Positions 1 to 64,000 of a stretch of 64,000 nt of DNA are shown one piece after another (the stretch's first letter is position 1; each line of letters begins with the position of its first letter). The DNA comes from Thermodesulfobium sp. 4217-1. Its GTDB lineage: Bacteria > Thermodesulfobiota > Thermodesulfobiia > Thermodesulfobiales > Thermodesulfobiaceae. Made by a program: the position numbers and the translations under genes. The notes beneath the pieces were generated by a model, which had not been told where the DNA came from, did not search any database, and worked only from the letters and a program-made list of their open reading frames with translations. The stretch spans positions 1 to 64,000 of the forward strand of contig NZ_JBAGBW010000002.1 in assembly GCF_039822205.1 (NCBI RefSeq). The letters are read 5' to 3'.

Positions 1-224
1 GATAAAAAGATGTCAAATAGGAAAATGCTTAATATATTGGTTGATTTTATCTTAGCAAAAATATATAGCAAAATTGGGGGCACTCTAAACATCTGCAATA
101 TTTTATTTTATTGGCTTAATTTTGGTTATTTATGATCTCTATGAAGGTGAAATGCATTTATAAATTGTCTGACAATATTTAAAAGTTACTTATTTAAGCT
201 AATATTTTATTATGTCAGAAATGC
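1..224. other. upstream region of the Calvin-cycle operon
   Basis: AT-rich non-coding DNA with no convincing ORF. Its one clear element is the perfect palindrome ATTGTC-T-GACAAT at 164-176; the same half-site (TGTCAGA) recurs at 213-219 and again around the promoter. I see nothing else that can be named here. Confidence 0.6.
164..176. promoter_or_regulatory. upstream operator-like palindrome
   Basis: ATTGTC T GACAAT is a perfect 13-bp palindrome about 50 bp upstream of the -35 box. It fits the published FadR-subfamily GntR operator pattern NyGTM-N(0-1)-KACrN. The regulator itself is not in the window, so the family assignment is inference. Confidence 0.5.
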
Positions 225-251
225 TTGACAAGTCTGACAATTAATTATAAT
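225..251 (+). promoter_or_regulatory. promoter of the Calvin-cycle operon
   Basis: A perfect -35 TTGACA (225-230) is followed by TATAAT (246-251, 15-bp spacer) or TAATAT (248-253, 17-bp spacer). The promoter sits inside operator-like repeats, so its activity is probably controlled by a DNA-binding regulator. Confidence 0.65.
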
Positions 252-261
252 ATTGTCAGAC
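232..261. promoter_or_regulatory. operator-like inverted repeat over the -10 box
   Basis: GTCTGACAAT (232-241) and ATTGTCAGAC (252-261) form a perfect 10-bp inverted repeat that brackets the TATAAT box. The arms share the TTGTC/GACAA core with the 164-176 palindrome. A protein bound here would block RNA polymerase, so repression is the simplest reading. As RNA it would lie upstream of or at the transcription start, so an RNA role is less likely. Confidence 0.5.
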
Positions 262-284
262 ATACTTATAAAAGGAGGTTGACA

Positions 285-413
285 ATGACAGACGAGATTG
301 ATTTTGGCTTCTTTAATTTAGGGGCGTTTTTATTCTGTGGGTCTAATCTCAGGCTATATGACATTGTCGGCCTGGATTTCACTCCTAAAAAATTTTTGGA
401 GGTGAGAGTGTAA
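285..413 (+). CDS. 42-aa small protein ahead of transaldolase
   Basis: The ATG at 285 has a strong ribosome binding site (AAAGGAGG, 271-278). The ORF ends in TAATG, so its stop overlaps the transaldolase start by one base, which is typical of translational coupling. The peptide is rich in Phe and Leu, begins [10 protein letters not shown] and contains one Cys. It has no clear membrane helix or signal peptide, and I recognise no family. It is the first cistron of the Calvin operon, so it could be a small regulator or merely a coupling leader. Function unknown. Confidence 0.55.
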
Positions 414-1066
414 TGCAAATTTTTTTAGATACTGCGAAAATTGACGAAATTAGAAAGTTGGCTCCCACTGGTGTGGTAGACGGCGTAACCACAAATCCAT
501 CACTTCTTGCAAAGGCTGGCTGCAAGGACATCAATGGAGTCATAAAGGAGATCTGCTCGCTGGTCAAGGAGCCTGTCAGCGTGGAGGTTATAGGAACCGA
601 ATCAGATCAGATGATAAAAGAGGCAAGGGAGTATTCATCCTGGAAGCTAAATACTGCTGTAAAGATCCCAATGACAGAAGAGGGCCTGAAGGCCGTGAGC
701 GTTTTGTCAAAGGAGGGCATTAAGACGAACGTTACACTTGTATTCTCTGCCAGTCAGGGGCTCCTTGCGGCTAAGGCTGGGGCTACCTTCGTGAGCCCCT
801 TTGTGGGAAGGTTAGACGACATATCTCAAGACGGCATGGCAGTTGTAAGAGACTTGGCGCACATATTCAAGATATATGGAATAACTACCAGGATTATTGC
901 AGCAAGTATAAGGCATCCTATTCATGTAATAGAGTCTGCAAAAGCAGGCTCTCATATAGCTACTGTCCCCACAAAGGTTCTGGAGGCAATGTTCAGGCAT
1001 CCGTTGACCGACATTGGCATTGAGAAATTTCTAAGCGATTGGAAAGGGCTTCAGGAGTCAAAATAG
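413..1066 (+). CDS. tal: transaldolase (short FSA/TalC-like family)
   Basis: This 217-aa protein has the length and fold signatures of the short transaldolase/fructose-6-phosphate aldolase family: DTAK near residue 6, TTNPSL around 26-31, and the Schiff-base lysine K84 in AVKIP. Two positions separate the activities. Here E58 and F130 (in SPFVGR) match true transaldolases, where E. coli FSA has Gln59 and Tyr131. I therefore infer real transaldolase activity, moving dihydroxyacetone between sugar phosphates. The gene directly precedes RuBisCO, which fits a regenerative role in the Calvin cycle. A ribosome binding site (GGAGGTGAG) precedes the ATG. Confidence 0.9.
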
Positions 1067-1096
1067 TTAGATAAATAAAAATAATGAGGTGAAATA

Positions 1097-2374
1097 ATGA
1101 ATATAAAATATACGAATTTTTTGGATTTAAGCTATACCCCTAAGAAAAGCGACGTATTGGCGGCCTTTTATGTGGAGCCTGCTGCGGGAACGGATATAAA
1201 AGAGGCGGCCGGAGCCGTGGCATCTGAGTCATCTATAGGCACCTGGACAGATCTTGCCACTATGAAACAGAGCATCTGGGACGAGCTAAGGGCAAGGGTA
1301 TATTCAATAGAGGGCAATGTAGCAAGGATAGCCTATCCAGAGGTTCTCTTCGAGGCTGGAAATATCCCGCAATTCTTGAGTAGCGTTGCAGGGAATGTAT
1401 TTGGAATGAGGGCGGTAGAGAATCTGAGGCTATTAGACATTGTTCTTACCCAAAAATTTTTAGATGACTTAAAGGGACCTGCCTTTGGAGTAGATGGCGT
1501 AAGAGGCGCATTAGGTGTAATGGATAGGCCATTAGTAGGCACAATTGTCAAGCCAAAGCTTGGCTTAGATCCCAGAGAACAGGCAAATGTAGTGTATGAA
1601 TCGCTCGTTGGAGGCCTGGATCTGGTAAAAGACGATGAGAACCTGACCCATCAAGACTTTTCTAACTTTGACGAGAGGGTAAGGTATTCTCTTGATGCGG
1701 TTAGGCGCGCTGAAGAGGAGACGGGCGAAAAGAAGGCGTATCTGCCAAACGTTACAGCTCCCACTGAGGAGATGCTTAGAAGGACGGCTCTTGTGAAGAA
1801 AGAGGGCGGAAAGTATGCGATGGTAGATGTGGTGACCACAGGTTTTGCAGGAGTGCAGAGTCTTAGGGATTCGAACTGTGGGTTGATATTGCACGCTCAC
1901 CGAGCTATGTTTGCAAGTTTTGCAAGAAATAAGAGACATGGAATTCATATGCTGGTTTTATCAAAGCTATTAAGGTTTGCGGGTATGGATCAGCTTCATA
2001 TTGGCACTGTAGTAGGTAAGATGGAAGGAGACAGAGACGACGTACTGGTGTGTCATGAAGCCCTTGGATCTAGTGAAGAGGTGAATGTAAGGACATATCT
2101 GCCACATCAAAATTGGGGTGATATGAAGAGCGTTTTCTCTGTGGCATCGGGAGGCCTTCACCCAGGACATACGGCAGATCTATTTAGGATATTTGGGAAG
2201 AATGCCGTGTTTCAGTATGGCGGCGGGGTTCACGGACACCCTGAGGGAACCAGAATGGGGGCAAGGGCTGTAAGAGATGCAATTGAATGCGTGGTAAAAG
2301 GCAGGTCTCTAAAGGAAGGTGCCAGAAGCAGCAAGGCTCTTGAGGTAGCACTGACAAAGTGGGGAGGTGCTTAA
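1097..2374 (+). CDS. rbcL: RuBisCO large subunit, form III
   Basis: 425 aa, shorter than form I and lacking a small-subunit gene nearby, as in form III (archaeal-type) enzymes. All catalytic positions are visible: K152 (KPK), the carbamylated lysine K178 with D180 and E181 (KDDEN), H268-R269 (HAHRAMF), loop-6 K308 (GKMEG) and the phosphate-binding S351-G352-G353 (SGGLHPG). It should therefore carboxylate ribulose bisphosphate. Phosphoribulokinase lies immediately downstream, so this form III enzyme serves CO2 fixation rather than AMP salvage. The ATG at 1097 follows TGAGGTG. Confidence 0.95.
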   Translation: MNIKYTNFLDLSYTPKKSDVLAAFYVEPAAGTDIKEAAGAVASESSIGTWTDLATMKQSIWDELRARVYSIEGNVARIAYPEVLFEAGNIPQFLSSVAGNVFGMRAVENLRLLDIVLTQKFLDDLKGPAFGVDGVRGALGVMDRPLVGTIVKPKLGLDPREQANVVYESLVGGLDLVKDDENLTHQDFSNFDERVRYSLDAVRRAEEETGEKKAYLPNVTAPTEEMLRRTALVKKEGGKYAMVDVVTTGFAGVQSLRDSNCGLILHAHRAMFASFARNKRHGIHMLVLSKLLRFAGMDQLHIGTVVGKMEGDRDDVLVCHEALGSSEEVNVRTYLPHQNWGDMKSVFSVASGGLHPGHTADLFRIFGKNAVFQYGGGVHGHPEGTRMGARAVRDAIECVVKGRSLKEGARSSKALEVALTKWGGA

Positions 2375-2375
2375 G

Positions 2376-3272
2376 GTGAGTGTGGATCCTGTCTTTATTG
2401 GGATAGCTGGAGATAGCGGCGCTGGAAAGAGCACCTTTGTGAGGGATATCGCTGCTCTTCTGGGAAGAGACAAGGTAAGAACCGTTTCTTTTGATGACTA
2501 TCACTCTCTGGATAGGGTCGAGAGAAAGGCTGTGGGGATTACTCCTCTTCATCCAAGGGCAAATAATCTGGGCCTTGCAATCGAGCATCTATTTTTACTA
2601 AAGCAGGGTAAAAAGGTCTTAAAGCCTGTATACGATCACTCTACTGGCAGTTTTGGCGACCCTGAATGGGTGGTTCCAATGCCTTACATAATATGCGAGG
2701 GTTTGCATCCATTTTTCTTCAAATCTCTGGCAGAGCTTTATGATATGAAGGTTTTCTATGACACCGACCTTGAGTTGAAATTTAACTGGAAGGTAAAAAG
2801 AGACACAGCAGAGAGGGGATATTCGGTAGAACAGGTTGCAAAGGAGATTAGACTCAGACAAAGAGATATCAGAAATTTTGTAGAGCCTCAGTGTGCGCTT
2901 GCAGATATAATAATCAAATTAAAGATTTCAAAAAATAGCTCTTCTGCAATTGGAGTTGACTGGAAAGAGCCAGTCGACGACCCATGGATAAAAAGATACC
3001 TGAAATCATGTAATTTTGATAATTGGCAGTGTTTCACTGAATGGTATGCGGGCAGAAAGATGAACGTTTTTGGGATATACAGCGACTTGATTCAGGATCA
3101 GCTAAAAGACATGGGATCTATATTCTCCATACGCCAGGACGTTTTATCCAAGGTTAAAGAGAAAGAGGTAGTGCCTTATAGGACTATGCTGGTCTTGTTC
3201 GCTGCCAGAATAAAACAGATCAGAGCATCTAAAGACAAAAATAGCGAGGTGGTGTTCCAAGATGCCGTTTAG
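2376..3272 (+). CDS. prk: phosphoribulokinase
   Basis: It phosphorylates ribulose 5-phosphate to the RuBisCO substrate. The Walker A motif GDSGAGKS lies near residues 12-19, followed by a DDYH motif and the EGLHP segment of class II (plant/cyanobacterial-like) enzymes. The P-loop has Ala where the redox-regulated plant enzyme has Cys16, so thioredoxin control of that type is not expected. A longer frame opens at GTG 2367, inside the RuBisCO gene, but the ribosome binding site GGGGAGG (2361-2367) fits GTG 2376 with 8-base spacing. Its 3' end overlaps the transketolase start at 3262. Confidence 0.92.
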
Positions 3273-4143
3273 CAGGATCGTGTATAAGCCAGAATACGAT
3301 GAGCTTGAGAAAAAAGCCTTGATTATCAGAAAGAATATAGTAAAGATGATAGCCAAAGCTCAATCTGGACATCCTGGAGGCTCACTTTCCTGCGTGGATA
3401 TCCTGACATCTCTATACTTCAGGATATTGAGAATCAGCCCAAAGCATCCCAAGGACCCCGAGAGGGATAGATTCATCCTATCAAAAGGCCATGCCGCCCC
3501 AGCCTTGTACGCCACCCTTGCCGAGACTGGATTTATCCCGTACGAATGGCTTGACGATCTTAGAAAGATTGGATCCCCCCTGCAAGGCCACCCTGATATG
3601 AAAAAGGTGCCAGGAGTCGAGATGTCGACAGGATCTTTGGGACAAGGCCTGAGCGTGGGCGTAGGGATGGCTCTTTCTGCAAAGATTCTGGAAAGCGGCT
3701 ATAGGGTATTTGTTCTTCTTGGAGACGGAGAGTGTCAGGAAGGGCAGGTGTGGGAGGCCGCTATGTCGGCCTCTCATTACAAACTTACAAACATTGTGGC
3801 TATTATCGATAGAAATGGTTTACAGATTGATGGCTGCACAGAGGACGTTATGGGGGTCTCACCCCTGGGGGCGAAGTGGAAGGCTTTTGGGTGGACTGTA
3901 ATAGAGGTGGACGGTCATGACTTTCTTGAGCTAATACCCGCTCTTGAGGCTATATCGTATACATCCAAGCCCACTGCGATAATTGCCAATACGGTAAAGG
4001 GTAAGGGTGTATGTTTTATGGAAAACAATGTGGATTGGCACGGAAAGGCTCCAAAGCCCGATCAATTAGAAGAGGCTCTGAAAGGTTTTGAAGGAGTTGA
4101 ATTTGTGGAATCTGATGAGGTTGAGGTAGATTCCAGCAATTAA
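3262..4143 (+). CDS. tkt: transketolase, N-terminal subunit
   Basis: 293 aa covering the thiamine-diphosphate-binding half of transketolase. Motifs include SGHPGG near residue 37, KGHAAPALY, and the ThDP motif beginning GDGECQEG with a downstream Asn (IDRNGLQ). The enzyme is split into two genes, as in many archaea and thermophilic bacteria, and needs the product of the next gene. Together they move two-carbon units in Calvin-cycle regeneration. The ATG lies 11 bp inside prk, suggesting coupled translation. Confidence 0.93.
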
Positions 4144-4173
4144 GAAGAAAATAAAGGAAAGGAGCTGTTCTGT

Positions 4174-5226
4174 GTGACCATTATATCTGATAGGGAGATT
4201 GCTACAAGAGAGGCATATGGAAGAGCGCTGGTAGAGCTTGGCAGGCAAAACAACAACGTAGTGGTTCTGGACGCTGATCTTGCCAAGTCTACTCAAACAA
4301 TAAGATTTGCAAAAGAATTTCCAGATAGATTTTTCGATGTTGGTATTGCAGAGGCAAATATGATAGGCGTGAGCGCTGGATTGGCGGCTTGCGGGATGGT
4401 GGTTTTTTGTTCATCTTTTGCAATATTTGCTACCCAAAGGGTGCTAAATCAAATCTTTCAATCGATAGCATATACGAATCTTAATGTAAAGATTGCTGCA
4501 AGCCATGCAGGGATTACGGTGGGCGAGGACGGAGCTACCCATCAGTCAATCGATGACATATCAATAATAAGGTCTGTTCCAAATATGACAATTATTGTCC
4601 CCGCTGATGCTCATGAAGCTTATGAGGCTACCTTTGCAGCCGCGAACTTCGAGGGTCCTGTATATCTAAGGCTTAGCAGGATGGCTACTCCAGTAGTCAC
4701 TCCTCCAGGCAAGCCCTTTGAGATTGGAAAGGCTATTACTCTTCGAGAGGGAAAAGATATTACCATAGCTGCTTGCGGAATAATGGTTTATGAGGCGCTT
4801 GGAGCTGCTGAGAAGCTTTCTGGCTTAGGCGTGGAAGCAGAGGTAATAAATTTTAATACCATTAAACCATTTGACAGAGAAACTCTTGTGGAGTCTTTGA
4901 TCAAAACAAGAGCTGCATTGAGCGTTGAAGAGCACAGCATAATAGGCGGACTGGGGAGTGCGGTCGCTGAGTGCATTTGTGAAGAATTTCCTGTAGCTAT
5001 GTCAAGGATGGGCATAAGGGATCAGTTCGGCCAGTCAGGCAAGCCTGCGGATCTTCTAAGGCAATACCAGCTTACATCAGAGGATATAGCAAAAGAAGCG
5101 CTGAGGCTTTTAGAGACGAGGAGAAAGGCAAACGAGATTTACGAGATATCAGCATCAACTAAGAGTGACTTTGGAGCCTTAGAATCAGAAGTTGATGGAG
5201 GGATGTCAGATGAGAATAGCAATTAA
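4174..5226 (+). CDS. tkt: transketolase, C-terminal subunit
   Basis: 350 aa with the pyrimidine-binding and C-terminal domains of transketolase. The catalytic Glu sits in the DVGIAEANM region, followed by the HAGITVGEDGATHQ substrate-binding segment. It pairs with the preceding subunit to form one functional enzyme. The start is GTG 4174 with GGAAAGGAG about nine bases upstream. The end reads past the start of gap by 17 bases, consistent with one transcript. The last 30 or so residues look like a loose, acidic tail. Confidence 0.93.
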   Translation: MTIISDREIATREAYGRALVELGRQNNNVVVLDADLAKSTQTIRFAKEFPDRFFDVGIAEANMIGVSAGLAACGMVVFCSSFAIFATQRVLNQIFQSIAYTNLNVKIAASHAGITVGEDGATHQSIDDISIIRSVPNMTIIVPADAHEAYEATFAAANFEGPVYLRLSRMATPVVTPPGKPFEIGKAITLREGKDITIAACGIMVYEALGAAEKLSGLGVEAEVINFNTIKPFDRETLVESLIKTRAALSVEEHSIIGGLGSAVAECICEEFPVAMSRMGIRDQFGQSGKPADLLRQYQLTSEDIAKEALRLLETRRKANEIYEISASTKSDFGALESEVDGGMSDENSN

Positions 5227-6226
5227 CGGTTTTGGAAGAATTGGACGTTTGGTTACCAGAATTGCAAGCGATGAGAGAGATATTGACGTAGTGGCGATAA
5301 ACAGTTCGAAAAATACCGCTATGTTGGCCAATTTATTAAAGCATGACTCTGTATATAGATCTTTTGACAAGGAAGTAGCTTATGATAGCGAGTCTCTGTA
5401 TATAAACAACAAGAGAATTCTCATTTTTGAAGAAAGAGCTGACATTACCAGACTCCCCTGGAAAGATCTGGGGATTGAGGCGGTAGTAGAGTCGACCGGT
5501 AAATTTACTAAAAGAGATGATGCGTACAAGCACGTTGTTGCAGGATGCAAAAAGGTACTTATTAGTGCTCCAAGCAAAGATGCAGAAGTTATGGTGGTAT
5601 ACGGGGTAAATCATAAAGATATATCCCCTTCTCACGAGGTCATTTCGGCAGCGTCTTGCACGACCAATTGCCTGGCGCCTGTTTGTAAAGTTTTAAACGA
5701 TGAGTTTGGAATTGAAAAGGGGACAATGACTACAGTTCACGCGTACACGTCCGATCAAAGGCTGTTGGACGGCACGCACAAAAAAGATCCAAGAAGGGCA
5801 AGGGCTGCTGCTATAAATATGATTCCCACTTCTACAGGAGCTGCAAGGGCTATTGGAAAGATATTTCCAGAGCTTGAAGGCCAGTTGGACGGCATATCCC
5901 TGAGAGTGCCTGTTCCGACGGCTTCCATAATAGATCTATCTGTGAATCTTAGAAATAGTCCTGAGATCTCAGACATAAAAGAAGCCTTCAAAAGTTATTC
6001 CGAAGGCTCAATGAGAGGCATTTTGCATTATTCAGAAGAGCCCTTGGTTTCAAGCGATATTATAGGCAGCAGATATTCTTCTATTGTAGACGGACAATTG
6101 ATATCAAAAATTCAAGATATTTACAAGATATTTTCCTGGTATGACAATGAATTTGGCTATGCCAGCAGAATTGTCGACCTGACAAAGTTTATATCGGGAG
6201 GGTGTGATCCATGTGACAGGGTTTGA
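5210..6226 (+). CDS. gap: glyceraldehyde-3-phosphate dehydrogenase
   Basis: 338 aa. The N-terminal NAD(P) fold starts RIAINGFGRIGR, and the catalytic Cys is C150 in SCTTNC. After the second strand the sequence is INSS (31-33) instead of the IND of glycolytic, NAD-specific enzymes. Loss of that Asp is typical of anabolic NADP-using GAPDH such as Bacillus GapB. I infer a reductive role in the Calvin cycle, preferring NADPH. The ATG at 5210 is chosen for GGAGGG six bases upstream; an earlier in-frame TTG at 5192 has no such site. It overlaps pgk. Confidence 0.93.
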   Translation: MRIAINGFGRIGRLVTRIASDERDIDVVAINSSKNTAMLANLLKHDSVYRSFDKEVAYDSESLYINNKRILIFEERADITRLPWKDLGIEAVVESTGKFTKRDDAYKHVVAGCKKVLISAPSKDAEVMVVYGVNHKDISPSHEVISAASCTTNCLAPVCKVLNDEFGIEKGTMTTVHAYTSDQRLLDGTHKKDPRRARAAAINMIPTSTGAARAIGKIFPELEGQLDGISLRVPVPTASIIDLSVNLRNSPEISDIKEAFKSYSEGSMRGILHYSEEPLVSSDIIGSRYSSIVDGQLISKIQDIYKIFSWYDNEFGYASRIVDLTKFISGGCDPCDRV

Positions 6227-7418
6227 CAGGGCATCTTTGCTTGATTATCCAATATACGGACTTCAGGGAAAAAGAGTTTTTGTGAGAGCAGATCTAAACG
6301 ATCCTGCCGACTCAGATGGTAACCTGACTGGAGATATGAGGCTGAGGGCAGTAGCACCCACACTGGCGTATCTATGCGCTGCAAAGGCGAAGGTGATTCT
6401 GGCCTCTCACTTTGGGAGACCAAAGAATAAAGAATCCAATTTTTCTTTAAAGGGAGTAAGAAAAAAGCTCTCTGGAATGCTGAACATTAATATAAACTTT
6501 ATTGCTGAGTGTGCGGGGGGAGAGTTAGAGAACTTTATTTCAAATGACTTAAAAGATGGCGAGATTTTGCTAATGGAAAACCTTCGATTTTGTCCGGGCG
6601 AGACGAAAAACGATATGCAATATGCGAGATATCTGGCATCGCTATCTGATATATTTGTCCAGGAGGCTTTTGGTGCATGTCATAGGGAGCACGCTTCTAT
6701 AGCATCTGTGCCAAAACTCTTGCCTTCTTTTGCAGGATTTTTACTTGAAAAGGAGGTTACTGCCTTGAGCAAGATTCTGAAAAGTCCAGAAAGACCATTC
6801 CTCCTGATTTTAGGGGGTAAAAAGGTTTCAGATAAGATAAGGCTTATCAATAATATGATCGAGAAGGTAGACGCTATTTGTATTGGCGGCGGAATGGCTT
6901 TTGCCTTTTTGAGAGCAAATGGATACGATGTGGGCAAATCCTTTGTAGAAGAATCGATTGATGACGTGGCGCGTCAAATACTTTATAAAGCTGGAGAGAT
7001 GGGAAAGAAGATAATTTTGCCAGTAGATGTAATGATGACAAGGGATATAATTAGCGGCAGCGATTGTAGGCTTGTCGATGCTTCAAGAATACCTGCAGAT
7101 TGGTATGGAGTGGACATTGGACCTAAAACTCTGGAAATTTTCAAAGAGGAGATATTGAAGGCAAAGACTATCTTGTGGAATGGCCCAATGGGAGTTTTTG
7201 AGATCCCTGAATTCTCGTGGGGTTCAAGGGCACTTGCTTTAGCGGTGGCGCTAAGCGATGCAACAAGCGTTTGTGGTGGCGGTGACACAGCAGACGTTTT
7301 GAGGTTAACGAATATGGTGAATTACTTTTCTCACGTCTCTACTGGTGGCGGAGCAGCCTTGAAATTTCTCGAAGGTGAAAAGCTGCCTGGAATTGACGCC
7401 CTTCCTAAAATAATGTAG
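6213..7418 (+). CDS. pgk: phosphoglycerate kinase
   Basis: About 401 aa, the usual length. The N-terminal substrate site (RADLND, SHFGRP) and C-terminal nucleotide motif (GGGDTADVL, STGGGAAL) are both present. In this operon it phosphorylates 3-phosphoglycerate made by RuBisCO. GTG 6213 gives about ten bases from GGGAGGG (6196-6202); GTG 6204 would be almost on top of that site. The start lies within the end of gap, so the two genes are coupled. Confidence 0.94.
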   Translation: MTGFDRASLLDYPIYGLQGKRVFVRADLNDPADSDGNLTGDMRLRAVAPTLAYLCAAKAKVILASHFGRPKNKESNFSLKGVRKKLSGMLNININFIAECAGGELENFISNDLKDGEILLMENLRFCPGETKNDMQYARYLASLSDIFVQEAFGACHREHASIASVPKLLPSFAGFLLEKEVTALSKILKSPERPFLLILGGKKVSDKIRLINNMIEKVDAICIGGGMAFAFLRANGYDVGKSFVEESIDDVARQILYKAGEMGKKIILPVDVMMTRDIISGSDCRLVDASRIPADWYGVDIGPKTLEIFKEEILKAKTILWNGPMGVFEIPEFSWGSRALALAVALSDATSVCGGGDTADVLRLTNMVNYFSHVSTGGGAALKFLEGEKLPGIDALPKIM

Positions 7419-7467
7419 GGTTTTAACTTGTAAAACATAAAAATAATGTTGGAAGAGGGTTAGAATT

Positions 7468-8439
7468 ATGAAAATAGAAAAGGGAATAGATCTGAGCAGA
7501 TTTATACTTGAGGAAGAGAAAAGATATTCTAAGGCATCAGGGGCTCTATCGCGCATACTTATCTCAATAGAGAATGCGACCAAGATAATATCATCTCATA
7601 TTAGAAAAGCTGGAATTGTGGACGTTCTGGGCAAAGTAGGCAGGATAAACGTTCAGGGTGAAGAGGTCCAAAAATTAGATGAGCTGGCAAACAACTGGCT
7701 GGTGGAACACCTTGCCTCTACTGGCGACTTCTTTGCTGTGGTATCAGAAGAGATGGAAAAGGCCTATTTCCCTGAGAATGGGAAGGATGGAAAATACGTT
7801 ATCAGTCTTGACCCTTTGGACGGGTCATCCAATGTGGACGTGAATATAAGCGTGGGCACGATATTTTCAATTTACAAGAGAATATCTGACGATGACACTT
7901 CATTTCTCCAGGAAGGCAGAAAACAGGTGGCTGCGGGCTACGTAATTTACGGCTCATCAACTATGATGGTATATTCCACAGGGAACGGCGTAAACGGTTT
8001 TACCTTAGATCCTGGTGTGGGCTCATATATTCTGTCTCATCCTGACATAAAGATACCTGTAAAAGGCAAGATATATGCCTTCAACGAGTCAAATTACAAA
8101 AGATGGTCAGACGGCTTAAGAAACTATGTGGACACTGTAAAAGAAAAAGGGTATGCGCAAAGATATGTGGCTACAATGGTAGCAGACGTTCACAGAACTC
8201 TTTTAAAGGGCGGAATATTCGCATATCCAGCGGATAGCACAAATAAAAATGGAAAAATAAGGCTGCTCTATGAAGCCAACCCATTGGGATTTTTGGTGGA
8301 GCAATCGGGCGGCATTGCCAGCAATGGCATCACCAGAATTTTAGATGTGAAGCCAGAGTATCTTCACCAAAGAACGCCTATCTTTATGGGCAGCAAGGCC
8401 GATATGGAAGAATTTCTGGAGATAACTAAAGAAGGGTAA
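7468..8439 (+). CDS. fbp: fructose-1,6-bisphosphatase, class I
   Basis: 323 aa with the class I metal/phosphate motif DPLDGSSN (115-122), SEEME near 93-97, and C-terminal YEANPLGFLVEQSGG. It removes phosphate from fructose 1,6-bisphosphate for ribulose bisphosphate regeneration and gluconeogenesis. No separate sedoheptulose bisphosphatase gene is seen in the cluster. Either this enzyme is bifunctional, or the transaldolase route makes that step unnecessary. The ATG follows GAAGAGGG. Confidence 0.92.
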   Translation: MKIEKGIDLSRFILEEEKRYSKASGALSRILISIENATKIISSHIRKAGIVDVLGKVGRINVQGEEVQKLDELANNWLVEHLASTGDFFAVVSEEMEKAYFPENGKDGKYVISLDPLDGSSNVDVNISVGTIFSIYKRISDDDTSFLQEGRKQVAAGYVIYGSSTMMVYSTGNGVNGFTLDPGVGSYILSHPDIKIPVKGKIYAFNESNYKRWSDGLRNYVDTVKEKGYAQRYVATMVADVHRTLLKGGIFAYPADSTNKNGKIRLLYEANPLGFLVEQSGGIASNGITRILDVKPEYLHQRTPIFMGSKADMEEFLEITKEG

Positions 8440-8516
8440 AAATAAAAAATTGATGTTCTTTATGAAGGGATTTTTGATATTATTTAAGTATATAAATTTT
8501 CTTTAAGGAGATTAAG

Positions 8517-8960
8517 ATGAAGATTTCAATTGCCACAGATCACGGAGCCTTTGATCTGAAGAATGAGATTAAAAGTTATTTTGAATCTATCGGACATGAG
8601 GTGATTGATTTTGGATGTTTTAGCGATGAGAGTGTGGATTATCCGCCAATCATAGCTAAGGCTGCAAGCGCGGTGTCTACCGGAAGGTGTGAGAGGGGGA
8701 TAGTATTGTGCGGTTCTGGAATCGGCGCATCAATTGTCGCAAATAAGATAAATGGCATTAGGTGTGCTCTGGTTTATGCGCCAGAGCTTGCAAGGCTCTC
8801 AAGAGAGCACAACAACGCAAATATGATAGCCCTTGGCGGCAGGTTTACCGATTTCGATGCTGCAAAAGAGCTTGTAGATATATTCTTAAATACCGAGTTT
8901 CAAGGCGGCAGACATCTTAGAAGAGTAGAGCAGATTATGGAATTGGAAAAATTTTTATAA
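8517..8960 (+). CDS. rpiB: ribose-5-phosphate isomerase B
   Basis: 147 aa, typical RpiB length. The N-terminus ATDHGAFDLK and the motif GCFS, the active-site Cys in VLCGSGIG, and the HNNANM segment are all present. It interconverts ribose 5-phosphate and ribulose 5-phosphate. A short 77-bp gap separates it from fbp, and a ribosome binding site (AAGGAG) precedes the ATG. Confidence 0.94.
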   Translation: MKISIATDHGAFDLKNEIKSYFESIGHEVIDFGCFSDESVDYPPIIAKAASAVSTGRCERGIVLCGSGIGASIVANKINGIRCALVYAPELARLSREHNNANMIALGGRFTDFDAAKELVDIFLNTEFQGGRHLRRVEQIMELEKFL

Positions 8961-8976
8961 ATTTTGGAGGCTATGT

Positions 8977-9603
8977 ATGTTAATATCTGGATCTATACTG
9001 TCAGCAGACTTTTTAAATTTTGAAGATAATATAAGAAAATTAGAGCCATACGCTGACGCTTGGCATGTGGACGTTATGGATGGTCACTATGTGCCCAATA
9101 TATCTTTTGGACCGCAGTTCGCTGCCTTTTTGGCTAAGTGCTCGAAGCTGCCCGCGTCTGTACACCTAATGGTAAAAGAGCCAGAAAAATTTGTAAGTCT
9201 AATCCCGAAAACAGTACAAGAGGTCACATTTCACCAAGAGGCCACCGTTTCTCCGGTAAGATTTTGTACAATGCTCAAGGAGATGGGCTTCTTGCCCGGG
9301 GTTAGCATTGGACCTGGAGTGCACGAGAGTTCCATACTGGAAATATTGCCGTTTGTACACCACGTTCTCTTTATGAGCGTGGAGCCTGGATTCGGGGGGC
9401 AGACCTTTATAGAACCAGTATTCGAAAAGATAAGGAGGCTAATTGGACTGTACCCGAATAGAAGTTTTGAGATTTGGGTTGATGGTGGGGTGGATATGTT
9501 CTGGGGAGAGAAGCTAAAGGAAATTGGTGTAGATTTGGCTGTGATGGGCAGTGCATTTTTCAAGGCAAAAGACCCCAACGAGTTCAGAAGGCTTAGGACA
9601 TAG
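8977..9603 (+). CDS. rpe: ribulose-phosphate 3-epimerase
   Basis: 208 aa TIM-barrel enzyme. The catalytic Asp sits in HVDVMDGHYVPN, with HLMV and SVEPGFGGQ further on, and the second catalytic Asp is in WVDGGV. It converts xylulose 5-phosphate, made by transketolase, into ribulose 5-phosphate for phosphoribulokinase. The ATG follows TTGGAGG and lies 16 bp after rpiB. Confidence 0.94.
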   Translation: MLISGSILSADFLNFEDNIRKLEPYADAWHVDVMDGHYVPNISFGPQFAAFLAKCSKLPASVHLMVKEPEKFVSLIPKTVQEVTFHQEATVSPVRFCTMLKEMGFLPGVSIGPGVHESSILEILPFVHHVLFMSVEPGFGGQTFIEPVFEKIRRLIGLYPNRSFEIWVDGGVDMFWGEKLKEIGVDLAVMGSAFFKAKDPNEFRRLRT

Positions 9604-9605
9604 AC

Positions 9606-9633
9606 TTTGATATGAAACAAGATAGTGTATAAT
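9606..9633 (+). promoter_or_regulatory. putative promoter of the small membrane ORF
   Basis: TTTGAT (9606-9611) and TATAAT (9628-9633) are separated by 16 bp and lie 40 bp before a ribosome-binding-site-preceded small ORF. Match to consensus is good at -10 and moderate at -35. Confidence 0.4.
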
Positions 9634-9673
9634 GTATAGACTAAATTTCTACATTATATTTTAGGAGAGAAAA

Positions 9674-9760
9674 TTGGAGACATTTCTCATATCACTGTTC
9701 ATTGGCCTCGTAATTGGGGTCGCGCTATATTTTATTAGAAATAGAAAAAAAGTTAGTTAA
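9674..9760 (+). CDS. 28-aa single-helix membrane peptide
   Basis: A TTG start at 9674 has AGGAGAG (9663-9669) just upstream and its own promoter-like sequence. The peptide has one hydrophobic helix (residues about 3-20, with GLVIGVAL) followed by a basic tail (RNRKKVS), so it should insert N-out, C-in. Its end overlaps the convergent DUF255 gene by 8 bp. It is too short to assign to a family, and function is unknown. Confidence 0.45.
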   Translation: METFLISLFIGLVIGVALYFIRNRKKVS

Positions 9761-11321
9761 ATATCTGATTCTTAACGTCTATAACTTCATCTCTTTCTAT
9801 TGGATGATTTATCAAGGCATCAAGGGCTCTCAATGCAGAGCCGCTGTGAATCGGGTTTTTATCTACTGAGCCCATTATTTTCTTCGCGTACTCTTCAAGG
9901 AAGTATTCATATTTTATTTCCTCAGGGAAATTTCTCAAAAGTTCCATCATGCCCATAAAGATATATGGCCCTGGTGCTGATGTGGGCATATCTAAGAGAT
10001 ACTCGACCTGATCGTATAAGCCAGTTTCGCTTTTAACCTCGAAAAAGCCACTTTTTCCTCTATTCCAGAATTTATTCAGTGCCATGTCTATAACCTTCTT
10101 TGCTGAGTTAAGATATTTCTCTTCCCTGGTTAGGTCGAATAATTTCAGCAGGCTGTAGCCAAAGTATGCATAATCAGGCAATATGCCCGGTTTGTTTTTT
10201 GACCTTAGGAGTTGTGAGCTTTCAAGTCTGGCAGAGAGCAACATATCTGCAGTTTTTATTGCGCTGTCCAAGAAATATTTGTCCGATGTGGCATGATAGC
10301 CTTCACAAAATGCCTCTATTACAAGAGAGTTTACATCGGTATATATAGTTCTGTCTACAAATTTTTTGCCATTTATCTTTGAATTGGAAGCGTAGAAGCC
10401 GCCCTCTTCAGATTCATTTGCTGAAAAATATTTTTTAAATTGATTTATCGTATCCTTTAAGTCTGCGCTAACAAAGGTTCTAAATGCCTTGGAATACAAT
10501 CTAAATAACTCGGCGTTATCGACAGTGGTCTTTTCTTCTCTTGTGCACTTCCACATATCATCGGCCGAACACCTGAAGAAGCCGCCCTCTTCTTTGTCGT
10601 GAATTCCGCCTTTTGCCATGCTTCTCAGAACAAGCAAAATAGCCTTTTTAATCTCTTCCTTTGTATCATCTTGAGCTTCGTAAATATATTGACTTACCAT
10701 TGTTTCAAATAGGGATGGGAAATAAAATTTCTGGTCTAAAGCTATGCTGCCCGAAACATCATCCCAATTTTCAAGCACTTCCATTACAGAAAAGTGTATT
10801 ATGTTATTATCAATTCCCATTGGTTCGGTATGAAAGTGTTTTTGGATCAATTCCTCGTTGTTTTTTGAAAGCTCTTCTATCTTTTCTCTTGCCTCTTTGA
10901 ACATCCCCAATACCCTGTCAAGTATATCTTTGAATCCAATTTCCTCATTAGTTTTTCTATAAACAAAACCGTAGAAAGCTCTTCCTTCGGGAGTGAGGAA
11001 TACTATCAGCGGCCATCCAGAATCTTTCATAATTACCGATATGCCTTCTTGATAGCGCCTGTCTACCTCCGGGTGTTCATCTCTGTCTACAAGCACAGAA
11101 ACGAAATTTTTATTTAGAAATTCTGCAACGTTTGGATCAAGAAATAACTCATTTGCTATCTGGTGGCACTCTTCGCACCAAAGGGCACAGGAAATAAGAA
11201 GGATTGGCTTATCCTCATTTTTAGCCTTTTCAAAGCATTCCTTTGACCATGGGTACCAGTTAACAAGATCGTCTTTATGTAAGCTTAGAAATTCGCTATC
11301 TACATTTGAGAGCTTATTCAT
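9753..11321 (-). CDS. thioredoxin-domain DUF255 (YyaL-like) protein
   Basis: 522 aa. The N-terminal thioredoxin-like domain has WYPW, KPILL and CALWCEECH, so it keeps a CxxC pair (C-E-E-C) in a variant of the usual WCHWCH/VM motif. The rest is the alpha-barrel, six-hairpin glycosidase-like region with KGGIHD, the family's second landmark. Family members are usually 600-700 aa, so this one is short in the C-terminal part. The ATG at 11321 is chosen because GGAGG lies seven bases upstream; an extended start at 11345 lacks one. Molecular function of the family is poorly defined. Confidence 0.8.
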   Translation of the reverse strand: MNKLSNVDSEFLSLHKDDLVNWYPWSKECFEKAKNEDKPILLISCALWCEECHQIANELFLDPNVAEFLNKNFVSVLVDRDEHPEVDRRYQEGISVIMKDSGWPLIVFLTPEGRAFYGFVYRKTNEEIGFKDILDRVLGMFKEAREKIEELSKNNEELIQKHFHTEPMGIDNNIIHFSVMEVLENWDDVSGSIALDQKFYFPSLFETMVSQYIYEAQDDTKEEIKKAILLVLRSMAKGGIHDKEEGGFFRCSADDMWKCTREEKTTVDNAELFRLYSKAFRTFVSADLKDTINQFKKYFSANESEEGGFYASNSKINGKKFVDRTIYTDVNSLVIEAFCEGYHATSDKYFLDSAIKTADMLLSARLESSQLLRSKNKPGILPDYAYFGYSLLKLFDLTREEKYLNSAKKVIDMALNKFWNRGKSGFFEVKSETGLYDQVEYLLDMPTSAPGPYIFMGMMELLRNFPEEIKYEYFLEEYAKKIMGSVDKNPIHSGSALRALDALINHPIERDEVIDVKNQIFN

Positions 11322-11448
11322 TTTTAAACCTCCGATTAATAGCAAAAAATATTTTTTACAAGACTACATTATACATTAAGTAAAAGCTTAAAGGGTAAAA
11401 TGGCGTGAAATAATATATTATTCTTTATTGAAGCTTATATATAATAGT

Positions 11449-12408
11449 TTATTGTAATTTTATTATATTTAACACGCTGCCGTAAAGAGACGAATCATCG
11501 CCAAGGGAGCTTTTTACTATCTTTATCTTATTTATCGGAGCCATTTTTACGTGGTTTGTCGCAAAATTTCTAATTTCATCTATGATATATTCTTGATTTG
11601 TAAGGCCTCCGCCCAAAACTACGCATTCAGGGGAGAGCACTGTGATGACGTTACTGATTCCAATGCCCATATATGTAATGGCTTTATTTAGGATTTTCCA
11701 GGAAATGTCATCGCCCTGGCTGGATGCCAAGAAAACATCCTGTGCATTTATCGTGCCATTTTTTTTGTAAATTTCGTAAAGAATGCCAGATTTTCTAACC
11801 AAGGCTTTCGAAAGAGCATCTCTTGAGATGGCATAGCCTGAAGAAACTGCCTCCAGACATCCTTTGCTCCCGCATCTGCACTTTGGACCATTTAAGAGGA
11901 CTATCTGGTGTCCAAATTCTCCTGCGCTATCCTCGAAACCTCTATAAATCTTACCATTTATGATTATCCCTCCGCCTATTCCTGTGGAGAGCGTAAAGTA
12001 AACTATGTTTTTATAACCTTTTCCTGAACCAATTTTATATTCTGCAAGGGCGGCTGCATTTGCGTCGTTCTCCAGGCATACATGGGTGTCAAATTTATCT
12101 TTAAAGAATTCACTAACTCTTATCTCACTCCAACCAGGTAAATTTGGTGGATTTTTTACTATGCCCATCTTTGTGTCGCATGGACCAGGAGCTGATATGC
12201 CAATTGCAAACTTTAAGTTAGACTTTTTTAAATCCTGTACTTTATTGGAAATTTCTTCCAGCAATTCTTTAGGATTCTTTTCATAAAGAGGCGTTTCTAT
12301 GATCGACTTCTCTTCTAGTCTCAAATTCTCTGAAAAACGGGCAACTCTTGTTCTCGTGCCGCCGATATCGATGCCTATATAATATTCAAATTCAAGTTTG
12401 CTATTCAT
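11449..12408 (-). CDS. ROK-family sugar kinase (glucokinase-like)
   Basis: 319 aa with the ATP-binding N-terminus GIDIGGTRTR, the sugar-binding ENDANAAA, the STGIGGG phosphate loop and the ROK zinc motif CRCGSKGCLE. All kinase landmarks are intact, so it should be an active hexokinase, most likely glucokinase. The absence of a DNA-binding domain rules out a ROK repressor. A promoter lies so close to the ATG that the transcript may be nearly leaderless, and no ribosome binding site is visible. Confidence 0.87.
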   Translation of the reverse strand: MNSKLEFEYYIGIDIGGTRTRVARFSENLRLEEKSIIETPLYEKNPKELLEEISNKVQDLKKSNLKFAIGISAPGPCDTKMGIVKNPPNLPGWSEIRVSEFFKDKFDTHVCLENDANAAALAEYKIGSGKGYKNIVYFTLSTGIGGGIIINGKIYRGFEDSAGEFGHQIVLLNGPKCRCGSKGCLEAVSSGYAISRDALSKALVRKSGILYEIYKKNGTINAQDVFLASSQGDDISWKILNKAITYMGIGISNVITVLSPECVVLGGGLTNQEYIIDEIRNFATNHVKMAPINKIKIVKSSLGDDSSLYGSVLNIIKLQ

Positions 12409-12417
12409 AATACGAAT

Positions 12418-12446
12418 ACTATATATTATTTTTATTTTTTTGTAAA
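12418..12446 (-). promoter_or_regulatory. promoter of the ROK kinase gene, near-leaderless
   Basis: On the minus strand TTTACA (12446-12441) and TATAGT (12423-12418) are 17 bp apart. The predicted transcription start near 12411 is only a few bases from the ATG at 12408. Confidence 0.45.
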
Positions 12447-12539
12447 AAGTGACATATTTAAGAGTGAATTGTAAGTTTTAGAAAATATGTAGTAAATTAT
12501 TATTTAATATTAAATCGCTATAAAAAAGAGGTGATTGTT

Positions 12540-12890
12540 GTGATAGATTATTATAAATTTGGATCTATAAAGATAAATGGAACAGAGTATGAAAAAGATC
12601 TGGTCTTTACAAAGGATGAGGTACTCGTTTATCCGTGGTGGAGGAAAGAAGGACATGCCTTCTCTCTTGCTGACATCGAAAACATATTGAATAGGGTAGA
12701 AAATGTTACACATATAATATGTGGGACGGGCGCATATGGTATGGTAAGGGTTGAAGATGATCTGATCAGATATTTTAAGGGTGTAAAAAAAGAAGTTTTG
12801 TTATATGATACGAAGAAAGCTGCCGATAAGTTTAACGAGTTTGTGAGTGATGGGATGGCGCCCCTGGCACTCTTTCACCTTACGTGCTGA
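12540..12890 (+). CDS. Mth938/AAMDC-domain protein
   Basis: 116 aa. FGSIKING near the start, YPWWRKEGH, a conserved HIICGTGAYG segment and a TKKAADKFNEF helix match the Mth938-like (DUF498, AAMDC/NDUFAF3) fold. These are small proteins of unclear biochemical role. GTG 12540 is chosen because AAGAGG is about seven bases upstream; GTG 12531 is too close to that site. It stands alone between the ROK kinase and the pilin cluster. Confidence 0.72.
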   Translation: MIDYYKFGSIKINGTEYEKDLVFTKDEVLVYPWWRKEGHAFSLADIENILNRVENVTHIICGTGAYGMVRVEDDLIRYFKGVKKEVLLYDTKKAADKFNEFVSDGMAPLALFHLTC

Positions 12891-12910
12891 GCTTATTGAT
12901 TGTTTAACTT

Positions 12911-12950
12911 TTTTGGTATATCATTATGAAAAGTAATCCAAAATTAAGGG
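12911..12950 (+). repeat. pilin-operon upstream repeat, copy 1
   Basis: A roughly 40-bp stretch from TTTTGGTATATCATTA to AAGGG recurs with few changes at 15589-15628, just before the second repeat-rich pilin gene. It probably carries the -10 region (TATATC) and the ribosome binding site of the operon. Confidence 0.7.
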
Positions 12951-12958
12951 AGAAAAAA

Positions 12959-13327
12959 GTGAATAAAAGAGGGGTAACTCTGATAGAGCTTTTGATCACT
13001 TCTGTTTTTTTACTTTTTGCTCTTATTGCGCTGGCCTGGGGTCTGTCGTCATCTCTGAAGGCATCTGCAAACAACTATATTTTAAACCAGGCTAATATAC
13101 TTGCTGATTCTCAAATGGAGAGCTTGAGGGCTCTTAGTTTGGGCAGTTCTGTAAATATCCAAAATTCAAATGATTGTGTTAACAATGGCAGTATATGCTT
13201 TAAATTGAGTGCTGTGCGCTCAAAAGATCCCAATTCTAGTTGTGATTTGTTAAACGTAACTGTCAGCGATACAGCGTCTCCTGCAAGGTTCCAAAATATC
13301 AATTTGCAATCTGAGGCCTGCCAATGA
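12959..13327 (+). CDS. type IV minor prepilin, PilV-like
   Basis: 122 aa with a type III prepilin signal: NKRG followed by VTLIELLI (cleavage after Gly, Glu5 present) and a hydrophobic N-terminal helix. Like PilV/GspI proteins it continues with a helix containing QANILADSQME. The C-terminal part has Cys pairs and little else recognisable. GTG 12959 is chosen with AAGGGAG six bases upstream; a longer ATG start at 12926 would add a needless basic leader. It overlaps the next pilin gene by 4 bp. Confidence 0.8.
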   Translation: MNKRGVTLIELLITSVFLLFALIALAWGLSSSLKASANNYILNQANILADSQMESLRALSLGSSVNIQNSNDCVNNGSICFKLSAVRSKDPNSSCDLLNVTVSDTASPARFQNINLQSEACQ

Positions 13328-13917
13328 GGAAAAAGGGTGGCTTTACTCTTACCGAGCTCTTGGTGGTTATAGTAATAGCATCGATGATAGCTATTGCTGT
13401 AATATATGCTCTTTCAAGCGGCGGCAAATCCTTTGTTAAAAATCAGGAGATAGACAACATATCTATTAGCGTTCCAAATATTCTTTATGGTATGTCAAGG
13501 GAGATTAGAGAAGCTGGATATATAAATCTTCAGATAAGCCCTGGCACTACCGTAAATGCAAATGTGGTCTGCGCTCAGGGCAGCTCTGGCTACATATCGT
13601 TTAATCTGGATGTGCCCAATTCAGGAAATCCCGATGGGACTGGCGCATATAGTGTAGTGAAATATCAATTGCAAAATGGAAACCTGTCAAGGTGTGTGAA
13701 TAGCACAAGCTGTTCAGTTATCAACCCTCCAAATGTGGTCTTTACGGTATTCTCTCCTGTATTGGGTTCGGTAAATTCAAGCGCTAATTTTGTCCCAAAT
13801 CAGGTGGACTCCTCTGGAAACTATAACGTGGTCCAGATTGTTATAACTGCGAATTTAAAATCGAGCAATAATTCTTATACTTTTACAAAGGAAGTGAAGC
13901 TCAGAAATGTTCAGTAA
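13324..13917 (+). CDS. type IV minor prepilin, PilW-like
   Basis: 197 aa. KKGG before FTLTELLVV is a classical prepilin peptidase site with Glu5. The following helix and the segment SREIREAGY match PilW-type minor pilins. The C-terminal domain is beta-rich and predicted to be extracellular. It overlaps both neighbours, so translation of PilV-PilW-PilX-like genes is coupled. Confidence 0.8.
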   Translation: MRKKGGFTLTELLVVIVIASMIAIAVIYALSSGGKSFVKNQEIDNISISVPNILYGMSREIREAGYINLQISPGTTVNANVVCAQGSSGYISFNLDVPNSGNPDGTGAYSVVKYQLQNGNLSRCVNSTSCSVINPPNVVFTVFSPVLGSVNSSANFVPNQVDSSGNYNVVQIVITANLKSSNNSYTFTKEVKLRNVQ

Positions 13918-13919
13918 AA
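13894..13919 (+). repeat. 26-bp exact repeat, copy 1
   Basis: The 26 bases running from the end of the PilW-like gene into the start of the next gene recur exactly at 15630-15655. In this copy the first half is coding for PilW; in the other it is a non-coding leader. Confidence 0.85.
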
Positions 13920-15433
13920 GATTTTCTGACAAGAACGGGTTCGCTTTGCCGATTGCTATTGGAGCGATGGTTTTTTTCATAATAGTAATCGGAGTATGGG
14001 CAGCTCTGAACCTTTCTTTGTTCAAGACCTCTTCAGCACAGACCTCTTCTATTCGCGCTTTGTCTGCCTGCGAAGAGGGGATATCTTATGCTATAAATCA
14101 ATTGGATTCCAATCCGGCTTACACGGGAGGTTCTTATACTTCAAAGGAAGGACTTAGCGTAGCTATAGTCGTTGCAGCGACATCTCCCAAGACTGTTACT
14201 GCTACTGTAAGTAGTCCTGTGCACAGAAGCGTCAGAGTGCTGGTTCAGGGTTCTGGCAGCGTGATTCCTGGTCCGGTAATTTCTAATGGTGACATAAGAA
14301 TTAACGGCAAGCAAAATCTGTTGGATGCTGGCAACTCTGGCATTCCTGGAGCTCTGTATACTGGCTCGATTACAAATCATGCTGGCGCAACTATAAACGG
14401 ACCAGCACAACAGATAACAAGCTTTAGTCCATATAGCACTGCGGTAACCAGTGTGGTTTCGAACATTGTAAAATCTAATCAAATACCCAGCACGCCAACC
14501 CTTCCAACTGGATATACCACACTAACCAATCCAACGTGTGGAGGCAGTTATACAGGAAATTATATCGTTAATAATCTAAGTTGCTCTATAAATGTTACCG
14601 GGAATCTCATTTTAAATGGAAACATTAATATAAATAACTCCTCTACTATTTCCGTATCCGGAGGAAACCTATGGATTCCTGCAACAAATATAAACACTAA
14701 TGCACCAACAACTATTTCGGTTAGCAATGGGAATCTTATCACAAGCAGCCAGATAAACCTTAATGGCTCAATATCGGTAAACAACGGTAGCTACTGGTCA
14801 AATAATTCTATAACCCTTAATACCAGCGGGTCCTCTGTTAATGTTAGCAGCGGAAACCTGTATTTAACTCAAGGCAGTTTGATACCAAATCAAAGCTCTG
14901 ATCCAATTAATGTTTCGGGAAACATAATTTTAGCGACGGGAAACATTACTTTAAATAGCGCATCCAATATAAGCGGCAATATTTTACTTTATGGCAATGG
15001 AGCGACTTTTTTGGTGGATAGTTCTTCTACTGTTACTGGCAATATTTATCTCTTAGATGGTGATTTGACGCTTAATGGTCAAAGCACTTTAAATGTGGCC
15101 TTTCTTTATGTAGGTTCTGGTACTGTGAATAGCAATGGGTCAGTTAATGCAAACGGTGATAACAACAACGGGAATCTTATCTTAGATGGTGGAAATACAA
15201 TAAATGGCTTTGTGTATACTGATGGACAATTTACTTCTAATGGTCATGATACGATAAACGGTGCACTTTGGGCAAATAATTATAACAACAGCAATGATCA
15301 GATTACGTTGGATGGAAATGACAGTATTATCTACAATCAAAACAATCTTATTTCTGCAGATAATCTATTGTCCCAATATATTACGACCAATGCAACTATA
15401 GTTAGCGGTTCATGGCATGAAATATACAATTAA
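13907..15433 (+). CDS. PilX-like pilin with Asn-rich repeat domain
   Basis: 508 aa. The N-terminus has a prepilin-like site (KNG before FALPIAIGAM) but no Glu5, as in PilX/GspK-type tip proteins. After a helix with SACEEGISYA, the body is made of short Asn/Ser/Gly-rich repeats (LNGNINI, VSGGNL, INSxS types) that suggest a beta-solenoid. A conserved NPTCG segment lies in the middle, and the protein ends with a GSWHE motif. Extracellular and part of the pilus or an attached adhesin, by inference. A paralogue follows at 15643. Confidence 0.7.
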   Translation: MFSKRFSDKNGFALPIAIGAMVFFIIVIGVWAALNLSLFKTSSAQTSSIRALSACEEGISYAINQLDSNPAYTGGSYTSKEGLSVAIVVAATSPKTVTATVSSPVHRSVRVLVQGSGSVIPGPVISNGDIRINGKQNLLDAGNSGIPGALYTGSITNHAGATINGPAQQITSFSPYSTAVTSVVSNIVKSNQIPSTPTLPTGYTTLTNPTCGGSYTGNYIVNNLSCSINVTGNLILNGNININNSSTISVSGGNLWIPATNINTNAPTTISVSNGNLITSSQINLNGSISVNNGSYWSNNSITLNTSGSSVNVSSGNLYLTQGSLIPNQSSDPINVSGNIILATGNITLNSASNISGNILLYGNGATFLVDSSSTVTGNIYLLDGDLTLNGQSTLNVAFLYVGSGTVNSNGSVNANGDNNNGNLILDGGNTINGFVYTDGQFTSNGHDTINGALWANNYNNSNDQITLDGNDSIIYNQNNLISADNLLSQYITTNATIVSGSWHEIYN

Positions 15434-15642
15434 TTTTTAACTTAGCCTGCAAAAGAATTCCCAATTTCTGCAAATCTCTTTATTACTCAAAAACATTCCT
15501 AACAGTATCGCAAAGTTGTATTATGATTATAATCTAATTTGCATTGTTTGAAAGTGCTTATTTGTAGAATATATTGATGATTTTTTTATTTTGGTATATC
15601 ATTAAAACAAGTAACCCAATACAAAGGGGGTGAAGCTCAGAA
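15434..15642 (+). promoter_or_regulatory. intergenic region with duplicated pilin promoter
   Basis: The first part has no visible feature. From 15589 it repeats the operon's upstream region (12911-12950), and from 15630 it repeats the PilW/PilX-like junction (13894-13919). The second repeat-rich pilin gene therefore has its own copy of the operon promoter and a leader made from the end of a pilin gene. Confidence 0.7.
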
Positions 15643-15655
15643 ATGTTCAGTAAAA
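15589..15655 (+). repeat. chimeric duplication junction (copy 2 of both repeats)
   Basis: 15589-15628 matches the region upstream of the PilV-like gene, and 15630-15655 matches exactly the junction at 13894-13919. The roughly 940 bp that lie between them in the first copy, meaning the PilV-like and PilW-like genes, are absent here. Confidence 0.75.
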
Positions 15656-17007
15656 AACTTTCTGACAAGAGCGGATTCGCTTTGCCGATTGCTATCGGGG
15701 CTATGGTTTTTTTCGTAATAGTAATTGGAGTATGGGCAGCTTTGAATATATCTTTATTTAAAACCTCTTCTGCTCAAACGGGTTCTGTTCAGGCCCTGTC
15801 TGCGTGTGAAGAAGGAGTAGCTTATGCAACGGCCCAAAACCTGCCTTATGGCAGCTCGCAGTATACTTCGCGAGAAGGGCTGAGCGTAAATATAAGCGTG
15901 ATAAATCCAGCTACTGCTTCAGGATATATTACGAAAATTATAACCGCTTCTGTAGGCGCACCACAAAAGAGATCTGTAACAGTTTATCTGGGAAACGCAA
16001 TTCCGGGGGCAGTTATAGCAAATGGGGATATAAATATGAACAGTAACTCAACTATTACTACAAACAATCCGAATATACCAGGCGCACTGCTCAGCGGGAC
16101 TTTATCGAAAGATTCAAACTCATCTGTTATAGGACCCCAACAGCATCTTCCTGACTTTACGCCTTACAAAAACGCTATTCATCAAGTAGTCAGCAGTATG
16201 ACACCGAGCATTCCTGCTGCGCCCACAAACTATACTACACTTTCAAATCCTACTTGCGGTCAAACGTTGACTGGAAATTATATCTTGACGGATGGCAGCC
16301 TTAACAACAATAATTGCAACATTACAATAAACGGTGACCTTGTCATAAGCTCTTCGAATTTTTCAGTCAATAACGGCAGTTCTCTTACAGTGAATGGGAA
16401 CATGTGGTCAAATGCGGTGAACTTAAATTCAAACGCTGACTTAATAGTTAGCAAGAGTTTGTATGCAAACGGCAGCGTAACAGATAGCGCGAATTCACAG
16501 ATTAGCATAGGTGGCAATATTATTTTGACAGGCAGCAATTCAAATCTCATCTTAAATAGCAATTCTGATGCGATTTCAGGAAACATCATCACAACGGGAA
16601 ACAATACCTCTGTAACTTTTAACAGTAATTCTACCATTAATGGCAATATTATAATTTCTGACGGTAACCTGAATATCAATTCTAATGTGAATGGCTTGAG
16701 CGGACTGGTTTACGTCGGGAATAGCGCTGGCTCTTCTTCTTTAGGAAATCTGACTATCAGTAGTAACAACACTATAAATGGTCTTGTATATGCCTCAGGC
16801 TCTGCCCAAATAGGAGAAACAACTGTGCAGATGAATTCTAATTCAAATATAAACGGTGCCTTGCTGGTAGAGAGCGGAAACTTGCAAGTAAATGCCGGCA
16901 GTGAAATAGTGTATAATCCTGCTACTTTCAGCAATATAACCAATCTTTTGTCAAATTATTTAAGCTCACCTATTATTACTGGTTCATGGCATGAACCTTT
17001 GGTTTAA
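15643..17007 (+). CDS. PilX-like pilin with Asn-rich repeat domain, paralogue
   Basis: 454 aa. Nearly the same N-terminus as the 13907 gene (FALPIAIGAM, no Glu5), the same ALSACEEG helix, the same NPTCG segment and the same final GSWHE motif. The repeat region (NSNS, INGNI, GNLNI patterns) has diverged much more than the ends. It likely arose by duplication and then drifted in its solenoid, as expected for surface-exposed repeats. Confidence 0.7.
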   Translation: MFSKKLSDKSGFALPIAIGAMVFFVIVIGVWAALNISLFKTSSAQTGSVQALSACEEGVAYATAQNLPYGSSQYTSREGLSVNISVINPATASGYITKIITASVGAPQKRSVTVYLGNAIPGAVIANGDINMNSNSTITTNNPNIPGALLSGTLSKDSNSSVIGPQQHLPDFTPYKNAIHQVVSSMTPSIPAAPTNYTTLSNPTCGQTLTGNYILTDGSLNNNNCNITINGDLVISSSNFSVNNGSSLTVNGNMWSNAVNLNSNADLIVSKSLYANGSVTDSANSQISIGGNIILTGSNSNLILNSNSDAISGNIITTGNNTSVTFNSNSTINGNIIISDGNLNINSNVNGLSGLVYVGNSAGSSSLGNLTISSNNTINGLVYASGSAQIGETTVQMNSNSNINGALLVESGNLQVNAGSEIVYNPATFSNITNLLSNYLSSPIITGSWHEPLV

Positions 17008-17073
17008 TATTAATTTTCATTTTTGTAATATAATATATGTTTATGATTACGGGCGAAATTTAAGGGGTATATT

Positions 17074-17529
17074 ATGTTTTGTAGCTTAAAAAAGAATAAA
17101 AGGGGCTTCACACTAATAGAGCTGATGGTGGCGGCTGTTCTTCTTACCTTTGGCCTTATGACTCTTGCAATGTCTTTGTTTGGATCTATAAGAGCTCAAG
17201 AGGCAGCGGCTCAGCAAACAAATGCTCAAGGGCTGGTGAACCAAAAGTTAGCTCAACTATCAGCTATGGCAAATCTTCAAAATAGCTCCGATGTGGCCGT
17301 TGGTTGGAATGCCCTCCTGGCTCAAAATGGAGTGACAGAAATAGTAAAGATAAATCATTCCCTTAATGGAAAAAGAACCACTACTGTTTCGGATAATAGT
17401 TCGGGCACACAGTATGAATATGCTGCTGTAACTATTAGCGTTAGCTGGAATTGCGGCAAGCCTGGAGGGGCGCTTTGCCAGGTCCAGGGATTTGAGCGTA
17501 TTGACAAGCCTCAGGCAGTTTCACCGTGA
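17074..17529 (+). CDS. type IV minor prepilin, PilV-like, second set
   Basis: 151 aa with a perfect prepilin motif: KRG before FTLIELMVA, Glu5 present. The helix continues TLAMSLFGSIRAQEAAAQQ, typical of PilV/GspI. The C-terminus has a Cys pair (NCGKPGGALC). The ATG follows AAGGGG. Its stop overlaps the start of the next gene. Confidence 0.82.
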   Translation: MFCSLKKNKRGFTLIELMVAAVLLTFGLMTLAMSLFGSIRAQEAAAQQTNAQGLVNQKLAQLSAMANLQNSSDVAVGWNALLAQNGVTEIVKINHSLNGKRTTTVSDNSSGTQYEYAAVTISVSWNCGKPGGALCQVQGFERIDKPQAVSP

Positions 17530-18311
17530 GAAAAAAATCTGGCTTCACTCTTATCGAGTTAATGGTAACACTGACTATACTTGTGATAATCACAGCGGGA
17601 GTTACAGTGCTTCTTATCAATGCAAACAACACGCTTATCTCATCCCAAAACAGAAACATTACGAGCTCTGCTATCTCTACAGTTCAAACTCTTATGTCAA
17701 AAGATCTTGCTCTGGCCGGCAGGGGTGTAAATCTGGACGTTGGTCAAAGTATGGCAAATTCTACTACTTTCGTGCCTGTCCAGACTGCTGGCGGGATAAT
17801 CAGATTTAAGACTGCATGCGTTTATTATAATAGCTCAAATCAATACAATACTTCGTATCAGATTGGGACAGATCCAAACAACCCTGTGTATGACATTTCC
17901 TGTACTGTAAGCGATCTGGCGCCCAGGAAAGAGATAGAATATAGTTTAGAAAACAATTCAGATGGCTCAAAAAGCCTTCACAGAATCGTGACCTTTTATC
18001 AATCAGACTGGGCCACAGTGGTGGGAAACCCAATAGATAATACAGTGACACCGAAGAATGTAAACGTAATAAGCATCGCGCCTACCTGCTATAACTATTG
18101 TAGCAATTCGACGTGCTCTTCTATAGTGAATCCTCCAAATTCTGTTTCTTGTTCTATAAATAATACCAATCCAGTGGATCTGAGTAAAAACGTTCAAAGC
18201 ATTCAGATATCGGTTACCTTGGAAGCAGATACCAAAGTTAATGCTTCACTAAGAGGGAGTCAAACAGGGGCATTTCAGGTTACTCCAATCTTTCTTGTAA
18301 GGGGGAATTAA
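17526..18311 (+). CDS. type IV minor prepilin, PilW-like, second set
   Basis: 261 aa. KSG before FTLIELMVTL is a prepilin peptidase site with Glu5. The segment MSKDLALAGRGV matches the PilW family, followed by a beta-rich region with several Cys. GTG 17526 overlaps the preceding stop by 4 bp. It is longer than the first-set PilW (197 aa) and not closely similar outside the N-terminus. Confidence 0.8.
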   Translation: MRKKSGFTLIELMVTLTILVIITAGVTVLLINANNTLISSQNRNITSSAISTVQTLMSKDLALAGRGVNLDVGQSMANSTTFVPVQTAGGIIRFKTACVYYNSSNQYNTSYQIGTDPNNPVYDISCTVSDLAPRKEIEYSLENNSDGSKSLHRIVTFYQSDWATVVGNPIDNTVTPKNVNVISIAPTCYNYCSNSTCSSIVNPPNSVSCSINNTNPVDLSKNVQSIQISVTLEADTKVNASLRGSQTGAFQVTPIFLVRGN

Positions 18312-18313
18312 GT

Positions 18314-20431
18314 GTGAACAAAAATGGTTCTGCACTGATAATCGTCTTAATAATAATGGCTTTGATATTAACTATTTCGGTGGCGATAGCAGCTCTGGGC
18401 ATAAATCCAATAAAATTTGCAACGCAAAATGCTCTATACGATCAGTCAGTTTATGCTGCACAAGACTTTTCGAGTAAATACGTAAACGCTATAAAGCAGC
18501 AATTTGTAGCAAACCAGGGAACACCTCCAGATCCAGGAAGCCTGGGAATTTCTGCCAGTCAACAATATAACACAAGGGGCACAGGGAATCCCAATATAGA
18601 GGTTGATTTAGCAAGCGCTGATTATGCATTTTATCCCAATCCAACTAACTGGACTGATTGTCACTACGATCTTTCCTTTGTAGCCAAGGATTTAAACAGT
18701 GGGAAAAATGTATTGCAATACAACGTGCACTTTGACATAAATAACTCCCCTCCAAACGCAGCGCTCCTTACCAATAAGGATTATAACTCGGGCGGAACAT
18801 CTGGGGGCAACTGGTGGTTGGGAGGCTTTAGTAGGTTAGTAGGACCATATTACACAAACGATAGCGTGGGCATCGCCTATTGGCAAAACGCAAACACTAA
18901 TGCGAACCCTCCTACGGGACCGATGTTTGATGCTCTGAATAGATTCGTGCCCACTGCTCCAGCGCTTCCCGATCTGAGAGTTGGTGGACAAATTATATGG
19001 TATGGTGCTCAACCTGGTGGCTCTTCAGATTGGCAGCATATAGCTTATCAGGGGAGCGCGGGCGTTCAAACAAATTACCCAAAATACTCTTTTACCCAAA
19101 ATGTCCTGGGTAGGGGAGTCAACCTTTTGCCAGGCGAGGCTAAAGGGAACAGCACGCTAACAGGCAGTAACAGCAGTTTTGTAGCCTTTGATAGCGGGTT
19201 TAGCTCGATCGTTGGAGGCAATTATTATTCCCTATATATAAATCCAAGTGCTATAAACAATACCTACTCTGTAAAACAATTTGAGTTCTCTTCTATGAGG
19301 ATGAACTTTCAGGTTAATGGAAGACCAAAATATGCATCGGTTTATAGGGTCACTCTGACATCAAGTTCGAATGCTCAGTATAGGATATGGCTTATAGACA
19401 TACCAAGGTCCAGCAATTCTACTGCTACTGATACCGAGCTATCCACGAAGATATTCTATGTTCAAAAATATACAGGAGGCAACTGGAAATATACGAATGA
19501 TGCCCCTTTTGCATCTTGTCCTGCTAATATAAATAGCGACAATTGTAATCCTTATGTAATAACAGATCATACAGACTTTAATCTAATATACATAAACGGC
19601 CATGTAAAGGAAATGCAAACAAGCATTCTGCCACAAGGCGACTACGGCTCTTCAAGCGATCTCTACAACGCGCTGAAGCTTTCAGGACATGGACATGGTT
19701 CAAGCGAAGATATGGCAGATCTGGTTGCGGGGCAGGCTCCTGCCAATCCTCAAGATCCGAATAATCCCTGGCAGTACTACGTGTCTGGGAGGCTTACTGT
19801 GGCAGCAGCGGGCGATATTGTAATTGGAGACGGTGGGACCAATTATCTTACTTATAGTCTTACATATCCTGAGAGGCTCGTTAACCCTGACGGGAGCTTC
19901 ACGTCGTATTCTGGGACAGATGATTCCAGATTTCTACTTGGGCTTGTGGCAAGGAATATATTCTTAAATGTAAAATCTAATGCTAGTAAACCTCCTGCTA
20001 AGGCTGACTATGCCAATGATGGGACGAACGTTTCTGATAACCAAACTTACTCATTTGATGGACAGATCCTTACCTTTGGGACGCAAACGGGAAACAATGA
20101 CAATACTATTCAGACAGGGGTATTTGATAATTATCACTATTATAGCAATGTGGCGAGTGGCAATCCTGCAAGCACCTCAAACTATCCATACTTCTCAGTG
20201 GGTTATGGCAGCGATAATTTGCTCGGATATGCCCTTACAAGAGGTATGTTAGTTGAGAACTGGCACGGGGTATGGGGCTTCTTCAATGGTAGCGCTCTGA
20301 CAAATGGCTATCAAGATGAATATGTGTACGATAACCGCTTAAGATACTTTGTCACCCCATGGTTTCCGCTGCCAAAAAGCCCAAATATGCTGGCAAACTA
20401 TAGCATGACGGTAGAGATAATAAAACTATGA
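18314..20431 (+). CDS. large PilX-like pilus-associated protein
   Basis: 705 aa. The N-terminus KNGSALIIVLIIMALILT is a PilX/GspK-like membrane helix without Glu5. The large exported part contains LTVAAAGDIVIGDG and LGLVARNIFL, segments that resemble DUF4900-type pilus proteins. The rest is Asn/Ser/Tyr-rich. It probably caps or decorates the pilus made with the PilV/PilW-like proteins just upstream. GTG start follows AAGGGGG. No von Willebrand or calcium-binding motif typical of PilY1 is visible. Confidence 0.65.
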   Translation: MNKNGSALIIVLIIMALILTISVAIAALGINPIKFATQNALYDQSVYAAQDFSSKYVNAIKQQFVANQGTPPDPGSLGISASQQYNTRGTGNPNIEVDLASADYAFYPNPTNWTDCHYDLSFVAKDLNSGKNVLQYNVHFDINNSPPNAALLTNKDYNSGGTSGGNWWLGGFSRLVGPYYTNDSVGIAYWQNANTNANPPTGPMFDALNRFVPTAPALPDLRVGGQIIWYGAQPGGSSDWQHIAYQGSAGVQTNYPKYSFTQNVLGRGVNLLPGEAKGNSTLTGSNSSFVAFDSGFSSIVGGNYYSLYINPSAINNTYSVKQFEFSSMRMNFQVNGRPKYASVYRVTLTSSSNAQYRIWLIDIPRSSNSTATDTELSTKIFYVQKYTGGNWKYTNDAPFASCPANINSDNCNPYVITDHTDFNLIYINGHVKEMQTSILPQGDYGSSSDLYNALKLSGHGHGSSEDMADLVAGQAPANPQDPNNPWQYYVSGRLTVAAAGDIVIGDGGTNYLTYSLTYPERLVNPDGSFTSYSGTDDSRFLLGLVARNIFLNVKSNASKPPAKADYANDGTNVSDNQTYSFDGQILTFGTQTGNNDNTIQTGVFDNYHYYSNVASGNPASTSNYPYFSVGYGSDNLLGYALTRGMLVENWHGVWGFFNGSALTNGYQDEYVYDNRLRYFVTPWFPLPKSPNMLANYSMTVEIIKL

Positions 20432-20778
20432 AATATTTACTTTTTTCCCTAATCTTCTTATTTGTATTTTCTGGCGTGTCTCATGCTCTTATGTGGAGTC
20501 CAGACGATCCAAATAGACCGAAGGTTATGCCTGAAAGCAGCACTATGAGTAACAAGAGCTCAAATAGCAGTCAAGGAGAGGTTGCTTTAGACTCAAATAA
20601 TCAACATATTAATCAATCAAGTCAAATGCAAAATTATTCATCTAACCAAAATTCAAATATAGTAAGTCAAAATTATAAAGCTATTAGCCCAAATGCTTTT
20701 TATTTTCAAATGTCTGCAATTTTTATAGGAGTGATTTTCAGCCTGTTTTTGTTTTTTAGGATATTAAAGTCGAAGTAG
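20428..20778 (+). CDS. small secreted or membrane-anchored protein
   Basis: 116 aa. An N-terminal signal peptide (LLFSLIFLFVFSGVSHA) is followed by a Ser/Asn/Gln-rich low-complexity linker, then a C-terminal membrane helix (FIGVIFSLFLFF) with basic end RILKSK. It overlaps the end of the large pilus protein and so belongs to the same operon. No known family is recognised. A sorting or anchoring role for the pilus proteins is a guess. Confidence 0.55.
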   Translation: MKYLLFSLIFLFVFSGVSHALMWSPDDPNRPKVMPESSTMSNKSSNSSQGEVALDSNNQHINQSSQMQNYSSNQNSNIVSQNYKAISPNAFYFQMSAIFIGVIFSLFLFFRILKSK

Positions 20779-20796
20779 AGATGAAGCATATCCTTC

Positions 20797-20824
20797 TTGA
20801 CATTAGAAAATTTTTTGATATATT
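20797..20824 (+). promoter_or_regulatory. promoter of the TonB-dependent receptor gene
   Basis: TTGACA (20797-20802) and TATATT (20819-20824) with 16-bp spacing. The predicted transcript starts near 20831 and has a leader of about 125 nt containing the hairpin element. Confidence 0.55.
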
Positions 20825-20902
20825 AAAATAAGATTAAAATTTTATTAGAAAATGTCCTAAATGAATTAGGGCGCTTTTAAATTTATTAAATTTAGCATTA
20901 AA

Positions 20903-20940
20903 GCCATGAAGGCTTCTTGTCTTCATGGCTTATTTTTTTA
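20903..20940 (+). promoter_or_regulatory. leader hairpin element, copy A (receptor gene)
   Basis: GCCATGAAG (20903-20911) pairs perfectly with CTTCATGGC (20921-20929), followed by TTATTTTTTTA and then the ribosome binding site. The shape is that of an intrinsic terminator placed in a 5' leader. Two relatives precede exbB and the cooC-like gene. Confidence 0.65.
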
Positions 20941-20957
20941 AGGGAGGTAGAGGATAT

Positions 20958-23045
20958 TTGTTTATTGTATTTGTTTTTTTGTTTTTTGCTTTTTTTTATT
21001 CAGGTTTGGCAGAAATTGGATTTTGTGATGATTCTTCCCAGTTTCAAGAGATTGTAGTCTACGGGAGCAAGGAGAAAGAGAAGAATGCAGATGTGGTAAA
21101 CGTATTCAAGGTAAACCCTGCTATGAGCTTTTCCATTACTGATTATCTTAAGGATATGGCAGGAGTAGAGATCTCAGAAAAATCTCTTCTGGGAGACACG
21201 GGCGATGTGGTTAAGATCAGAGGTTTTGGAAGTAACAGATTGAAAGTATTTGAGAATGGAAGAGATATCAATGCCACAGGCGTCTATGGCGGCTTTTATG
21301 TGGACTGGAGCACTATACCGCCAATAAACGTTGACTCTATTAAGGTTGTAAAAAGCGGTGTGGACGCTAAGCTCGGAGTTTTAGGCGGTGCAGTAGAGAT
21401 TAAGAATAGAGTTCCGACTGGCACGCCGATAACAGAATTTTTTGGTTCATACGGCACAAGGGATACTCAAAATTATAGGTTTTATTACGAAAACAAGATA
21501 AAGGATATACCCTTCAATATTTCTATCGATCATCTCTCCTCTGACCCATTTTTAAGAAACAACGATTTTCTCTCAAACTCATTTAACTTTTCCACGGTTA
21601 TCCCAAACGTTTTTGATGGTCAAATTAATGCCTCAGTTTATTATACAAAGGTAAAAAGAGGCCTTATAGTAAGTAATAGAAAATCAAATGATCCTCAAAA
21701 CCCATTGTGGAATGTCCCCATAGATCCATCATATTCTACATCACTTGGAGAATTTATGCCTCCCGGTGGGGGACCTACAAGGACGCCCGTAATGGGCGCT
21801 TACTGGCAAAAGGAAAAGACTCTTCTGGATCTGTCGTATGAACGAGAAATATTTGGCTGGAAAGCTAAGGTCGCAGGTTTTACAAATAGAGAAGATAGAT
21901 ACGAGGTAAATCCTGGGCTTCTTATAAGGGATCTAAAGCCTGATAAGACCGATGGATTCTATATGGATTTTAGTAGGGATATTTCAAAGCACCACGTGAG
22001 ATTTGGCTATTACTTTAAAAATCAGGGCTCAGGGGACACATTTATAATTTACGAAAAAACAAACCCTGCCACATACAATCAAGATAGCCCATCGAGTCAG
22101 AAGATAATTTACAATTCAGCATATCTTGATGATAGATTTAAGATATCAAAGAAATCATCTCTTTATATGGGCGTAAGGTATGATAGCTTTCACGCAGAGG
22201 GAGCGCCTATATTACAGGACGGGAGAGGAACTTATGTACAGGGCATATCGCTAACTGGCGATGCGATCACTCCAAGAATAAGCTTAGACTACGAGCTAAC
22301 TAAAAACGACACCGCAACGCTTTCAGTCTTCAAATCTGCAAGGATGCCCACTAATCCTGAATACTACTGGTGGCTTACAGGTTATAGCGGATCAAAGCTC
22401 GCAAATGGCGCTCCTGCACCCGGATATAGGCCAGTAAACTATCTCTTAAGGCCTGAAAAGGAAAACGCAGTAGAACTTGGCATTAAAGGAAAGAGATTCG
22501 GATTTGACTACTCTATTAATGGCTATTATTATTCTATTCACGACTATATTATGTTTAGAATTGATCCAAATCCTACAAACAGAGTGGCTTACAACGTAGA
22601 TGAAGTAAATATGTATGGAGCTGAAACAACGCTTAAAAAGAGAATAAAGGGCATTGATACAGTGTTCACTTATACCTATCAAAGAAGCACAAAGGTTAAC
22701 GATGCGCTTGACACCCAGCATCTGTTAAACGGTTTGGGCTATTTTCCAAGAAGTATGGCAAATTTAACCTTTCAGAAAAAATTTGATAATGGCTTAATTT
22801 TAGATTTTGACAATCACTACGTATCAAAGCAAAATTTGCTGTATGCACCAAATAGCAGTAAGCTTGAGCTTGTTTCGATAAAGCCATATTATACTGCAGA
22901 CCTTGGGATATCTTATCTAATACCAAAGCACGACCTAAGAATGGATCTAATGTTCTATGATATTTTTAATAAAAAGTATCAAGAGGTATTTGGGTATCCT
23001 ATGCCAGGAAGAAGCGTATTTGGATCTCTAACTCTAACTTTTTAA
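20958..23045 (+). CDS. TonB-dependent outer membrane receptor
   Basis: About 695 aa. Signal peptide FIVFVFLFFAFFYSG, then a TonB-box-like EIVVYG, a plug domain (residues about 40-150, with VKIRGFG and LGGAVEI), and a 22-strand-type barrel ending in LTLTF with a terminal Phe. It imports a metal chelate or vitamin across the outer membrane. TTG 20958 is preferred: an ATG at 20925 sits inside the leader hairpin, before the ribosome binding site (GGGAGG). Its substrate is unknown; nearby TonB/ExbBD and an ABC importer suggest a metal complex. Confidence 0.88.
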   Translation: MFIVFVFLFFAFFYSGLAEIGFCDDSSQFQEIVVYGSKEKEKNADVVNVFKVNPAMSFSITDYLKDMAGVEISEKSLLGDTGDVVKIRGFGSNRLKVFENGRDINATGVYGGFYVDWSTIPPINVDSIKVVKSGVDAKLGVLGGAVEIKNRVPTGTPITEFFGSYGTRDTQNYRFYYENKIKDIPFNISIDHLSSDPFLRNNDFLSNSFNFSTVIPNVFDGQINASVYYTKVKRGLIVSNRKSNDPQNPLWNVPIDPSYSTSLGEFMPPGGGPTRTPVMGAYWQKEKTLLDLSYEREIFGWKAKVAGFTNREDRYEVNPGLLIRDLKPDKTDGFYMDFSRDISKHHVRFGYYFKNQGSGDTFIIYEKTNPATYNQDSPSSQKIIYNSAYLDDRFKISKKSSLYMGVRYDSFHAEGAPILQDGRGTYVQGISLTGDAITPRISLDYELTKNDTATLSVFKSARMPTNPEYYWWLTGYSGSKLANGAPAPGYRPVNYLLRPEKENAVELGIKGKRFGFDYSINGYYYSIHDYIMFRIDPNPTNRVAYNVDEVNMYGAETTLKKRIKGIDTVFTYTYQRSTKVNDALDTQHLLNGLGYFPRSMANLTFQKKFDNGLILDFDNHYVSKQNLLYAPNSSKLELVSIKPYYTADLGISYLIPKHDLRMDLMFYDIFNKKYQEVFGYPMPGRSVFGSLTLTF

Positions 23046-23053
23046 TAGTTAGC

Positions 23054-23098
23054 AAAAAGCCCCCCACCATTTTTCTAAGATGATGAGGGGCTTTTTTT
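23054..23098. terminator. bidirectional terminator
   Basis: AAAAAGCCCC...CCAT pairs with ATGATGAGGGGCTTTTTTT. A-run on one side and T-run on the other serve the receptor gene (+) and the convergent BASS transporter (-). Confidence 0.85.
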
Positions 23099-24035
23099 AT
23101 TGATCTATATTTTTGTCTCTGGCGCCCCAGAACCCTGCAAGAGTAGAACCTGAGAGGTTGTGCCACACGCTAAATATTGCACCTGGTAGCGCTGCTATTG
23201 GATTTAGGTGAGCTATTGCAAGAGCGACAGCAAGGGCTGAATTTTCCATGCCTACCTCAAAAGTAATGGCTTTTGCTTTGTAGTGGGGCATCTTGGCTCC
23301 TCTTGCTGCCCAATATCCAAGGGTAAGGCCGAGCAAATTATGCAGAACTACTGCAGCAAAAGCTATTAGAGCTACTGTTGCTAACTTTGCAGCGCTTAGC
23401 CCCACGACTATTGCTATTATGGCTATTATGCTGATCACTGAAATGACAGGAATTATTGTGACTATTTTTTTAATAAAAGTTGGCACAGCCGTTCTAAGTA
23501 TTACTCCAATTGCAATAGGCAAAAGTACTATCTTTAAAATATCAATAAAAAGCCCGTTTGGATCTATTGGGATGAATCTGCCTGCAAGAAATAAGAAGAT
23601 AGCTGGAGTAAGAAGTGGAGCTAAAAATGTGTTTACGCTTGATACTGTAACAGAAAGTGCTGTGTCGCCTTTAGATAGGAATGTCATAACATTTGACGCT
23701 GTGCCGCTTGGGCAGCATCCTACAAGAATCAGGCCAGCAGCGAGTTCGGGAGGAAGTCTAAGAAGCAGCGCAACAGAAAGCGCAACGCCAGGCATCACAA
23801 AGTATCTAATTAAAACGCCTAATAATATATCAAGAGGTCTGGTAAGAACTAATTTAAAGTCATCCAGAGTCAGAGTTAGTCCCATACCGAGCATTATTAC
23901 GCCTAAAAGCCATGGAATCCAGGAACCATAAGGCTTAAAAGGTTCAGGAAATAAAAACGCAACAACAGCAAAAATTACAACCCACAATGGAAAAAGCTTT
24001 GTGATCCAATTGGAAACCCTTTCGAAAAATTCCAT
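23097..24035 (-). CDS. bile acid:sodium symporter (BASS) family transporter
   Basis: 312 aa with about nine to ten hydrophobic helices. Family signatures include GMGLTLTLDDF, LVGCCPSGTASNVMTFLSKG and EVGMENSALAVALA. The match to BASS/PanS-like proteins is clear. These carry organic anions such as pyruvate, pantoate precursors or other carboxylates with sodium. The true substrate cannot be read from the sequence. The ATG follows AAGGAGGG. Confidence 0.85.
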   Translation of the reverse strand: MEFFERVSNWITKLFPLWVVIFAVVAFLFPEPFKPYGSWIPWLLGVIMLGMGLTLTLDDFKLVLTRPLDILLGVLIRYFVMPGVALSVALLLRLPPELAAGLILVGCCPSGTASNVMTFLSKGDTALSVTVSSVNTFLAPLLTPAIFLFLAGRFIPIDPNGLFIDILKIVLLPIAIGVILRTAVPTFIKKIVTIIPVISVISIIAIIAIVVGLSAAKLATVALIAFAAVVLHNLLGLTLGYWAARGAKMPHYKAKAITFEVGMENSALAVALAIAHLNPIAALPGAIFSVWHNLSGSTLAGFWGARDKNIDQ

Positions 24036-24194
24036 TTACCCTCCTTGTGTGCCAGATATTGTAATAAAAAAATATGGTATTTAGTATAAATTATTTTATA
24101 ATATTTTTCTATATTGAAAGATTTACTATTGCAACATCATTTTATAAAATGTGGCTCCAAGCAAGGGTTGGGGGTAAGATATTTAAATCATTTT

Positions 24195-24605
24195 TTAAAG
24201 CTCTTTATACTCTACGTAAGGTTTTATGTCCAGAATGGGCGTCCCATCCAACATATCGAGTCTTCTAACCTTTATTATATTTTCTGATTTCTCCAATACT
24301 TCAAGGACAGAAAATCCTATTGGGTTTGGCCTATATGGCGAACATATACTGAACACTCCTTTTTCTGTATTCATATGAAAAGGCTTTTGAATAAGCTTTT
24401 CGTGAGGGAATGGTGGCGATTTGTGAAAACAAAAAATTACACATATCTTATCTTTTGGCTTTATATCTCTTATTCCATCTTGGTACTCAGGAGAGATAAC
24501 CAGCTCCCCTTCAACATCAGAGACGCTCCAATGCCTGGGAACGCTGGCAGAGTCATTTTTTACATAACCAATTGGCATAAAGTTACATTCAATTTTATTT
24601 TCCAT
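24195..24605 (-). CDS. trmO: tRNA methyltransferase TrmO-like (TsaA domain)
   Basis: 136 aa, single-domain version. PIGYVKND, FCFHKS, FSICSPYRPNPIG and LDMLDGTPILDIKPY are hallmark segments of the TsaA/TrmO beta-barrel that methylates t6A37 in tRNA using S-adenosylmethionine. E. coli TrmO is about 235 aa with an extra C-terminal domain, absent here. The archaeal-type short form is known. Start ATG with GGAGAA nearby. Confidence 0.82.
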   Translation of the reverse strand: MENKIECNFMPIGYVKNDSASVPRHWSVSDVEGELVISPEYQDGIRDIKPKDKICVIFCFHKSPPFPHEKLIQKPFHMNTEKGVFSICSPYRPNPIGFSVLEVLEKSENIIKVRRLDMLDGTPILDIKPYVEYKEL

Positions 24606-24662
24606 AATTTTCTCCTTTTCTTATATATTTTGGAATTATACTCCTCTTTTGTAAAACAAAAA

Positions 24663-25331
24663 TTAATCTTCTAACAAAAATCTAATGGGCAGTATTGCCC
24701 TGGACCTTACAAAAGCTCCATTTTCTGTGGCTGCTCTAAAGGTGGACTCCCTTACTGCTCTTAGGGCAGCCTGTGCAAAATCATCATTTGTGCTCTCTAA
24801 CACCTTAACGCTTATAAGGTGGCCACCTTCGTCGATTAATAGCTCTAATACTACTTTTCCTTCAATCCCCAGTCTTTTTTCTCGAAGGGGATATTCAGGA
24901 ATTATCCTTTTTATGAACTTTGGGCCATCTGATGATCCGAAAGATTTGGAATATATGCTATCACTGGAAATTCTTTGATTGGCGCTTCCCAAGTTATTGT
25001 TGCTCAAAGAACCATTTGAGCTAACTGGATTTGAAGTATTCACAGGCCTGGTTTGAATATAGGATAAGTTTGTTGCGTTTACCGTTTGCACTATCGCTGG
25101 AATTTTTTCGAGACTTTCTTCTGTGATATTTTTTTCCGATGTTTTGGCTTTATCGCTTTTATTGACTTTTTTAGCCGTATCCTTTTGACTTTCTTGAAGA
25201 GAATTTAGACTCATAATAAATATTGGCTCATTCTTTATAATATTAGTAGCTCCCAATAGAAAAACAGTGCCAAAGAGTAGTGAGTGAAATATTATGGAAA
25301 ATATAAAGCTAAGAGAGAACCTTCTATTCAA
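24663..25331 (-). CDS. tonB: TonB energy-transducing protein
   Basis: 222 aa: a cytoplasmic stub, one membrane helix (FIFSIIFHSLLFGTVFLL, with the helix His), a Lys/Ser/Asn linker, and a TonB C-terminal domain (PEYPLREKRLGIEG, VLESTNDDFAQAALRAVRE). It connects ExbBD to the outer membrane receptor. The TTG start overlaps exbD by 4 bp. Third gene of an exbB-exbD-tonB operon. Confidence 0.9.
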   Translation of the reverse strand: MNRRFSLSFIFSIIFHSLLFGTVFLLGATNIIKNEPIFIMSLNSLQESQKDTAKKVNKSDKAKTSEKNITEESLEKIPAIVQTVNATNLSYIQTRPVNTSNPVSSNGSLSNNNLGSANQRISSDSIYSKSFGSSDGPKFIKRIIPEYPLREKRLGIEGKVVLELLIDEGGHLISVKVLESTNDDFAQAALRAVRESTFRAATENGAFVRSRAILPIRFLLED

Positions 25332-25738
25332 ATCCTTTCATCCTTGAGAGTTTCTATGTTGTATCTTTCTATCCCAGCGGCCCTACAGGCATCAATAGCT
25401 TTTACAACGAAATCAAATCGGGTATTCTTGTCTGCACATATTTTTATAATTATATTTGGGTTGTTTGCTTTGAGAGTTCTTAGGGTTTCAGTGATAAGTT
25501 TTGGGTCAGTTTTGCCTTCATTGATAAACATCGTGCCATCGCTTTTTATGGAAAGCGCAATATCTTTTAGGTTTTCTTTTACAACGGCAGTTTTGGCATG
25601 CGGCAAATCAATCGGGATGGCACCCTGGGCTATCAGGGTAGCGGTAACTAAGAATATTATAAGTATGACCAAAACGACGTCTACTAATGGGACAATGTTT
25701 ATTTCTGCTATTTCGTCGTCATGGTTTGGATTGTGCAT
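25328..25738 (-). CDS. exbD: ExbD/TolR-type biopolymer transport protein
   Basis: 136 aa with one N-terminal membrane helix. The conserved Asp lies in NIVPLVDVVLVILIIF, followed by the periplasmic domain with a TLRTLKANNPN segment. It partners ExbB in the proton channel that powers TonB. ATG 25738 is chosen because GAGGAA is about eight bases upstream; the in-frame ATG at 25753 is less well placed. It overlaps exbB by 20 bp. Confidence 0.9.
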   Translation of the reverse strand: MHNPNHDDEIAEINIVPLVDVVLVILIIFLVTATLIAQGAIPIDLPHAKTAVVKENLKDIALSIKSDGTMFINEGKTDPKLITETLRTLKANNPNIIIKICADKNTRFDFVVKAIDACRAAGIERYNIETLKDERI

Positions 25739-26171
25739 CAGTATGTTCCTCATAAATATAGTTTAAATCTCTTGCCTTTCTGACAAAATAGTTGTATGCA
25801 ATTACACAGGGCACAGCAACGAATAGTCCAAGTGCGGTAGAGCTAAGCGCTTCTGCAATGCCATTCATCACCACTCTTACTCCGAAATCTTGTGAAATGG
25901 CAAGATCGTGAAAAGCCTTCATAATTCCAAGCACTGTGCCAAATAGACCGATAAATGGCGCATTGCTGCCCACAGTTGCAAAAAAACCAAGTCTTTTGTT
26001 AAGAGTCGATCTGAGATCAGATGGAGCATAACTAAAGAGCTCTTTCTCAATTTTTCGCATAAAAAATACTTTCTCGACAATAAATGCAACCGATATTACG
26101 CTAAGCACTATTAAGAGCACCAAAACAGGATCCCCACCTACTATTGCAAGATTTAATATTAACTTTGCCAA
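25719..26171 (-). CDS. exbB: ExbB/TolQ-type proton channel protein
   Basis: 150 aa, shorter than typical ExbB (about 200-240) but with three hydrophobic helices and the signature APFIGLFGTVLGIMKAF and AEALSSTALGLFVAVP. It forms the stator channel with ExbD. The frame continues upstream to ATG 26231, but that region is the leader hairpin. TTG 26171 follows AGGAGGG by five bases, so it is the likely start. Confidence 0.9.
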   Translation of the reverse strand: MAKLILNLAIVGGDPVLVLLIVLSVISVAFIVEKVFFMRKIEKELFSYAPSDLRSTLNKRLGFFATVGSNAPFIGLFGTVLGIMKAFHDLAISQDFGVRVVMNGIAEALSSTALGLFVAVPCVIAYNYFVRKARDLNYIYEEHTDAQSKP

Positions 26172-26176
26172 TTTAT

Positions 26177-26234
26177 CCCTCCTAAAAAAATAAGCCATAA
26201 AAACATGTGCAATTTTTGCACAAGCCTTCATGGC
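26177..26234 (-). promoter_or_regulatory. leader hairpin element, copy B (exbB)
   Basis: On the minus strand GCCATGAAG (26234-26226) pairs with TTTTATGGC (26202-26194) through seven Watson-Crick and two G-U pairs. An inner hairpin, TGTGCAA/TTGCACA, lies between. Then come TTATTTTTTTA and the ribosome binding site AGGAGGG. The G-U changes relative to copy A preserve pairing, which points to an RNA structure. Confidence 0.65.
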
Positions 26235-26259
26235 TTTGTCCTAAAACTTTAATTTTATA

Positions 26260-26287
26260 ATTTTAGCAAATTCGATATAAAAGTCAA
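26260..26287 (-). promoter_or_regulatory. promoter of exbB-exbD-tonB
   Basis: Minus-strand TTGACT (26287-26282) and TAAAAT (26265-26260), 16 bp apart. The transcript would start near 26253 and reach the hairpin element within about 20 nt. Confidence 0.5.
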
Positions 26288-26345
26288 ATAAAAATTAACT
26301 TTCTAAATATTTTTTTTGCAGGTCATAAGAGAGTTCTACTACGTT

Positions 26346-26786
26346 CTACAATAAACCTTCAAGTTCTTTTATACTGCTAATTTTGAATATTGCTTTATGA
26401 ATTAAATTTAGTCTCTCTCTATCTGAAATGCTTTTAACTTTGCTCTCTATTTCAGGCGAAATAGCATCAAATTTTGCCTCAATGGCGTTTAACACCATAT
26501 CCTGAGCTTCAAGCAGCATGCCTTCCATCTTACCTTCTCTTTTGCCTCTTAATTCACCTTCTCTTTCGCCTTCCATCTTCCACTTCTTAGTTAAGGTTAT
26601 CAACTCTTCTTCGCCTCCTATCTCTGATATCAAATCTTGTGTTCTTTCTGGACCATAATTTATGGAAACGTAGTTTATTACAATTAAAATATCTTCATTA
26701 TTGATTAGTTTAAAGCAATATACCATAATTTGGTGAAATTTTGTAGTGGATTTATATTTTGCTTTTCTATAAAGTATTTTTATCAT
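26346..26786 (-). pseudogene. Rpn/transposase-like C-terminal remnant
   Basis: 146 codons resembling the C-terminal part of Rpn-family (PD-(D/E)XK, formerly YhgA-like transposase) proteins: VINYVSINYG, then a Glu/Gly/Lys/Arg-rich helix (KMEGEREGELRGKREG) and a helical tail. The nuclease domain that should precede this is missing, and no ribosome binding site is seen at the first Met. It is most likely a decayed fragment. It could still be an expressed small coiled-coil protein. Confidence 0.55.
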
Positions 26787-27038
26787 ACGTTGATAAGACT
26801 ACGCAATAATAATAGGTTTAGATTTGACTTTTTAATAATATAAATGCCTTATTTGTAGGACTTTTCAATGTCTTGATATTTGGCAAGTGTCAAAGAACTG
26901 TATTATCAAAATTAAAAATTTAATGTATAATGAAAAAAATTAAAGAGTTGAACTCTTTTACAAAAAGCCATGAAGGTTACTTAAGCGCATTATATTGCGT
27001 TAGCCTGAGTGGCTTATTTTATTTTATGGAGGTTTAAT
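26787..27038 (+). promoter_or_regulatory. promoter and leader of the cooC-like/ABC operon
   Basis: TTATCA (26903-26908) and a perfect TATAAT (26926-26931) are 17 bp apart. The predicted leader of about 100 nt includes a small near-palindrome (AAAGAGTTGAACTCTTT, 26942-26958) and then hairpin element C. Upstream of 26880 nothing is visible. Confidence 0.5.
26967..27024 (+). promoter_or_regulatory. leader hairpin element, copy C (cooC-like gene)
   Basis: GCCATGAAGG (26967-26976) faces GCCTGAGTGGC (27003-27013). Pairing is GCCAU/GUGGC and AGG/CCU, with a tandem G-A/A-G internal pair in the middle. An inner hairpin AGCGCA/TGCGTT caps it. TTATTTTATTTTA and the ribosome binding site follow, as in copies A and B. 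Confidence 0.6.
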
Positions 27039-27794
27039 ATGCCAAAAATTTTAGTTTGCGGAAGAGGCGGATGTGGTAAGAGCACTCTTACGACAATAGC
27101 TGCGAATACCCTTTCAAAAAAGGGCGAGGTTTTTGTCCTGGATGCCGATGAATCAAATCTTTGTCTTGCTAATATGCTTGGTTTAGATTCTGAAAAGACC
27201 TTGATGGGATATCTGGGCGGTAAGGCTGAGGTAAAAAAGACTCTTTTATCTTTTCTAAAATCAGAGGGTAAAGAAAAGACCCCTATGTTTACAACTGATC
27301 TCACCTTTGAAGACCTGAAAAATTTTTCTTCATGGAAAGACAATATAGGTTTTATCCGAACTGGCAAGATTGAACATGGCATGGAGGGCTGTGCATGTCC
27401 AATGGGCGCAGTAACGAGAGAATTTTTGAAGAAATTAGAAGCTAAAGACGATCAATATGTCTTGGTGGATACTGAAGCTGGAATAGAGCACTTTGGCAGA
27501 GGTGTGCACGAGGCTATAGACTTAGTCTGGTTTGTGATAGAGCCATCATTTGAGTCGGTTTCTCTTTGTGAGAAAACTATAGGATTAATTTCAGAGGGAA
27601 GGCATGCCAAGCCATATAAAGTAATATTGAACAAGGTTAGTGAGGAGAGCAAATTAGAACTTGAGAAGCTACTTACTGAAAAGAAAATAAAAGTTGATGG
27701 ATTCTTGCCCCTTAAGAGCGAGATTTCAAAGGCGAATCTCAAAGGCGAAAAGCTTACTATTGAAGACTCAAATCTTATAAATTCAATCTTGTAA
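27039..27794 (+). CDS. CooC-like nickel-insertion/maturation ATPase
   Basis: 251 aa MinD/CooC-type P-loop ATPase. The N-terminus has RGGCGKST (Walker A, with Cys and Arg where CooC usually has Val and Lys), then DADESN. A CxC motif (GCACPMG) near residue 115 matches the metal-binding pair of CooC1, which inserts nickel into CO dehydrogenase. The segment DTEAGIEHFGRG is also CooC-like. It is the first gene of an operon with an ABC importer, so a link to metal supply is plausible. ATG 27039 follows GGAGG; the longer start at 27009 lies in the hairpin. Confidence 0.8.
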   Translation: MPKILVCGRGGCGKSTLTTIAANTLSKKGEVFVLDADESNLCLANMLGLDSEKTLMGYLGGKAEVKKTLLSFLKSEGKEKTPMFTTDLTFEDLKNFSSWKDNIGFIRTGKIEHGMEGCACPMGAVTREFLKKLEAKDDQYVLVDTEAGIEHFGRGVHEAIDLVWFVIEPSFESVSLCEKTIGLISEGRHAKPYKVILNKVSEESKLELEKLLTEKKIKVDGFLPLKSEISKANLKGEKLTIEDSNLINSIL

Positions 27795-28882
27795 TGAAAT
27801 TTCTAAAGATACTTTTTCTAATAACTACATTATTCTTTCTTTCGGGTTGTGATAATTTAGCTCAGAAAGATAATTATAATTTAACTGTAACCGATGTGCT
27901 TGGAAGGAAGGTCGTCTTGAAAGAGAGGCCAGTAAAAAGAATTGTAGCAATAGGACCTGGTACTCTCAGGCTTATCTCTTATATGGGGCTTGCAGGCTCG
28001 GTAGTAGGGGTAGAGGATTCTGAAAGGGAATGGGATGCTGTCTCAAGGCCATATATTCTTGCATATCCACAGTTAAAGGATTTGCCAGGGATAGGTCAGG
28101 GCGGTCCTCGCCCAAGTCCCAATCTTGAAAGCATCATATCACTAAAGCCAGATGTCATATTCGCTGCATATCTAACGAAGGATCAGGCTGATGCAATTCA
28201 GTCAAAGACAAACATACCTGTAATATTGCTTAGCTATGGTCAATTTGCCAGCTTTGATATGAACGACATATTTAATTCTTTAAGAGTTATAGGTGAGGTT
28301 TCAGGAAGCTCTGATAGGGCAGATCAGCTAATCTCATATATAAAAGGCATAGAAGAAGACCTAAGAAGTAGAACGAAGAATATTTCATCTGATGAAAAAC
28401 CGAGCGTTTATGTGGGAGCACTTGGTATGGCTGGCGTTCACGGGATTGAGAGCACTCAGGCAGGGTATCTCCCTTTTACTCTGATTAACGCGAAAAATGT
28501 TGCAGATGAAATAAAGAGTGCGGGCAGTCTGATGCTGGACAAGGAATATCTGATAAAGTTAAATCCTGACATTATATTTCTTGATGAAGGGGGATTATCC
28601 CTGGTAAAAGAAGACTATAAAAAGAACAGGGCTTTTTACGATGAATTAAAGGCATTCAAGAACAACAAAGTTTATGGGCAGCTGCCTTTCAACTACTATA
28701 CTACAAATATAGAGATAGCTCTGATAGACACTTACTTTGCTGGAAAGGTTATCTATCCTGAGAGATTTTCTGACATAAATATCAATGTAAAAGCAGATGA
28801 GATATTTAAAGAATTTTTGGGCAAACCGATGTTTAATGATATTGTGAAAAATTATCCAGGGTTTATAAGAGTAGTTTTTTAG
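27794..28882 (+). CDS. ABC importer substrate-binding lipoprotein
   Basis: 362 aa. The lipobox is FFLSGC with Cys19, so it is anchored to the outer face of the inner membrane. DVLGRKVVLKERPVKRIVAI is typical of periplasmic binding proteins for iron chelates and cobalamin (BtuF/FepB class), as is PDVIFAA. The start overlaps the previous stop (TAATG). The bound ligand is unknown; iron, nickel or a chelate are all possible given the CooC-like neighbour. Confidence 0.85.
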   Translation: MKFLKILFLITTLFFLSGCDNLAQKDNYNLTVTDVLGRKVVLKERPVKRIVAIGPGTLRLISYMGLAGSVVGVEDSEREWDAVSRPYILAYPQLKDLPGIGQGGPRPSPNLESIISLKPDVIFAAYLTKDQADAIQSKTNIPVILLSYGQFASFDMNDIFNSLRVIGEVSGSSDRADQLISYIKGIEEDLRSRTKNISSDEKPSVYVGALGMAGVHGIESTQAGYLPFTLINAKNVADEIKSAGSLMLDKEYLIKLNPDIIFLDEGGLSLVKEDYKKNRAFYDELKAFKNNKVYGQLPFNYYTTNIEIALIDTYFAGKVIYPERFSDININVKADEIFKEFLGKPMFNDIVKNYPGFIRVVF

Positions 28883-28886
28883 ATTT

Positions 28887-29936
28887 ATGGATAAAAAAGA
28901 CATCTTAAAGAGTTATAGAAGCTATTATAAGAAAAAGATCTTTGTTTTAATATTGCTTTTTCTTATGTCTTTGCTTTTTATAATATTTTCTACAAAAATT
29001 GGCACATTTAACCTAAGTTTTTCAGATATTATTAATTCATTTTTCAACCCAAATTCGAGAGAGGGCACAGTCTTGTTTAATGTGCGCTTTCCAAGAATAG
29101 CTTCATCTTTTGTGGCGGGATTTGGCCTTGCAATAGCAGGCTGTGTGATGCAAAACGTTTTGAGAAATCCGCTTGCATCGCCTTTTACACTGGGCGTTTC
29201 TCAGGGGGCAGCGTTTGGCGCTTGTGTAGGGATAGTACTATTGGGGCAGGGCTCTCTTGGGACGAATATTATTATTAGTAACCCCTATTTCGTTACTGCT
29301 TGTGCATTTGTAGGGTCTCTCATATCTACCTTTACAATAATATTCCTTGCAAGGTTTAAAGGTTTTAGCCCTGAGTCTATAGTTCTTTCGGGAGTTGCTC
29401 TTGGGGCACTCTTTTCTGCCATGATCATAATGCTTCAGTATTTTTCAAATGAAGTTGCAGTGACCAGCATGGTGTTTTGGACATTTGGAGATGTGGGTCG
29501 CGCCTATTGGAACGAGATTTTGATGATGGCTATTGTGGTAGCTTTTTCTTTAGTATATTTTTTACTTAACAGTCTAAACTATAATGCTATGCAAATAGGC
29601 GATGAGAGCGCTAAGGGTTTGGGCATTAATGTTGATAGAATAAGATTTGTTTCAATGATAGTGTCTTCTCTTATAACTGCAGTGATAGTTTCTTTCCTGG
29701 GAATAATAGGTTTTGTCGGATTGGTAGCACCTCAGGCAATGAAGAGAATGATAGACTTTGATCACAGATTTATTTTGCCAGCCAGTGCCTTGTCGGGGGT
29801 AATTTTGCTAATAATAGCTGATATTGTCAGCAGAACAATTTTGTCGCCTGTACTCTTGCCCATTGGGGCAATAACATCGTTTTTGGGAGCGCCCTTTTTT
29901 ATTTATATCTTATATTTAAAAGGAAAGATCAAGTAA
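28887..29936 (+). CDS. ABC importer permease, FecCD family
   Basis: 349 aa with about ten membrane helices. Signatures: RFPRIASSFVAGFGLAIAGCVMQ, NPLASPFTLGVSQGA and GFVGLVAPQ in the coupling-helix region. These place it in the BtuC/FecCD permease family for iron-siderophore, heme or cobalamin uptake. It lies between the binding protein and the ATPase, and its stop overlaps the ATPase start. Confidence 0.92.
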   Translation: MDKKDILKSYRSYYKKKIFVLILLFLMSLLFIIFSTKIGTFNLSFSDIINSFFNPNSREGTVLFNVRFPRIASSFVAGFGLAIAGCVMQNVLRNPLASPFTLGVSQGAAFGACVGIVLLGQGSLGTNIIISNPYFVTACAFVGSLISTFTIIFLARFKGFSPESIVLSGVALGALFSAMIIMLQYFSNEVAVTSMVFWTFGDVGRAYWNEILMMAIVVAFSLVYFLLNSLNYNAMQIGDESAKGLGINVDRIRFVSMIVSSLITAVIVSFLGIIGFVGLVAPQAMKRMIDFDHRFILPASALSGVILLIIADIVSRTILSPVLLPIGAITSFLGAPFFIYILYLKGKIK

Positions 29937-30682
29937 TGTTCATTCAGGCTAAGGACGTAAGGTTTTCGTATAATAGCGTTGACGTATTAAAAGACGTAAG
30001 TTTTCACATAGAAAAGGGCGATCTTATAGCAATTCTTGGCAATAACGGAGTGGGTAAGTCTACTTTGATAAAGTGTATAAATAGAATTCTTAAACCAAAA
30101 TTTGGAACAATATTGATCGAGGGACAAGATGTAGAAAAATTAGGTTCTGAAATTGCAAAAAAGGTTTCTTACGTTTCTCAGCGAAATCAAGCTACCAGGC
30201 TTACGGTTTTTGATGCAGTGCTATTGGGGAGAAGTCCATACGTTACATGGGGGATATCAAATAGAGATCTTGAAATTACAAAAGGGGTTATAGAAATGCT
30301 TTCTCTCCGAGAAATTTCGATGAGATTTGTGGACGAATTAAGCGGCGGAGAGCTTCAAAAGGTGATAGTTGCAAGGGCATTGGTTCAAGAGCCATCGCTT
30401 ATTCTTTTGGATGAGCCTACAAATAATCTGGACATAAAGAGTCAGATTGAAGTGATGAACATTATCAAGCAAATTGTGCAGGAAAAGAAAATATCAAGTC
30501 TCATGGCTATACACGACATAAATCTTGCGCTTAGATTTATAGACAAATTTATTTTGATGAAAGATGGAAAGATATTTTCCTCAGGGGGGTTAGAAATTAT
30601 AACTGAAGAAAACTTTAGTGAGACCTTTGGGGTTCAGGTAAAGGTTAAAAATATAGATGGCAGGCCATTTTTAATATTTTAA
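29936..30682 (+). CDS. ABC importer ATP-binding protein, FecE/BtuD family
   Basis: 248 aa. Walker A GNNGVGKST (about residues 36-44), signature LSGGELQK, Walker B LILLDEPTNNLD and the switch His in AIHDINLA are all intact. It powers the FecCD-type permease. The ATG overlaps the permease stop. Confidence 0.94.
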   Translation: MFIQAKDVRFSYNSVDVLKDVSFHIEKGDLIAILGNNGVGKSTLIKCINRILKPKFGTILIEGQDVEKLGSEIAKKVSYVSQRNQATRLTVFDAVLLGRSPYVTWGISNRDLEITKGVIEMLSLREISMRFVDELSGGELQKVIVARALVQEPSLILLDEPTNNLDIKSQIEVMNIIKQIVQEKKISSLMAIHDINLALRFIDKFILMKDGKIFSSGGLEIITEENFSETFGVQVKVKNIDGRPFLIF

Positions 30683-30696
30683 ATTCGGGAGGCAGG

Positions 30697-31293
30697 ATGA
30701 ACAGCGTAGCCTTTTTTGATAGATTATCTGAGGAATGGGACGATATATTTTCAAGAGGAGATATAAACGTCCTGGAGAGGGGGCTTGAACTTGTTAATTG
30801 GAATTCGTTTACAAGGGTGTTAGAAGTTGGATGCGCTACTGGAATAGAAACTGATTTTATTCTAAAAAGGCTAAAGCCTGACGCTCAGTTGTTTGCAATT
30901 GACGTTTCTGCAAAGATGGTTGGAAGGGCTATTGAGAGAATACAGGATGCAAGGTTTACGGTTAATATAAAGAATTTCTTCGATGTAGAGGGCATTTTTG
31001 ACCTTATTCTTATGATAAATGTTTTGCCGCATTTGGGGGAGATGGAGGACGTGTTTACAAAATCTTCAAAGCTATTGGACAAAAGAGGTGAAATCTTGAT
31101 ACTGCACAACTCTTCAAGAGAGCACATAAATAGCGTTCATTCAAGAAAAGAAGAGGTAAGAGACCATGTTCTTTTGCCAGTAGAGATAGTCCAGGAGACA
31201 GCAAAGAACCAAGGTTTTTCAATACTACACACAAAGGACGATGAAGAAGGCTATATTCTGCACTTACAACAGTTTACTCAAAGAATTTTCTAA
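30697..31293 (+). CDS. SAM-dependent methyltransferase
   Basis: 198 aa class I fold. Motif I is EVGCATGIETDF, followed by LFAIDVSAKMVGRA and LILMINVLPHL. The last gene of the metal-uptake operon, 14 bp after the ATPase with a GGGAGG site. The substrate is not evident. Similar genes near metal-uptake operons have been proposed to act on the transported compound, but this is speculation. The end abuts the decayed hydrolase sequence. Confidence 0.8.
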   Translation: MNSVAFFDRLSEEWDDIFSRGDINVLERGLELVNWNSFTRVLEVGCATGIETDFILKRLKPDAQLFAIDVSAKMVGRAIERIQDARFTVNIKNFFDVEGIFDLILMINVLPHLGEMEDVFTKSSKLLDKRGEILILHNSSREHINSVHSRKEEVRDHVLLPVEIVQETAKNQGFSILHTKDDEEGYILHLQQFTQRIF

Positions 31294-31340
31294 TAGCTAA
31301 TGCTACTTCTGATGGCTTGGTGGGTAAGAGTGTGAAATTA
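31286..31340 (-). pseudogene. relic of an alpha/beta hydrolase 3' end
   Basis: The minus strand here aligns with the last 19 codons of the hydrolase gene at 34132-35043. After a 2-base deletion it still reads PSEVALAIRKF beside the intact PSQVALSIRKF. About three quarters of the bases match over some 55 bp. No upstream portion of the gene remains. The fragment overlaps the end of the methyltransferase gene and stands next to the IS element. Confidence 0.65.
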
Positions 31341-31385
31341 TTGATATTTAAAAAAACTACACATTCATAAAATTTGTCGCAGGAG

Positions 31386-31411
31386 ACCCCTATCTTTAGC
31401 TATGGGGAGGA
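31386..31411 (+). repeat. IS605-type end-like hairpin
   Basis: ACCCC-TA-TCTTTAGC-TA-T-GGGG is a hairpin of the same general form (CCCC..CTTTAG..GGGG) as the right end of the TnpB element at 32674-32696. It may be the end of an older IS copy that decayed here. Confidence 0.4.
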
Positions 31412-31470
31412 ATGCGATACCCACATCCTTTCTATTTTAAATTTTAATTCTTCAATAAAAATTTTGCCTC

Positions 31471-31499
31471 TTGACAATTTATACACATTATGCTAATAC
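31471..31499 (+). promoter_or_regulatory. promoter of tnpB
   Basis: TTGACA (31471-31476) and TAATAC (31494-31499) with 17-bp spacing. The first GTG of tnpB is at 31506, about where transcription would start, so the mRNA may be leaderless. Confidence 0.5.
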
Positions 31500-31505
31500 A
31501 CAAAT

Positions 31506-32687
31506 GTGATACTACATAGAACAGTTAAAGTCAAATTGAATATGTTGTCCGAAGAAATCAAACCTACGTTTGAAGCATATACCAGTGCTTACAACTATGT
31601 TTGTCAAATCGGATACCAAGACAGAGACTTTAACAGTGTTTCTTTGCATTATAAAACTTATGAGGCTATGAGGAAGCATTTGCCTGCTCAACTTGTTTGT
31701 TCTGCCAGAGCAAAATCTGCAGAAACGCTTAACTCTATTAAAAAACGATTGAAGAAAAAGCAGAAAACGAATTGTCCTCAAAGTAAACTTTGTTCTATTA
31801 GATACGATGCCCGAAGTTATAATGTGTGGTTTGATAGAAACGAACTCTCTTTGCTCACTGTTAATGGTAGAAAAAAACTTCAAATTTCTATTCCTGATTA
31901 TTTTAAACAATATATTGGTTGGAAGAGAACCTCTGCTGATTTGATGTTGAGGAAAAACAAAGTGTTTTTGTATATTGTTTTTGAAAAAGAAATTGATGAT
32001 TTTGAACCAAATAATATAGTTGTTGGGATTGATAGAGGCATTAACAAACTTGCTGTTACTTCTAACAACCAATTCTTTAGTGGTAAGCATGTCAAAGCAA
32101 TTTCTCATCGTTATTTTGAGATTAGAAGAAAGCTTCAATCTTGTGGCACACCATCGGCGAAAAGACACCTTTGCAGAATATCTGAAAAGGAGAACCGTTT
32201 CAGAACCGATGTTAATCATATAGTCAGCAAACAAATCGTCCAATCCCTTGAACCAGGAACTACTATTGTGCTTGAAGATCTGAAATTGATTAGACAGAAT
32301 GTTCGATTGAGAAAGAAACAACGTAGAGATGTGCATAATTGGAGCTTCTATCAACTTGAACAATTTATTATTTATAAGGCTGCGGCTAAAGGGATCAAAG
32401 TTGATTATGTTGATAGCCATTATACTTCTCAAAAATGCTCCGTCTGTGGTTACACTTCTTGTTCTAATCGCTCCTCTCAAGCTAATTTTAAATGTCAAGA
32501 ATGTGGATTCTCTTTGAATGCTGATTTAAATGCTGCCAGAAACATAAAGCAGAATTATCTGCAACCTAATCTGGATGCTATATGCAAACAGATCGGGCTG
32601 ACCGTCAACCAGCCTATAGTAGCCTTGCAGGAACCGCAACACGAACATTTACAGGTGCCTGTAGGAGCTACAAGCCCCCGACTTTAG
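31506..32687 (+). mobile_element. tnpB: TnpB of an IS200/IS605-family element
   Basis: 393 aa RNA-guided nuclease of the TnpB family. The three RuvC acidic residues are visible (GIDRGINKLAV, VLEDLK, NADLNAARN), and so is the zinc finger CSVCGY...CQECG. The protein appears intact and should be active. No TnpA transposase gene is next to it, so this is a TnpB-only element. The coding end overlaps the right-end hairpin, where the guide RNA scaffold of such elements is encoded. The antisense 328-aa frame is a shadow. Confidence 0.88.
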
Positions 32688-32700
32688 TCGTGGGGCAGTT
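32560..32700 (+). ncRNA. predicted TnpB guide (omega) RNA region
   Basis: In IS605-type elements the guide RNA comes from the 3' end of tnpB and the right end. Here the hairpin GCCCCCGACTTTAGTCGTGGGGC (32674-32696) marks that end. Exact RNA limits cannot be fixed; the guide would be the sequence just after about 32700. Confidence 0.45.
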
Positions 32701-32840
32701 GACATATGGTCAATTTTTGCAGGTATTTACATTTGATGCGATATTGCATCAAATTATTTCAGAATACAAGCATATTTTTGTATAATAAGGTTAAATTCAA
32801 ATAATGGATGGGAATAATAGAATAATGTGCAAAAAGTTAT

Positions 32841-32969
32841 TAAAGATCTTTATTGACAGAATATGAGAAAGAAAGCTCGAAGTTGGTAATAGAACCAAAT
32901 TCTACTAATATTATTGACATTTCAAGTCATGGGAAATTCAGCTTGTATACCGGTGTGAGGGTGATCTGA
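32841..32969 (+). pseudogene. 3' remnant of an unknown gene before rhuM
   Basis: An open stretch of about 40 codons (from 32844 to a TGA at 32967) ends in TGATG, overlapping the RhuM start by one base. Such overlap is typical of operon partners. No start codon with a ribosome binding site exists and a stop lies just upstream, so it appears to be the tail of a gene transferred with rhuM. The reading is not recognised (contains SSHGKFSLYTGVRV). Confidence 0.4.
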
Positions 32970-33988
32970 TGAAACAAGAAGATAAAATCATTTTGTACAC
33001 TACAGATAGCGGTAATGTGACCGTTTCGGTGCGCTTTGAAGACGAAAACTTTTGGATGACGCAAAAGGCCATTGCGGAGCTGTTTGACGTGCAGGTGCCA
33101 GCGATAGCAAAACACTTGAAAAACATCTACGATGAGGAAGAATTGACTCGTGAAGCAACTGTTTCCAAAAAGGAAATAGTTCAAATTGAAGGTGACCGCG
33201 AGGTTTCCAGATTGGTGGACTTTTATAATCTTGATGCGATTATCGCGGTTGGATATCGCGTTAATTCAAAAAAAGCGACACGTTTCCGCCAATGGGCAAC
33301 CAAAACTCTGCACGAATATATTCAAAAGGGTTTCGTTTTAAATGATGAATTACTGAAAAATGGCAAGCCATTTGGCAAGGACTATTTTGATGAGTTGCTG
33401 GAACGCATTCGCGAGATTCGCGCCAGCGAGAGAAGAGCTTATCAGAAAATTGCAGATGTATTTGAGCAATGCAGTTATGATTATGACAAGAATAGCAACT
33501 TAACAAGAGAGTTTTATGCTTTTGTGCAGAAAAAACTCCATTATGCCATAACTGGAAAGACTGCTGCCGAGCTGATAGCCGAGCGAGTTAGTCTTGAACA
33601 TCCTACTATGGGACTGACAAACTGGAAGTCTGCTCCTGATGGCAAAATCTTAAAGCGGGATGTGAGTGTGGCAAAAAATTATCTCAACGAAAAGGAACTT
33701 TCACAATTAAACCGTATTGTGACTATGTTCATAGATTATGCTGAATTAATGGCAGAGGATGGAGTTCCAATGAGTATGGCGGACTGGCTGCGCGAAACTG
33801 ATAATTTTCTTCTGAATAATCGCCGAAAAGTCCTTGAAGGCAAAGGCGCTATTTCTCATGAAGATGCTGTAAAAAAGGCTGAATATATTTACGATCAATT
33901 CCGAGTTCAGCAAGATAGGGGCTACATTTCGCAATTCGACAAAGAGATGGCAAAATATTTAAAGGGTGAAACAGATAATAGCAAATGA
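32969..33988 (+). CDS. RhuM-family (virulence-associated) protein
   Basis: 339 aa, usual family length. The N-terminal Bro/winged-helix-like region reads NFWMTQKAIAELFDV, and the middle NLDAIIAVGYRVNSKKATRFRQWAT is the family hallmark. RhuM proteins occur on pathogenicity islands and mobile DNA; the biochemical role is unknown. Codon use differs from neighbours: many CGC/CGT arginine codons, where resident genes almost always use AGA/AGG. That and the nearby IS element indicate recent transfer. The N-terminal DNA-binding region suggests a defence or regulatory role. Confidence 0.87.
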   Translation: MKQEDKIILYTTDSGNVTVSVRFEDENFWMTQKAIAELFDVQVPAIAKHLKNIYDEEELTREATVSKKEIVQIEGDREVSRLVDFYNLDAIIAVGYRVNSKKATRFRQWATKTLHEYIQKGFVLNDELLKNGKPFGKDYFDELLERIREIRASERRAYQKIADVFEQCSYDYDKNSNLTREFYAFVQKKLHYAITGKTAAELIAERVSLEHPTMGLTNWKSAPDGKILKRDVSVAKNYLNEKELSQLNRIVTMFIDYAELMAEDGVPMSMADWLRETDNFLLNNRRKVLEGKGAISHEDAVKKAEYIYDQFRVQQDRGYISQFDKEMAKYLKGETDNSK

Positions 33989-34131
33989 AGGGGCATTTTA
34001 GGCACTAAAATTTTAGGCAGATTTTTTTCTAAGATGGTGTCATAACTTAACAATGTGATTATTCCCGAAAATATCAATCAAATCTAGCGCAGCTATCAGT
34101 GTAAGTCTTCTAAAAAATTTGAGGGCCGAAT
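33989..34131. other. intergenic region after rhuM
   Basis: No ORF, promoter or clear terminator is seen. It separates the foreign rhuM gene from the convergent hydrolase gene. Confidence 0.4.
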
Positions 34132-35043
34132 TTATTCAAGGAATTTTCTAATAGATAGTGCTACTTGTGAAGGCATCTGATAGATAAGAGCGTGACCTGC
34201 GCCCTTGAATATCGTTAATTTTGAATTTGGCAAAATCTTGTGAAGTATTGATGCGTTTTCGGGTGGGACTACCAGGTCTTGATCGGATGAGAGTATAAGA
34301 GTTTTAAAATCTTTGCCCTTAAGCTCTTTTTGGTTGGCATCGCTAAGATACCACGCAGATACAATTTGTTTCTCGTAGTTAAAAACTCGTGGGGTAATGT
34401 CTGGAGAAGATCTCTGATATATGAGCGCCATCTTAATTTTGTAATTGTCAACTTCATCTTTTGGGAAAAGCACCTTCATAACCCTTTCGCCTTGCTTTTC
34501 TAAGTCTGGCAATGGATTGAAAAGAGCATCTACTACATAGCCTTGAGGCTTTATAGCGTTAGGTCCTCCTGCATCGGTGCTAATCAATATAAGGGAATCT
34601 ACCATATCGGGATACATCCTTGCAAATTGTTGTGCTACAAATCCCCCCAACGAGTATCCAAGAATATTTGCGCTCTTTATCTTCTCATTCTTTAAGACAT
34701 TTTTTACGGCTTGTGCCAATTCGCTTATATCTGGCTCATTGTTTGAAAGAAATCTTGACTGTCCGATGCCCGGATAATCTATAAAAATGAGTCTGAAATT
34801 TTGTATCAGGTTCATAACCAATGAATCATCCCAACTGTTCATGCTGCTTGAAAAGGGCTCCAGCATTACGATGGTCTTTTTATTTTTTTCGCCTAAAACT
34901 TTGTAGGCTATCATCGAAGACTCAGTATTTGTGTATCTTGTGTATGTGTTACTAATTAGATCGTAAAACTCTTGGTTTGCATAGGCGCTTTTTGACATCA
35001 AGATAAATAGTATTAGAAAAATTGAAACTGCTAATCGCTTCAT
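34132..35043 (-). CDS. exported alpha/beta hydrolase
   Basis: 303 aa with a signal peptide (LAVSIFLILFILMSKSAYA). The nucleophile elbow is GYSLGG, the acid is probably the Asp in LSSDQDLVVP, and the catalytic His is in GAGHALIY. So the triad is complete, and it should hydrolyse an ester, lactone or peptide-like substrate in the periplasm. The substrate is unknown. A decayed second copy of its 3' end lies 2.8 kb away, which suggests a former duplication. The ATG follows GGAGG. Confidence 0.85.
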   Translation of the reverse strand: MKRLAVSIFLILFILMSKSAYANQEFYDLISNTYTRYTNTESSMIAYKVLGEKNKKTIVMLEPFSSSMNSWDDSLVMNLIQNFRLIFIDYPGIGQSRFLSNNEPDISELAQAVKNVLKNEKIKSANILGYSLGGFVAQQFARMYPDMVDSLILISTDAGGPNAIKPQGYVVDALFNPLPDLEKQGERVMKVLFPKDEVDNYKIKMALIYQRSSPDITPRVFNYEKQIVSAWYLSDANQKELKGKDFKTLILSSDQDLVVPPENASILHKILPNSKLTIFKGAGHALIYQMPSQVALSIRKFLE

Positions 35044-35376
35044 AATTTCCTCCAGAGTCGTATAAATTTAAATAATTTAGGATATTAAATTCTAACACTT
35101 CTTACATTGTGCGATCAAATTGGCTGTGATTGTGAGACTACTACTATATTTCAGCGGTGACAAATAATTAATAGTTTATATAACAAAATTGTTATTTGAC
35201 AAAAATTTTATTTTATTTAATATAAATCTAACTTAATTTTTATTTAAAATAAGCCTTTGTAAAGATTGATGCAGTCTACAAAAAGAGGAGGCATATATCT
35301 ATAAAGCAGGCGTGAGATCTGTATAAAGGTTTATATGAAGGGGACAAATAATTTTTCCTTGAAGGGGGCTCTTAAT
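35044..35376 (+). promoter_or_regulatory. 333-bp intergenic region with porin promoter
   Basis: A strong promoter, TTGACA (35196-35201) and TAATAT (35218-35223) with 16-bp spacing, points towards the SLH-porin gene. The leader of about 145 nt includes two GGAGG-like segments (AGAGGAGG near 35284-35291; GAAGGGGG at 35361-35368, just before the start). No structured riboswitch is recognisable. Confidence 0.6.
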
Positions 35377-37106
35377 TTGAAAAAACTTGTTTTTTTTTAG
35401 CGATATCAATTTTCATGCTTATGACGCTACCCGCTATGGCAGGACCATTCTCAGACGTACCAGCTAATTCTTGGGCATACAAAGCAGTGCAAGACTTAGC
35501 AGCAAAAGGATTGGTCATTGGTTATGGCGATGGAACTTTTAGAGGCGACAGGCTTGCCACTCGTTATGAGATGGCAATGGTAGTTGCAAGAATGCTCGAT
35601 GCCTACGAAAAGGGTCAGAATGCACAAGATCAAAAGATAGAGCTTAATGCAACTGACATTGCGACTCTTATGAAGTTGGCAGAAGAGTTTAAGTCAGAAC
35701 TGGCGTCACTAAACGTCAGGGTTGCTGCGCTTGAGAAAAAAGCAGCTCTTGACACAGTGAACTTCACAGGAGATGCAAGATTTCGACTTGGTAGCGAGAA
35801 GAAGACATTTTATGGACTATCTGGTGTTGAATTGTCTGGTGATGGTGGTGGCAGTACTAATAATCTATCCCTTTATCTTGTAGCTTCACCATATATTGTC
35901 CAACCAGGAGTTCAGTATGAAACTAATAATGATACTTCTTTTACGACAACAGGCAGTTCATTTGGGGGTATCATAGGTAAACTTTATGAAACAATTTCAT
36001 CAGGAGGTGCCCCACAAGATCAAAAAAATAATACATTTATGCGTTATAGAGTGAGATTAAACGTATCAGCACCAGTTGCTGACAACATAAGCTTTAATGC
36101 AAGGCTTACTATGGAGAAAAATGCTGGTGTAAACTCAAATGGAGACTACTCTAATTTTCTTACTGCTTCTACATCAGGTTACAACGATGATAGCAACACT
36201 CTTTATGTAGAGAGATCTTATATTACCTGGACGCTAAACCCGTATCCAGTTACCTTCGTACTCGGTAGGCTCCCTACTATGGACACAGGCGCATATTATA
36301 ACAATTTATTTATGGACACGGGGACAGAAGGTGCTATGGCAATATTTGATCTTAGCAATATGCTCCCATCAACCTCAGTTTCTGCTGCGTGGGTAAAGCT
36401 CTTTGATGGTGGGCTCGTGACAACAGCTGATCAGTCAAACGGTCTAAATGACAAAGACGCATATATTTTTAATCTTAAAACAAGGCCTTTTAACGCATTC
36501 AACCTGGAGGCTGACTATGGAACGATTAAAAATGCGATATACAGAGGCGGAATTTTAGAGGCTTACTCATTTATAGGCATTTCTGTGCCGGAGGGAGATT
36601 TTCCAACAAATTTTTATGAATCAACTAATATGGGATATACCAATTACAGTTAGTGGACTTTAATTGCAAATTGGAATCTTTATGGCGTAGATATGTGGGC
36701 AGGATACAATGGCACTTCGGCAGGTATGTTTGATATTGACTTTTCTAATGAATATGTTGGTACGCACAATGTAAATGGTGGGGCATTTAGAGTTGGGGCA
36801 ACCATTCCTCTTCCTTTAGGCGCACTCACAGGGGACTTTTGGTTTGGCAACAACAAATGGTACAATCCTATGATATTAAACACCATGGTATCTACTGATT
36901 ACAAGGATTACTACAACGTCTATTACACTCTCCCTGTCGCAAATAACGCAACCTTAACCTTTAACTACGACTACTGGAAGGGCAAGAAACCTTATAATAC
37001 AAACTATATGCTTTCGGGAGAATCTGTTCCTCTTTATTGGACATTTAATCCTGATCAAGTGGATAAGGATCAAAGATACTATATTCAAATGGACGTAAAA
37101 TTCTAA
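35377..37106 (+). pseudogene. SLH-domain porin, with frameshift and amber stop
   Basis: Reads as one gene of about 575 codons: signal peptide KKLVFFLAISIFMLMTLPAMA, an SLH domain (FSDVPANSWAYKAV...GYGDGTFRGDRLATRYE), a coiled coil, and a beta-barrel ending in MDVKF with a terminal Phe. Two lesions break it. A run of nine T (35390-35398) in the signal peptide puts a TAG in frame; ten T would restore it. A second TAG at 36651-36653 interrupts the barrel, while the frame continues unbroken to 37106. Everything else is well preserved. It would be a main outer membrane porin if repaired. Options: recent pseudogene, phase-variable tract, or sequencing error. Confidence 0.8.
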
Positions 37107-37118
37107 AAAGTTTCTTAT

Positions 37119-37148
37119 AACCCCCTGAGAAATCAGGGGGGTTTTTTT
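37119..37148 (+). terminator. terminator of the porin gene
   Basis: AACCCCCTGA-GAAA-TCAGGGGGGTT followed by a T-run. Strong intrinsic terminator, well preserved. Confidence 0.9.
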
Positions 37149-37195
37149 GTGTTATATTATAATAATATGCCAAATTTAGGAGGGATGAAGATTTT

Positions 37196-37615
37196 ATGAG
37201 AGCTAAACTTCTTCTAATAATAGGTCTTGCAATAATATTTTCTTTTCCGAAATCAGATTCTGCCCTTGCTACCAGTTGGCAATATGTTGGGACACTGACA
37301 CTATCATCGGGAGAGATTAGAAAAGATTATGTGGATGCTGATAGCGTGGTATATGACAAAAATGATCACACTATGAAATTCTGGGTTCTAAGCGAGGTAC
37401 ACTTTGATAAGGACGTTATTAAAAGTCTGAAGAGATATTCTACAGATATAAACGATATCTTGTTACCTACCAGGATGCTGGAATATAAAACGTTCTCTGA
37501 TAACAGCACCCTGATATTAGAGGATAAAACACCCTCAACGATAATCGATTATCCAGAAGACGTCTCTCTTCTGGGAAGGGCTATCGATATGGCCGAAGGC
37601 TATATCAAGAAATAA
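37196..37615 (+). CDS. secreted surface-adhesin-E-like protein
   Basis: 139 aa. Signal peptide AKLLLIIGLAIIFSFPKSDSALA, then a small beta-rich domain with SWQYVGTL, DYVDADSVVYD and MKFWVLSEV, which resembles the Surface-adhesin_E family (W...D.DS...W). That family is widespread and of uncertain function, so the assignment is tentative. AGGAGGG lies eleven bases before the ATG. It is adjacent to, and transcribed with the same direction as, the broken porin, but has its own spacing after the terminator. Confidence 0.6.
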   Translation: MRAKLLLIIGLAIIFSFPKSDSALATSWQYVGTLTLSSGEIRKDYVDADSVVYDKNDHTMKFWVLSEVHFDKDVIKSLKRYSTDINDILLPTRMLEYKTFSDNSTLILEDKTPSTIIDYPEDVSLLGRAIDMAEGYIKK

Positions 37616-39388
37616 TTAGTCTTGCTCTTCCTTTATATTCACAGAGATAGACAATTCATCAAGCTGTTTTCTGTCCACCTGTGAGGGTGCGTCGGTAAGA
37701 AGGCAGGTCCCGCTCTGGGTCTTCGGAAAGGCTATGACATCTCTTAGAGATTTTGCACCAGTAAAGAGCATGGTTATTCTGTCGAGCCCGAGCGCAATGC
37801 CTCCGTGCGGAGGGGCGCCATATTCTAGTGCCTCCAGAAGAAAGCCAAATTTTATTTGTGCTTCTTCTGTCGAAATGTCGAGGAGTTTGAATATCTTGCT
37901 TTGCAAATGGGTATTGTTTATTCTAATGCTTCCTCCGCCTAATTCGTTTCCGTTTAGGACGATGTCATAGGCAAGGGAGCGAACAGAAAGTGGATCTGTA
38001 TCTAATTTTTCCAGGTCTTCTGGATGTGGGGCAGTAAATGGGTGATGAACAGAACTTAGCCTTTTTTCCTTTTCGTCGTATTCGAACAAGGGAAAATCTA
38101 CAACCCACAAGTATTTAAATTCGTCCTCATTTATCAACTTAAACTCGTTTCCAAGAAATATTCTTAGCAAACCAAGAGATTGTAAAAGGCCGTCTTTACC
38201 TGCAGCAAGAAGAATGGCATCTTTGTCTCCGATATCAAATATTTTTTTGAAAGAGTTTATTTCATCTTCAGATAAAAATTTTGCTATTGGGGATCTTATC
38301 TCAGAGCCATCGAATAGTATCCATGCAATGCCTGGGAGTCCAAAATCCTTTGCCATATTGTTTATCTTTTCCAGTATCGGTCTTGTGGGGCTGCACTGAA
38401 TATTTTTTAATATAAAGCCCTTGATGTGTCCGCCCTTCTCGATTACAGTTCTAAATATCTTTAGCTGCGTATTTTTTAAAATTTCAGTGAAATCGCATAT
38501 TTCAAGGGGATTTCTGAGGTCTGGCCTATCTGTCCCAAACCTATTCATAGCGTCGTCGTATTTCATAGTCTGTATAGGATAGTTACATTCAATGCCGAAT
38601 TTAGAGTTTAATTTTCTAAATAGATCCTCTGTGATGCCCATTATGTCAGATGGCTCAATAAAAGACATCTCGACATCTACCTGGGTAAATTCTGGCTGCC
38701 TGTCAGCTCTTAGGTCTTCGTCTCTAAAGCACCTTACTATCTGAAAATATCTATCAAATCCGCTTACCATCAAAATTTGCTTGAAGAGCTGAGGTGATTG
38801 TGGAAGGGCATAGAAAGAGCCTGGCTGAAGCCTGGATGGCACGAGAAAGTCCCTGGCGCCCTCTGGGGTGCTTTTAGTAAGATAGGGTGTCTCTATCTCA
38901 AGAAAATCGTTTTCTACAAAGTGATTTCTTATGATATTGGTTATCATGTGCCTTTTTATAAGCTGTGCCTTTTTTTCAGATCTTCTGAGATCAAGGTATC
39001 TATACTTTAATCCTAATTTTTCGTCATAATCTTTTTGTTCGTCTGAGATAGAAAATGGCGGCACCTTCGATCTGTTTAATATCTTTATATCGCTTGCGGC
39101 TAATTCAAATTCGCCAGTTGAGATTTTTGTGTTCTCTGTGCCTGCAGGCCTTCTTCTGAGATCTCCAGTTATCTGCAGCACGTATTCAGATCTAATTTCT
39201 TCTGCTATCTTAAAGGTGTCTTTGTTTTCTGGATCTACCACAACTTGCAATAGAGAATATCTGTCTCTAATGTCAAGAAATATCAGATTTCCGTGGTCGC
39301 GCCTTTTGTTTACCCAGCCGCATATTGTAATAGTCTTATTTTCAAGGGATTTGTCTACCTCTTTTAGCGTGTGCGTTCTATAAGCCAA
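37616..39388 (-). CDS. aspS: aspartyl-tRNA synthetase
   Basis: 590 aa, bacterial type: an OB-fold anticodon domain (GWVNKRRDHG), class II motif 2 (FRDEDLRADRQPEFTQ) and motif 3 (GLDRI), and an insertion (GAD) domain. It charges tRNA-Asp. A longer frame starts at 39403, but TTG 39388 gives LAYRTHT, the usual N-terminus, with AGAGGTG just upstream. The start overlaps hisS by 11 bp, so the two synthetases form an operon. Confidence 0.93.
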   Translation of the reverse strand: MAYRTHTLKEVDKSLENKTITICGWVNKRRDHGNLIFLDIRDRYSLLQVVVDPENKDTFKIAEEIRSEYVLQITGDLRRRPAGTENTKISTGEFELAASDIKILNRSKVPPFSISDEQKDYDEKLGLKYRYLDLRRSEKKAQLIKRHMITNIIRNHFVENDFLEIETPYLTKSTPEGARDFLVPSRLQPGSFYALPQSPQLFKQILMVSGFDRYFQIVRCFRDEDLRADRQPEFTQVDVEMSFIEPSDIMGITEDLFRKLNSKFGIECNYPIQTMKYDDAMNRFGTDRPDLRNPLEICDFTEILKNTQLKIFRTVIEKGGHIKGFILKNIQCSPTRPILEKINNMAKDFGLPGIAWILFDGSEIRSPIAKFLSEDEINSFKKIFDIGDKDAILLAAGKDGLLQSLGLLRIFLGNEFKLINEDEFKYLWVVDFPLFEYDEKEKRLSSVHHPFTAPHPEDLEKLDTDPLSVRSLAYDIVLNGNELGGGSIRINNTHLQSKIFKLLDISTEEAQIKFGFLLEALEYGAPPHGGIALGLDRITMLFTGAKSLRDVIAFPKTQSGTCLLTDAPSQVDRKQLDELSISVNIKEEQD

Positions 39389-40637
39389 AGTTACACCTCT
39401 CATTATTTATAATATTTAAAAATTCAACTTTAGGAAAGCTTTTCTGATTACCGTTTTCAAGATTTTTTATACTTATTTGGTTATCTTTTATTTCATCTGG
39501 ACCTATCAATACAGCGTAGTAGCAATCTGATTTGGCTGCAAGCTTCATAGCTGATTTCAAGTTTTTGTAATCGTATGGGAATAGAGTGCTTACAAAATTT
39601 CTTAATTCTACCAAGAGATCTAAAGCGTATTCAAATTCATCGCTTGTTATGGGAATTATCATAAACCTATGTTCTTTTTCAAAATTTTTATTAGACTTTT
39701 CTAAGATAGCAACCAATCTCTCTATCCCTGAGGCAAATCCTACTCCAGGCAGATTCTTACCTCCGAGCTCTTCTGCAAGGCCATCATATCTTCCTCCGCC
39801 TAACACTGCGTTTTGTGAGCCAAGAGAGAAATTTAGAGCTTCAAATGCAGTTTTTGTATAATAATCAAGCCCTCTCACAAGGCGAGGATTTAGAGTGTAT
39901 TCAACTTTAAATTTCTTAAGATAGTTTTGCAGTTTTTCAAAGTGAGTTTTGCAGTCTTCGCACAGATAATCTGTGATCTTGGGGGCATTTGACGTAACCA
40001 GCTTGCACCGCTCTTCTTTGCAGTCCAAAACTCTCAATGGATTTTTGTACATTCGGTTTTTGCAGTTCTCACATAGTTCGTTAACGTGGTCTTTGAGGAA
40101 GGCAATTAAAACTTCTCTGTATATGGGCCTGCAATCTTTGCAGCCTACAGAGTTAAGGTGTAATTCATATTCTATGCCCAACTCTTTTAATATCTTTGTG
40201 GAAGAATCGATAATTTCAAAGTCGGAAATAGGATCCTGCGTGCCGACAATCTCTGCTCCGAATTGGTGAAACTGCCTAAATCTGCCTGCCTGAGGCCTTT
40301 CATATCTGAACATCTGACCTGTGTAAAAAAGTTTTACTGAGTTATTTTGGGCAAGGTTGTTTTCTATTATTGACCTTATTACGGGAGCTGTGCCCTCTGG
40401 TCTTAGAGCCAAAAGCCTGTCTCCCTTATCCTTAAATATATACATCTCTTTCTGCACTACATCTGATGTCTCGCCAAGGCTTCTTGTGAAAAGCCCTGCA
40501 TCTTCGAAAATTGGAGTCCTTATCTGCGTGAAGCCATAGAGGTCCATAATTTTTTTGCCAGTGCTTTCTATTTTTTCGTAAGTTATGGCTTTTTTACCGA
40601 AAATATCAAAGGTTCCTTTGGGCGCTTTGTAGTTCAA
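39378..40637 (-). CDS. hisS: histidyl-tRNA synthetase
   Basis: 419 aa class II synthetase. APKGTFDI at the start, motif 2 (FRYERPQAGRFRQFHQ), the histidine-binding segment LVRGLDYYTKTAFE and motif 3 (GFASGIERL) are intact. The C-terminal anticodon domain is present. The TTG start follows AAGGAGAG by five bases. No T-box leader is visible upstream. Confidence 0.95.
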   Translation of the reverse strand: MNYKAPKGTFDIFGKKAITYEKIESTGKKIMDLYGFTQIRTPIFEDAGLFTRSLGETSDVVQKEMYIFKDKGDRLLALRPEGTAPVIRSIIENNLAQNNSVKLFYTGQMFRYERPQAGRFRQFHQFGAEIVGTQDPISDFEIIDSSTKILKELGIEYELHLNSVGCKDCRPIYREVLIAFLKDHVNELCENCKNRMYKNPLRVLDCKEERCKLVTSNAPKITDYLCEDCKTHFEKLQNYLKKFKVEYTLNPRLVRGLDYYTKTAFEALNFSLGSQNAVLGGGRYDGLAEELGGKNLPGVGFASGIERLVAILEKSNKNFEKEHRFMIIPITSDEFEYALDLLVELRNFVSTLFPYDYKNLKSAMKLAAKSDCYYAVLIGPDEIKDNQISIKNLENGNQKSFPKVEFLNIINNERCNFGL

Positions 40638-40828
40638 TATTCTCTCCTTAATCTATAAAGAAAAATTAACACTCTATTTTAACATAAGAATATAATATCA
40701 AAATTTTCTATATAGATTTAAAAAATTTTTCATATAAAATAAAAGATGAAGCATATTGAAATAAAGCCCATAATTTTTCACGATGAACCTAAACTAAAAA
40801 ATATAGAAAAAAACAAAAGTTGATAAAC
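40638..40828. other. intergenic region between hisS and UshA-like gene
   Basis: AT-rich, with one 25-codon frame (40746-40823, plus strand) that lacks a convincing ribosome binding site. No riboswitch or terminator is evident. Confidence 0.4.
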
Positions 40829-42271
40829 TTATAGTAAAATTATTCTGCCTTCAATTCTTGGGCTAATGGGTGAGTGTTTTCTAATATATCTTGCTAAAAC
40901 TTCTCTTGCGCTTTCTCCATCTATACCATCTTCTTCATCCGTTACAGAATATAAATCATTTGTATAAGCTATGAAATCGTTAATTGCCACTCTATAAACA
41001 AAATCTTTTTCAATAGGTTTATCTCCTATATATACACCTTCAACTCTCTGGTCTTCAGGGCTCTTTGAATTGTAGATTACTTTAATTCCAGAAACTTGCA
41101 ACTTTTTTGAATGTCCTATGATATCTAATATTTGTTTGCCAGTTAGATTTTTTACAATTATGACTCTGCTAAAGGGCAAAATGTCATAGTATATTTGTCT
41201 AAGAGTAATCTGTCCCTTTGGAATGGTAAAAGAGCCTATTGATCGGGTATCAAATAGGGCAATTTGAGAATTGGAGTATTCTTTCATCGCATCACAAATC
41301 ATATCTCCTGCGTTTGATTCGCCGTATTTCCTGCCTTCGTTTACGATATCTGTTGAGGTTTCGCCAATGGTTTTTGACATATCTTTTTCAAGCGTAGATT
41401 GATAGTTTTTGATCATATCTAAAACGTATTTATCGTATTGAGGGTTGTCTTCCAGAGATAGAGATTTCGAGTAATCTGAGACCTTATCTACTTTGAAGCC
41501 GTTATCTTCTTTTTCTACGTTTATTTTCAATTCACCTAAAAAACCTCCGCTTTTTGCTGAAATGATTTTGTTTACAACCTTATATCCCTCAGGGAAGTCT
41601 TTGTATCCATTCATAATAGCTATGTCGGCGCCTGAAATTTCTTCCAAGTTTACAGGTATAGAGCTCAAGAGGGTTACTAAATCTGCTCCATCTTTTCTGG
41701 CATCATCAATATATGGTTGAATGAGGTTGCCTGGTATTAATTCAGCAACTTTTTCTGGATTTGATATGCCTATTATTGCAATTTTTAGCCCACCTCTTTC
41801 AACGAAAGTGTAAGCTGATAACCCAAGCATATTTTTCAATCGCTCGTTGTTTATAGAGATGACAGGAAAGCTTAGCTGTTTTAGATAGCTTGAGATCTCG
41901 TATGTATTTGACATTACTTCGGAAAATCCCAGAGTCATTGTGTCAAATTTAAGATAATTCATAAACTCAATAACAGGTTTTTCTCTAAAATATCTTGTTA
42001 AAAAGGATCTATTAAAAATATCTCCAGTGGATATTAGAATGGTATTGTTTGGATTTTCTGATCTGGCGACCTCTATCATGTTCGCTAAAAGTGCTGATTT
42101 GGCATCATTGTTTTTTAAACTATTGTTTTCAAAAGGGAAAAGATCATTGATAAAGCTTCCAATAAAGAGTATGGTGATGTCGCCGCTCTCAGAATCTTCA
42201 TTTGCACTCACAACCTGTGTAAATGGCAGTGTTAAGCACAAAATAAATACAATCGTTAAAATTGTTTTCAT
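40829..42271 (-). CDS. exported UshA-like protein with lost metal ligands
   Basis: 480 aa, signal peptide TILTIVFILCLTLPFTQVVSA. The two-domain layout and C-terminal domain (ESNAGDMICDAM, LPFSRVIIVKNLTG) clearly match 5'-nucleotidase/UshA proteins. In the metallophosphatase domain the key motifs are degraded: the usual NDxH is FIGSFIN, GNHE is GFSE, the THxG and GHSQ histidines are LSSIP and NGYKDF, and only STGD (Asp84 equivalent) remains. It is probably not an active nucleotidase and may instead bind nucleotides or another ligand. Length (480) is near normal, so it is not a truncated gene. Confidence 0.8.
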   Translation of the reverse strand: MKTILTIVFILCLTLPFTQVVSANEDSESGDITILFIGSFINDLFPFENNSLKNNDAKSALLANMIEVARSENPNNTILISTGDIFNRSFLTRYFREKPVIEFMNYLKFDTMTLGFSEVMSNTYEISSYLKQLSFPVISINNERLKNMLGLSAYTFVERGGLKIAIIGISNPEKVAELIPGNLIQPYIDDARKDGADLVTLLSSIPVNLEEISGADIAIMNGYKDFPEGYKVVNKIISAKSGGFLGELKINVEKEDNGFKVDKVSDYSKSLSLEDNPQYDKYVLDMIKNYQSTLEKDMSKTIGETSTDIVNEGRKYGESNAGDMICDAMKEYSNSQIALFDTRSIGSFTIPKGQITLRQIYYDILPFSRVIIVKNLTGKQILDIIGHSKKLQVSGIKVIYNSKSPEDQRVEGVYIGDKPIEKDFVYRVAINDFIAYTNDLYSVTDEEDGIDGESAREVLARYIRKHSPISPRIEGRIILL

Positions 42272-42461
42272 TTATTTTACCCCCATATGTTTTTGTCATT
42301 ATACATTAATTATTTAGATAAAAAAAGCTTGCAAGCCTGAATTTCACTTGAAGTATGATATTTTTGCTGAATAGGTATTAGCTATAATTTTAGAAGTTAT
42401 TTGTTAACATCTATTTCGATTCTAATATATAATAAAGTTTCCAAATAATAGGAGCTTAGAG

Positions 42462-44303
42462 GTGTGTATTTTGGATTCAAACTTAAACGAGGAACAAAAA
42501 AGGGCTGTTTATTCAGATAACAGGGCGCTTTTGATAGTAGCTGGCGCTGGAACGGGCAAGACCAGGGTGCTAACAACGAGGGCTGCCAGACTTTTAAAAG
42601 AAAATCCAGAAGAGAGATATCTTCTTTTGACTTTTACCAAAAAGGCAGCAATGGAAATGACCACAAGAGTTAGGGAATTGATAGAAGAGGACACAAAAAA
42701 TAGACTTTACTCTGGCACATTTCATTCTTTTTGTTCAAATATAATCAGAAGAAGGGCTTCAAAGATGGATTTATCGAGTGATTTCGTAATTATTGATGAA
42801 TCAGATGCTATGGATTTGATGAAAAAGACATTCTCCAAAATATATAGCAAAGAAACACTTGATTCTCTTATATTTAAGCCAAAGGATATCTTGTCAGTTT
42901 ATTCTTATTCGCGAAACAACAATCAAGATTTCATCGAAAATATTCAGAGGAGATATAAATATGTAAATTTTGAGGACATTAAAAAGATTATAAGTATGTA
43001 TGAATTAAATAAAAAAGAGAGAAATTATCTGGACTTTGACGATCTTCTAATGTACGGGTTGCTTGCAATCAAGACCCTTGACAAAAGCCCATTTGACGAG
43101 GTTTTGGTGGATGAATTTCAGGATACAAACCAAATTCAAGCTGAGATGCTGTATCACTTTTATGATTTGGGATCAAGGGTTAGCGCGGTAGGCGATGACG
43201 CTCAGAGCATATATTCTTTCAGGGGCGCTTATTATGAAAATATGTCAAATTTTATAAGAAGGCTTGACGCAGAAAAGATAATTCTTTCATCTAACTATAG
43301 ATCAACGCAGTCAATCTTAAACATTGCAAATTCTGTAATACAGTCTTCCTATAACTCTATTAAAAAAGAATTGATTGCTAATGTGGCACTAAAAAAGAAC
43401 GTTAAACCACAGTTGATAATTGTAGCCGATGATTGGGAAGAGGCAAGGTATGTGGCTAGGCAGATGCAAAAATATAAGGAAGAGGGTTTAAGGGTGGCCG
43501 CTCTATACAGGGCTGCATATATTGGCAGAAACCTTGAGAGCCAGCTTAACTCGATGGGTATAGGATACTCATTTTATGGCGGGCAGAAGCTTACCGAGAG
43601 TGCCCATGCGAAAGACTTTATGTCATTCTTAAGAGTTTTTATGAACGTAAAGGATGAAATTGCATTGATTAGAGTACTAAGAATGTTTCCTGGCGTTGGT
43701 GAGAAAAAGGCAGAGAAGATTAAGGATGCTGTGATTTCAGGGAGTAATTTAAAGGACTTATTGGCCAAAGAGAAAAATCTGGCCGACTTGAATATTTTTT
43801 TCGATAAACTTGCAGAAATTACTGATTGGCATAATGTCCTTGAAGTGGTATTTGATTTTTATAAAGATATAATGATCAGACTTTATCCTGAAAATTACGA
43901 GGATAGAGAGATAGACCTGATTAAATTTATGGATATGAGCTCAAATTATGACAATTTAGTAGAGTATCTTGAAGCCTTTACCCTTGATCCTGTTGACAAG
44001 ACTGAATTTGGCAATAGTGACGTGATATTGAGCACTGTGCATTCGGCAAAGGGGCTGGAATTCGATGTGGTATTTTTATTGTCTGTCATTGAGAGCGTGT
44101 ATCCACACTTTAGGGCTCAATCAACTGATGAAATAGAAGAAGAGAGAAGGCTGTTTTACGTGGCAATTACGCGAGCGAAGCAAAGACTTATATTTACTTT
44201 TCCAAGACATTCAAAGAAAAACAAGGGCTATTTTGCAAAGAATACTATCTCGCCCTTTTTAAAAGAACAGGACAACTATCTGGAAGTTTCTATCGCAAGA
44301 TAA
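42462..44303 (+). CDS. UvrD/PcrA-type DNA helicase
   Basis: 613 aa superfamily 1A helicase, somewhat shorter than UvrD (about 720). Motifs in order: GAGTGKT (I), TFTKKAAMEM (Ia), DEFQDTN (II), GDDAQSIYSFRGA (III), STVHSAKGLEFDVV (V) and RRLFYVAITRAK (VI). It should unwind DNA 3' to 5' in repair. GTG 42462 has AGGAGC six bases upstream; TTG 42471 with AGAGG is an alternative. Confidence 0.92.
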   Translation: MCILDSNLNEEQKRAVYSDNRALLIVAGAGTGKTRVLTTRAARLLKENPEERYLLLTFTKKAAMEMTTRVRELIEEDTKNRLYSGTFHSFCSNIIRRRASKMDLSSDFVIIDESDAMDLMKKTFSKIYSKETLDSLIFKPKDILSVYSYSRNNNQDFIENIQRRYKYVNFEDIKKIISMYELNKKERNYLDFDDLLMYGLLAIKTLDKSPFDEVLVDEFQDTNQIQAEMLYHFYDLGSRVSAVGDDAQSIYSFRGAYYENMSNFIRRLDAEKIILSSNYRSTQSILNIANSVIQSSYNSIKKELIANVALKKNVKPQLIIVADDWEEARYVARQMQKYKEEGLRVAALYRAAYIGRNLESQLNSMGIGYSFYGGQKLTESAHAKDFMSFLRVFMNVKDEIALIRVLRMFPGVGEKKAEKIKDAVISGSNLKDLLAKEKNLADLNIFFDKLAEITDWHNVLEVVFDFYKDIMIRLYPENYEDREIDLIKFMDMSSNYDNLVEYLEAFTLDPVDKTEFGNSDVILSTVHSAKGLEFDVVFLLSVIESVYPHFRAQSTDEIEEERRLFYVAITRAKQRLIFTFPRHSKKNKGYFAKNTISPFLKEQDNYLEVSIAR

Positions 44304-44345
44304 AAGGCCCCAGGGAGTTTTATTGGCTCCCTGGGCGGCAGCTTT
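44304..44345. terminator. bidirectional terminator, helicase/metE
   Basis: CCCAGGGAG (44308-44316) pairs with CTCCCTGGG (44327-44335) between the convergent ends of the helicase gene and metE. A short A/T flank lies on each side. Confidence 0.7.
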
Positions 44346-46607
44346 TTACTTATTTCTTTCTCTAATAAGTTTTGCAGCTTCAACCATATTTTTCAGCGAA
44401 GGTATGGTTTCTTCCCAACCTCTTGTTTTTAAACCGCAGTCTGGATTGACCCAGATAAGTTTTTTGTCAATGACTTTGATCGATCTTTCCAGGATTTCAA
44501 GAATTTCAGAAACGGATGGCACCCTTGGGCTGTGAATATCATAAGTGCCCAGCCCAATTCCATGATCGTATTTGAACTTCTCAAATACTTCCAGGATGTC
44601 GCCTTTACTTCTGGATGCCTCTATGGATATGACATCTGAGTCCATAGCGTAAATGGCTTCGATCATTTCGTTGAACTCGGAATAGCACATATGAGTGTGC
44701 ACTTGAGTATCCTTTTTAACGTTGCTGTTTGTCAACCTAAATGACTTTATGGCCCACTCAATGTAGTGTTTTTTATTTTCTTCTCTTAGCGGCAGGCCTT
44801 CTCTGTAAGCTGGCTCATCAATCTGTATGATTTTTATGCCATTCTTTTCGAGATCTAAAATTTCTTCTGCAAGTGCAAGTGCTATCTGATAGGCTACTTC
44901 TTCTCTTGGGATATCCTCTCTAACAAAAGACCAGTTAAGTATTGTAACTGGACCAGTGAGCATGCCCTTTACTGGTTTTTTGGTAAGAGATTGAGCATAT
45001 ATTACCTCGTCTAATGTCATAGGCGCATTTCTCTTTATGTCCCCATAAATGATTGGCGGTCTTACACACCTTGAACCATAAGATTGCACCCAGGCGAACT
45101 TTGACGTGGTAAAGCCCTGAAGCTTTTCTCCAAAAAACTCTACCATATCTGTTCTTTCGAATTCACCGTGAACGAATACGTCAAGACCGAGTTCCTCTTG
45201 CTTCTTAATTAGATCTTCTATAAGGCTCTTGATGTATGAAGTGTACTCTTCTTTAGAAATTGCACCAGATTTAAAGGCTGCTCTCTGGGCCCTTAATTCT
45301 TTTGTTTGTGGGAAGCTGCCTATTGTGGTAGTTGGGAATGTTTCAAGTGCGAGCATTTCCATTTGAGCCTTATATCTTTCTTCAAACGGCTCTTTCCTTA
45401 TGAAGTCTTCCTTTTTCAGGTTTTTTACTTTATTATGGACATCTTGTATAAAGAATGATTCTGGAGTTTTTTCCCATATTGAATGTGATTGATTTATCTT
45501 ATCTTCAAAAGCGCTGTTTTTATTTAAAAATTCCTTTAATATGTACAATTCTTCAAGCCTATCTTTTGCAAAAGAAAGCCTTTTGGTTAGCTCTTCAGGA
45601 AAATTTTCAGAATTTTTGTCAGAGGCTGGAATGTGCATCAAGGAGCAACTGGTAGAAAGTATGATGTTGTCCAAAGAAATCTTTTTAGAAATCTTTTCGA
45701 CAAGTTTGACAGCCTTGCTAAGATCTGATTTCCATATACTTCTTCCATTTAATATGCCTGCTACCAAGAACTTGTTTTCAGGAAAATTTGTTTCTAAAAT
45801 CTTGTTTAGGTTTTCTTCCGACTTACAAAAATCAAGCCCAAAGCCCTTAAATGGCAATTCGTAAAGCATCTCTATTTCAGGTACGCCCTCGAAATATGTT
45901 TGTAAAATAGTTTTGCAATTTAAATAAGGCAAGATATTAAAATAAAATTCTCTAAATATTTTGATTTCATCAGTCGAGAGTCCATGTACTAGATATGGCT
46001 CGTCAATTTGGACGTATTCAGCGCCTTCCTTTTCAAGCTTCTGGATAAGTTCTACGTACAGAGGTGCAAGTTTTAGCAAAAGGTCTTTAAACCTTTTTGG
46101 AGAATAGGATTTTGACAGCTTTAGAAATGTAAAACCGCCTAAGATTACAGGTTTCGTATTAAGCCCTATTTCCTTGGCCCTTTTAAAGGATTCCAATACA
46201 AAAGAATAATTTAGATGAAAAGTTTGTTCGTCATCTATCTCTGGAACAAGATAATGGTAGTTTGTGTCAAACCACTTTGTCATCTCCATTGCTGTAGCGT
46301 CTTTTGATCCTCTTGCCATAGAAAAATAAACTGATAGATCAAGACCATTTGCTCTACCGAATCTCTTTGGAATAGCCCCGAACATATAAGCTGTATCGAG
46401 CACGTGGTCGTACATTGACATATCTCCGACTGGTATTAGATCTATGCCAAATTCTGATTGCAGTTTACACCTTGAGAGTTCAAGCTCATGGTATTTTGAC
46501 AAGAATTCACTCTCATCGATTTTGCCTTGCCAAAAGTTTTCAAGAAGAACTTTTAGCTCTCTTTTCTCACCAATTCTTGGGTATCCTACAACACTAGATT
46601 TTAACAA
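44346..46607 (-). CDS. metE: cobalamin-independent methionine synthase
   Basis: 753 aa with both halves of MetE. N-terminal VGYPRIGEKRELK, and C-terminal zinc site (His, Cys, Glu, Cys) visible in HTHMCYSEF and WVNPDCGLKTRGW. It methylates homocysteine using methyl-tetrahydropteroyl-glutamate. The frame extends to 46625, but TTG 46607 lies eight bases after AAGGAG and is preferred. No SAM riboswitch or T-box was seen in the short region shared with trxA. Confidence 0.93.
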   Translation of the reverse strand: MLKSSVVGYPRIGEKRELKVLLENFWQGKIDESEFLSKYHELELSRCKLQSEFGIDLIPVGDMSMYDHVLDTAYMFGAIPKRFGRANGLDLSVYFSMARGSKDATAMEMTKWFDTNYHYLVPEIDDEQTFHLNYSFVLESFKRAKEIGLNTKPVILGGFTFLKLSKSYSPKRFKDLLLKLAPLYVELIQKLEKEGAEYVQIDEPYLVHGLSTDEIKIFREFYFNILPYLNCKTILQTYFEGVPEIEMLYELPFKGFGLDFCKSEENLNKILETNFPENKFLVAGILNGRSIWKSDLSKAVKLVEKISKKISLDNIILSTSCSLMHIPASDKNSENFPEELTKRLSFAKDRLEELYILKEFLNKNSAFEDKINQSHSIWEKTPESFFIQDVHNKVKNLKKEDFIRKEPFEERYKAQMEMLALETFPTTTIGSFPQTKELRAQRAAFKSGAISKEEYTSYIKSLIEDLIKKQEELGLDVFVHGEFERTDMVEFFGEKLQGFTTSKFAWVQSYGSRCVRPPIIYGDIKRNAPMTLDEVIYAQSLTKKPVKGMLTGPVTILNWSFVREDIPREEVAYQIALALAEEILDLEKNGIKIIQIDEPAYREGLPLREENKKHYIEWAIKSFRLTNSNVKKDTQVHTHMCYSEFNEMIEAIYAMDSDVISIEASRSKGDILEVFEKFKYDHGIGLGTYDIHSPRVPSVSEILEILERSIKVIDKKLIWVNPDCGLKTRGWEETIPSLKNMVEAAKLIRERNK

Positions 46608-46735
46608 ATACCTCACTCCTTCCAAAACAGTTGATAAATATTAGCATCTTTATTAATAATTGTCTAAAATATAATTTTGGTTTAATATATAAGAGAGTTT
46701 TTAAAGATATTAATTTTTTAGAGGGAGTGATATAT

Positions 46736-47047
46736 ATGAAGGAATTAAACGAATCAAGTTTTAAGGATGAGATATCGACTGGCGTTACTCTCATAGATTT
46801 CTGGGCTCCATGGTGCGGCCCATGCAGAATGGTGGCTCCTATGTTGGAAGAGCTAGACAAGGAATATGCTGGCAAGCTAAAGATCTGTAAGGTCAATGTA
46901 GATAACGATAGGGCTCTTGCACAAGGCTTAAGGATCGTGAGCATTCCTACTTTGATTCTTTATAAAGATGGAGAAGAGCAAAAGAGGATTGTGGGTGCAG
47001 TAGCGAAAGAGAAGATTGCAAAAGAAATTTCTCCATTTTTAGCTTAG
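46736..47047 (+). CDS. trxA: thioredoxin
   Basis: 103 aa with the canonical WCGPC active site, DFWAPWCGPCRM, and cis-Pro in SIPTL. It reduces protein disulfides. ATG 46736 follows GAGGGAG. The tRNA thiolation genes mnmA and a ttcA-like gene follow directly, so sharing of electrons with them is possible but not shown. Confidence 0.95.
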   Translation: MKELNESSFKDEISTGVTLIDFWAPWCGPCRMVAPMLEELDKEYAGKLKICKVNVDNDRALAQGLRIVSIPTLILYKDGEEQKRIVGAVAKEKIAKEISPFLA

Positions 47048-47067
47048 CTTAATTTTTCTTTTAAAAA

Positions 47068-48081
47068 TTGAATAAGAGGGTTGTTGTGGGATTTAGCGGC
47101 GGTATAGACAGTTTCTATACCGCTTTTTTACTTAAGCAGCAAGGATTTGATGTGATATGCCTATACATTAAACTGTTCGAAAGCCAAGAAGCCTTGTCAA
47201 GAGCGAGCAAATTAAGCGATTTGTTAGGCGTACAATTTGAATCTTATGATGCCCAAGAGCTCTTTAAAAAAAATGTAATCGATAAATCTATAGAAATGAT
47301 TTTTTCAGGATTTACGCCAAATCCGTGTTCAATGTGTAATATGAAGGTAAAATTTAAAATATTGGATAAATTTAGGTTAAGTTTTAAATGCGATTTTATT
47401 TCTACAGGCCATTATGTGAGAGTCTCTCACACAGAAAGGACGAGAGTATTTAGAGGACTGGATGGAAGAAAAGATCAAAGTTACTTTCTTTCTTTGGTTC
47501 CAGTTGAATATCTTAAGAGGACTATCTTCCCTCTCGGGGATATCACAAAAAAACATGTAACAGAAGCTATGCAAGAAAAATATTCGTTTTGGAAAGACAT
47601 TCCTTCAAGTCAAGACCTTTGTTTTGTGAAGAAAGGATATAAGGAACTGATCAAAGACAGGTGCGGAATAAAATCCGGGAAGTTCTTATATAAGGGTAAG
47701 GTAGTCGCAAATCATTTGGGTTCATATCTTTATACAATAGGTGAAAGTAGAGGCCTGGGCCACAAGGAACCCGTGAAGCTGTATGTCCAAAGTCAGGACC
47801 ATCTTGCAAATATAGTTTATCTAAATACAAAAGAATTTTGCTATAAGAACTCAGTATTAATAGGAGATATCAATCTTTTAAGCGAATTATCGGATAAGTG
47901 TCTGGTACAGGTAAGATATCAGGCGAAGCCTGTTATGTGTGACATTAAGTTCGAAGCAGATAAAGTTTACGCGAGTTTTCACGAAAAGGTTTTCGCTCCT
48001 ACGCCAGGACAGATTGCCTCTTTTTATGCGACAGATAATAAAGAATTATTAGGTGGTGGAATTATTATTGGGACTGATTAA
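47068..48081 (+). CDS. mnmA: tRNA-specific 2-thiouridylase MnmA
   Basis: 337 aa PP-loop protein: SGGIDS, NPCSMCN with the nucleophilic Cys, GHYVRV, SSQDLCF with the second catalytic Cys, and KLYVQSQDHLAN in the C-terminal part. It thiolates U34 in Glu, Gln and Lys tRNAs. A TTG start at 47068 keeps the first strand (RVVVGFSGG) but has no good ribosome binding site; GTG 47086 with AAGAGGG would remove it. The frame end overlaps the ttcA-like gene. Confidence 0.86.
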   Translation: MNKRVVVGFSGGIDSFYTAFLLKQQGFDVICLYIKLFESQEALSRASKLSDLLGVQFESYDAQELFKKNVIDKSIEMIFSGFTPNPCSMCNMKVKFKILDKFRLSFKCDFISTGHYVRVSHTERTRVFRGLDGRKDQSYFLSLVPVEYLKRTIFPLGDITKKHVTEAMQEKYSFWKDIPSSQDLCFVKKGYKELIKDRCGIKSGKFLYKGKVVANHLGSYLYTIGESRGLGHKEPVKLYVQSQDHLANIVYLNTKEFCYKNSVLIGDINLLSELSDKCLVQVRYQAKPVMCDIKFEADKVYASFHEKVFAPTPGQIASFYATDNKELLGGGIIIGTD

Positions 48082-48787
48082 GAGGACACTAAACAAGATA
48101 TTAGAACTTGATTATAAATATTCAATTCTTCCAAATGGTGGGACTCTTGCTGTCGGACTGTCTGGAGGTAAGGACAGTCTTATAACTCTTTGGGCATTGA
48201 ACGAAGTCTTGAGACATAGAAAGGATAAGTATAAGCTTTGCGCTATCTTGGTTGATCAGGGGTTTCCAGGTTTTAGCTACGATAAAATTAAAGAATATTT
48301 GTTCGTAAACGATATTCCCTATATCGAGAAAAAATCTCTTATATATAGTTCGCTGTCTGAGGCAGAGTCTCCCTGCGCTATTTGCTCTCATCTTAGAAGG
48401 GGCGCATTGGTGGACGGTGCAAAGATTATGGGAGCTACGCACTTAGCCCTTGGGCACCATCTTGATGATCTATTGGAGGGCGCTATTATGACTATAGCTA
48501 TGAATGGAAGACCCAATGTGCTTGTGCCAATTAAATATTTGTCAAGAAGGGATATTTACTTAATCAGGCCCCTTCTTTTGGTGGAAGAGGAACATATAAA
48601 AACTTTATCTAAGAAAATTCAAGGCATAAACCCAGTAGAATCAGAGTGTCCATACAGCAAAGACAGTGAAAGGATAAAGATTAAAAATTGGCTTTATCAA
48701 GGGTATGGTAATTGGGGAGTAATGCATCAGCATATGGCATCCTGGGCAAGATTGCTTTTGGAAAAAGAGATGGAGATTGAAGTATAA
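48053..48787 (+). CDS. TtcA-like tRNA thiolation protein (PP-loop)
   Basis: About 244 aa. The PP-loop SGGKDS, the CAIC pair and GHHLDDLLEG match TtcA/TtuA-type iron-sulfur enzymes that put sulfur on tRNA (C32 for TtcA). The GTG at 48053 lies in mnmA; TTG 48068, eight bases after AGGTGG, is an alternative. The exact position modified is not readable from sequence. Confidence 0.78.
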   Translation: MVELLLGLIKRTLNKILELDYKYSILPNGGTLAVGLSGGKDSLITLWALNEVLRHRKDKYKLCAILVDQGFPGFSYDKIKEYLFVNDIPYIEKKSLIYSSLSEAESPCAICSHLRRGALVDGAKIMGATHLALGHHLDDLLEGAIMTIAMNGRPNVLVPIKYLSRRDIYLIRPLLLVEEEHIKTLSKKIQGINPVESECPYSKDSERIKIKNWLYQGYGNWGVMHQHMASWARLLLEKEMEIEV

Positions 48788-48954
48788 TATATAAATTATT
48801 TATTATTTGATAAGTATTTTTTATGGGACTATAATGTTATTTTATTGAAGGTTTAATAAGAATTACTTGTTAATTCGCATAATTTTTGTTATAGTTTAAT
48901 GGAGTAATGCTTTGCCCATGGGGTGAATACTTTAGTAGAAGGGGTGAATGTCTA
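48788..48954 (+). promoter_or_regulatory. dsr operon promoter and leader
   Basis: TTGTTA (48867-48872) and TATAGT (48890-48895) with a 17-bp spacer. The leader repeats GGGGTGAAT twice (48920-48928 and 48940-48948); the second, within AAGGGGTG (48939-48946), is the ribosome binding site. Confidence 0.55.
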
Positions 48955-49764
48955 TTGGATTGGTTCTCTTTTTTAGTTGGTAATGTTTTGTCTTATTTAG
49001 CAATTGTTGTGTTTTTTGTGGGGGTTCCACTTCAGGTTTACAGGTGGATGAAGGCTCCTGTTGTGTATCCTTTGACGGATTTTCCAGCACCAAAGACTGC
49101 TGAGGGAGCTTTTATAAAGGTTCTTCTTGATTCATTTTTGTTTCGACCGATTCTATTGAAAATTTACAACTCCACCGTTTATTCTGGTAAATGGACAGAT
49201 TTATGGATTGGGGGTTGGGTTTTCCACGTTTCCTTAGCTTTAATTATCATTGGCCACATTGTTGGCATAGGAACACTTGGACATCAATTCACAATTTTAG
49301 GTGTTAGCCCTGAAACAAGCTTACATATGTCTGAGTTGTTGGGTACTGTCTCTGGTATATTTCTTAGTTTGAGTTTGATCTATCTCTTGCTCAGGAGATT
49401 TTTTAATCCCATTGTCAGGGTTATGTCAGACGGCATCGACTATTTAATCGTTTTATTAATTTTGGGAATCTCCTGCATGGGTAACTTTATGAGATTTAGC
49501 TCTACTTATGGAGTAGAGTATGACGTAGCACAGAGATGGATAATGGGTCTTTTCACATTGCATCCTGTAGCCCTACCCGATAACCCTATCTTCACCTGGC
49601 ACTTGTTTCTGGTGGAGATCTTACTCATCTATTTTCCTTTCAGTAAACTTATGCACTCCTGTGGCATATTTTTTGCTCGTTGGATGATAACTAACTATGA
49701 TCCCAAGAAGGTCATGGTCTTTGACTGGAGAAGCAAGGTTTGTGAATGGACTGGAGGTAAATAG
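48955..49764 (+). CDS. dsrM: DsrM, heme b membrane subunit
   Basis: 269 aa NarI-like membrane protein with about five to six helices and several helix histidines (FHVSLALIIIGHIVG, HMSELLG) suited to bind heme b. It oxidises menaquinol and passes electrons to DsrK. TTG 48955 is chosen: AAGGGGTG lies eight bases upstream. A longer frame opens at 48907 without a good site. DsrJOP genes are absent, so the complex is the two-subunit DsrMK of many Gram-positive-like reducers. Confidence 0.85.
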   Translation: MDWFSFLVGNVLSYLAIVVFFVGVPLQVYRWMKAPVVYPLTDFPAPKTAEGAFIKVLLDSFLFRPILLKIYNSTVYSGKWTDLWIGGWVFHVSLALIIIGHIVGIGTLGHQFTILGVSPETSLHMSELLGTVSGIFLSLSLIYLLLRRFFNPIVRVMSDGIDYLIVLLILGISCMGNFMRFSSTYGVEYDVAQRWIMGLFTLHPVALPDNPIFTWHLFLVEILLIYFPFSKLMHSCGIFFARWMITNYDPKKVMVFDWRSKVCEWTGGK

Positions 49765-49767
49765 AAT

Positions 49768-51273
49768 ATGAATTTTGACAGAAGCGAAGAAAAAGGAAGA
49801 TTTGCTCAGAGATGGTGGGAGAGTGATAAGTTTAAAACTGTTCAAACTATGGATAAGGGCGAGAAGCCTCTTGTTCCATTTTTTGCTCCAAAGATATATC
49901 CTCTTGAGCCATTGGACAAGCCTTTTGATGAAACGGAATTAGAATCACGCTTTGTGAGTGCATTTGCTCGTATTTTAGCTGAGCACAGACAATTGAAAGT
50001 TTACATGGAGAGCTGCGTAAAGTGCGGAGCATGTGTGAATGCCTGCCACACCTATCAGGGGACTGGTGAGCTTAGAAATATACCAGTTATGAGAGCAGAC
50101 CTCCTGAGGAGATATTACAAGAAATATTTCACTACTCAGGGTGCGATTCTTGGACCTATTGTAGGCGCAGAAAAGGTTACCTTTGAGGGCCTTAAAGAGA
50201 TGTATTACTACTTTTACCAGTGTTCGCAGTGCAGAAGGTGTTCATATTACTGCCCTATGGGCATTGATACTGCAGAAATCACAAGATATGGCAGAGAGAT
50301 ACTTGTTCAGTGCGGTTTCGTATCTCAGTTTCACTGGAGCGTTTTAACCTCCATGTGGAAGCTGGGCAATCATATGATTATCTCGAAGCCTGGTCTTATG
50401 GATACGGTTGAGTTCCTTGAAGAAGAGCTTAAAGAAGAAACAGGTGTGGATATAAAAATACCAGTTGACGATTGGGATGCCGAGCTACTTTATAATCCCT
50501 CCTCTGCTGACTTTTTCGCTTATCCTGACACCATGATGGGTGTAGCAAAGGTAATGCATGCTGCAGGCATAAAATGGACAATTTCAAGTAATATTATAGA
50601 AACAGGCAACTTTGGACTGTTTCTACACGAGAATACAATGAGAATGTTGAACAAACTTCTTATAGATCAATCTTTCAAAATGAAGGATTGTAAGGAAATT
50701 GTTCTGGGTGAATGCGCTCATGGGTGGAGAACCTGGAAGATGATGACCAAGGCTGTAAACGGTGAATGGGTCGATAAAAAATATCACTACATACACCTTG
50801 TTCACAAGTTAATAGAGCTAATAGATAGCGGAAGAATTAAAATAGATCCGTCAAGGTATGAAGGTATGAAGGTAACGCTTCATGACTCTTGTAACAATTC
50901 CAGAGGTGCGGGCATTATCGAAGAGCCAAGATATGTGCTTTCTAAGATTTTGCCAGATGGTGTATTTACTGAGATGACTCCAAACAGAGAGATGAACTGG
51001 TGCTGTGGAGGCGGAACTGCTATACTTTGGGACGATCCAGAGAGCATTAAATTAAGAGTTAAACTGTCGAAAAATAAGGCTGAGCAGTATATGTCAGTAA
51101 ATCCTGATATAGCTGTGGTAATATGCTCTATTGGCAAGGCTCACAATAGCTTTATAGTTCACGAGGGATATAAAAAAGAGCTCGATCACGTAAAGATTAA
51201 GGGTTTAGTTGACCTGGTGGGCGATGCTATTGTAGACTTTCCATTCCCAGCAGGGAAGTATGCGAAATCTTAA
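49768..51273 (+). CDS. dsrK: DsrK, iron-sulfur HdrD-like subunit
   Basis: 501 aa. Two [4Fe-4S] ferredoxin motifs (CVKCGACVNACH, and CSQCRRCSYYCP) and C-terminal CCG-type cysteine motifs (HDSCNNSRG, NWCCGGG) that bind a non-cubane cluster, as in heterodisulfide reductase HdrD. It is thought to reduce the DsrC trisulfide at the membrane, with DsrM as its electron source. It lies 3 bp after dsrM. Confidence 0.93.
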   Translation: MNFDRSEEKGRFAQRWWESDKFKTVQTMDKGEKPLVPFFAPKIYPLEPLDKPFDETELESRFVSAFARILAEHRQLKVYMESCVKCGACVNACHTYQGTGELRNIPVMRADLLRRYYKKYFTTQGAILGPIVGAEKVTFEGLKEMYYYFYQCSQCRRCSYYCPMGIDTAEITRYGREILVQCGFVSQFHWSVLTSMWKLGNHMIISKPGLMDTVEFLEEELKEETGVDIKIPVDDWDAELLYNPSSADFFAYPDTMMGVAKVMHAAGIKWTISSNIIETGNFGLFLHENTMRMLNKLLIDQSFKMKDCKEIVLGECAHGWRTWKMMTKAVNGEWVDKKYHYIHLVHKLIELIDSGRIKIDPSRYEGMKVTLHDSCNNSRGAGIIEEPRYVLSKILPDGVFTEMTPNREMNWCCGGGTAILWDDPESIKLRVKLSKNKAEQYMSVNPDIAVVICSIGKAHNSFIVHEGYKKELDHVKIKGLVDLVGDAIVDFPFPAGKYAKS

Positions 51274-51317
51274 TTTGCTGTATCATACTTTAAAATAAAT
51301 TTTGGAGGTGTTAATTT

Positions 51318-51635
51318 ATGCCATTTATCGATGTTAATGGTGAACAATTAGAAGTTGATGAAGATGGTTTTCTTCAAGATCCTGAAAAATGGAATGAAGA
51401 TGTAGCTAAGTACTTGGCAAAGACCGAGCAAGTAGAAGAGTTAACAGAAGAGCACTGGAAGATGGTAAATTATCTACACGACTATTTCAAAAAGTATCAA
51501 ATTGCTCCAATGGTAAGAAAGCTCTGTAAGGACAATGGAATGGATCTAAAAAAGGTTTACGAGCTTTTCCCAACTGGACCTGCAAAGGGCGCTTGCAAAA
51601 TTGCAGGATTACCAAAACCGACAGGATGTGTTTAA
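51318..51635 (+). CDS. dsrC: DsrC sulfur carrier
   Basis: 105 aa. The C-terminal arm ends ACKIAGLPKPTGCV, holding both conserved cysteines ten residues apart, with the last one penultimate. This is the trisulfide-forming DsrC rather than TusE. It takes the sulfur intermediate from DsrAB and delivers it to DsrMK. Very good ribosome binding site (TTGGAGGTG). Confidence 0.95.
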   Translation: MPFIDVNGEQLEVDEDGFLQDPEKWNEDVAKYLAKTEQVEELTEEHWKMVNYLHDYFKKYQIAPMVRKLCKDNGMDLKKVYELFPTGPAKGACKIAGLPKPTGCV

Positions 51636-51710
51636 TTTAGGGGAGGTGATAGTAGCTTACCCATTTGTTTAAACAAAATTTATTTCACCTTAAGGGGGTG
51701 TACTGATTAG
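51636..51710. other. dsrC-dsrA spacer
   Basis: 75 bp with an AT-rich near-palindrome around TTTGTTTAAACAAA (51664-51677) and a second Shine-Dalgarno-like GGGGAGGTG at 51639-51647 that leads only to an 8-codon frame. The dsrA ribosome binding site is AAGGGGGTG (51693-51701). Confidence 0.4.
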
Positions 51711-52901
51711 ATGCCAGAATTAAGGAAGACTCCAATGTTAGACCAGCTTCTAGATGGTCCTTTTCCAAGTTTTGTAAAGGAGATCAAAAAAGGCGCTGAG
51801 AAGAACGAAGCTTGTAATGACCTCCTTGGTCAATTAGAGCTCTCGTATGAAGAAAAAATTACTCACTGGAAACACGGCGGAATTGTCGGTGTTACAGGGT
51901 ATGGTGGCGGAGTAATCGGTCGTTATTCTGATGTTCCTGAGCAATTTCCAGGATTGACCGAATTTCACACTATGAGAATCAACCAGCCTGCCGGATGGTT
52001 TTATAAGACCGATAGGCTAAGAAAGCTCCTTGATATATGGGAGAAGCGTGGCAGCGGCTTGACAAACTTCCACGGCGCAACAGGCGACATCATTTTGCTC
52101 GGCACTCATACCAATGAGCTGCAAAACGTAGCTGATGACCTTGCTCATGAAGGATGGGATTTGGGTGGTTCTGGATCAGACCTCAGAACTCCAAGCGCAT
52201 GTGTCGGACCAGGCAGATGTGAGTGGGCATGTATTGACACGCTTGACATTGTAGACACTCTTACAAGAAGATATCAGAATGAGCTTCACAGACCTATGTG
52301 GCCATACAAGTTCAAGATCAAGATTTCAGGCTGCGCCAATGACGGCGTTGCAGCAAAAGCCAGAGCTGACTGTTCAATTATCGGCACCTGGAAAGACAAT
52401 ATTCAGGTTAATAGAACAGAAGTAGTAAATTATGTGAATGGTGGATTTGACATTATTGGACAGGTAGTCGATAAATGTCCAACAAAGTGCATTTCTTACA
52501 ACCCAGTAACCAAGTCTCTTTCGATTGATGACAACAACTGTGTGAGATGCCATAACTGCATAAATAAGATGCCAAAAGCTCTCAGACAGGGTAAGATCAA
52601 TGGTGCTACTATATTGATAGGTGGCCATGCTCCAATCTTGCAGTCAGCATTTATGTCTTGGGTGGTAGTTCCATTTATGGAAATGAAGCCTCCATACACC
52701 GAAATTTCTGATCTTCTTGAGAAGATTTGGGAATGGTGGGATGAGAATGGAAAGATGAGAGAAAGAACTGGAGAACTTATCTATAGATTGGGTATGAGAA
52801 GTTTCTTGAAGGCGACAGGGCTTCCTGCTGTTCCTCAGATGGTCTTGCATCCACGTGCCAATCCATTCTTCTTCTGGGATAAAGAGGAGGTGAACCAATA
52901 A
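51711..52901 (+). CDS. dsrA: dissimilatory sulfite reductase alpha subunit
   Basis: 396 aa. The siroheme-[4Fe-4S] binding cysteines are visible ([11 protein letters not shown], and SGCANDG), and a ferredoxin domain follows (CPTKC, CVRCHNC). The typical N-terminal segment (TPMLDQL, GPFPSFV) is present. With DsrB it forms the alpha2beta2 enzyme reducing sulfite. The sequence is of the bacterial reductive type. Stop and dsrB start overlap by one base. Confidence 0.97.
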
Positions 52902-53959
52902 TGGTTAAGACAGATTTCGGACCACCAAAATATCTGGACATGATGTCCGACCTTTGTAAGAGAAACTATGGAAAATGGAAATATCACGAAGTCTTAGATA
53001 CGGGAACGTTAGTTCACGTAGCTGAAAATGGCGAAAAACTATATACAGTAAGATCAGCAACACCAAGACTTATGCATATTGACACTTTAAGAGCATTTTG
53101 CGATCTTGCTGATAAGTATTGCAATGGATTTTTCAGGTTCACCAGTAGGCACTCTATCGAGTTCTTGCTCGAAGACGAATCTAATATTGAGCCTTTAAAG
53201 GCAGATTTACATGCGATGGGATACTCTCCTGGCGGCGTAGGCAATACTATTTCAAATATGCTTCACACCCAGGGTTGGATTCACTGCCATACCCCAGCAA
53301 TTGACGCATCTGGCATAGTAAAGGCTGTTATGGACGGGGTTTTTGATTATTATACCGAAGCAAAGCTTCCAGCCAGACTTAGACTTTCTCTGGCATGCTG
53401 CTTAAATATGTGCGGTGCAGTCCACTGCTCAGACGTAGCAATTGTAGGAATACACAGGGTTCCACCAAAGGTTTTGGATGAAAAGGTTGCCAAGATGTGT
53501 GAGATACCAAACGTGGTAGCTGCATGTCCTACAAGGGCAATCAGACCAGAGCCATCGAAGAAGTCGGTTGTTATAAACGATGAGAAGTGTATGTATTGCG
53601 GAAACTGCTATACTATGTGCCCAGCAATACCTATATTTGATCCAAAGAACGATGGAGCTGCAATCTTCGTTGGTGGTAAGGTTTCTGACGCCAGACACCC
53701 TGCAATGTTTTCAAAGTTGGCCGTTCCATATATTCCAAACGAACCACCAAAATGGCCAACAGTTGTCCAGACGGTAAGGATGCTTATTGACGTTTATGCT
53801 AAGGATGCAAAACAAGGCGAGCGTTATGGGGAATGGATCAATAGAATTGGTTGGGAAAGATTCTTCAAGGTTACAGGCTTACCATTTACCGATAAGCATA
53901 TTGATGATTATATCTTCTCCATTCCAACCTTCCGTTCTACAGCAACGTTTAAATGGTAA
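52901..53959 (+). CDS. dsrB: dissimilatory sulfite reductase beta subunit
   Basis: 352 aa. HTQGWIHCH and [15 protein letters not shown] hold the active-site siroheme cluster ligands, and a ferredoxin domain ([12 protein letters not shown]) is intact. It provides the catalytic siroheme. It follows dsrA with ATAATGG overlap, as in other reducers. Confidence 0.97.
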
Positions 53960-53995
53960 TAAAATCGGTGCTTAAAATAAAGGCGGTGAAATAAC

Positions 53996-54229
53996 ATGGC
54001 TGCTGATCCAGCAATTAAGGTTAAAGTTTGCGATTATTTGAAATCTGTAAAACAGGCTAAAAATAGGCAAATTGCTGAAAAAATCGGAGAAGACAAAAAA
54101 GCAGTTGATGGGGCTATTGCAGAGCTTGCTAATGAAGGGGTTGTAGAGTATATCTACGTTACTACTTCATTTGTAGTTCTAAAAGAAGAATTTCACAATA
54201 ACCCAGATTGGCACTATACTCCTAGCTAA
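53996..54229 (+). CDS. dsrD: DsrD winged-helix activator
   Basis: 77 aa winged-helix protein with the DsrD profile (KQAKNRQIAEKIGEDKKAVDGAIAEL). It is known to raise sulfite reduction by DsrAB and is considered a mark of reductive rather than oxidative Dsr systems, so it supports sulfate or sulfite reduction here. Good AAGGCGG site before the ATG. Confidence 0.93.
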   Translation: MAADPAIKVKVCDYLKSVKQAKNRQIAEKIGEDKKAVDGAIAELANEGVVEYIYVTTSFVVLKEEFHNNPDWHYTPS

Positions 54230-54243
54230 TTAAAGTCTAATTC

Positions 54244-54276
54244 AAATACCTCCCTCGTGTTTTGAGGGAGGTATTT
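54244..54276 (+). terminator. terminator of the dsr operon
   Basis: AAATACCTCCCTC (54244-54256) pairs with GAGGGAGGTATTT (54264-54276), followed by an AT-rich, T-rich stretch. Confidence 0.85.
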
Positions 54277-54338
54277 ATTTATTTATTTAAATTTGATAAA
54301 ATATAATCTGTTGAATATATTTGGAGGAGGTAATATTA

Positions 54339-54527
54339 ATGGTTTATGTTGTAAAAGTAGATCAGGACACTTGCAATGGCGATGCTGCATGCGCAGATAA
54401 TTGCCCAAATCAGGTTTTCGACATGGTAAATGGCAAGTCTCAACCAACAAGGGCAGACGATTGTGTTGGTTGCATGACCTGCGTATCAGTTTGTCCAACT
54501 GGTGCTGTTACTGTAACTGAGCTTTAA
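54339..54527 (+). CDS. 2[4Fe-4S]-type ferredoxin with Asp-variant cluster
   Basis: 62 aa. The second cluster motif is standard (C42-x2-C45-x2-C48-x3-C52-P). The first is C12-x2-D15-x2-C18-x3-C22-P, with Asp replacing the second Cys. The same change is known in Pyrococcus furiosus ferredoxin and Desulfovibrio africanus ferredoxin III, where the Asp-ligated [4Fe-4S] cluster easily becomes [3Fe-4S]. It sits after the dsr operon as a separate unit with its own GGAGGAGG site. It may carry electrons to sulfite reduction or carbon fixation. Confidence 0.88.
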   Translation: MVYVVKVDQDTCNGDAACADNCPNQVFDMVNGKSQPTRADDCVGCMTCVSVCPTGAVTVTEL

Positions 54528-54539
54528 TCATATTAATTT

Positions 54540-54577
54540 CGCGCAGCTATTTTAGGATGGTTGCGCGCTTTTTTTTG
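54540..54577 (+). terminator. terminator of the ferredoxin gene
   Basis: CGCGCA (54540-54545) pairs with TGCGCG (54562-54567), followed by a run of eight to nine T. Confidence 0.85.
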
Positions 54578-54660
54578 TAATTTATCAGATATAATAAACT
54601 GAGTAGTTATACATATTTGACATAATACTAAAAAATATATTTAATATAAAAACGGATTGT

Positions 54661-54688
54661 TTGCAAAAATTTAAATTTCTGTTATAAT
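54661..54688 (+). promoter_or_regulatory. promoter of tRNA-Ser
   Basis: TTGCAA (54661-54666) and TATAAT (54683-54688), 16 bp apart, ending 12 bp before the tRNA 5' end. Confidence 0.55.
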
Positions 54689-54700
54689 TTTTTTGCTGAT

Positions 54701-54792
54701 GGAGAGATGGCCGAGAGGTCGAAGGCGCTCCCCTGCTAAGGGAGTAAGCGGCTAAAACTGCTTCGAGGGTTCGAATCCCTCTCTCTCCGCCA
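54701..54792 (+). tRNA. tRNA-Ser(GCT)
   Basis: GGAGAGA/TCTCTCC acceptor stem (7 bp), D-arm GCCGAGAGG, anticodon loop CTGCTAA with GCT, a long class II variable arm and GGTTCGAATCC in the T-arm. The variable arm identifies Ser, the anticodon reads AGC/AGU. The 3' CCA is encoded (54790-54792). Confidence 0.96.
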
Positions 54793-54815
54793 TATTTTTT
54801 AAGGAGGAATAAATC

Positions 54816-55103
54816 GTGGTTTATGTTTTGAACATTAAGGGCAAGGAGTTTTTGGTAGCTCCAGGCGATAAGATAAAAGTTCCTTTTATGGATGGCGCTA
54901 ACAGTGGAGATAAGTTCATAGTTGAAAACGCTTTGGTTTTTGGCGAAGAATCTGAAATCAAAACTTCAAGTGTCGAAACTACTGTTGAAGGCAGCGGCAA
55001 AGAGAAGACCGTTATAACCTTCAAATATAGGCCAAAGAAGGGCTATAGGAACAAAAAGGGTCACAGACAGCAATTTACACTTTTGAGAGTTTCTGAGGCA
55101 TAA
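54816..55103 (+). CDS. rplU: 50S ribosomal protein L21
   Basis: 95 aa. C-terminal KYRPKKGYRNKKGHRQ is the L21 RNA-binding signature. GTG 54816 follows AAGGAGG. First gene of an rplU-rpmA-obg group; no ysxB-like protease gene separates L21 and L27 here. Confidence 0.94.
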   Translation: MVYVLNIKGKEFLVAPGDKIKVPFMDGANSGDKFIVENALVFGEESEIKTSSVETTVEGSGKEKTVITFKYRPKKGYRNKKGHRQQFTLLRVSEA

Positions 55104-55137
55104 ATTATAAAAAAGTATTCAAAGAGAGGTGATTTAG

Positions 55138-55389
55138 ATGGCATCTAAAAAAGGTGGCGGCAGTTCAAGGAACGGAAGAGATAGCAATCCTCAATATCTG
55201 GGCGTAAAAGTATATGGTGGTGAGGCTATAAATGCTGGAGGTATTATCTTGAGACAGCATGGCACGAAGATACGACCTGGCAGCAATGTAGGACTTGGAA
55301 GAGACTATACAATCTATGCAAAGATTGATGGTAAGGTTAGTTTTACTAAAAAGGCTGGCAGGGTAGTAGTAGAAGTTTTCCCTAATTAA
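55138..55389 (+). CDS. rpmA: 50S ribosomal protein L27
   Basis: 83 aa. The basic Gly-rich N-terminus ([15 protein letters not shown]), which reaches the peptidyl transferase centre, and the [15 protein letters not shown] segment are present. The mature N-terminus begins directly with ASKKGG, so no Firmicutes-type Prp-cleaved extension exists, in line with the absent ysxB. Confidence 0.96.
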
Positions 55390-55395
55390 TTTATT

Positions 55396-56406
55396 ATGGG
55401 GTTTAAATCATATATTTTTCCTGATACAGCAAGAGTTAAGTTTTTGGGGGGGCATGGCGGAAAAGGATGTGTGAGTTTTAGAAAAGAAAAGTATGTCCCA
55501 AAAGGCGGTCCTGATGGTGGAGATGGCGGAAAGGGCGCAGATATATATCTGGTAGCTACTAGGGAGCTTAGCGATCTGGCATTTTTCAAACCCAATCAGG
55601 AATTCAAGGCGAAAAACGGCGAGCCTGGAACTTCCAAAAAAATGCATGGCTGTGATGCAGATGATTTGTTCATCAAAGTGCCAGTCGGAACAATAGTTAC
55701 CGATCTGAACACAAATGAAACTATATGCGACCTTGATTATGAAGGAAGAGTTTTTCTGATAGTTAAGGGCGGAAGAGGTGGCCTGGGCAATTCAAATTTT
55801 GCAACCTCAACCAATAGAGTTCCTCATTATGCCCAAGAGGGAGAACCTGGTGAAGCGAGAGACGTATTGTTAGAGATGAAAATTCTTGCAGACATTGGTC
55901 TTGTGGGTCTCCCCAATGCAGGCAAGTCTTCACTTCTAAACGCTCTTACTAATGCTAATGCAATAGTAGGCGATTATTCTTTTACTACGATTAAGCCAGT
56001 GCTTGGAGTTCTGTCTAATGATGAACAATCTGTTGTTTTGGCTGATATTCCTGGAATTATAGAAGGTGCAAGTCTAGGTAAGGGTTTGGGAAACATTTTT
56101 CTAAGGCATATTGACCGTTCAAATTATTTGATAATTGTTCTTGATTCTAGCCAGGATCCTATGTCAGATTATCATATTATTTTGAAAGAGCTTTTCCAAT
56201 ATAATGAAGAACTATTGAAAAGGAATAGAATGGTTTTGCTAAACAAATGTGATCTCATAGATAAAGAGACAGAAAATACTCTTATAGAATATTTCAAAGG
56301 ATTGAACGAAAGAGTTTTTTCTTTGAGCACAAATGACGCTGAAAGTATTGATAATTTTAGGAATGTTATCCTAAAAACTTTTGCTGAACCTAAAATTTTT
56401 ATTTAA
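55396..56406 (+). CDS. obg: Obg GTPase
   Basis: 336 aa. The Gly-rich Obg fold (GGHGGKGCVSFRKEKYVPKGGPDGGDGG) is followed by a G domain with G1 GLPNAGKSS, G3 DIPG and G4 NKCD. The C-terminal OCT domain of Bacillus Obg is absent, so this is the short form. It acts in late 50S assembly. The ATG lies 6 bp after rpmA. Confidence 0.94.
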   Translation: MGFKSYIFPDTARVKFLGGHGGKGCVSFRKEKYVPKGGPDGGDGGKGADIYLVATRELSDLAFFKPNQEFKAKNGEPGTSKKMHGCDADDLFIKVPVGTIVTDLNTNETICDLDYEGRVFLIVKGGRGGLGNSNFATSTNRVPHYAQEGEPGEARDVLLEMKILADIGLVGLPNAGKSSLLNALTNANAIVGDYSFTTIKPVLGVLSNDEQSVVLADIPGIIEGASLGKGLGNIFLRHIDRSNYLIIVLDSSQDPMSDYHIILKELFQYNEELLKRNRMVLLNKCDLIDKETENTLIEYFKGLNERVFSLSTNDAESIDNFRNVILKTFAEPKIFI

Positions 56407-56485
56407 TTTTTTTATAAATTAAAAAATAAAATGTTCAATATTGATATATAATTAAAACATAAAACTTTTATAAGGTGTGAGAGCG

Positions 56486-56521
56486 ATGCTGTCAAAGATA
56501 AGTTTCTTATGCGATGAATAG
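56486..56521 (+). CDS. 11-codon minicistron overlapping the proB start
   Basis: ATG 56486, preceded by AAGGTGTGAGAG, encodes MLSKISFLCDE and stops at TAG 56519-56521, two codons past the proB ATG (56514). proB itself has no visible ribosome binding site. A short coupled leader could deliver ribosomes to proB. Confidence 0.35.
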   Translation: MLSKISFLCDE

Positions 56522-57596
56522 AAAAGTTGTTTTAAAAATAGGCACTTCTTCCCTGATTAAATCCAATTCTGTTAATGAAGAATTTGTAAATTTAATTGCT
56601 GATGGAATTGCTGAAAAGATGAAAAAAGGTTTGAAATTTGTATTGGTTTCTTCAGGGGCAATCGGACTTGGAAGATTTTATACCAATATTAGAAATCCAA
56701 AATCAATTCCTGAAAAGCAGGCTGCTGCTTCTGTGGGGCAGGTTTATTTGATGAATGCCTACAAGAGAGCTTTTGACAAAAATAATATTCAGTGTGCACA
56801 GCTTTTGTTTACGGCTGCTGACTTGTCCGATCGAGAGAGGTTTCTAAATATCCAAAATACCTTCAAGGTGCTTTTGAAGTCCAATATTGTTCCGATTATA
56901 AATGAAAACGATACTGTGGCCGTAGAAGAGATAAAGATTGGCGATAACGATACTCTTTCAGCAGTGGTATCTTTGCTGGTAAGAGCTGATGTCCTAACTC
57001 TTTTTACAGATGTCGAGGGTTTTTATCTGGATAAAAATAATCCGAAAACGATTCTAAAAAGTATTAAGAAAATAGACAGCGATCTCTTTAAGATTGCAGA
57101 CCAACCTAATTCAAAATTGGGTACTGGCGGTATGTATACCAAGCTTAAGGCCGCTCAGATAGCTACCGATGCAGGTATTCCTGTTTATATCATCTCAAAC
57201 AAGAAAATTAAAGAATTTTTTCAGGTTATCGATAGTGAAATCAATATGGGCACTTGTTTCGAGCCCTGTCAAAAGAGTTCACAGAAAATGTCCTGGATAA
57301 AGCATAATACGCGAACTAAGGGTAAGATCATAATAGATCAGGGGGCAAGGGATGCACTTTTGAAAAATAAAAGCCTTCTGCCATCTGGCATTGTAGATGT
57401 GTCGGGCAATTTCAAAAGAGCTGACGTTGTTGAAATTTCCGATCAATCTGGTAATATTGTAGCGAAAGGGTTAACGAATTATCCTTCTAATGAAATTCTA
57501 AGATTAAAGGGTTCTAATACTAAAAATATTTACAATATCTTGGGATATAAGTTTGGTGATGAAATAGTTCACAAAGATTATCTAATAATTATCTAA
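56514..57596 (+). CDS. proB: glutamate 5-kinase
   Basis: 360 aa. VLKIGTSSL at the N-terminus, SSGAIGLG, INENDTVA and GDNDTLSA mark the amino acid kinase domain (residues 1-250); a PUA domain follows (IIDQGARDALL). It makes glutamyl 5-phosphate for proline. It precedes proA by 18 bp. No strong own ribosome binding site; translation may rely on the overlapping minicistron. Confidence 0.93.
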   Translation: MNRKVVLKIGTSSLIKSNSVNEEFVNLIADGIAEKMKKGLKFVLVSSGAIGLGRFYTNIRNPKSIPEKQAAASVGQVYLMNAYKRAFDKNNIQCAQLLFTAADLSDRERFLNIQNTFKVLLKSNIVPIINENDTVAVEEIKIGDNDTLSAVVSLLVRADVLTLFTDVEGFYLDKNNPKTILKSIKKIDSDLFKIADQPNSKLGTGGMYTKLKAAQIATDAGIPVYIISNKKIKEFFQVIDSEINMGTCFEPCQKSSQKMSWIKHNTRTKGKIIIDQGARDALLKNKSLLPSGIVDVSGNFKRADVVEISDQSGNIVAKGLTNYPSNEILRLKGSNTKNIYNILGYKFGDEIVHKDYLIII

Positions 57597-57614
57597 ACCT
57601 TGAGTGGAGGTTCT

Positions 57615-58871
57615 ATGGAGATTAAAGAATATGTTGAAAAATTATGTAAGGAAGCAAAGGAGTCGACTTATAATATTGCGTCATTAGATACAAATGTTAA
57701 AAATAACTTTATTAATCTTCTGTCAAAAAAATTGATCGATTATGAAAAGAATATCCTTGCTGCCAACGTCTCAGACATAGAAGCTGCCCGTCAAAATGGT
57801 ATTTCTTCAAGTTTGATTGACAGAATGCTTTTGGACCACAAAAGAATTGTCCAGATGTCTGAGGGATGTAAAAAAGTGTCCATTCTCCCAGATCCAATTG
57901 GAAGCGTTTCCTTTGGGACTAAAAGGCCTAATGGGCTTGAAATTTATTGTAAAAGGGTACCACTGGGATGCATTGGGGTTATATACGAATCAAGACCAAA
58001 TGTGACTATAGAGATTACGACGCTGGCAATTAAGTCTGGCAATGCTGTAATTCTCAAAGGTGGCAGTGAGGTAATTAATACAAACAAAGTTCTTGTAGGT
58101 TTGATAAAAGAGTCTTTAAATGAGGCGCAAATAGATGAGGCTGCAGTTCAATTTATAGATACTCCTGATAGAAGTGCTGTTGATGTTCTGTTGAAACAAA
58201 GAGGGTTGATAGATGTCGTTATTCCAAGGGGTTCAGAGGGATTAATAAAGCATGTCGTAGAGAATTCTTTTGTGCCAGTGATTGAAACTGGAATAGGTAA
58301 CTGTCATCTATATATCGATGAATCGGCAAACATTGATATGGCGTTAAAGATAGCAATAAATGCGAAAACCCAAAGGCCATCAGTCTGCAACTCAATTGAA
58401 AAGGTATTAGTTCATAAAAATATCGCTTCAAACATAATTGTTCCTCTTGTTATGGAATTTAGAAAAAAGGACGTACAGATAAGAGGTTGTCAGCAGACTC
58501 TTAAATATGTTAAAGACGCTATTCCTGCAACTGAGGAAGATTGGTACAAAGAATATCATGATCTAATTGTTGCAATCAAAGTAGTAAAGGATCTAAGAGA
58601 TGCAGTCAGTCATATTAATAAATATGGTTCAAAACATTCTGAAGCTATAGTTTCAGAAAACTATTCGAGCGTAAAAAGGTTTCTTAGGGATGTAGATGCC
58701 AGTGCTGTTTATGCTAACGCATCGACAAGGTTTACAGATGGTGGCGAGTTTGGTTTTGGAGCAGAAGTGGGCATAAGTACACAAAAGCTTCATGTAAGAG
58801 GGCCGATGGGTCTGGATGCCTTGACTACTATGAAATATATAATTTTTGGGAATGGTCAAATTCGAACATAA
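57615..58871 (+). CDS. proA: glutamate-5-semialdehyde dehydrogenase
   Basis: 418 aa. GVIYESRPNVT, KGGSEVINTN and the catalytic Cys in QRPSVCNSIEK are present, with FGFGAEVGISTQKLHVRGP at the C-terminus. It reduces glutamyl phosphate in proline synthesis. ATG 57615 follows GTGGAGG; the frame opens earlier at 57600 without such a site. It overlaps nadD. Confidence 0.95.
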   Translation: MEIKEYVEKLCKEAKESTYNIASLDTNVKNNFINLLSKKLIDYEKNILAANVSDIEAARQNGISSSLIDRMLLDHKRIVQMSEGCKKVSILPDPIGSVSFGTKRPNGLEIYCKRVPLGCIGVIYESRPNVTIEITTLAIKSGNAVILKGGSEVINTNKVLVGLIKESLNEAQIDEAAVQFIDTPDRSAVDVLLKQRGLIDVVIPRGSEGLIKHVVENSFVPVIETGIGNCHLYIDESANIDMALKIAINAKTQRPSVCNSIEKVLVHKNIASNIIVPLVMEFRKKDVQIRGCQQTLKYVKDAIPATEEDWYKEYHDLIVAIKVVKDLRDAVSHINKYGSKHSEAIVSENYSSVKRFLRDVDASAVYANASTRFTDGGEFGFGAEVGISTQKLHVRGPMGLDALTTMKYIIFGNGQIRT

Positions 58872-59451
58872 AATAGCTATCCTTGGAGGCACCTTTGATC
58901 CTGTTCATATTGGTCATTTAAAATTAGCTCAAGCTTCGCTTAATTTACTTGATCCTGATCTTTTTCTTTGGATTCCTGCAAAGAGATCGCCTTTAAAAAG
59001 CAATCTCTATGCAAGTGACTATCATAGATGGTGTATGCTCTATGAGTGCACAAAGGATGAGAAAAGATTTACTTTAAGCGATTTGGAAATTGCGGGGGAG
59101 GAGCCTTCTTATACCTTTTTAACCTTAATAAAGATAAGAGATATGTATCCTGATTCAAATTTATATTTTGTTATGGGCTTAGATACTGCGCTATCCTTGC
59201 CAAGTTGGTACAGGATTAATGATATTTTAGAAATATGTAAGTTCGCCGTATTTGAAAGAAATACAGATATTGGCGATTCAATTGAGTCATTGCCAAGAGA
59301 AATCCTTGAGAATATAGAATTTTTTAAAGTTGATATACCTGATACTTCATCGAATCTAATTAGAAGAAAGATTTCGTCGAATGAAGATTTGTCTGAGCTT
59401 CTCGATCCTTCTACTATTGAATATATTAGTAGGTTCAATTTATATAAATAA
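58852..59451 (+). CDS. nadD: nicotinate-nucleotide adenylyltransferase
   Basis: 199 aa. GGTFDPVHIGHL holds the HxGH nucleotidyltransferase motif, and SSNLIRRKIS is the C-terminal ISSTxIR-like motif. It makes deamido-NAD. The ATG lies within the last codons of proA; a weak GGGA precedes it, so translation is probably coupled. Confidence 0.93.
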   Translation: MVKFEHKIAILGGTFDPVHIGHLKLAQASLNLLDPDLFLWIPAKRSPLKSNLYASDYHRWCMLYECTKDEKRFTLSDLEIAGEEPSYTFLTLIKIRDMYPDSNLYFVMGLDTALSLPSWYRINDILEICKFAVFERNTDIGDSIESLPREILENIEFFKVDIPDTSSNLIRRKISSNEDLSELLDPSTIEYISRFNLYK

Positions 59452-59482
59452 TAAAAATATAATGTCATAAATTGAGGTCATT

Positions 59483-62275
59483 GTGGACTATATAAAAATT
59501 AGAGGAGCAAAGGAAAACAACTTAAAGGATGTTAATATTGACATCCCAAGAAATAAATTTATTATTTTTACTGGCGTGTCTGGTTCTGGCAAATCATCTC
59601 TGGCTTTTGATACGCTTTATGCTGAGGGTCAGAGAAGATATGCAGAATCATTGTCGGTCTATGCAAGACAGTTTTTAGGCCAGTTGAAGAAGCCACAGGT
59701 CGAATCTATCGAGGGACTTTCTCCTGCCGTCTCTATAGATCAAAGAGGGATGTCTCACAATCCTCGCTCGACTGTTGGCACTCTTACTGAGATATACGAC
59801 TACTTTAGATTGCTTTATGCAAGAATTGGAGTAGCGTATTGTCCAAAGTGCAAAATCCCAATAAAAGCTACCTCCCTGGACGAAATAGTCAGCGATTTAT
59901 TTAGAAGATACCCAAATGAGTTAATAATGATAACTGCAGTGCTGATTGAGGGAAGGAAGGGTGAATTTAAGGATTTAATAAACAGATATAGAAAACAGGG
60001 CTTTTTGAAGATGATTATAGATTCAAAGACTTATGACATCTCAGAAGAAGATATAATTTTGGAAAAAAATAAAAAACATACAATAATTTTGGTTGTGGAT
60101 GAAATCACTCTTAGCAGTGACAAAGTTAAAAGATTGAGCGAAGCTTTAAGGCTGGCCCTTGAAGCGGGCAATGGTGTAATCAGAGTTCAGAGAAAGAATG
60201 GACAGTTTGATCTTTATAGCGAAAAGCTCTCCTGTCCAAAGTGTGGTTTTAGTCTTGTAGAACTGAGTCCAAGACTTTTTTCTTTCAATAGCCCATATGG
60301 TGCATGTCCTGTGTGCCATGGATTAGGATTTGTCGAGGAGTTAGATCCTGAAAAGATTTTCGATATGGAGCTTTCCCTGAGAAATGGCGCGGCAAGGATA
60401 TATAGAGGTAGGTATAACCAATACTATATATACAGCTTATTGAACTTCGCCAGATCAAGAGGGATAAGTATTGATAAGCCTGTTAAGAAACTTAGCCCCG
60501 AAGAGATAGATCTGCTTTTGTATGGTGATAGGGCAGAGTCTGATGCCGAGCCCTCATTTGAGGGGATAAATAAATATATTGAAAGAAAGCGCTCAGAGTC
60601 TTCTAATGAGTCATGGGATGAATTTAAAGATTTTCTGGTTATGAAAACGTGTAGCGCATGTAATGGCACAAGATTGAGAAAAGAGGCTCTTAGCGTATAT
60701 ATAAACGAAATGAATATTGCTGATTTATTGTCTCTTGTTCCAAAAAAGATTCTAAAATTTGTCGAAGATTATGAAAGCAATATTTATAAATATGAAACAC
60801 ATGCAAGCGAAAAGGAAGAGATTTCGAAGCCCATTTTCAAGGAGATAAAAAAAAGACTTCAATACCTTCTGGACCTTGGACTTGACTATTTAACGCTGGA
60901 TAGGGCTACAATGACTCTGTCTGGTGGTGAGGTCCAAAGGTTGAGACTTGCTACTCAGATAGGCTCTGGCTTGGTAGGGGTGCTCTATGTGCTTGATGAG
61001 CCAAGCATCGGCTTGCATCCGAGGGATATATCAAGGTTGGTGGACAGTCTAAAGAATCTTGCTCTCATAGGCAATACTGTGGTGGTCGTAGAACACGATA
61101 GAGAAACAATTGAGGCTGCAGATTTTATAGTAGATATGGGTCCTGCTGCAGGAGAAAAAGGCGGAGAAGTAGTGTATTCTGGAGATCTAAAAGGTCTCTA
61201 TAAATCAGACACTTTAACTGGCAAATATCTTTCTGGAAAGCTTAAAATTATAGAAAATACTGTTAGGAGAAAATCAGACAGTTTCTTGAAAATATCTGGC
61301 GCAAATCAATTTAACCTAAAAAATATTGATATAAATTTGCCCTTTAAGGTATTTTGCACCATAACTGGCGTTTCTGGTTCAGGAAAAAGCACATTGTTGT
61401 ATGAAATATTATATAAGGGTATAAGAAAAGAAAAGGGCTTTAGAGAGATGCCAGGGCAGTATAAATCGATCGATGGCGTTGAAAAAGTTGACAGAGTCCT
61501 CTTGATGGATCAATCGCCTATTGGAAGAACCCCAAGGTCTAATCCTGCTACCTATACTGGTGTGTTGGATGATATAAGAGATTTGTTCGCTGCCTTGCCC
61601 GAGTCAAAAAGATTGGGTTTCAAGCCCGGTCACTTTAGTTTCAATGTAAAGGGCGGAAGGTGTGAATCTTGTAGGGGAGAAGGTTTCAAGAAAATTCAAA
61701 TGTTATTTTTGCCTGATGTATATGTTCCATGTGATGTTTGTAATGGTACAAGATTTCAAAAAGATACGCTCAGAGTAGAGTTCAAGGGGAAAAACATATC
61801 TGACGTGTTAAATATGAGCGTAGAAGAGGCAAGAGATTTCTTTTCTGCTCAGCCGTCAATATCGAGAAAGTTGTCTGTTTTGGGCGATATTGGTCTGGGA
61901 TATATAAGACTTGGTCAGAGCGCAACCACTCTGTCTGGCGGTGAGTCCCAAAGATTGAAGCTTGCGTATGAGCTGACAAAAAAATTCAGAGGCAATACGT
62001 TGTACTTACTTGATGAGCCAACCACAGGACTTCACTTCGATGACATAAAGAAATTGGTTAACGTCTTGCAGAGATTGGTAGACAGAGGAGATTCTGTCAT
62101 TGTAGTCGAGCATAATCTTGATGTGGTGTACGCCTCCGATATGGTTATTGATCTGGGTCCTGACGGAGGAGACAAAGGAGGTCAGATAGTCGCTTTTGGG
62201 CCTCCTGAAGAAATAATGAAGGCAAAGGATTCTTTTACTGGTCAATATCTAAGAGAGTGGTTTGATAGGTCTTGA
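59483..62275 (+). CDS. uvrA: excinuclease ABC subunit A
   Basis: 930 aa. Two ABC ATPase modules: Walker A GVSGSGKSS (near 34) and GVSGSGKST, and two LSGGE signatures. Zinc modules with CPKC/CPVC and CESC/CDVC pairs are visible. It detects bulky DNA lesions together with UvrB. The GTG start has GAGGT upstream. Its stop overlaps the next start by 4 bp. Confidence 0.96.
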   Translation: MDYIKIRGAKENNLKDVNIDIPRNKFIIFTGVSGSGKSSLAFDTLYAEGQRRYAESLSVYARQFLGQLKKPQVESIEGLSPAVSIDQRGMSHNPRSTVGTLTEIYDYFRLLYARIGVAYCPKCKIPIKATSLDEIVSDLFRRYPNELIMITAVLIEGRKGEFKDLINRYRKQGFLKMIIDSKTYDISEEDIILEKNKKHTIILVVDEITLSSDKVKRLSEALRLALEAGNGVIRVQRKNGQFDLYSEKLSCPKCGFSLVELSPRLFSFNSPYGACPVCHGLGFVEELDPEKIFDMELSLRNGAARIYRGRYNQYYIYSLLNFARSRGISIDKPVKKLSPEEIDLLLYGDRAESDAEPSFEGINKYIERKRSESSNESWDEFKDFLVMKTCSACNGTRLRKEALSVYINEMNIADLLSLVPKKILKFVEDYESNIYKYETHASEKEEISKPIFKEIKKRLQYLLDLGLDYLTLDRATMTLSGGEVQRLRLATQIGSGLVGVLYVLDEPSIGLHPRDISRLVDSLKNLALIGNTVVVVEHDRETIEAADFIVDMGPAAGEKGGEVVYSGDLKGLYKSDTLTGKYLSGKLKIIENTVRRKSDSFLKISGANQFNLKNIDINLPFKVFCTITGVSGSGKSTLLYEILYKGIRKEKGFREMPGQYKSIDGVEKVDRVLLMDQSPIGRTPRSNPATYTGVLDDIRDLFAALPESKRLGFKPGHFSFNVKGGRCESCRGEGFKKIQMLFLPDVYVPCDVCNGTRFQKDTLRVEFKGKNISDVLNMSVEEARDFFSAQPSISRKLSVLGDIGLGYIRLGQSATTLSGGESQRLKLAYELTKKFRGNTLYLLDEPTTGLHFDDIKKLVNVLQRLVDRGDSVIVVEHNLDVVYASDMVIDLGPDGGDKGGQIVAFGPPEEIMKAKDSFTGQYLREWFDRS

Positions 62276-62775
62276 CGGGATTTACGCATCTGGTAGGCGG
62301 AATCGGTACTGTAATAGCTATATATGTCAATCACCCTGAATGGGTAAAGAGCTATAATGAAATTGGGGTTTTTTGCGGCAGCTCTCTGGGCTCGCTATTG
62401 CCAGATATTGATATAACAACTTCAAAGATATCAAGTTTGGTAAAAAATCCTTTTTTTGGAATTTTTTTCTCCCATAGGGGCTTTTGGCATTCTTTATCTG
62501 CAATAATAATTGTGGACTTATTGATAACTTTTTTGTTAAGATTTCTTATGAATATAGACTTTAATTTTTTTGTAAGCTTTATAACTTTTTTTACTTTATG
62601 TTATGCTCTTCATATACTTTTTGATATGATAGGTAATAAAGGTGTCAAGCTTTTCTATCCTTTTAGCAAGAGAAGCTTTTCATTTCCTTTAACAGGATGG
62701 TTCAAGAGCAAGACTCCTTTGGAGTTTTTGATTCTTTTGATATATTTATTAATTGTTTTTGAAGGGTTGAGGTGA
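62272..62775 (+). CDS. YdjM-like membrane-bound metal-dependent hydrolase
   Basis: 167 aa. FTHLVGGI, LLPDIDITTSKIS and SHRGFWHSLSA are the conserved metal-binding His/Asp segments of the LexA-regulated YdjM family (DUF457 type), with three to four membrane helices. Family members are membrane hydrolases of unknown substrate. The start TTG overlaps the uvrA stop, and the uvrA neighbour is of interest because family members are linked with SOS responses in E. coli. Confidence 0.78.
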   Translation: MTGFTHLVGGIGTVIAIYVNHPEWVKSYNEIGVFCGSSLGSLLPDIDITTSKISSLVKNPFFGIFFSHRGFWHSLSAIIIVDLLITFLLRFLMNIDFNFFVSFITFFTLCYALHILFDMIGNKGVKLFYPFSKRSFSFPLTGWFKSKTPLEFLILLIYLLIVFEGLR

Positions 62776-62779
62776 TACA

Positions 62780-63595
62780 TTGTTAGAAAAATTTTTTAAT
62801 GTGAAGAAAAGAGATATACCTGGAGGCCTTTGGACAAAGTGTCCAAATTGTAATAATGCAATATATACGCGTGAATTAAACGATAACCTTAAGGTTTGTC
62901 ATCATTGCAATTATCATTTTAGGTTGACAGTGCAAGAGAGAATAGATATTACATTTGACATTTTTAACGAAATGTTTTCTGGGATTTTGCCCGTTGACAG
63001 TCTCAACTTTGTAGACACAATGCCTTATTCTGACAGGCTTAAGGAAGCAAACTCTAAAACGGGAAAGGAAGAGGCTATTTTAGTAGGAGTTGGGACTATA
63101 GCTGATAAACAGATTGCTGCTGGAATAATAGATTTTGACTTTGTAGGCGGCAGTATGGGTTCGGTGGTTGGAGAGAAGATTTTTAGAATTACCAATTACG
63201 CCAGAGAAAACAAATTGCCGCTTATTTTGTTTAGTTCATCTGGCGGTGCAAGAATGCAAGAGGGCATGCTTTCTCTTATGCAGATGGCAAAGACCTCAAT
63301 GGTTGTGGGAAAATATAAGGAGATGGGCGGATTGTATATCTCTGTATTACTTCATCCGACCACAGGGGGCGTTTCTGCAAGCTTCGCAACACTTGGCGAC
63401 ATAATTGTTGCTGAGCCTGGAGCTCTGATAGGGTTTGCTGGTCCGCGAGTTATAGAGCAGACAATAAGACAAAAGCTGCCTCAAGGGTTTCAAAGATCAG
63501 AATATTTATTAGAACACGGGATGATCGATTCTGTGGTTGAAAGAAAGGCGCTTAAAGAAACGTTGAAAAAGTTGGTGACTTGGCATGGCTATTGA
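62780..63595 (+). CDS. accD: acetyl-CoA carboxylase, carboxyltransferase beta subunit
   Basis: 271 aa. N-terminal zinc ribbon (CPNC and CHHC), then the carboxyltransferase fold with SSSGGARMQEG and HPTTGGV. It partners AccA in fatty acid synthesis. The TTG start has AGGTGA upstream. Its end overlaps accA by 11 bp. Confidence 0.95.
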   Translation: MLEKFFNVKKRDIPGGLWTKCPNCNNAIYTRELNDNLKVCHHCNYHFRLTVQERIDITFDIFNEMFSGILPVDSLNFVDTMPYSDRLKEANSKTGKEEAILVGVGTIADKQIAAGIIDFDFVGGSMGSVVGEKIFRITNYARENKLPLILFSSSGGARMQEGMLSLMQMAKTSMVVGKYKEMGGLYISVLLHPTTGGVSASFATLGDIIVAEPGALIGFAGPRVIEQTIRQKLPQGFQRSEYLLEHGMIDSVVERKALKETLKKLVTWHGY

Positions 63596-64000
63596 TAAAA
63601 AAGAACAATATATTGATTTTGAAAAACCAATAGTAGAACTTTATAACAAGATTGAAGAACTTAAAAGAGCTTCAGCCGAAACGGGAGAGGATATGAATGG
63701 GGAGATAGAGGCTCTTCAGCAAAGAGTTGAAAATCTATATAGGGTTACAATGAAGGATCTTACGCCCTATCAAAGGCTTCAGATAGCAAGGCACCCAAAG
63801 AGACCCACTACTATGGATTTGATATCAGGGGTTTTTGAGGATTGGTTTGAGATGAAGGGTGACAGGCTTTATAGGGATGATCCTGCAATCATAGGTGGAA
63901 TAGCTAAACTTTCAGGCGTCAGTGTGGTTGTGTTAGGGCACCAGAAGGGTAACGATACAAAGAGCAATGTATACAGGAACTTTGGTATGCCTTACCCAGA
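63585..64000 (+). CDS. accA: acetyl-CoA carboxylase, carboxyltransferase alpha subunit (partial)
   Basis: The frame from ATG 63585 stays open to the window edge (138 codons). It reads DFEKPIVELYNKIEELK, LTPYQRLQIARHPKRPT and GHQKGNDTKSN, all standard AccA. It overlaps accD, so the two subunits are coupled. The remaining part lies outside the window. Confidence 0.95.
   Translation, partial: MAIDKKEQYIDFEKPIVELYNKIEELKRASAETGEDMNGEIEALQQRVENLYRVTMKDLTPYQRLQIARHPKRPTTMDLISGVFEDWFEMKGDRLYRDDPAIIGGIAKLSGVSVVVLGHQKGNDTKSNVYRNFGMPYP

Follow-up and report, generated by a model that had tools for sequence, protein, structure and literature searches.

A conserved operator cluster at the Calvin operon promoter of Thermodesulfobium sp. 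4217-1 and its probable GntR-family regulator

The Calvin operon of Thermodesulfobium sp. 4217-1 is preceded by a short promoter region in which TTGTC/GACAA palindromes are repeated, and the question raised by this locus is which regulator they serve. Calvin operons are usually described as being under the control of the LysR-type protein CbbR (e.g., PMC2942843). The window, i.e., the whole 64-kb stretch of DNA analyzed here, starts at one end of contig C2 in a genome of 2.0 Mb, and the operon is read from its forward strand. The first enzyme gene (413–1066) encodes a transaldolase/fructose-6-phosphate aldolase family enzyme (PF00923 and TIGR00875 over cut-off) and is followed by the genes of a form III RubisCO large subunit (1097–2374; TIGR03326 over cut-off) and a phosphoribulokinase (2367–3272; PF00485). 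The rest of the apparent operon (3262–9603) was named from translations only, as transketolase halves, GAPDH, PGK, FBPase, RpiB, and Rpe. Thermodesulfobium acidiphilum, whose Calvin cycle is a transaldolase variant (Frolov et al., 2019; as described in PMC12999727), likewise has the genes for form III RubisCO, phosphoribulokinase, and a transaldolase-family enzyme together; no paper on the regulation of that variant cycle was found in the open-licence literature searched.

Inspection of the region upstream of these genes pointed to a likely sigma-70-type promoter that is kept in all four genomes of the genus compared, composed of a TTGACA −35 box (225–230, present in 4/4 genomes), a 17-bp spacer, and a −10 box TAATAT (248–253), the latter identified by consensus match only and reading TATTAT in the three relatives. 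A Shine–Dalgarno sequence, AGGAGG (273–278), follows on the same strand. The 13-mer ATTGTCTGACAAT at 164–176 is a perfect palindrome, as the first-pass annotation had claimed, and its core, TTGTCTGACAA (165–175), is referred to as O1. The perfect 10-bp inverted repeat also described there was borne out by the sequence, with GTCTGACAAT (232–241) and ATTGTCAGAC (252–261) flanking the −10 region, but it is best read as two putative 11-bp operators. The first of these, O2 (AAGTCTGACAA, 230–240), matches the motif at 8/10 positions and lies within the −35/−10 spacer, its first base being the final base of the −35 box. The second, O3 (TTGTCAGACAT, 253–263), matches at 9/10 positions and lies on the −10 end and the expected start point, its first base being the final base of the −10 box. 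No strand is assigned to these palindromic elements. Across the four genomes, O2 and O3 are always 23 bp apart, and O1 and O2 are 65 or 66 bp apart.

Two further elements had been proposed in the earlier annotation. The half-site at 213–219 falls inside ATGTCAGAAAT (212–222), and 11 of the 12 columns of 211–222 are kept in the four-genome alignment; as an imperfect operator or half-site it is weak, matching at only 7/10 positions, and matches of this quality are common in the window. The fourth element, at 279–293, was rejected. Only 10 of its 15 columns are kept, G003 has GGCAA in place of GACAA, and the overlapping ribosome-binding site and ATG start codon explain the sequence.

Palindromes of this kind could arise by chance in AT-rich DNA, and single matches behave accordingly: near-matches in the window were at chance level (three versus 1.88 expected), and exact 11-mers were no more common genome-wide than those of a reversed control (four versus four). 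A lone near-match is therefore uninformative, and the signal is carried by the clustering, the 13-mer, and the conservation. O1, O2, and O3 reach a summed score of 27/30 within 100 bp and are the sole such triple in the 64-kb window; an equal cluster was obtained in none of 400 dinucleotide shuffles of the window and in none of 5000 shuffles of region 101–300.

Conservation was examined in the only four close genomes available for comparison, all of the genus, namely the source genome (G000) and G001, G002, and G003, which amount in effect to three lineages since G002 is near G000 (RubisCO 97% identical). The operator columns were invariant throughout (33/33 in 4/4 genomes; 11/11 for each of O2 and O3, and 13/13 when the full 13-mer at O1 is considered), compared with 10/63 columns just upstream of O1. 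In the stretch between O1 and the 212–222 element (177–210), 22/34 columns were invariant. The excess over the other columns of 164–284 (69/88 invariant) corresponded to p = 0.0013, and that over the other columns of 101–284 (79/151 invariant) to p = 8.5e-9. Given the shuffles, the invariant columns, and the recurrence of the motif at three promoters in four genomes described below, a chance origin was rejected and is regarded as practically negligible.

It was then considered whether a CbbR-like LysR protein encoded elsewhere regulates the operon, with the palindromes being either its sites or incidental. The usual role of CbbR and the presence of three LysR genes over cut-off in the genome speak for this explanation, as does a TTA-N7-TAA match at 190–202 in G000 and G002. 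This match was absent in G001 and placed elsewhere in G003, and approximately 0.17 such matches are expected per 125 bp; the scan used the TTA-N7/8-TAA pattern, stricter than TNA-N7/8-TNA. CbbR sites are described as T-N11-A/TNA-N7-TNA, and in the case studied the cbbR gene is divergent from its target (PMC2942843). The target operon is of the same kind here, but neither the site form nor the divergent gene is conserved: the motif is an 11-bp palindrome with a 1-bp spacing, in agreement with the earlier statement that it does not resemble the CbbR site. No LysR-like ORF was seen beside the Calvin operon in the upstream stretch read in G001, G002, or G003, and on the window side the stretch comprises only the 412 bases before the first enzyme gene. 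Additionally, the LysR protein CrgA is reported not to have bound a 46-bp fragment in which this 13-mer is present (PMC6422896). Control by a LysR protein is thus judged quite unlikely. As a separate observation, the LysR gene at G000:C11:39427 lies between ribose-phosphate pyrophosphokinase-like and DNA polymerase III-like ORFs and, by eye, is the nearest of the three to the CysL/CbbR kind.

The motif fits instead the sites of the GntR family. The operator consensus of the FadR subfamily is described as a palindrome of GT and AC boxes 3 nt apart, TKGT/ACMA (PMC4494728), to which TTGTCnGACAA conforms, with O1 matching perfectly, O3 with one mismatch, and O2 with two. A direct precedent is AlkR of Pseudomonas aeruginosa SJTD-1, a member of the VanR group of the FCD subfamily in the GntR superfamily (PDB 9ISW; PMC12042122). 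Its DNase I footprint is reported as ATTGTCAGACAAT, which as double-stranded DNA is the same 13-mer as that of O1, and lies over −10 regions, from where AlkR represses (PMC12042122). LhgR, the GntR regulator of L-2-hydroxyglutarate catabolism in Pseudomonas putida W619, is likewise reported to protect TTGTCTGACAA, identical to O1, as well as TAGTCTGACAA (PMC8206213). These reports support the earlier assignment of the core to FadR/FCD-type GntR sites.

The source genome was found to encode one full GntR protein, a product of 222 amino acids located outside the window (G000:C17:23727–24392), with a winged-helix domain (PF00392, 55.5 bits) and an FCD domain (PF07729, 92.4 bits) both over cut-off. 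Each of the four genomes has exactly one full GntR, 88–99% identical to the G000 protein, and a scan of the contigs with the GntR alignment returned one locus, 99% identical. A second GntR match, below threshold and with partial coverage of the profile, was present in three of the four genomes, and its G000 copy resembled a Crp/Fnr-type protein by eye. The close alignment between AlkR and the GntR of this genome is confined to the DNA-binding half, where, in an ungapped alignment, residues R45, R49, and G68 of AlkR correspond to R48, R52, and G71; mutation of these AlkR residues is reported to weaken binding. When the residue–base correlations described in PMC4494728 were mapped by us onto the protein, two of three fitted: Pro 40 and the absence of Gly 59 agree with the site, and Arg 28 favors an outer G/C where the site has T/A. 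The AlphaFold model (mean pLDDT 67.6, pTM 0.52) was considered of insufficient quality to search for similar folds.

The first-pass annotation had further expected the regulator's own promoter to carry the motif, which was not borne out: the motif was found by eye in none of the four gntR promoters, and the same result was obtained by score in G000. The gene also adjoins none of its supposed targets. A site in the regulator's own promoter is common, but not universal, in FCD/FadR-type GntR regulons. LhgR, in contrast to the protein considered here, is described as a local catabolic regulator that adjoins its target and binds its own promoter (PMC8206213). Among distant gntR relatives, a best upstream score of at least 9/10 was obtained in 1/19 regions compared with 0–2/19 for control patterns, so that the motif shows no clear excess there, with 19 of 26 loci scored and seven dropped because the recognition helix was not found by the pattern used.

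Palindromes alone do not fix a regulator family, and this, along with a gntR gene that is neither adjacent nor provided with an autoregulation site, would suit real operators bound by a protein of another family, such as MarR, TetR, or a Crp/Fnr-type regulator. The exact 13-mer is nevertheless the footprint of an FCD/GntR protein elsewhere (PMC12042122), its form follows the FadR-subfamily consensus, and the contact residues are conserved, which makes another family unlikely. We therefore consider it probable, from the sequence comparisons, that the one full GntR encoded in the genus has O1–O3 as its operators; this GntR/FCD protein would be a repressor through which the assimilation of CO2 and that of acetate are coordinated.

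The wider targets of this candidate regulator were sought by scanning the four genomes. Each genome contains exactly two copies of the perfect 13-mer, at the same two promoters: that of the Calvin operon and the region between a homocitrate-synthase-like gene (TIGR02660, 527 bits, cut-off 463) and a divergent SufC-like gene (SufC model, 187 bits, under the cut-off of 213). Sites with at most one mismatch numbered 42 in the four genomes compared with 10 for the reversed control. Fourteen such sites occur in G000; four lie outside ORFs, all within three promoters; of the other 10, nine lie inside ORFs and one spans an ORF end. The third promoter lies in front of an acetate–CoA ligase gene (767 bits, cut-off 725), after which comes an acetate uptake transporter gene (152 bits, cut-off 50). 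Here a TTGACA box with a 17-bp spacer is preceded by the site, whose start is 14 bp upstream of the box, and G000 has a weaker site 57 bp farther upstream. An 18-bp tandem spacing common to the Calvin and acetate promoters was considered and dropped, the second acetate palindrome scoring below 7/10. Exact matches to ATTGTCWGAYAAT fall in the same three promoters in 4/4 genomes and at one extra place in G000, with none for the reversed control, but this pattern was tuned after the sites had been seen and its matches are thus a description rather than a test. A random scatter of the motif without a regulator, as envisaged in the first-pass annotation, was not what the scan returned; the promoters recur and a GntR is present.

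Several sites fall outside this set of three promoters. The extra ATTGTCWGAYAAT match (G000:C38:2636), seen in G000 only, crosses an ORF end approximately 35 bp before another ORF. In two of the four genomes (G001:C1:618788 and G003:C1:575107), a hydrogenase/NuoD-like ORF has a one-mismatch site, ATTTTCAGACAAT, approximately 210 bp upstream of it; the site was not seen in G000 or G002, and the ORF is a possible further target. In one genome (G002:C97:1431), a phosphate-binding-protein-like ORF likewise has a one-mismatch site, 87 bp upstream of it.

The identity of the homocitrate-synthase-like enzyme bears on the meaning of this gene set. Re-citrate synthase is described as often being misannotated as homocitrate-synthase-like (PMC12016533). 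Searches of the genome returned no match to Si-citrate synthase (PF00285) and none to a nitrogenase-type protein (PF00148), and the enzyme is therefore probably a Re-citrate synthase.

In the mechanism that we favor, a GntR dimer would occupy each TTGTCnGACAA palindrome. With O2 within the −35/−10 spacer and O3 covering the end of the −10 box and the start point, protein bound at these two sites should block RNA polymerase from the promoter, and O1, 65 bp upstream of O2, may strengthen the complex through cooperative binding or looping. The same GntR would control the acetate–CoA ligase/acetate transporter operon and the homocitrate-synthase-like (probably Re-citrate synthase) gene. With one GntR over three promoters, carbon entry from CO2 and from acetate would be coordinated by a single metabolite signal, a role that acetyl-CoA, citrate, or a related acid might fill, and it is a metabolite of acetyl-CoA or citrate metabolism that would release the protein from DNA.

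The direction of control could differ among targets, with GntR activating one or more of them, for example turning the Calvin operon off and the acetate operon on. Dual FadR-type regulators are known, and the position of O1, ahead of the −35 box, could accommodate an activator. The overlap of O2 and O3 with the core promoter, the usual position of a repressor, and the repression exerted by AlkR from such a site (PMC12042122) argue against it. Activation at some promoters is accordingly held to be somewhat unlikely, yet a real alternative to the repression that we infer.

The operator and the regulator belong to a known kind. What would be new, as far as the open-licence literature searched shows, is the placement of a Calvin operon under a regulator of this type and its coupling with acetate assimilation and citrate synthesis. 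In the description of AlkR, a single footprinted site lies at the gene of an alkane monooxygenase, and AlkR is released by long-chain acyl-CoA (PMC12042122), unlike the present system with three candidate sites on the Calvin operon and other candidate targets. We give even weight to the broader proposal that, in this genus, a single FCD-type GntR master regulator rather than CbbR governs the Calvin cycle, with a three-promoter regulon for CO2 fixation, acetate uptake and activation, and citrate entry that senses a small carboxylic acid or CoA thioester. If true, this would be a single carbon-source switch in a deep-branching autotroph. A GntR-controlled Calvin operon would show that a cycle with an archaeal-type RubisCO has been wired into a different regulator family, and so small a regulon predicts a metabolite that decides between building from CO2 and building from acetate.

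The promoter is separated from the first enzyme gene by a leader ORF of 42 codons on the forward strand (285–413), whose stop overlaps the transaldolase start. It is open in all four genomes (42–47 codons) and its Shine–Dalgarno sequence is strong and conserved. Amino-acid-changing versus synonymous codon changes in the leader ORF numbered 9 versus 4 in the closest pair of genomes and 13–17 versus 3–8 in the other five pairs, in contrast to 10 versus 25 and 6–16 versus 78–89, respectively, in the transaldolase gene. Protein-level constraint was thus not seen and a conserved peptide was rejected; as the frame is nonetheless open in 4/4 genomes, translation itself may be of greater importance than the peptide. 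No RNA element was matched in the leader with Rfam up to an E value of 1 in positions 1–1200.

Other features of the window were also noted. Two ORFs (13907–15433 and 15643–17007) have near-identical starts (MFSK.SDK.GFALPIAIGAMVFF) followed by Asn/Ser-rich repeats; they look like paralogues and adjoin pilin-like genes. Another ORF (31506–32687) has a four-cysteine motif and, judged by translation only, resembles a TnpB/OrfB-type transposon protein.

Follow-up and report, generated by a model that had tools for sequence, protein, structure and literature searches.

The window, the whole stretch of 64,000 nucleotides that was analysed, contains a leader hairpin followed by a T-run before a TonB-dependent receptor gene (copy A), exbB (copy B) and a cooC/ABC transporter operon (copy C), which raises the question of whether these leaders are a regulatory RNA and what signal they would serve. 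The original prediction placed this layout at all three sites, where the window sequence indeed contains it, and read it as an attenuation system, run by an RNA element linked to a metal or other ligand and of no recognised class. The ribosome binding site comes after the T-run in each copy. The pattern GCCATGA...GGCTTATTTT has exactly three matches in the 2.0-Mb assembly, all within the window, and the reversed pattern, taken as a control, has 0; a DNA uptake sequence or general repeat was rejected on this count. Folding z-scores against dinucleotide shuffles are −7.5, −5.5 and −4.7 for the three copies. Comparative sequence analysis, as set out below, places these hairpins in an undescribed RNA family spanning several bacterial phyla.

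Three of the region's seven best sigma-70 matches sit immediately 5' of copies A, B and C; the leaders are thus short, the predicted start lying roughly 15–70 nt before the terminator stem. In copy A (forward strand), the putative promoter TTGACA-16-TATATT (20797–20824) matches the consensus at 11 of 12 positions and carries TG before the -10 box. It is followed by a companion hairpin, P1, of the form TGTCCTAA-ATGAA-TTAGGGCG with an NNGAA pentaloop (20853–20873), present in all four species of the genus and altered on both sides of its stem in one of them (G001, ACTCTAA/TTAGAGT). The predicted intrinsic terminator, a 13-bp stem and T-run recognised by folding and sequence, occupies 20901–20939, and its 5' arm can itself fold as a mini-hairpin, P2 (AAGCC-ATGAA-GGCTT, 20901–20915), whose closing pairs covary across copies. 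The receptor gene (20958–23045; Pfam Plug and TonB_dep_Rec) probably starts at a TTG ~11 nt past the ribosome binding site, a start picked from this site and the signal peptide. Copy B lies on the reverse strand, with a putative promoter TTGACT-16-TAAAAT (26260–26287, 10 of 12 matching), a P2 of AAGCC-ATGAA-GGCTT (26222–26236) with the same closing-pair covariation, and a terminator (26184–26236, by folding) made of a 13-bp outer stem with G-U pairs, an inner hairpin (26222–26206) and a T-run. Behind it, exbB (25719–26171, identified by Pfam, TTG start at 26171) heads the gene series exbB-exbD-tonB-trmO-SBF (25753–23097). Copy C, on the forward strand, has a putative promoter TTATCA-17-TATAAT (26903–26931, 10 of 12), a P1 of AAAGAG-TTGAA-CTCTTT (26942–26958) kept in its orthologues, with the loop TAGAA in G003, a P2 of AAGCC-ATGAA-GGTTA (26965–26979), again with covarying closing pairs, and a terminator predicted by folding (26965–27025) with a tandem G-A in its stem, an inner hairpin and a T-run. 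The operon that it leads (27039–31293, forward strand) encodes a CooC-like ATPase, a Peripla_BP_2 binding protein, a BtuC/FecD-like permease, an ATPase and a methyltransferase, and is followed by a TnpB-family gene (31506–32687). The G-U pairs retained in the stem of copy B and the tandem G-A mismatch of copy C had both been described correctly. The broader claim, that pairing is kept while the sequence changes, stood in part: the stems pair, but the three copies share one and the same 5' arm, with the result that on their own they give one-sided changes only, and true covariation becomes visible only once relatives are added.

The genus, probably Thermodesulfobium judging in part by a gene content like that of sulfate reducers, forms a phylum of its own and has three other sequenced species, beyond which the nearest kin share only the domain. 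A first covariance model (R1), built from the three window copies, recovered copies A and B in 4/4 species and copy C in 3/4; in the fourth the contig breaks off inside cooC. A further copy, D, precedes cbiM/cbiQ/ATPase in each of the four species, and copy E, found in one (G001), lies ahead of an [FeFe]-hydrogenase operon. Copy F, a doubtful member that follows a tRNA gene, could be no more than a terminator and was excluded from the family. In three genus members a similar hairpin, with a GUCACGAAGAC arm that can likewise fold an ACGAA mini-hairpin, separates a tRNA gene from a gene for an SLH-type exported protein (L069:247-308, L070:3527-3587, L048); this could be a simple terminator or else a sixth family member.

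Outside the genus, R1 matched cooC-like loci of Desulfotruncus, Desulfofundulus, Clostridia, Actinomycetota and others, where the element is mostly 5' of trmO-cooC-ABC or methyltransferase-cooC-ABC gene series. A second model (R2), built from 26 sequences, gave up to 21 matches per genome among the genomes selected by cooC, some of these being one palindrome counted on both strands. Against 386 diverse genomes R2 matched 14, of which 4 belong to the genus itself and 10 lie outside it; genome G287 carries ten matches, and the element occurs in 7 of the 9 genomes of its phylum. The search of related genomes proposed with the original prediction has thus yielded more than 100 further copies in other phyla, which excludes that the window copies stand alone. 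At L152:4448-4583 and L246:1598-2180, tandem and divergent copies lie ~70 to 500 bases apart with the same genes flanking. The first reading knew no matching riboswitch class, and Rfam likewise has none at the element: at the gathering score a tRNA was the sole match in the window, 13 homologous loci gave only cobalamin riboswitches located elsewhere than the element, and a relaxed threshold over seven element loci gave no credible match. A literature search found no description of the element.

The conserved core of the family consists of two structures which compete for the same 5' arm. Two-sided changes occur at 6 of 13 terminator pairs (24 double-changed cells, with 0/500 shuffles as high), and both arms covary. 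The 5' arm is nearly invariant, more than terminator pairing alone requires, and has the form of the mini-hairpin P2, X2-X-CC-AYGRA-GG-Y-Y2. In the P2 seed alignment 97% of cells are paired, with 18 double-changed cells (0/500 shuffles). In a larger set of 85 distinct copies, X and Y pair in 81, against a mean of 68.5 and a maximum of 76 after shuffling; for X2 and Y2 the count is 71, against a mean of 44.7 and a maximum of 56. The pairs are G-C, A-U, U-A, C-G and G-U, and the 60 copies that had no part in building the model show the same. Since the X and Y bases have other partners in the terminator, their covariation is specific to P2. The loop reads A-Y-G-R-A in 84/85 copies, and this loop with its CC/GG closing pairs is strongly conserved across several phyla. 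A lack of covariation, which would have told against an RNA, is thereby excluded. P2 and the terminator are mutually exclusive, both are conserved, and the terminator precedes the first gene, which is the architecture of a predicted transcription attenuator. P2 (−2.7 to −5 kcal/mol) is far weaker than the terminator (−20 to −25 kcal/mol) and would therefore need help or kinetic trapping. The first reading had missed both this pentaloop mini-hairpin, which covaries and cannot coexist with the terminator, and the nickel connection of the genes behind it.

Many copies have, besides P2, another hairpin whose loop is (N)NGAA, either 5' of P2 (P1) or inside the terminator (P3). P1 is found in 34/85 copies vs 4.6 expected and P3 in 37/85 vs 1.3 expected (max 6), and 7 of 9 copies with a short terminator loop have the upstream companion. 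In a further independent phylum the figures are 8/23 vs 1.4 expected for P1 and 7/23 vs 0.75 for P3. Of the first 85 copies, 24 have neither form, as do about half of the 23 later ones, and window copy B is without an (N)NGAA companion in most species. As the enrichment is weaker in the later phylum, the companion is common rather than defining.

These features, together with the genes discussed below, probably describe a transcription attenuator in which P2 is held by a reader when nickel is scarce. RNA polymerase would transcribe a short leader ending in an intrinsic terminator just 5' of the ribosome binding site, and the 5' arm of this terminator would alternatively fold as P2, often alongside P1 or P3. 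At low nickel a reader, most likely a protein, would bind the loops as ANTAR proteins bind theirs and hold P2, so that the terminator is blocked and genes for uptake or for substitutes are switched on; with sufficient nickel the terminator would prevail. Structure and regulon are well supported by the comparisons; the direction of control, on at low nickel, is suggested by the target genes, and the loose arrangement of the hairpins favours a trans-acting reader, presumably a protein. The attenuation proposed at the outset is hence supported by the copies, the covariation, the absence from Rfam and the target genes. Regions around independently found copies were inspected for a common RNA-binding regulator, and none stood out. 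Two further arrangements were rejected on inspection, namely a leader peptide from the AUG of the 5' arm, as the frames differ in length and content between copies and mostly have no ribosome binding site, and a cis antiterminator complementary to the 5' arm, none being seen upstream in A, B and C.

A simpler account would treat the copies as ordinary terminators or repeats which share sequence and regulate nothing. The element is terminator-shaped, A, B and D each come after a co-directional gene, and F follows a tRNA gene, yet C and E stand behind divergent genes with promoters in between, so that copy C does not serve an upstream gene as its terminator; copy A has a promoter match of its own, which makes it unlikely to be merely the terminator of the preceding operon. 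With arms structurally conserved across phyla and functionally coherent target genes, this account is highly improbable. A palindrome bound by a repressor as DNA, with no role for the RNA, would fit the near-perfect palindromes of some copies and their matches on both strands. The distance between half-sites however ranges from ~6 to >30 bp, one-sided changes preserve G-U pairing, X-Y covariation is confined to one half-site, and T-runs and then ribosome binding sites come after, all of which leaves a DNA operator with hardly any probability.

Among RNA mechanisms the closest likeness is to ANTAR leaders (eut, nasF, amiE), in which small hairpins with conserved loops stand in tandem and the second overlaps the 5' side of the terminator (Ramesh 2012, PMC3369931), and which serve several operons per genome; here too the mini-hairpin overlaps the terminator's 5' arm. 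Antitermination of the EutV/NasR type recruited to nickel genes would be in keeping with the single REC-ANTAR gene of each genus member, beside a histidine kinase in both loci inspected, and with the presence of ANTAR in 16/18 cooC-selected genomes. Against this, ANTAR is absent from 5/7 independently found element genomes, including G283 (one contig, 100% complete) and G287, and also from G070 and G072, while ANTAR genes in other phyla mostly adjoin glutamine or glutamate synthase. ANTAR leaders bear hexaloops with A1 and G4 in both hairpins and control ethanolamine, nitrate and amide genes, whereas the element has a loop of five bases, AYGRA, closed by CC/GG pairs, a variable spacing, a companion that can be inside the terminator, and metal genes behind it. 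The five genomes without ANTAR and the nitrogen-gene neighbourhoods rule it out as the general reader, and its recruitment to nickel genes is very unlikely. Alternatively the RNA itself might bind nickel or a nickel compound and shift the balance between P2 and terminator with no protein; it would then be a multi-phylum class whose AYGRA mini-hairpins sense nickel, or a nickel cofactor, directly, and which would replace NikR and be the first RNA governing nickel import. The strong conservation of loop and closing pairs in several phyla and the failure to find a universal protein partner speak for such a riboswitch; however, a partner hairpin whose place (5' or within the terminator) and distance vary, and which some copies lack, is unlike a compact aptamer, and the predicted starts of copies B and D, only ~10–20 nt 5' of P2, leave little room for one. 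Direct sensing is accordingly unlikely, as is the class so defined. Of the REC-ANTAR response regulators of the genus, one to each genome, that at L117:1459-3152 lies beside a kinase-like gene.

An attenuator held by a reader still requires a signal, and the genes behind the element mostly concern nickel uptake, use or sparing. In the 10 genomes outside the genus, targets comprise TonB receptors, a barrel protein with CbiM, ExbB, a NikA-like binding protein, LarE-LarB(-LarC), for which the element-led genes score 330 bits (LarE) and 256 bits (LarB), and a methyltransferase with TonB beside CbiQ/O; three matches have no clear target. In the phylum of G287 they are TonB receptors, FmdE, DUF3842 and DUF4198 proteins, a ChlI-like ATPase, a methyltransferase and a histidine-rich 73-residue protein. 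CbiQ is also among the genes behind copies; it and the other names that were not profile-scanned, including DUF4198, FmdE and the histidine-rich protein, were assigned by eye. A few element matches stand before unrelated genes. NikR_C has no match in the four genus members or in 22/25 other element genomes, and marginal ones (21–26 bits) in the remaining 3/25. From larBE, the NikA-like and DUF4198 proteins, the [FeFe] hydrogenase and the mostly missing NikR, nickel is likely to be the signal; some room is left for cobalt, which the CbiM, BtuC-like and CobN genes would fit too.

The regulon resembles that predicted for NikR in delta-proteobacteria, which covers nikMQO and an [Fe] hydrogenase (Rodionov 2004, PMC545781), that is, Ni/Co ECF transporters and a nickel-free hydrogenase in sulfate reducers. 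NikR differs in being a DNA-binding repressor with fixed-spacing operators, in place of which there is here an RNA leader in genomes with NikR absent or marginal. Cobalamin riboswitches often control BtuFCD and CbiM-type transporters and lie near several cooC-like loci, but they occur separately from the element within the same genomes, e.g. G283 and G287, and none was found in the four genus genomes (G000–G003). The NiCo (czcD) riboswitch is a four-way junction that switches on metal efflux genes. It too is an RNA element linked to nickel and cobalt, whereas the present element stands before uptake genes, has no junction and gives no credible Rfam match. An attenuator of this kind would explain the control of nickel import, and the choice between nickel and nickel-free hydrogenases, in many anaerobes without NikR (sulfate reducers, Actinomycetota and others). 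It would imply an undiscovered RNA-reading metal sensor or else a nickel-uptake riboswitch, and would provide a sequence mark for annotating DUF3842, FmdE-like, TrmO-like and CooC-like proteins as products of nickel genes.

Several proteins encoded near copies merit mention in their own right. The exbB-tonB gene series of the window includes a short TrmO-like protein (24195–24605); since TrmO-like genes turn up again in operons led by the element in other phyla, this protein may act in metal uptake and not on tRNA. A larE-larB-larC operon, for the nickel-pincer cofactor, is led by the element at L253:5563-8319. The 73-residue histidine-rich protein encoded 3' of the element in L277 is probably nickel-binding. 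Tetrapyrrole-methylase-like proteins with signal peptides, and a CobN-like protein, occur with TonB receptors adjoining element copies (L246:12798-13703, L247:3697-4566, L255:1227-7050), a hint of extracytoplasmic metal chemistry of the tetrapyrrole type.
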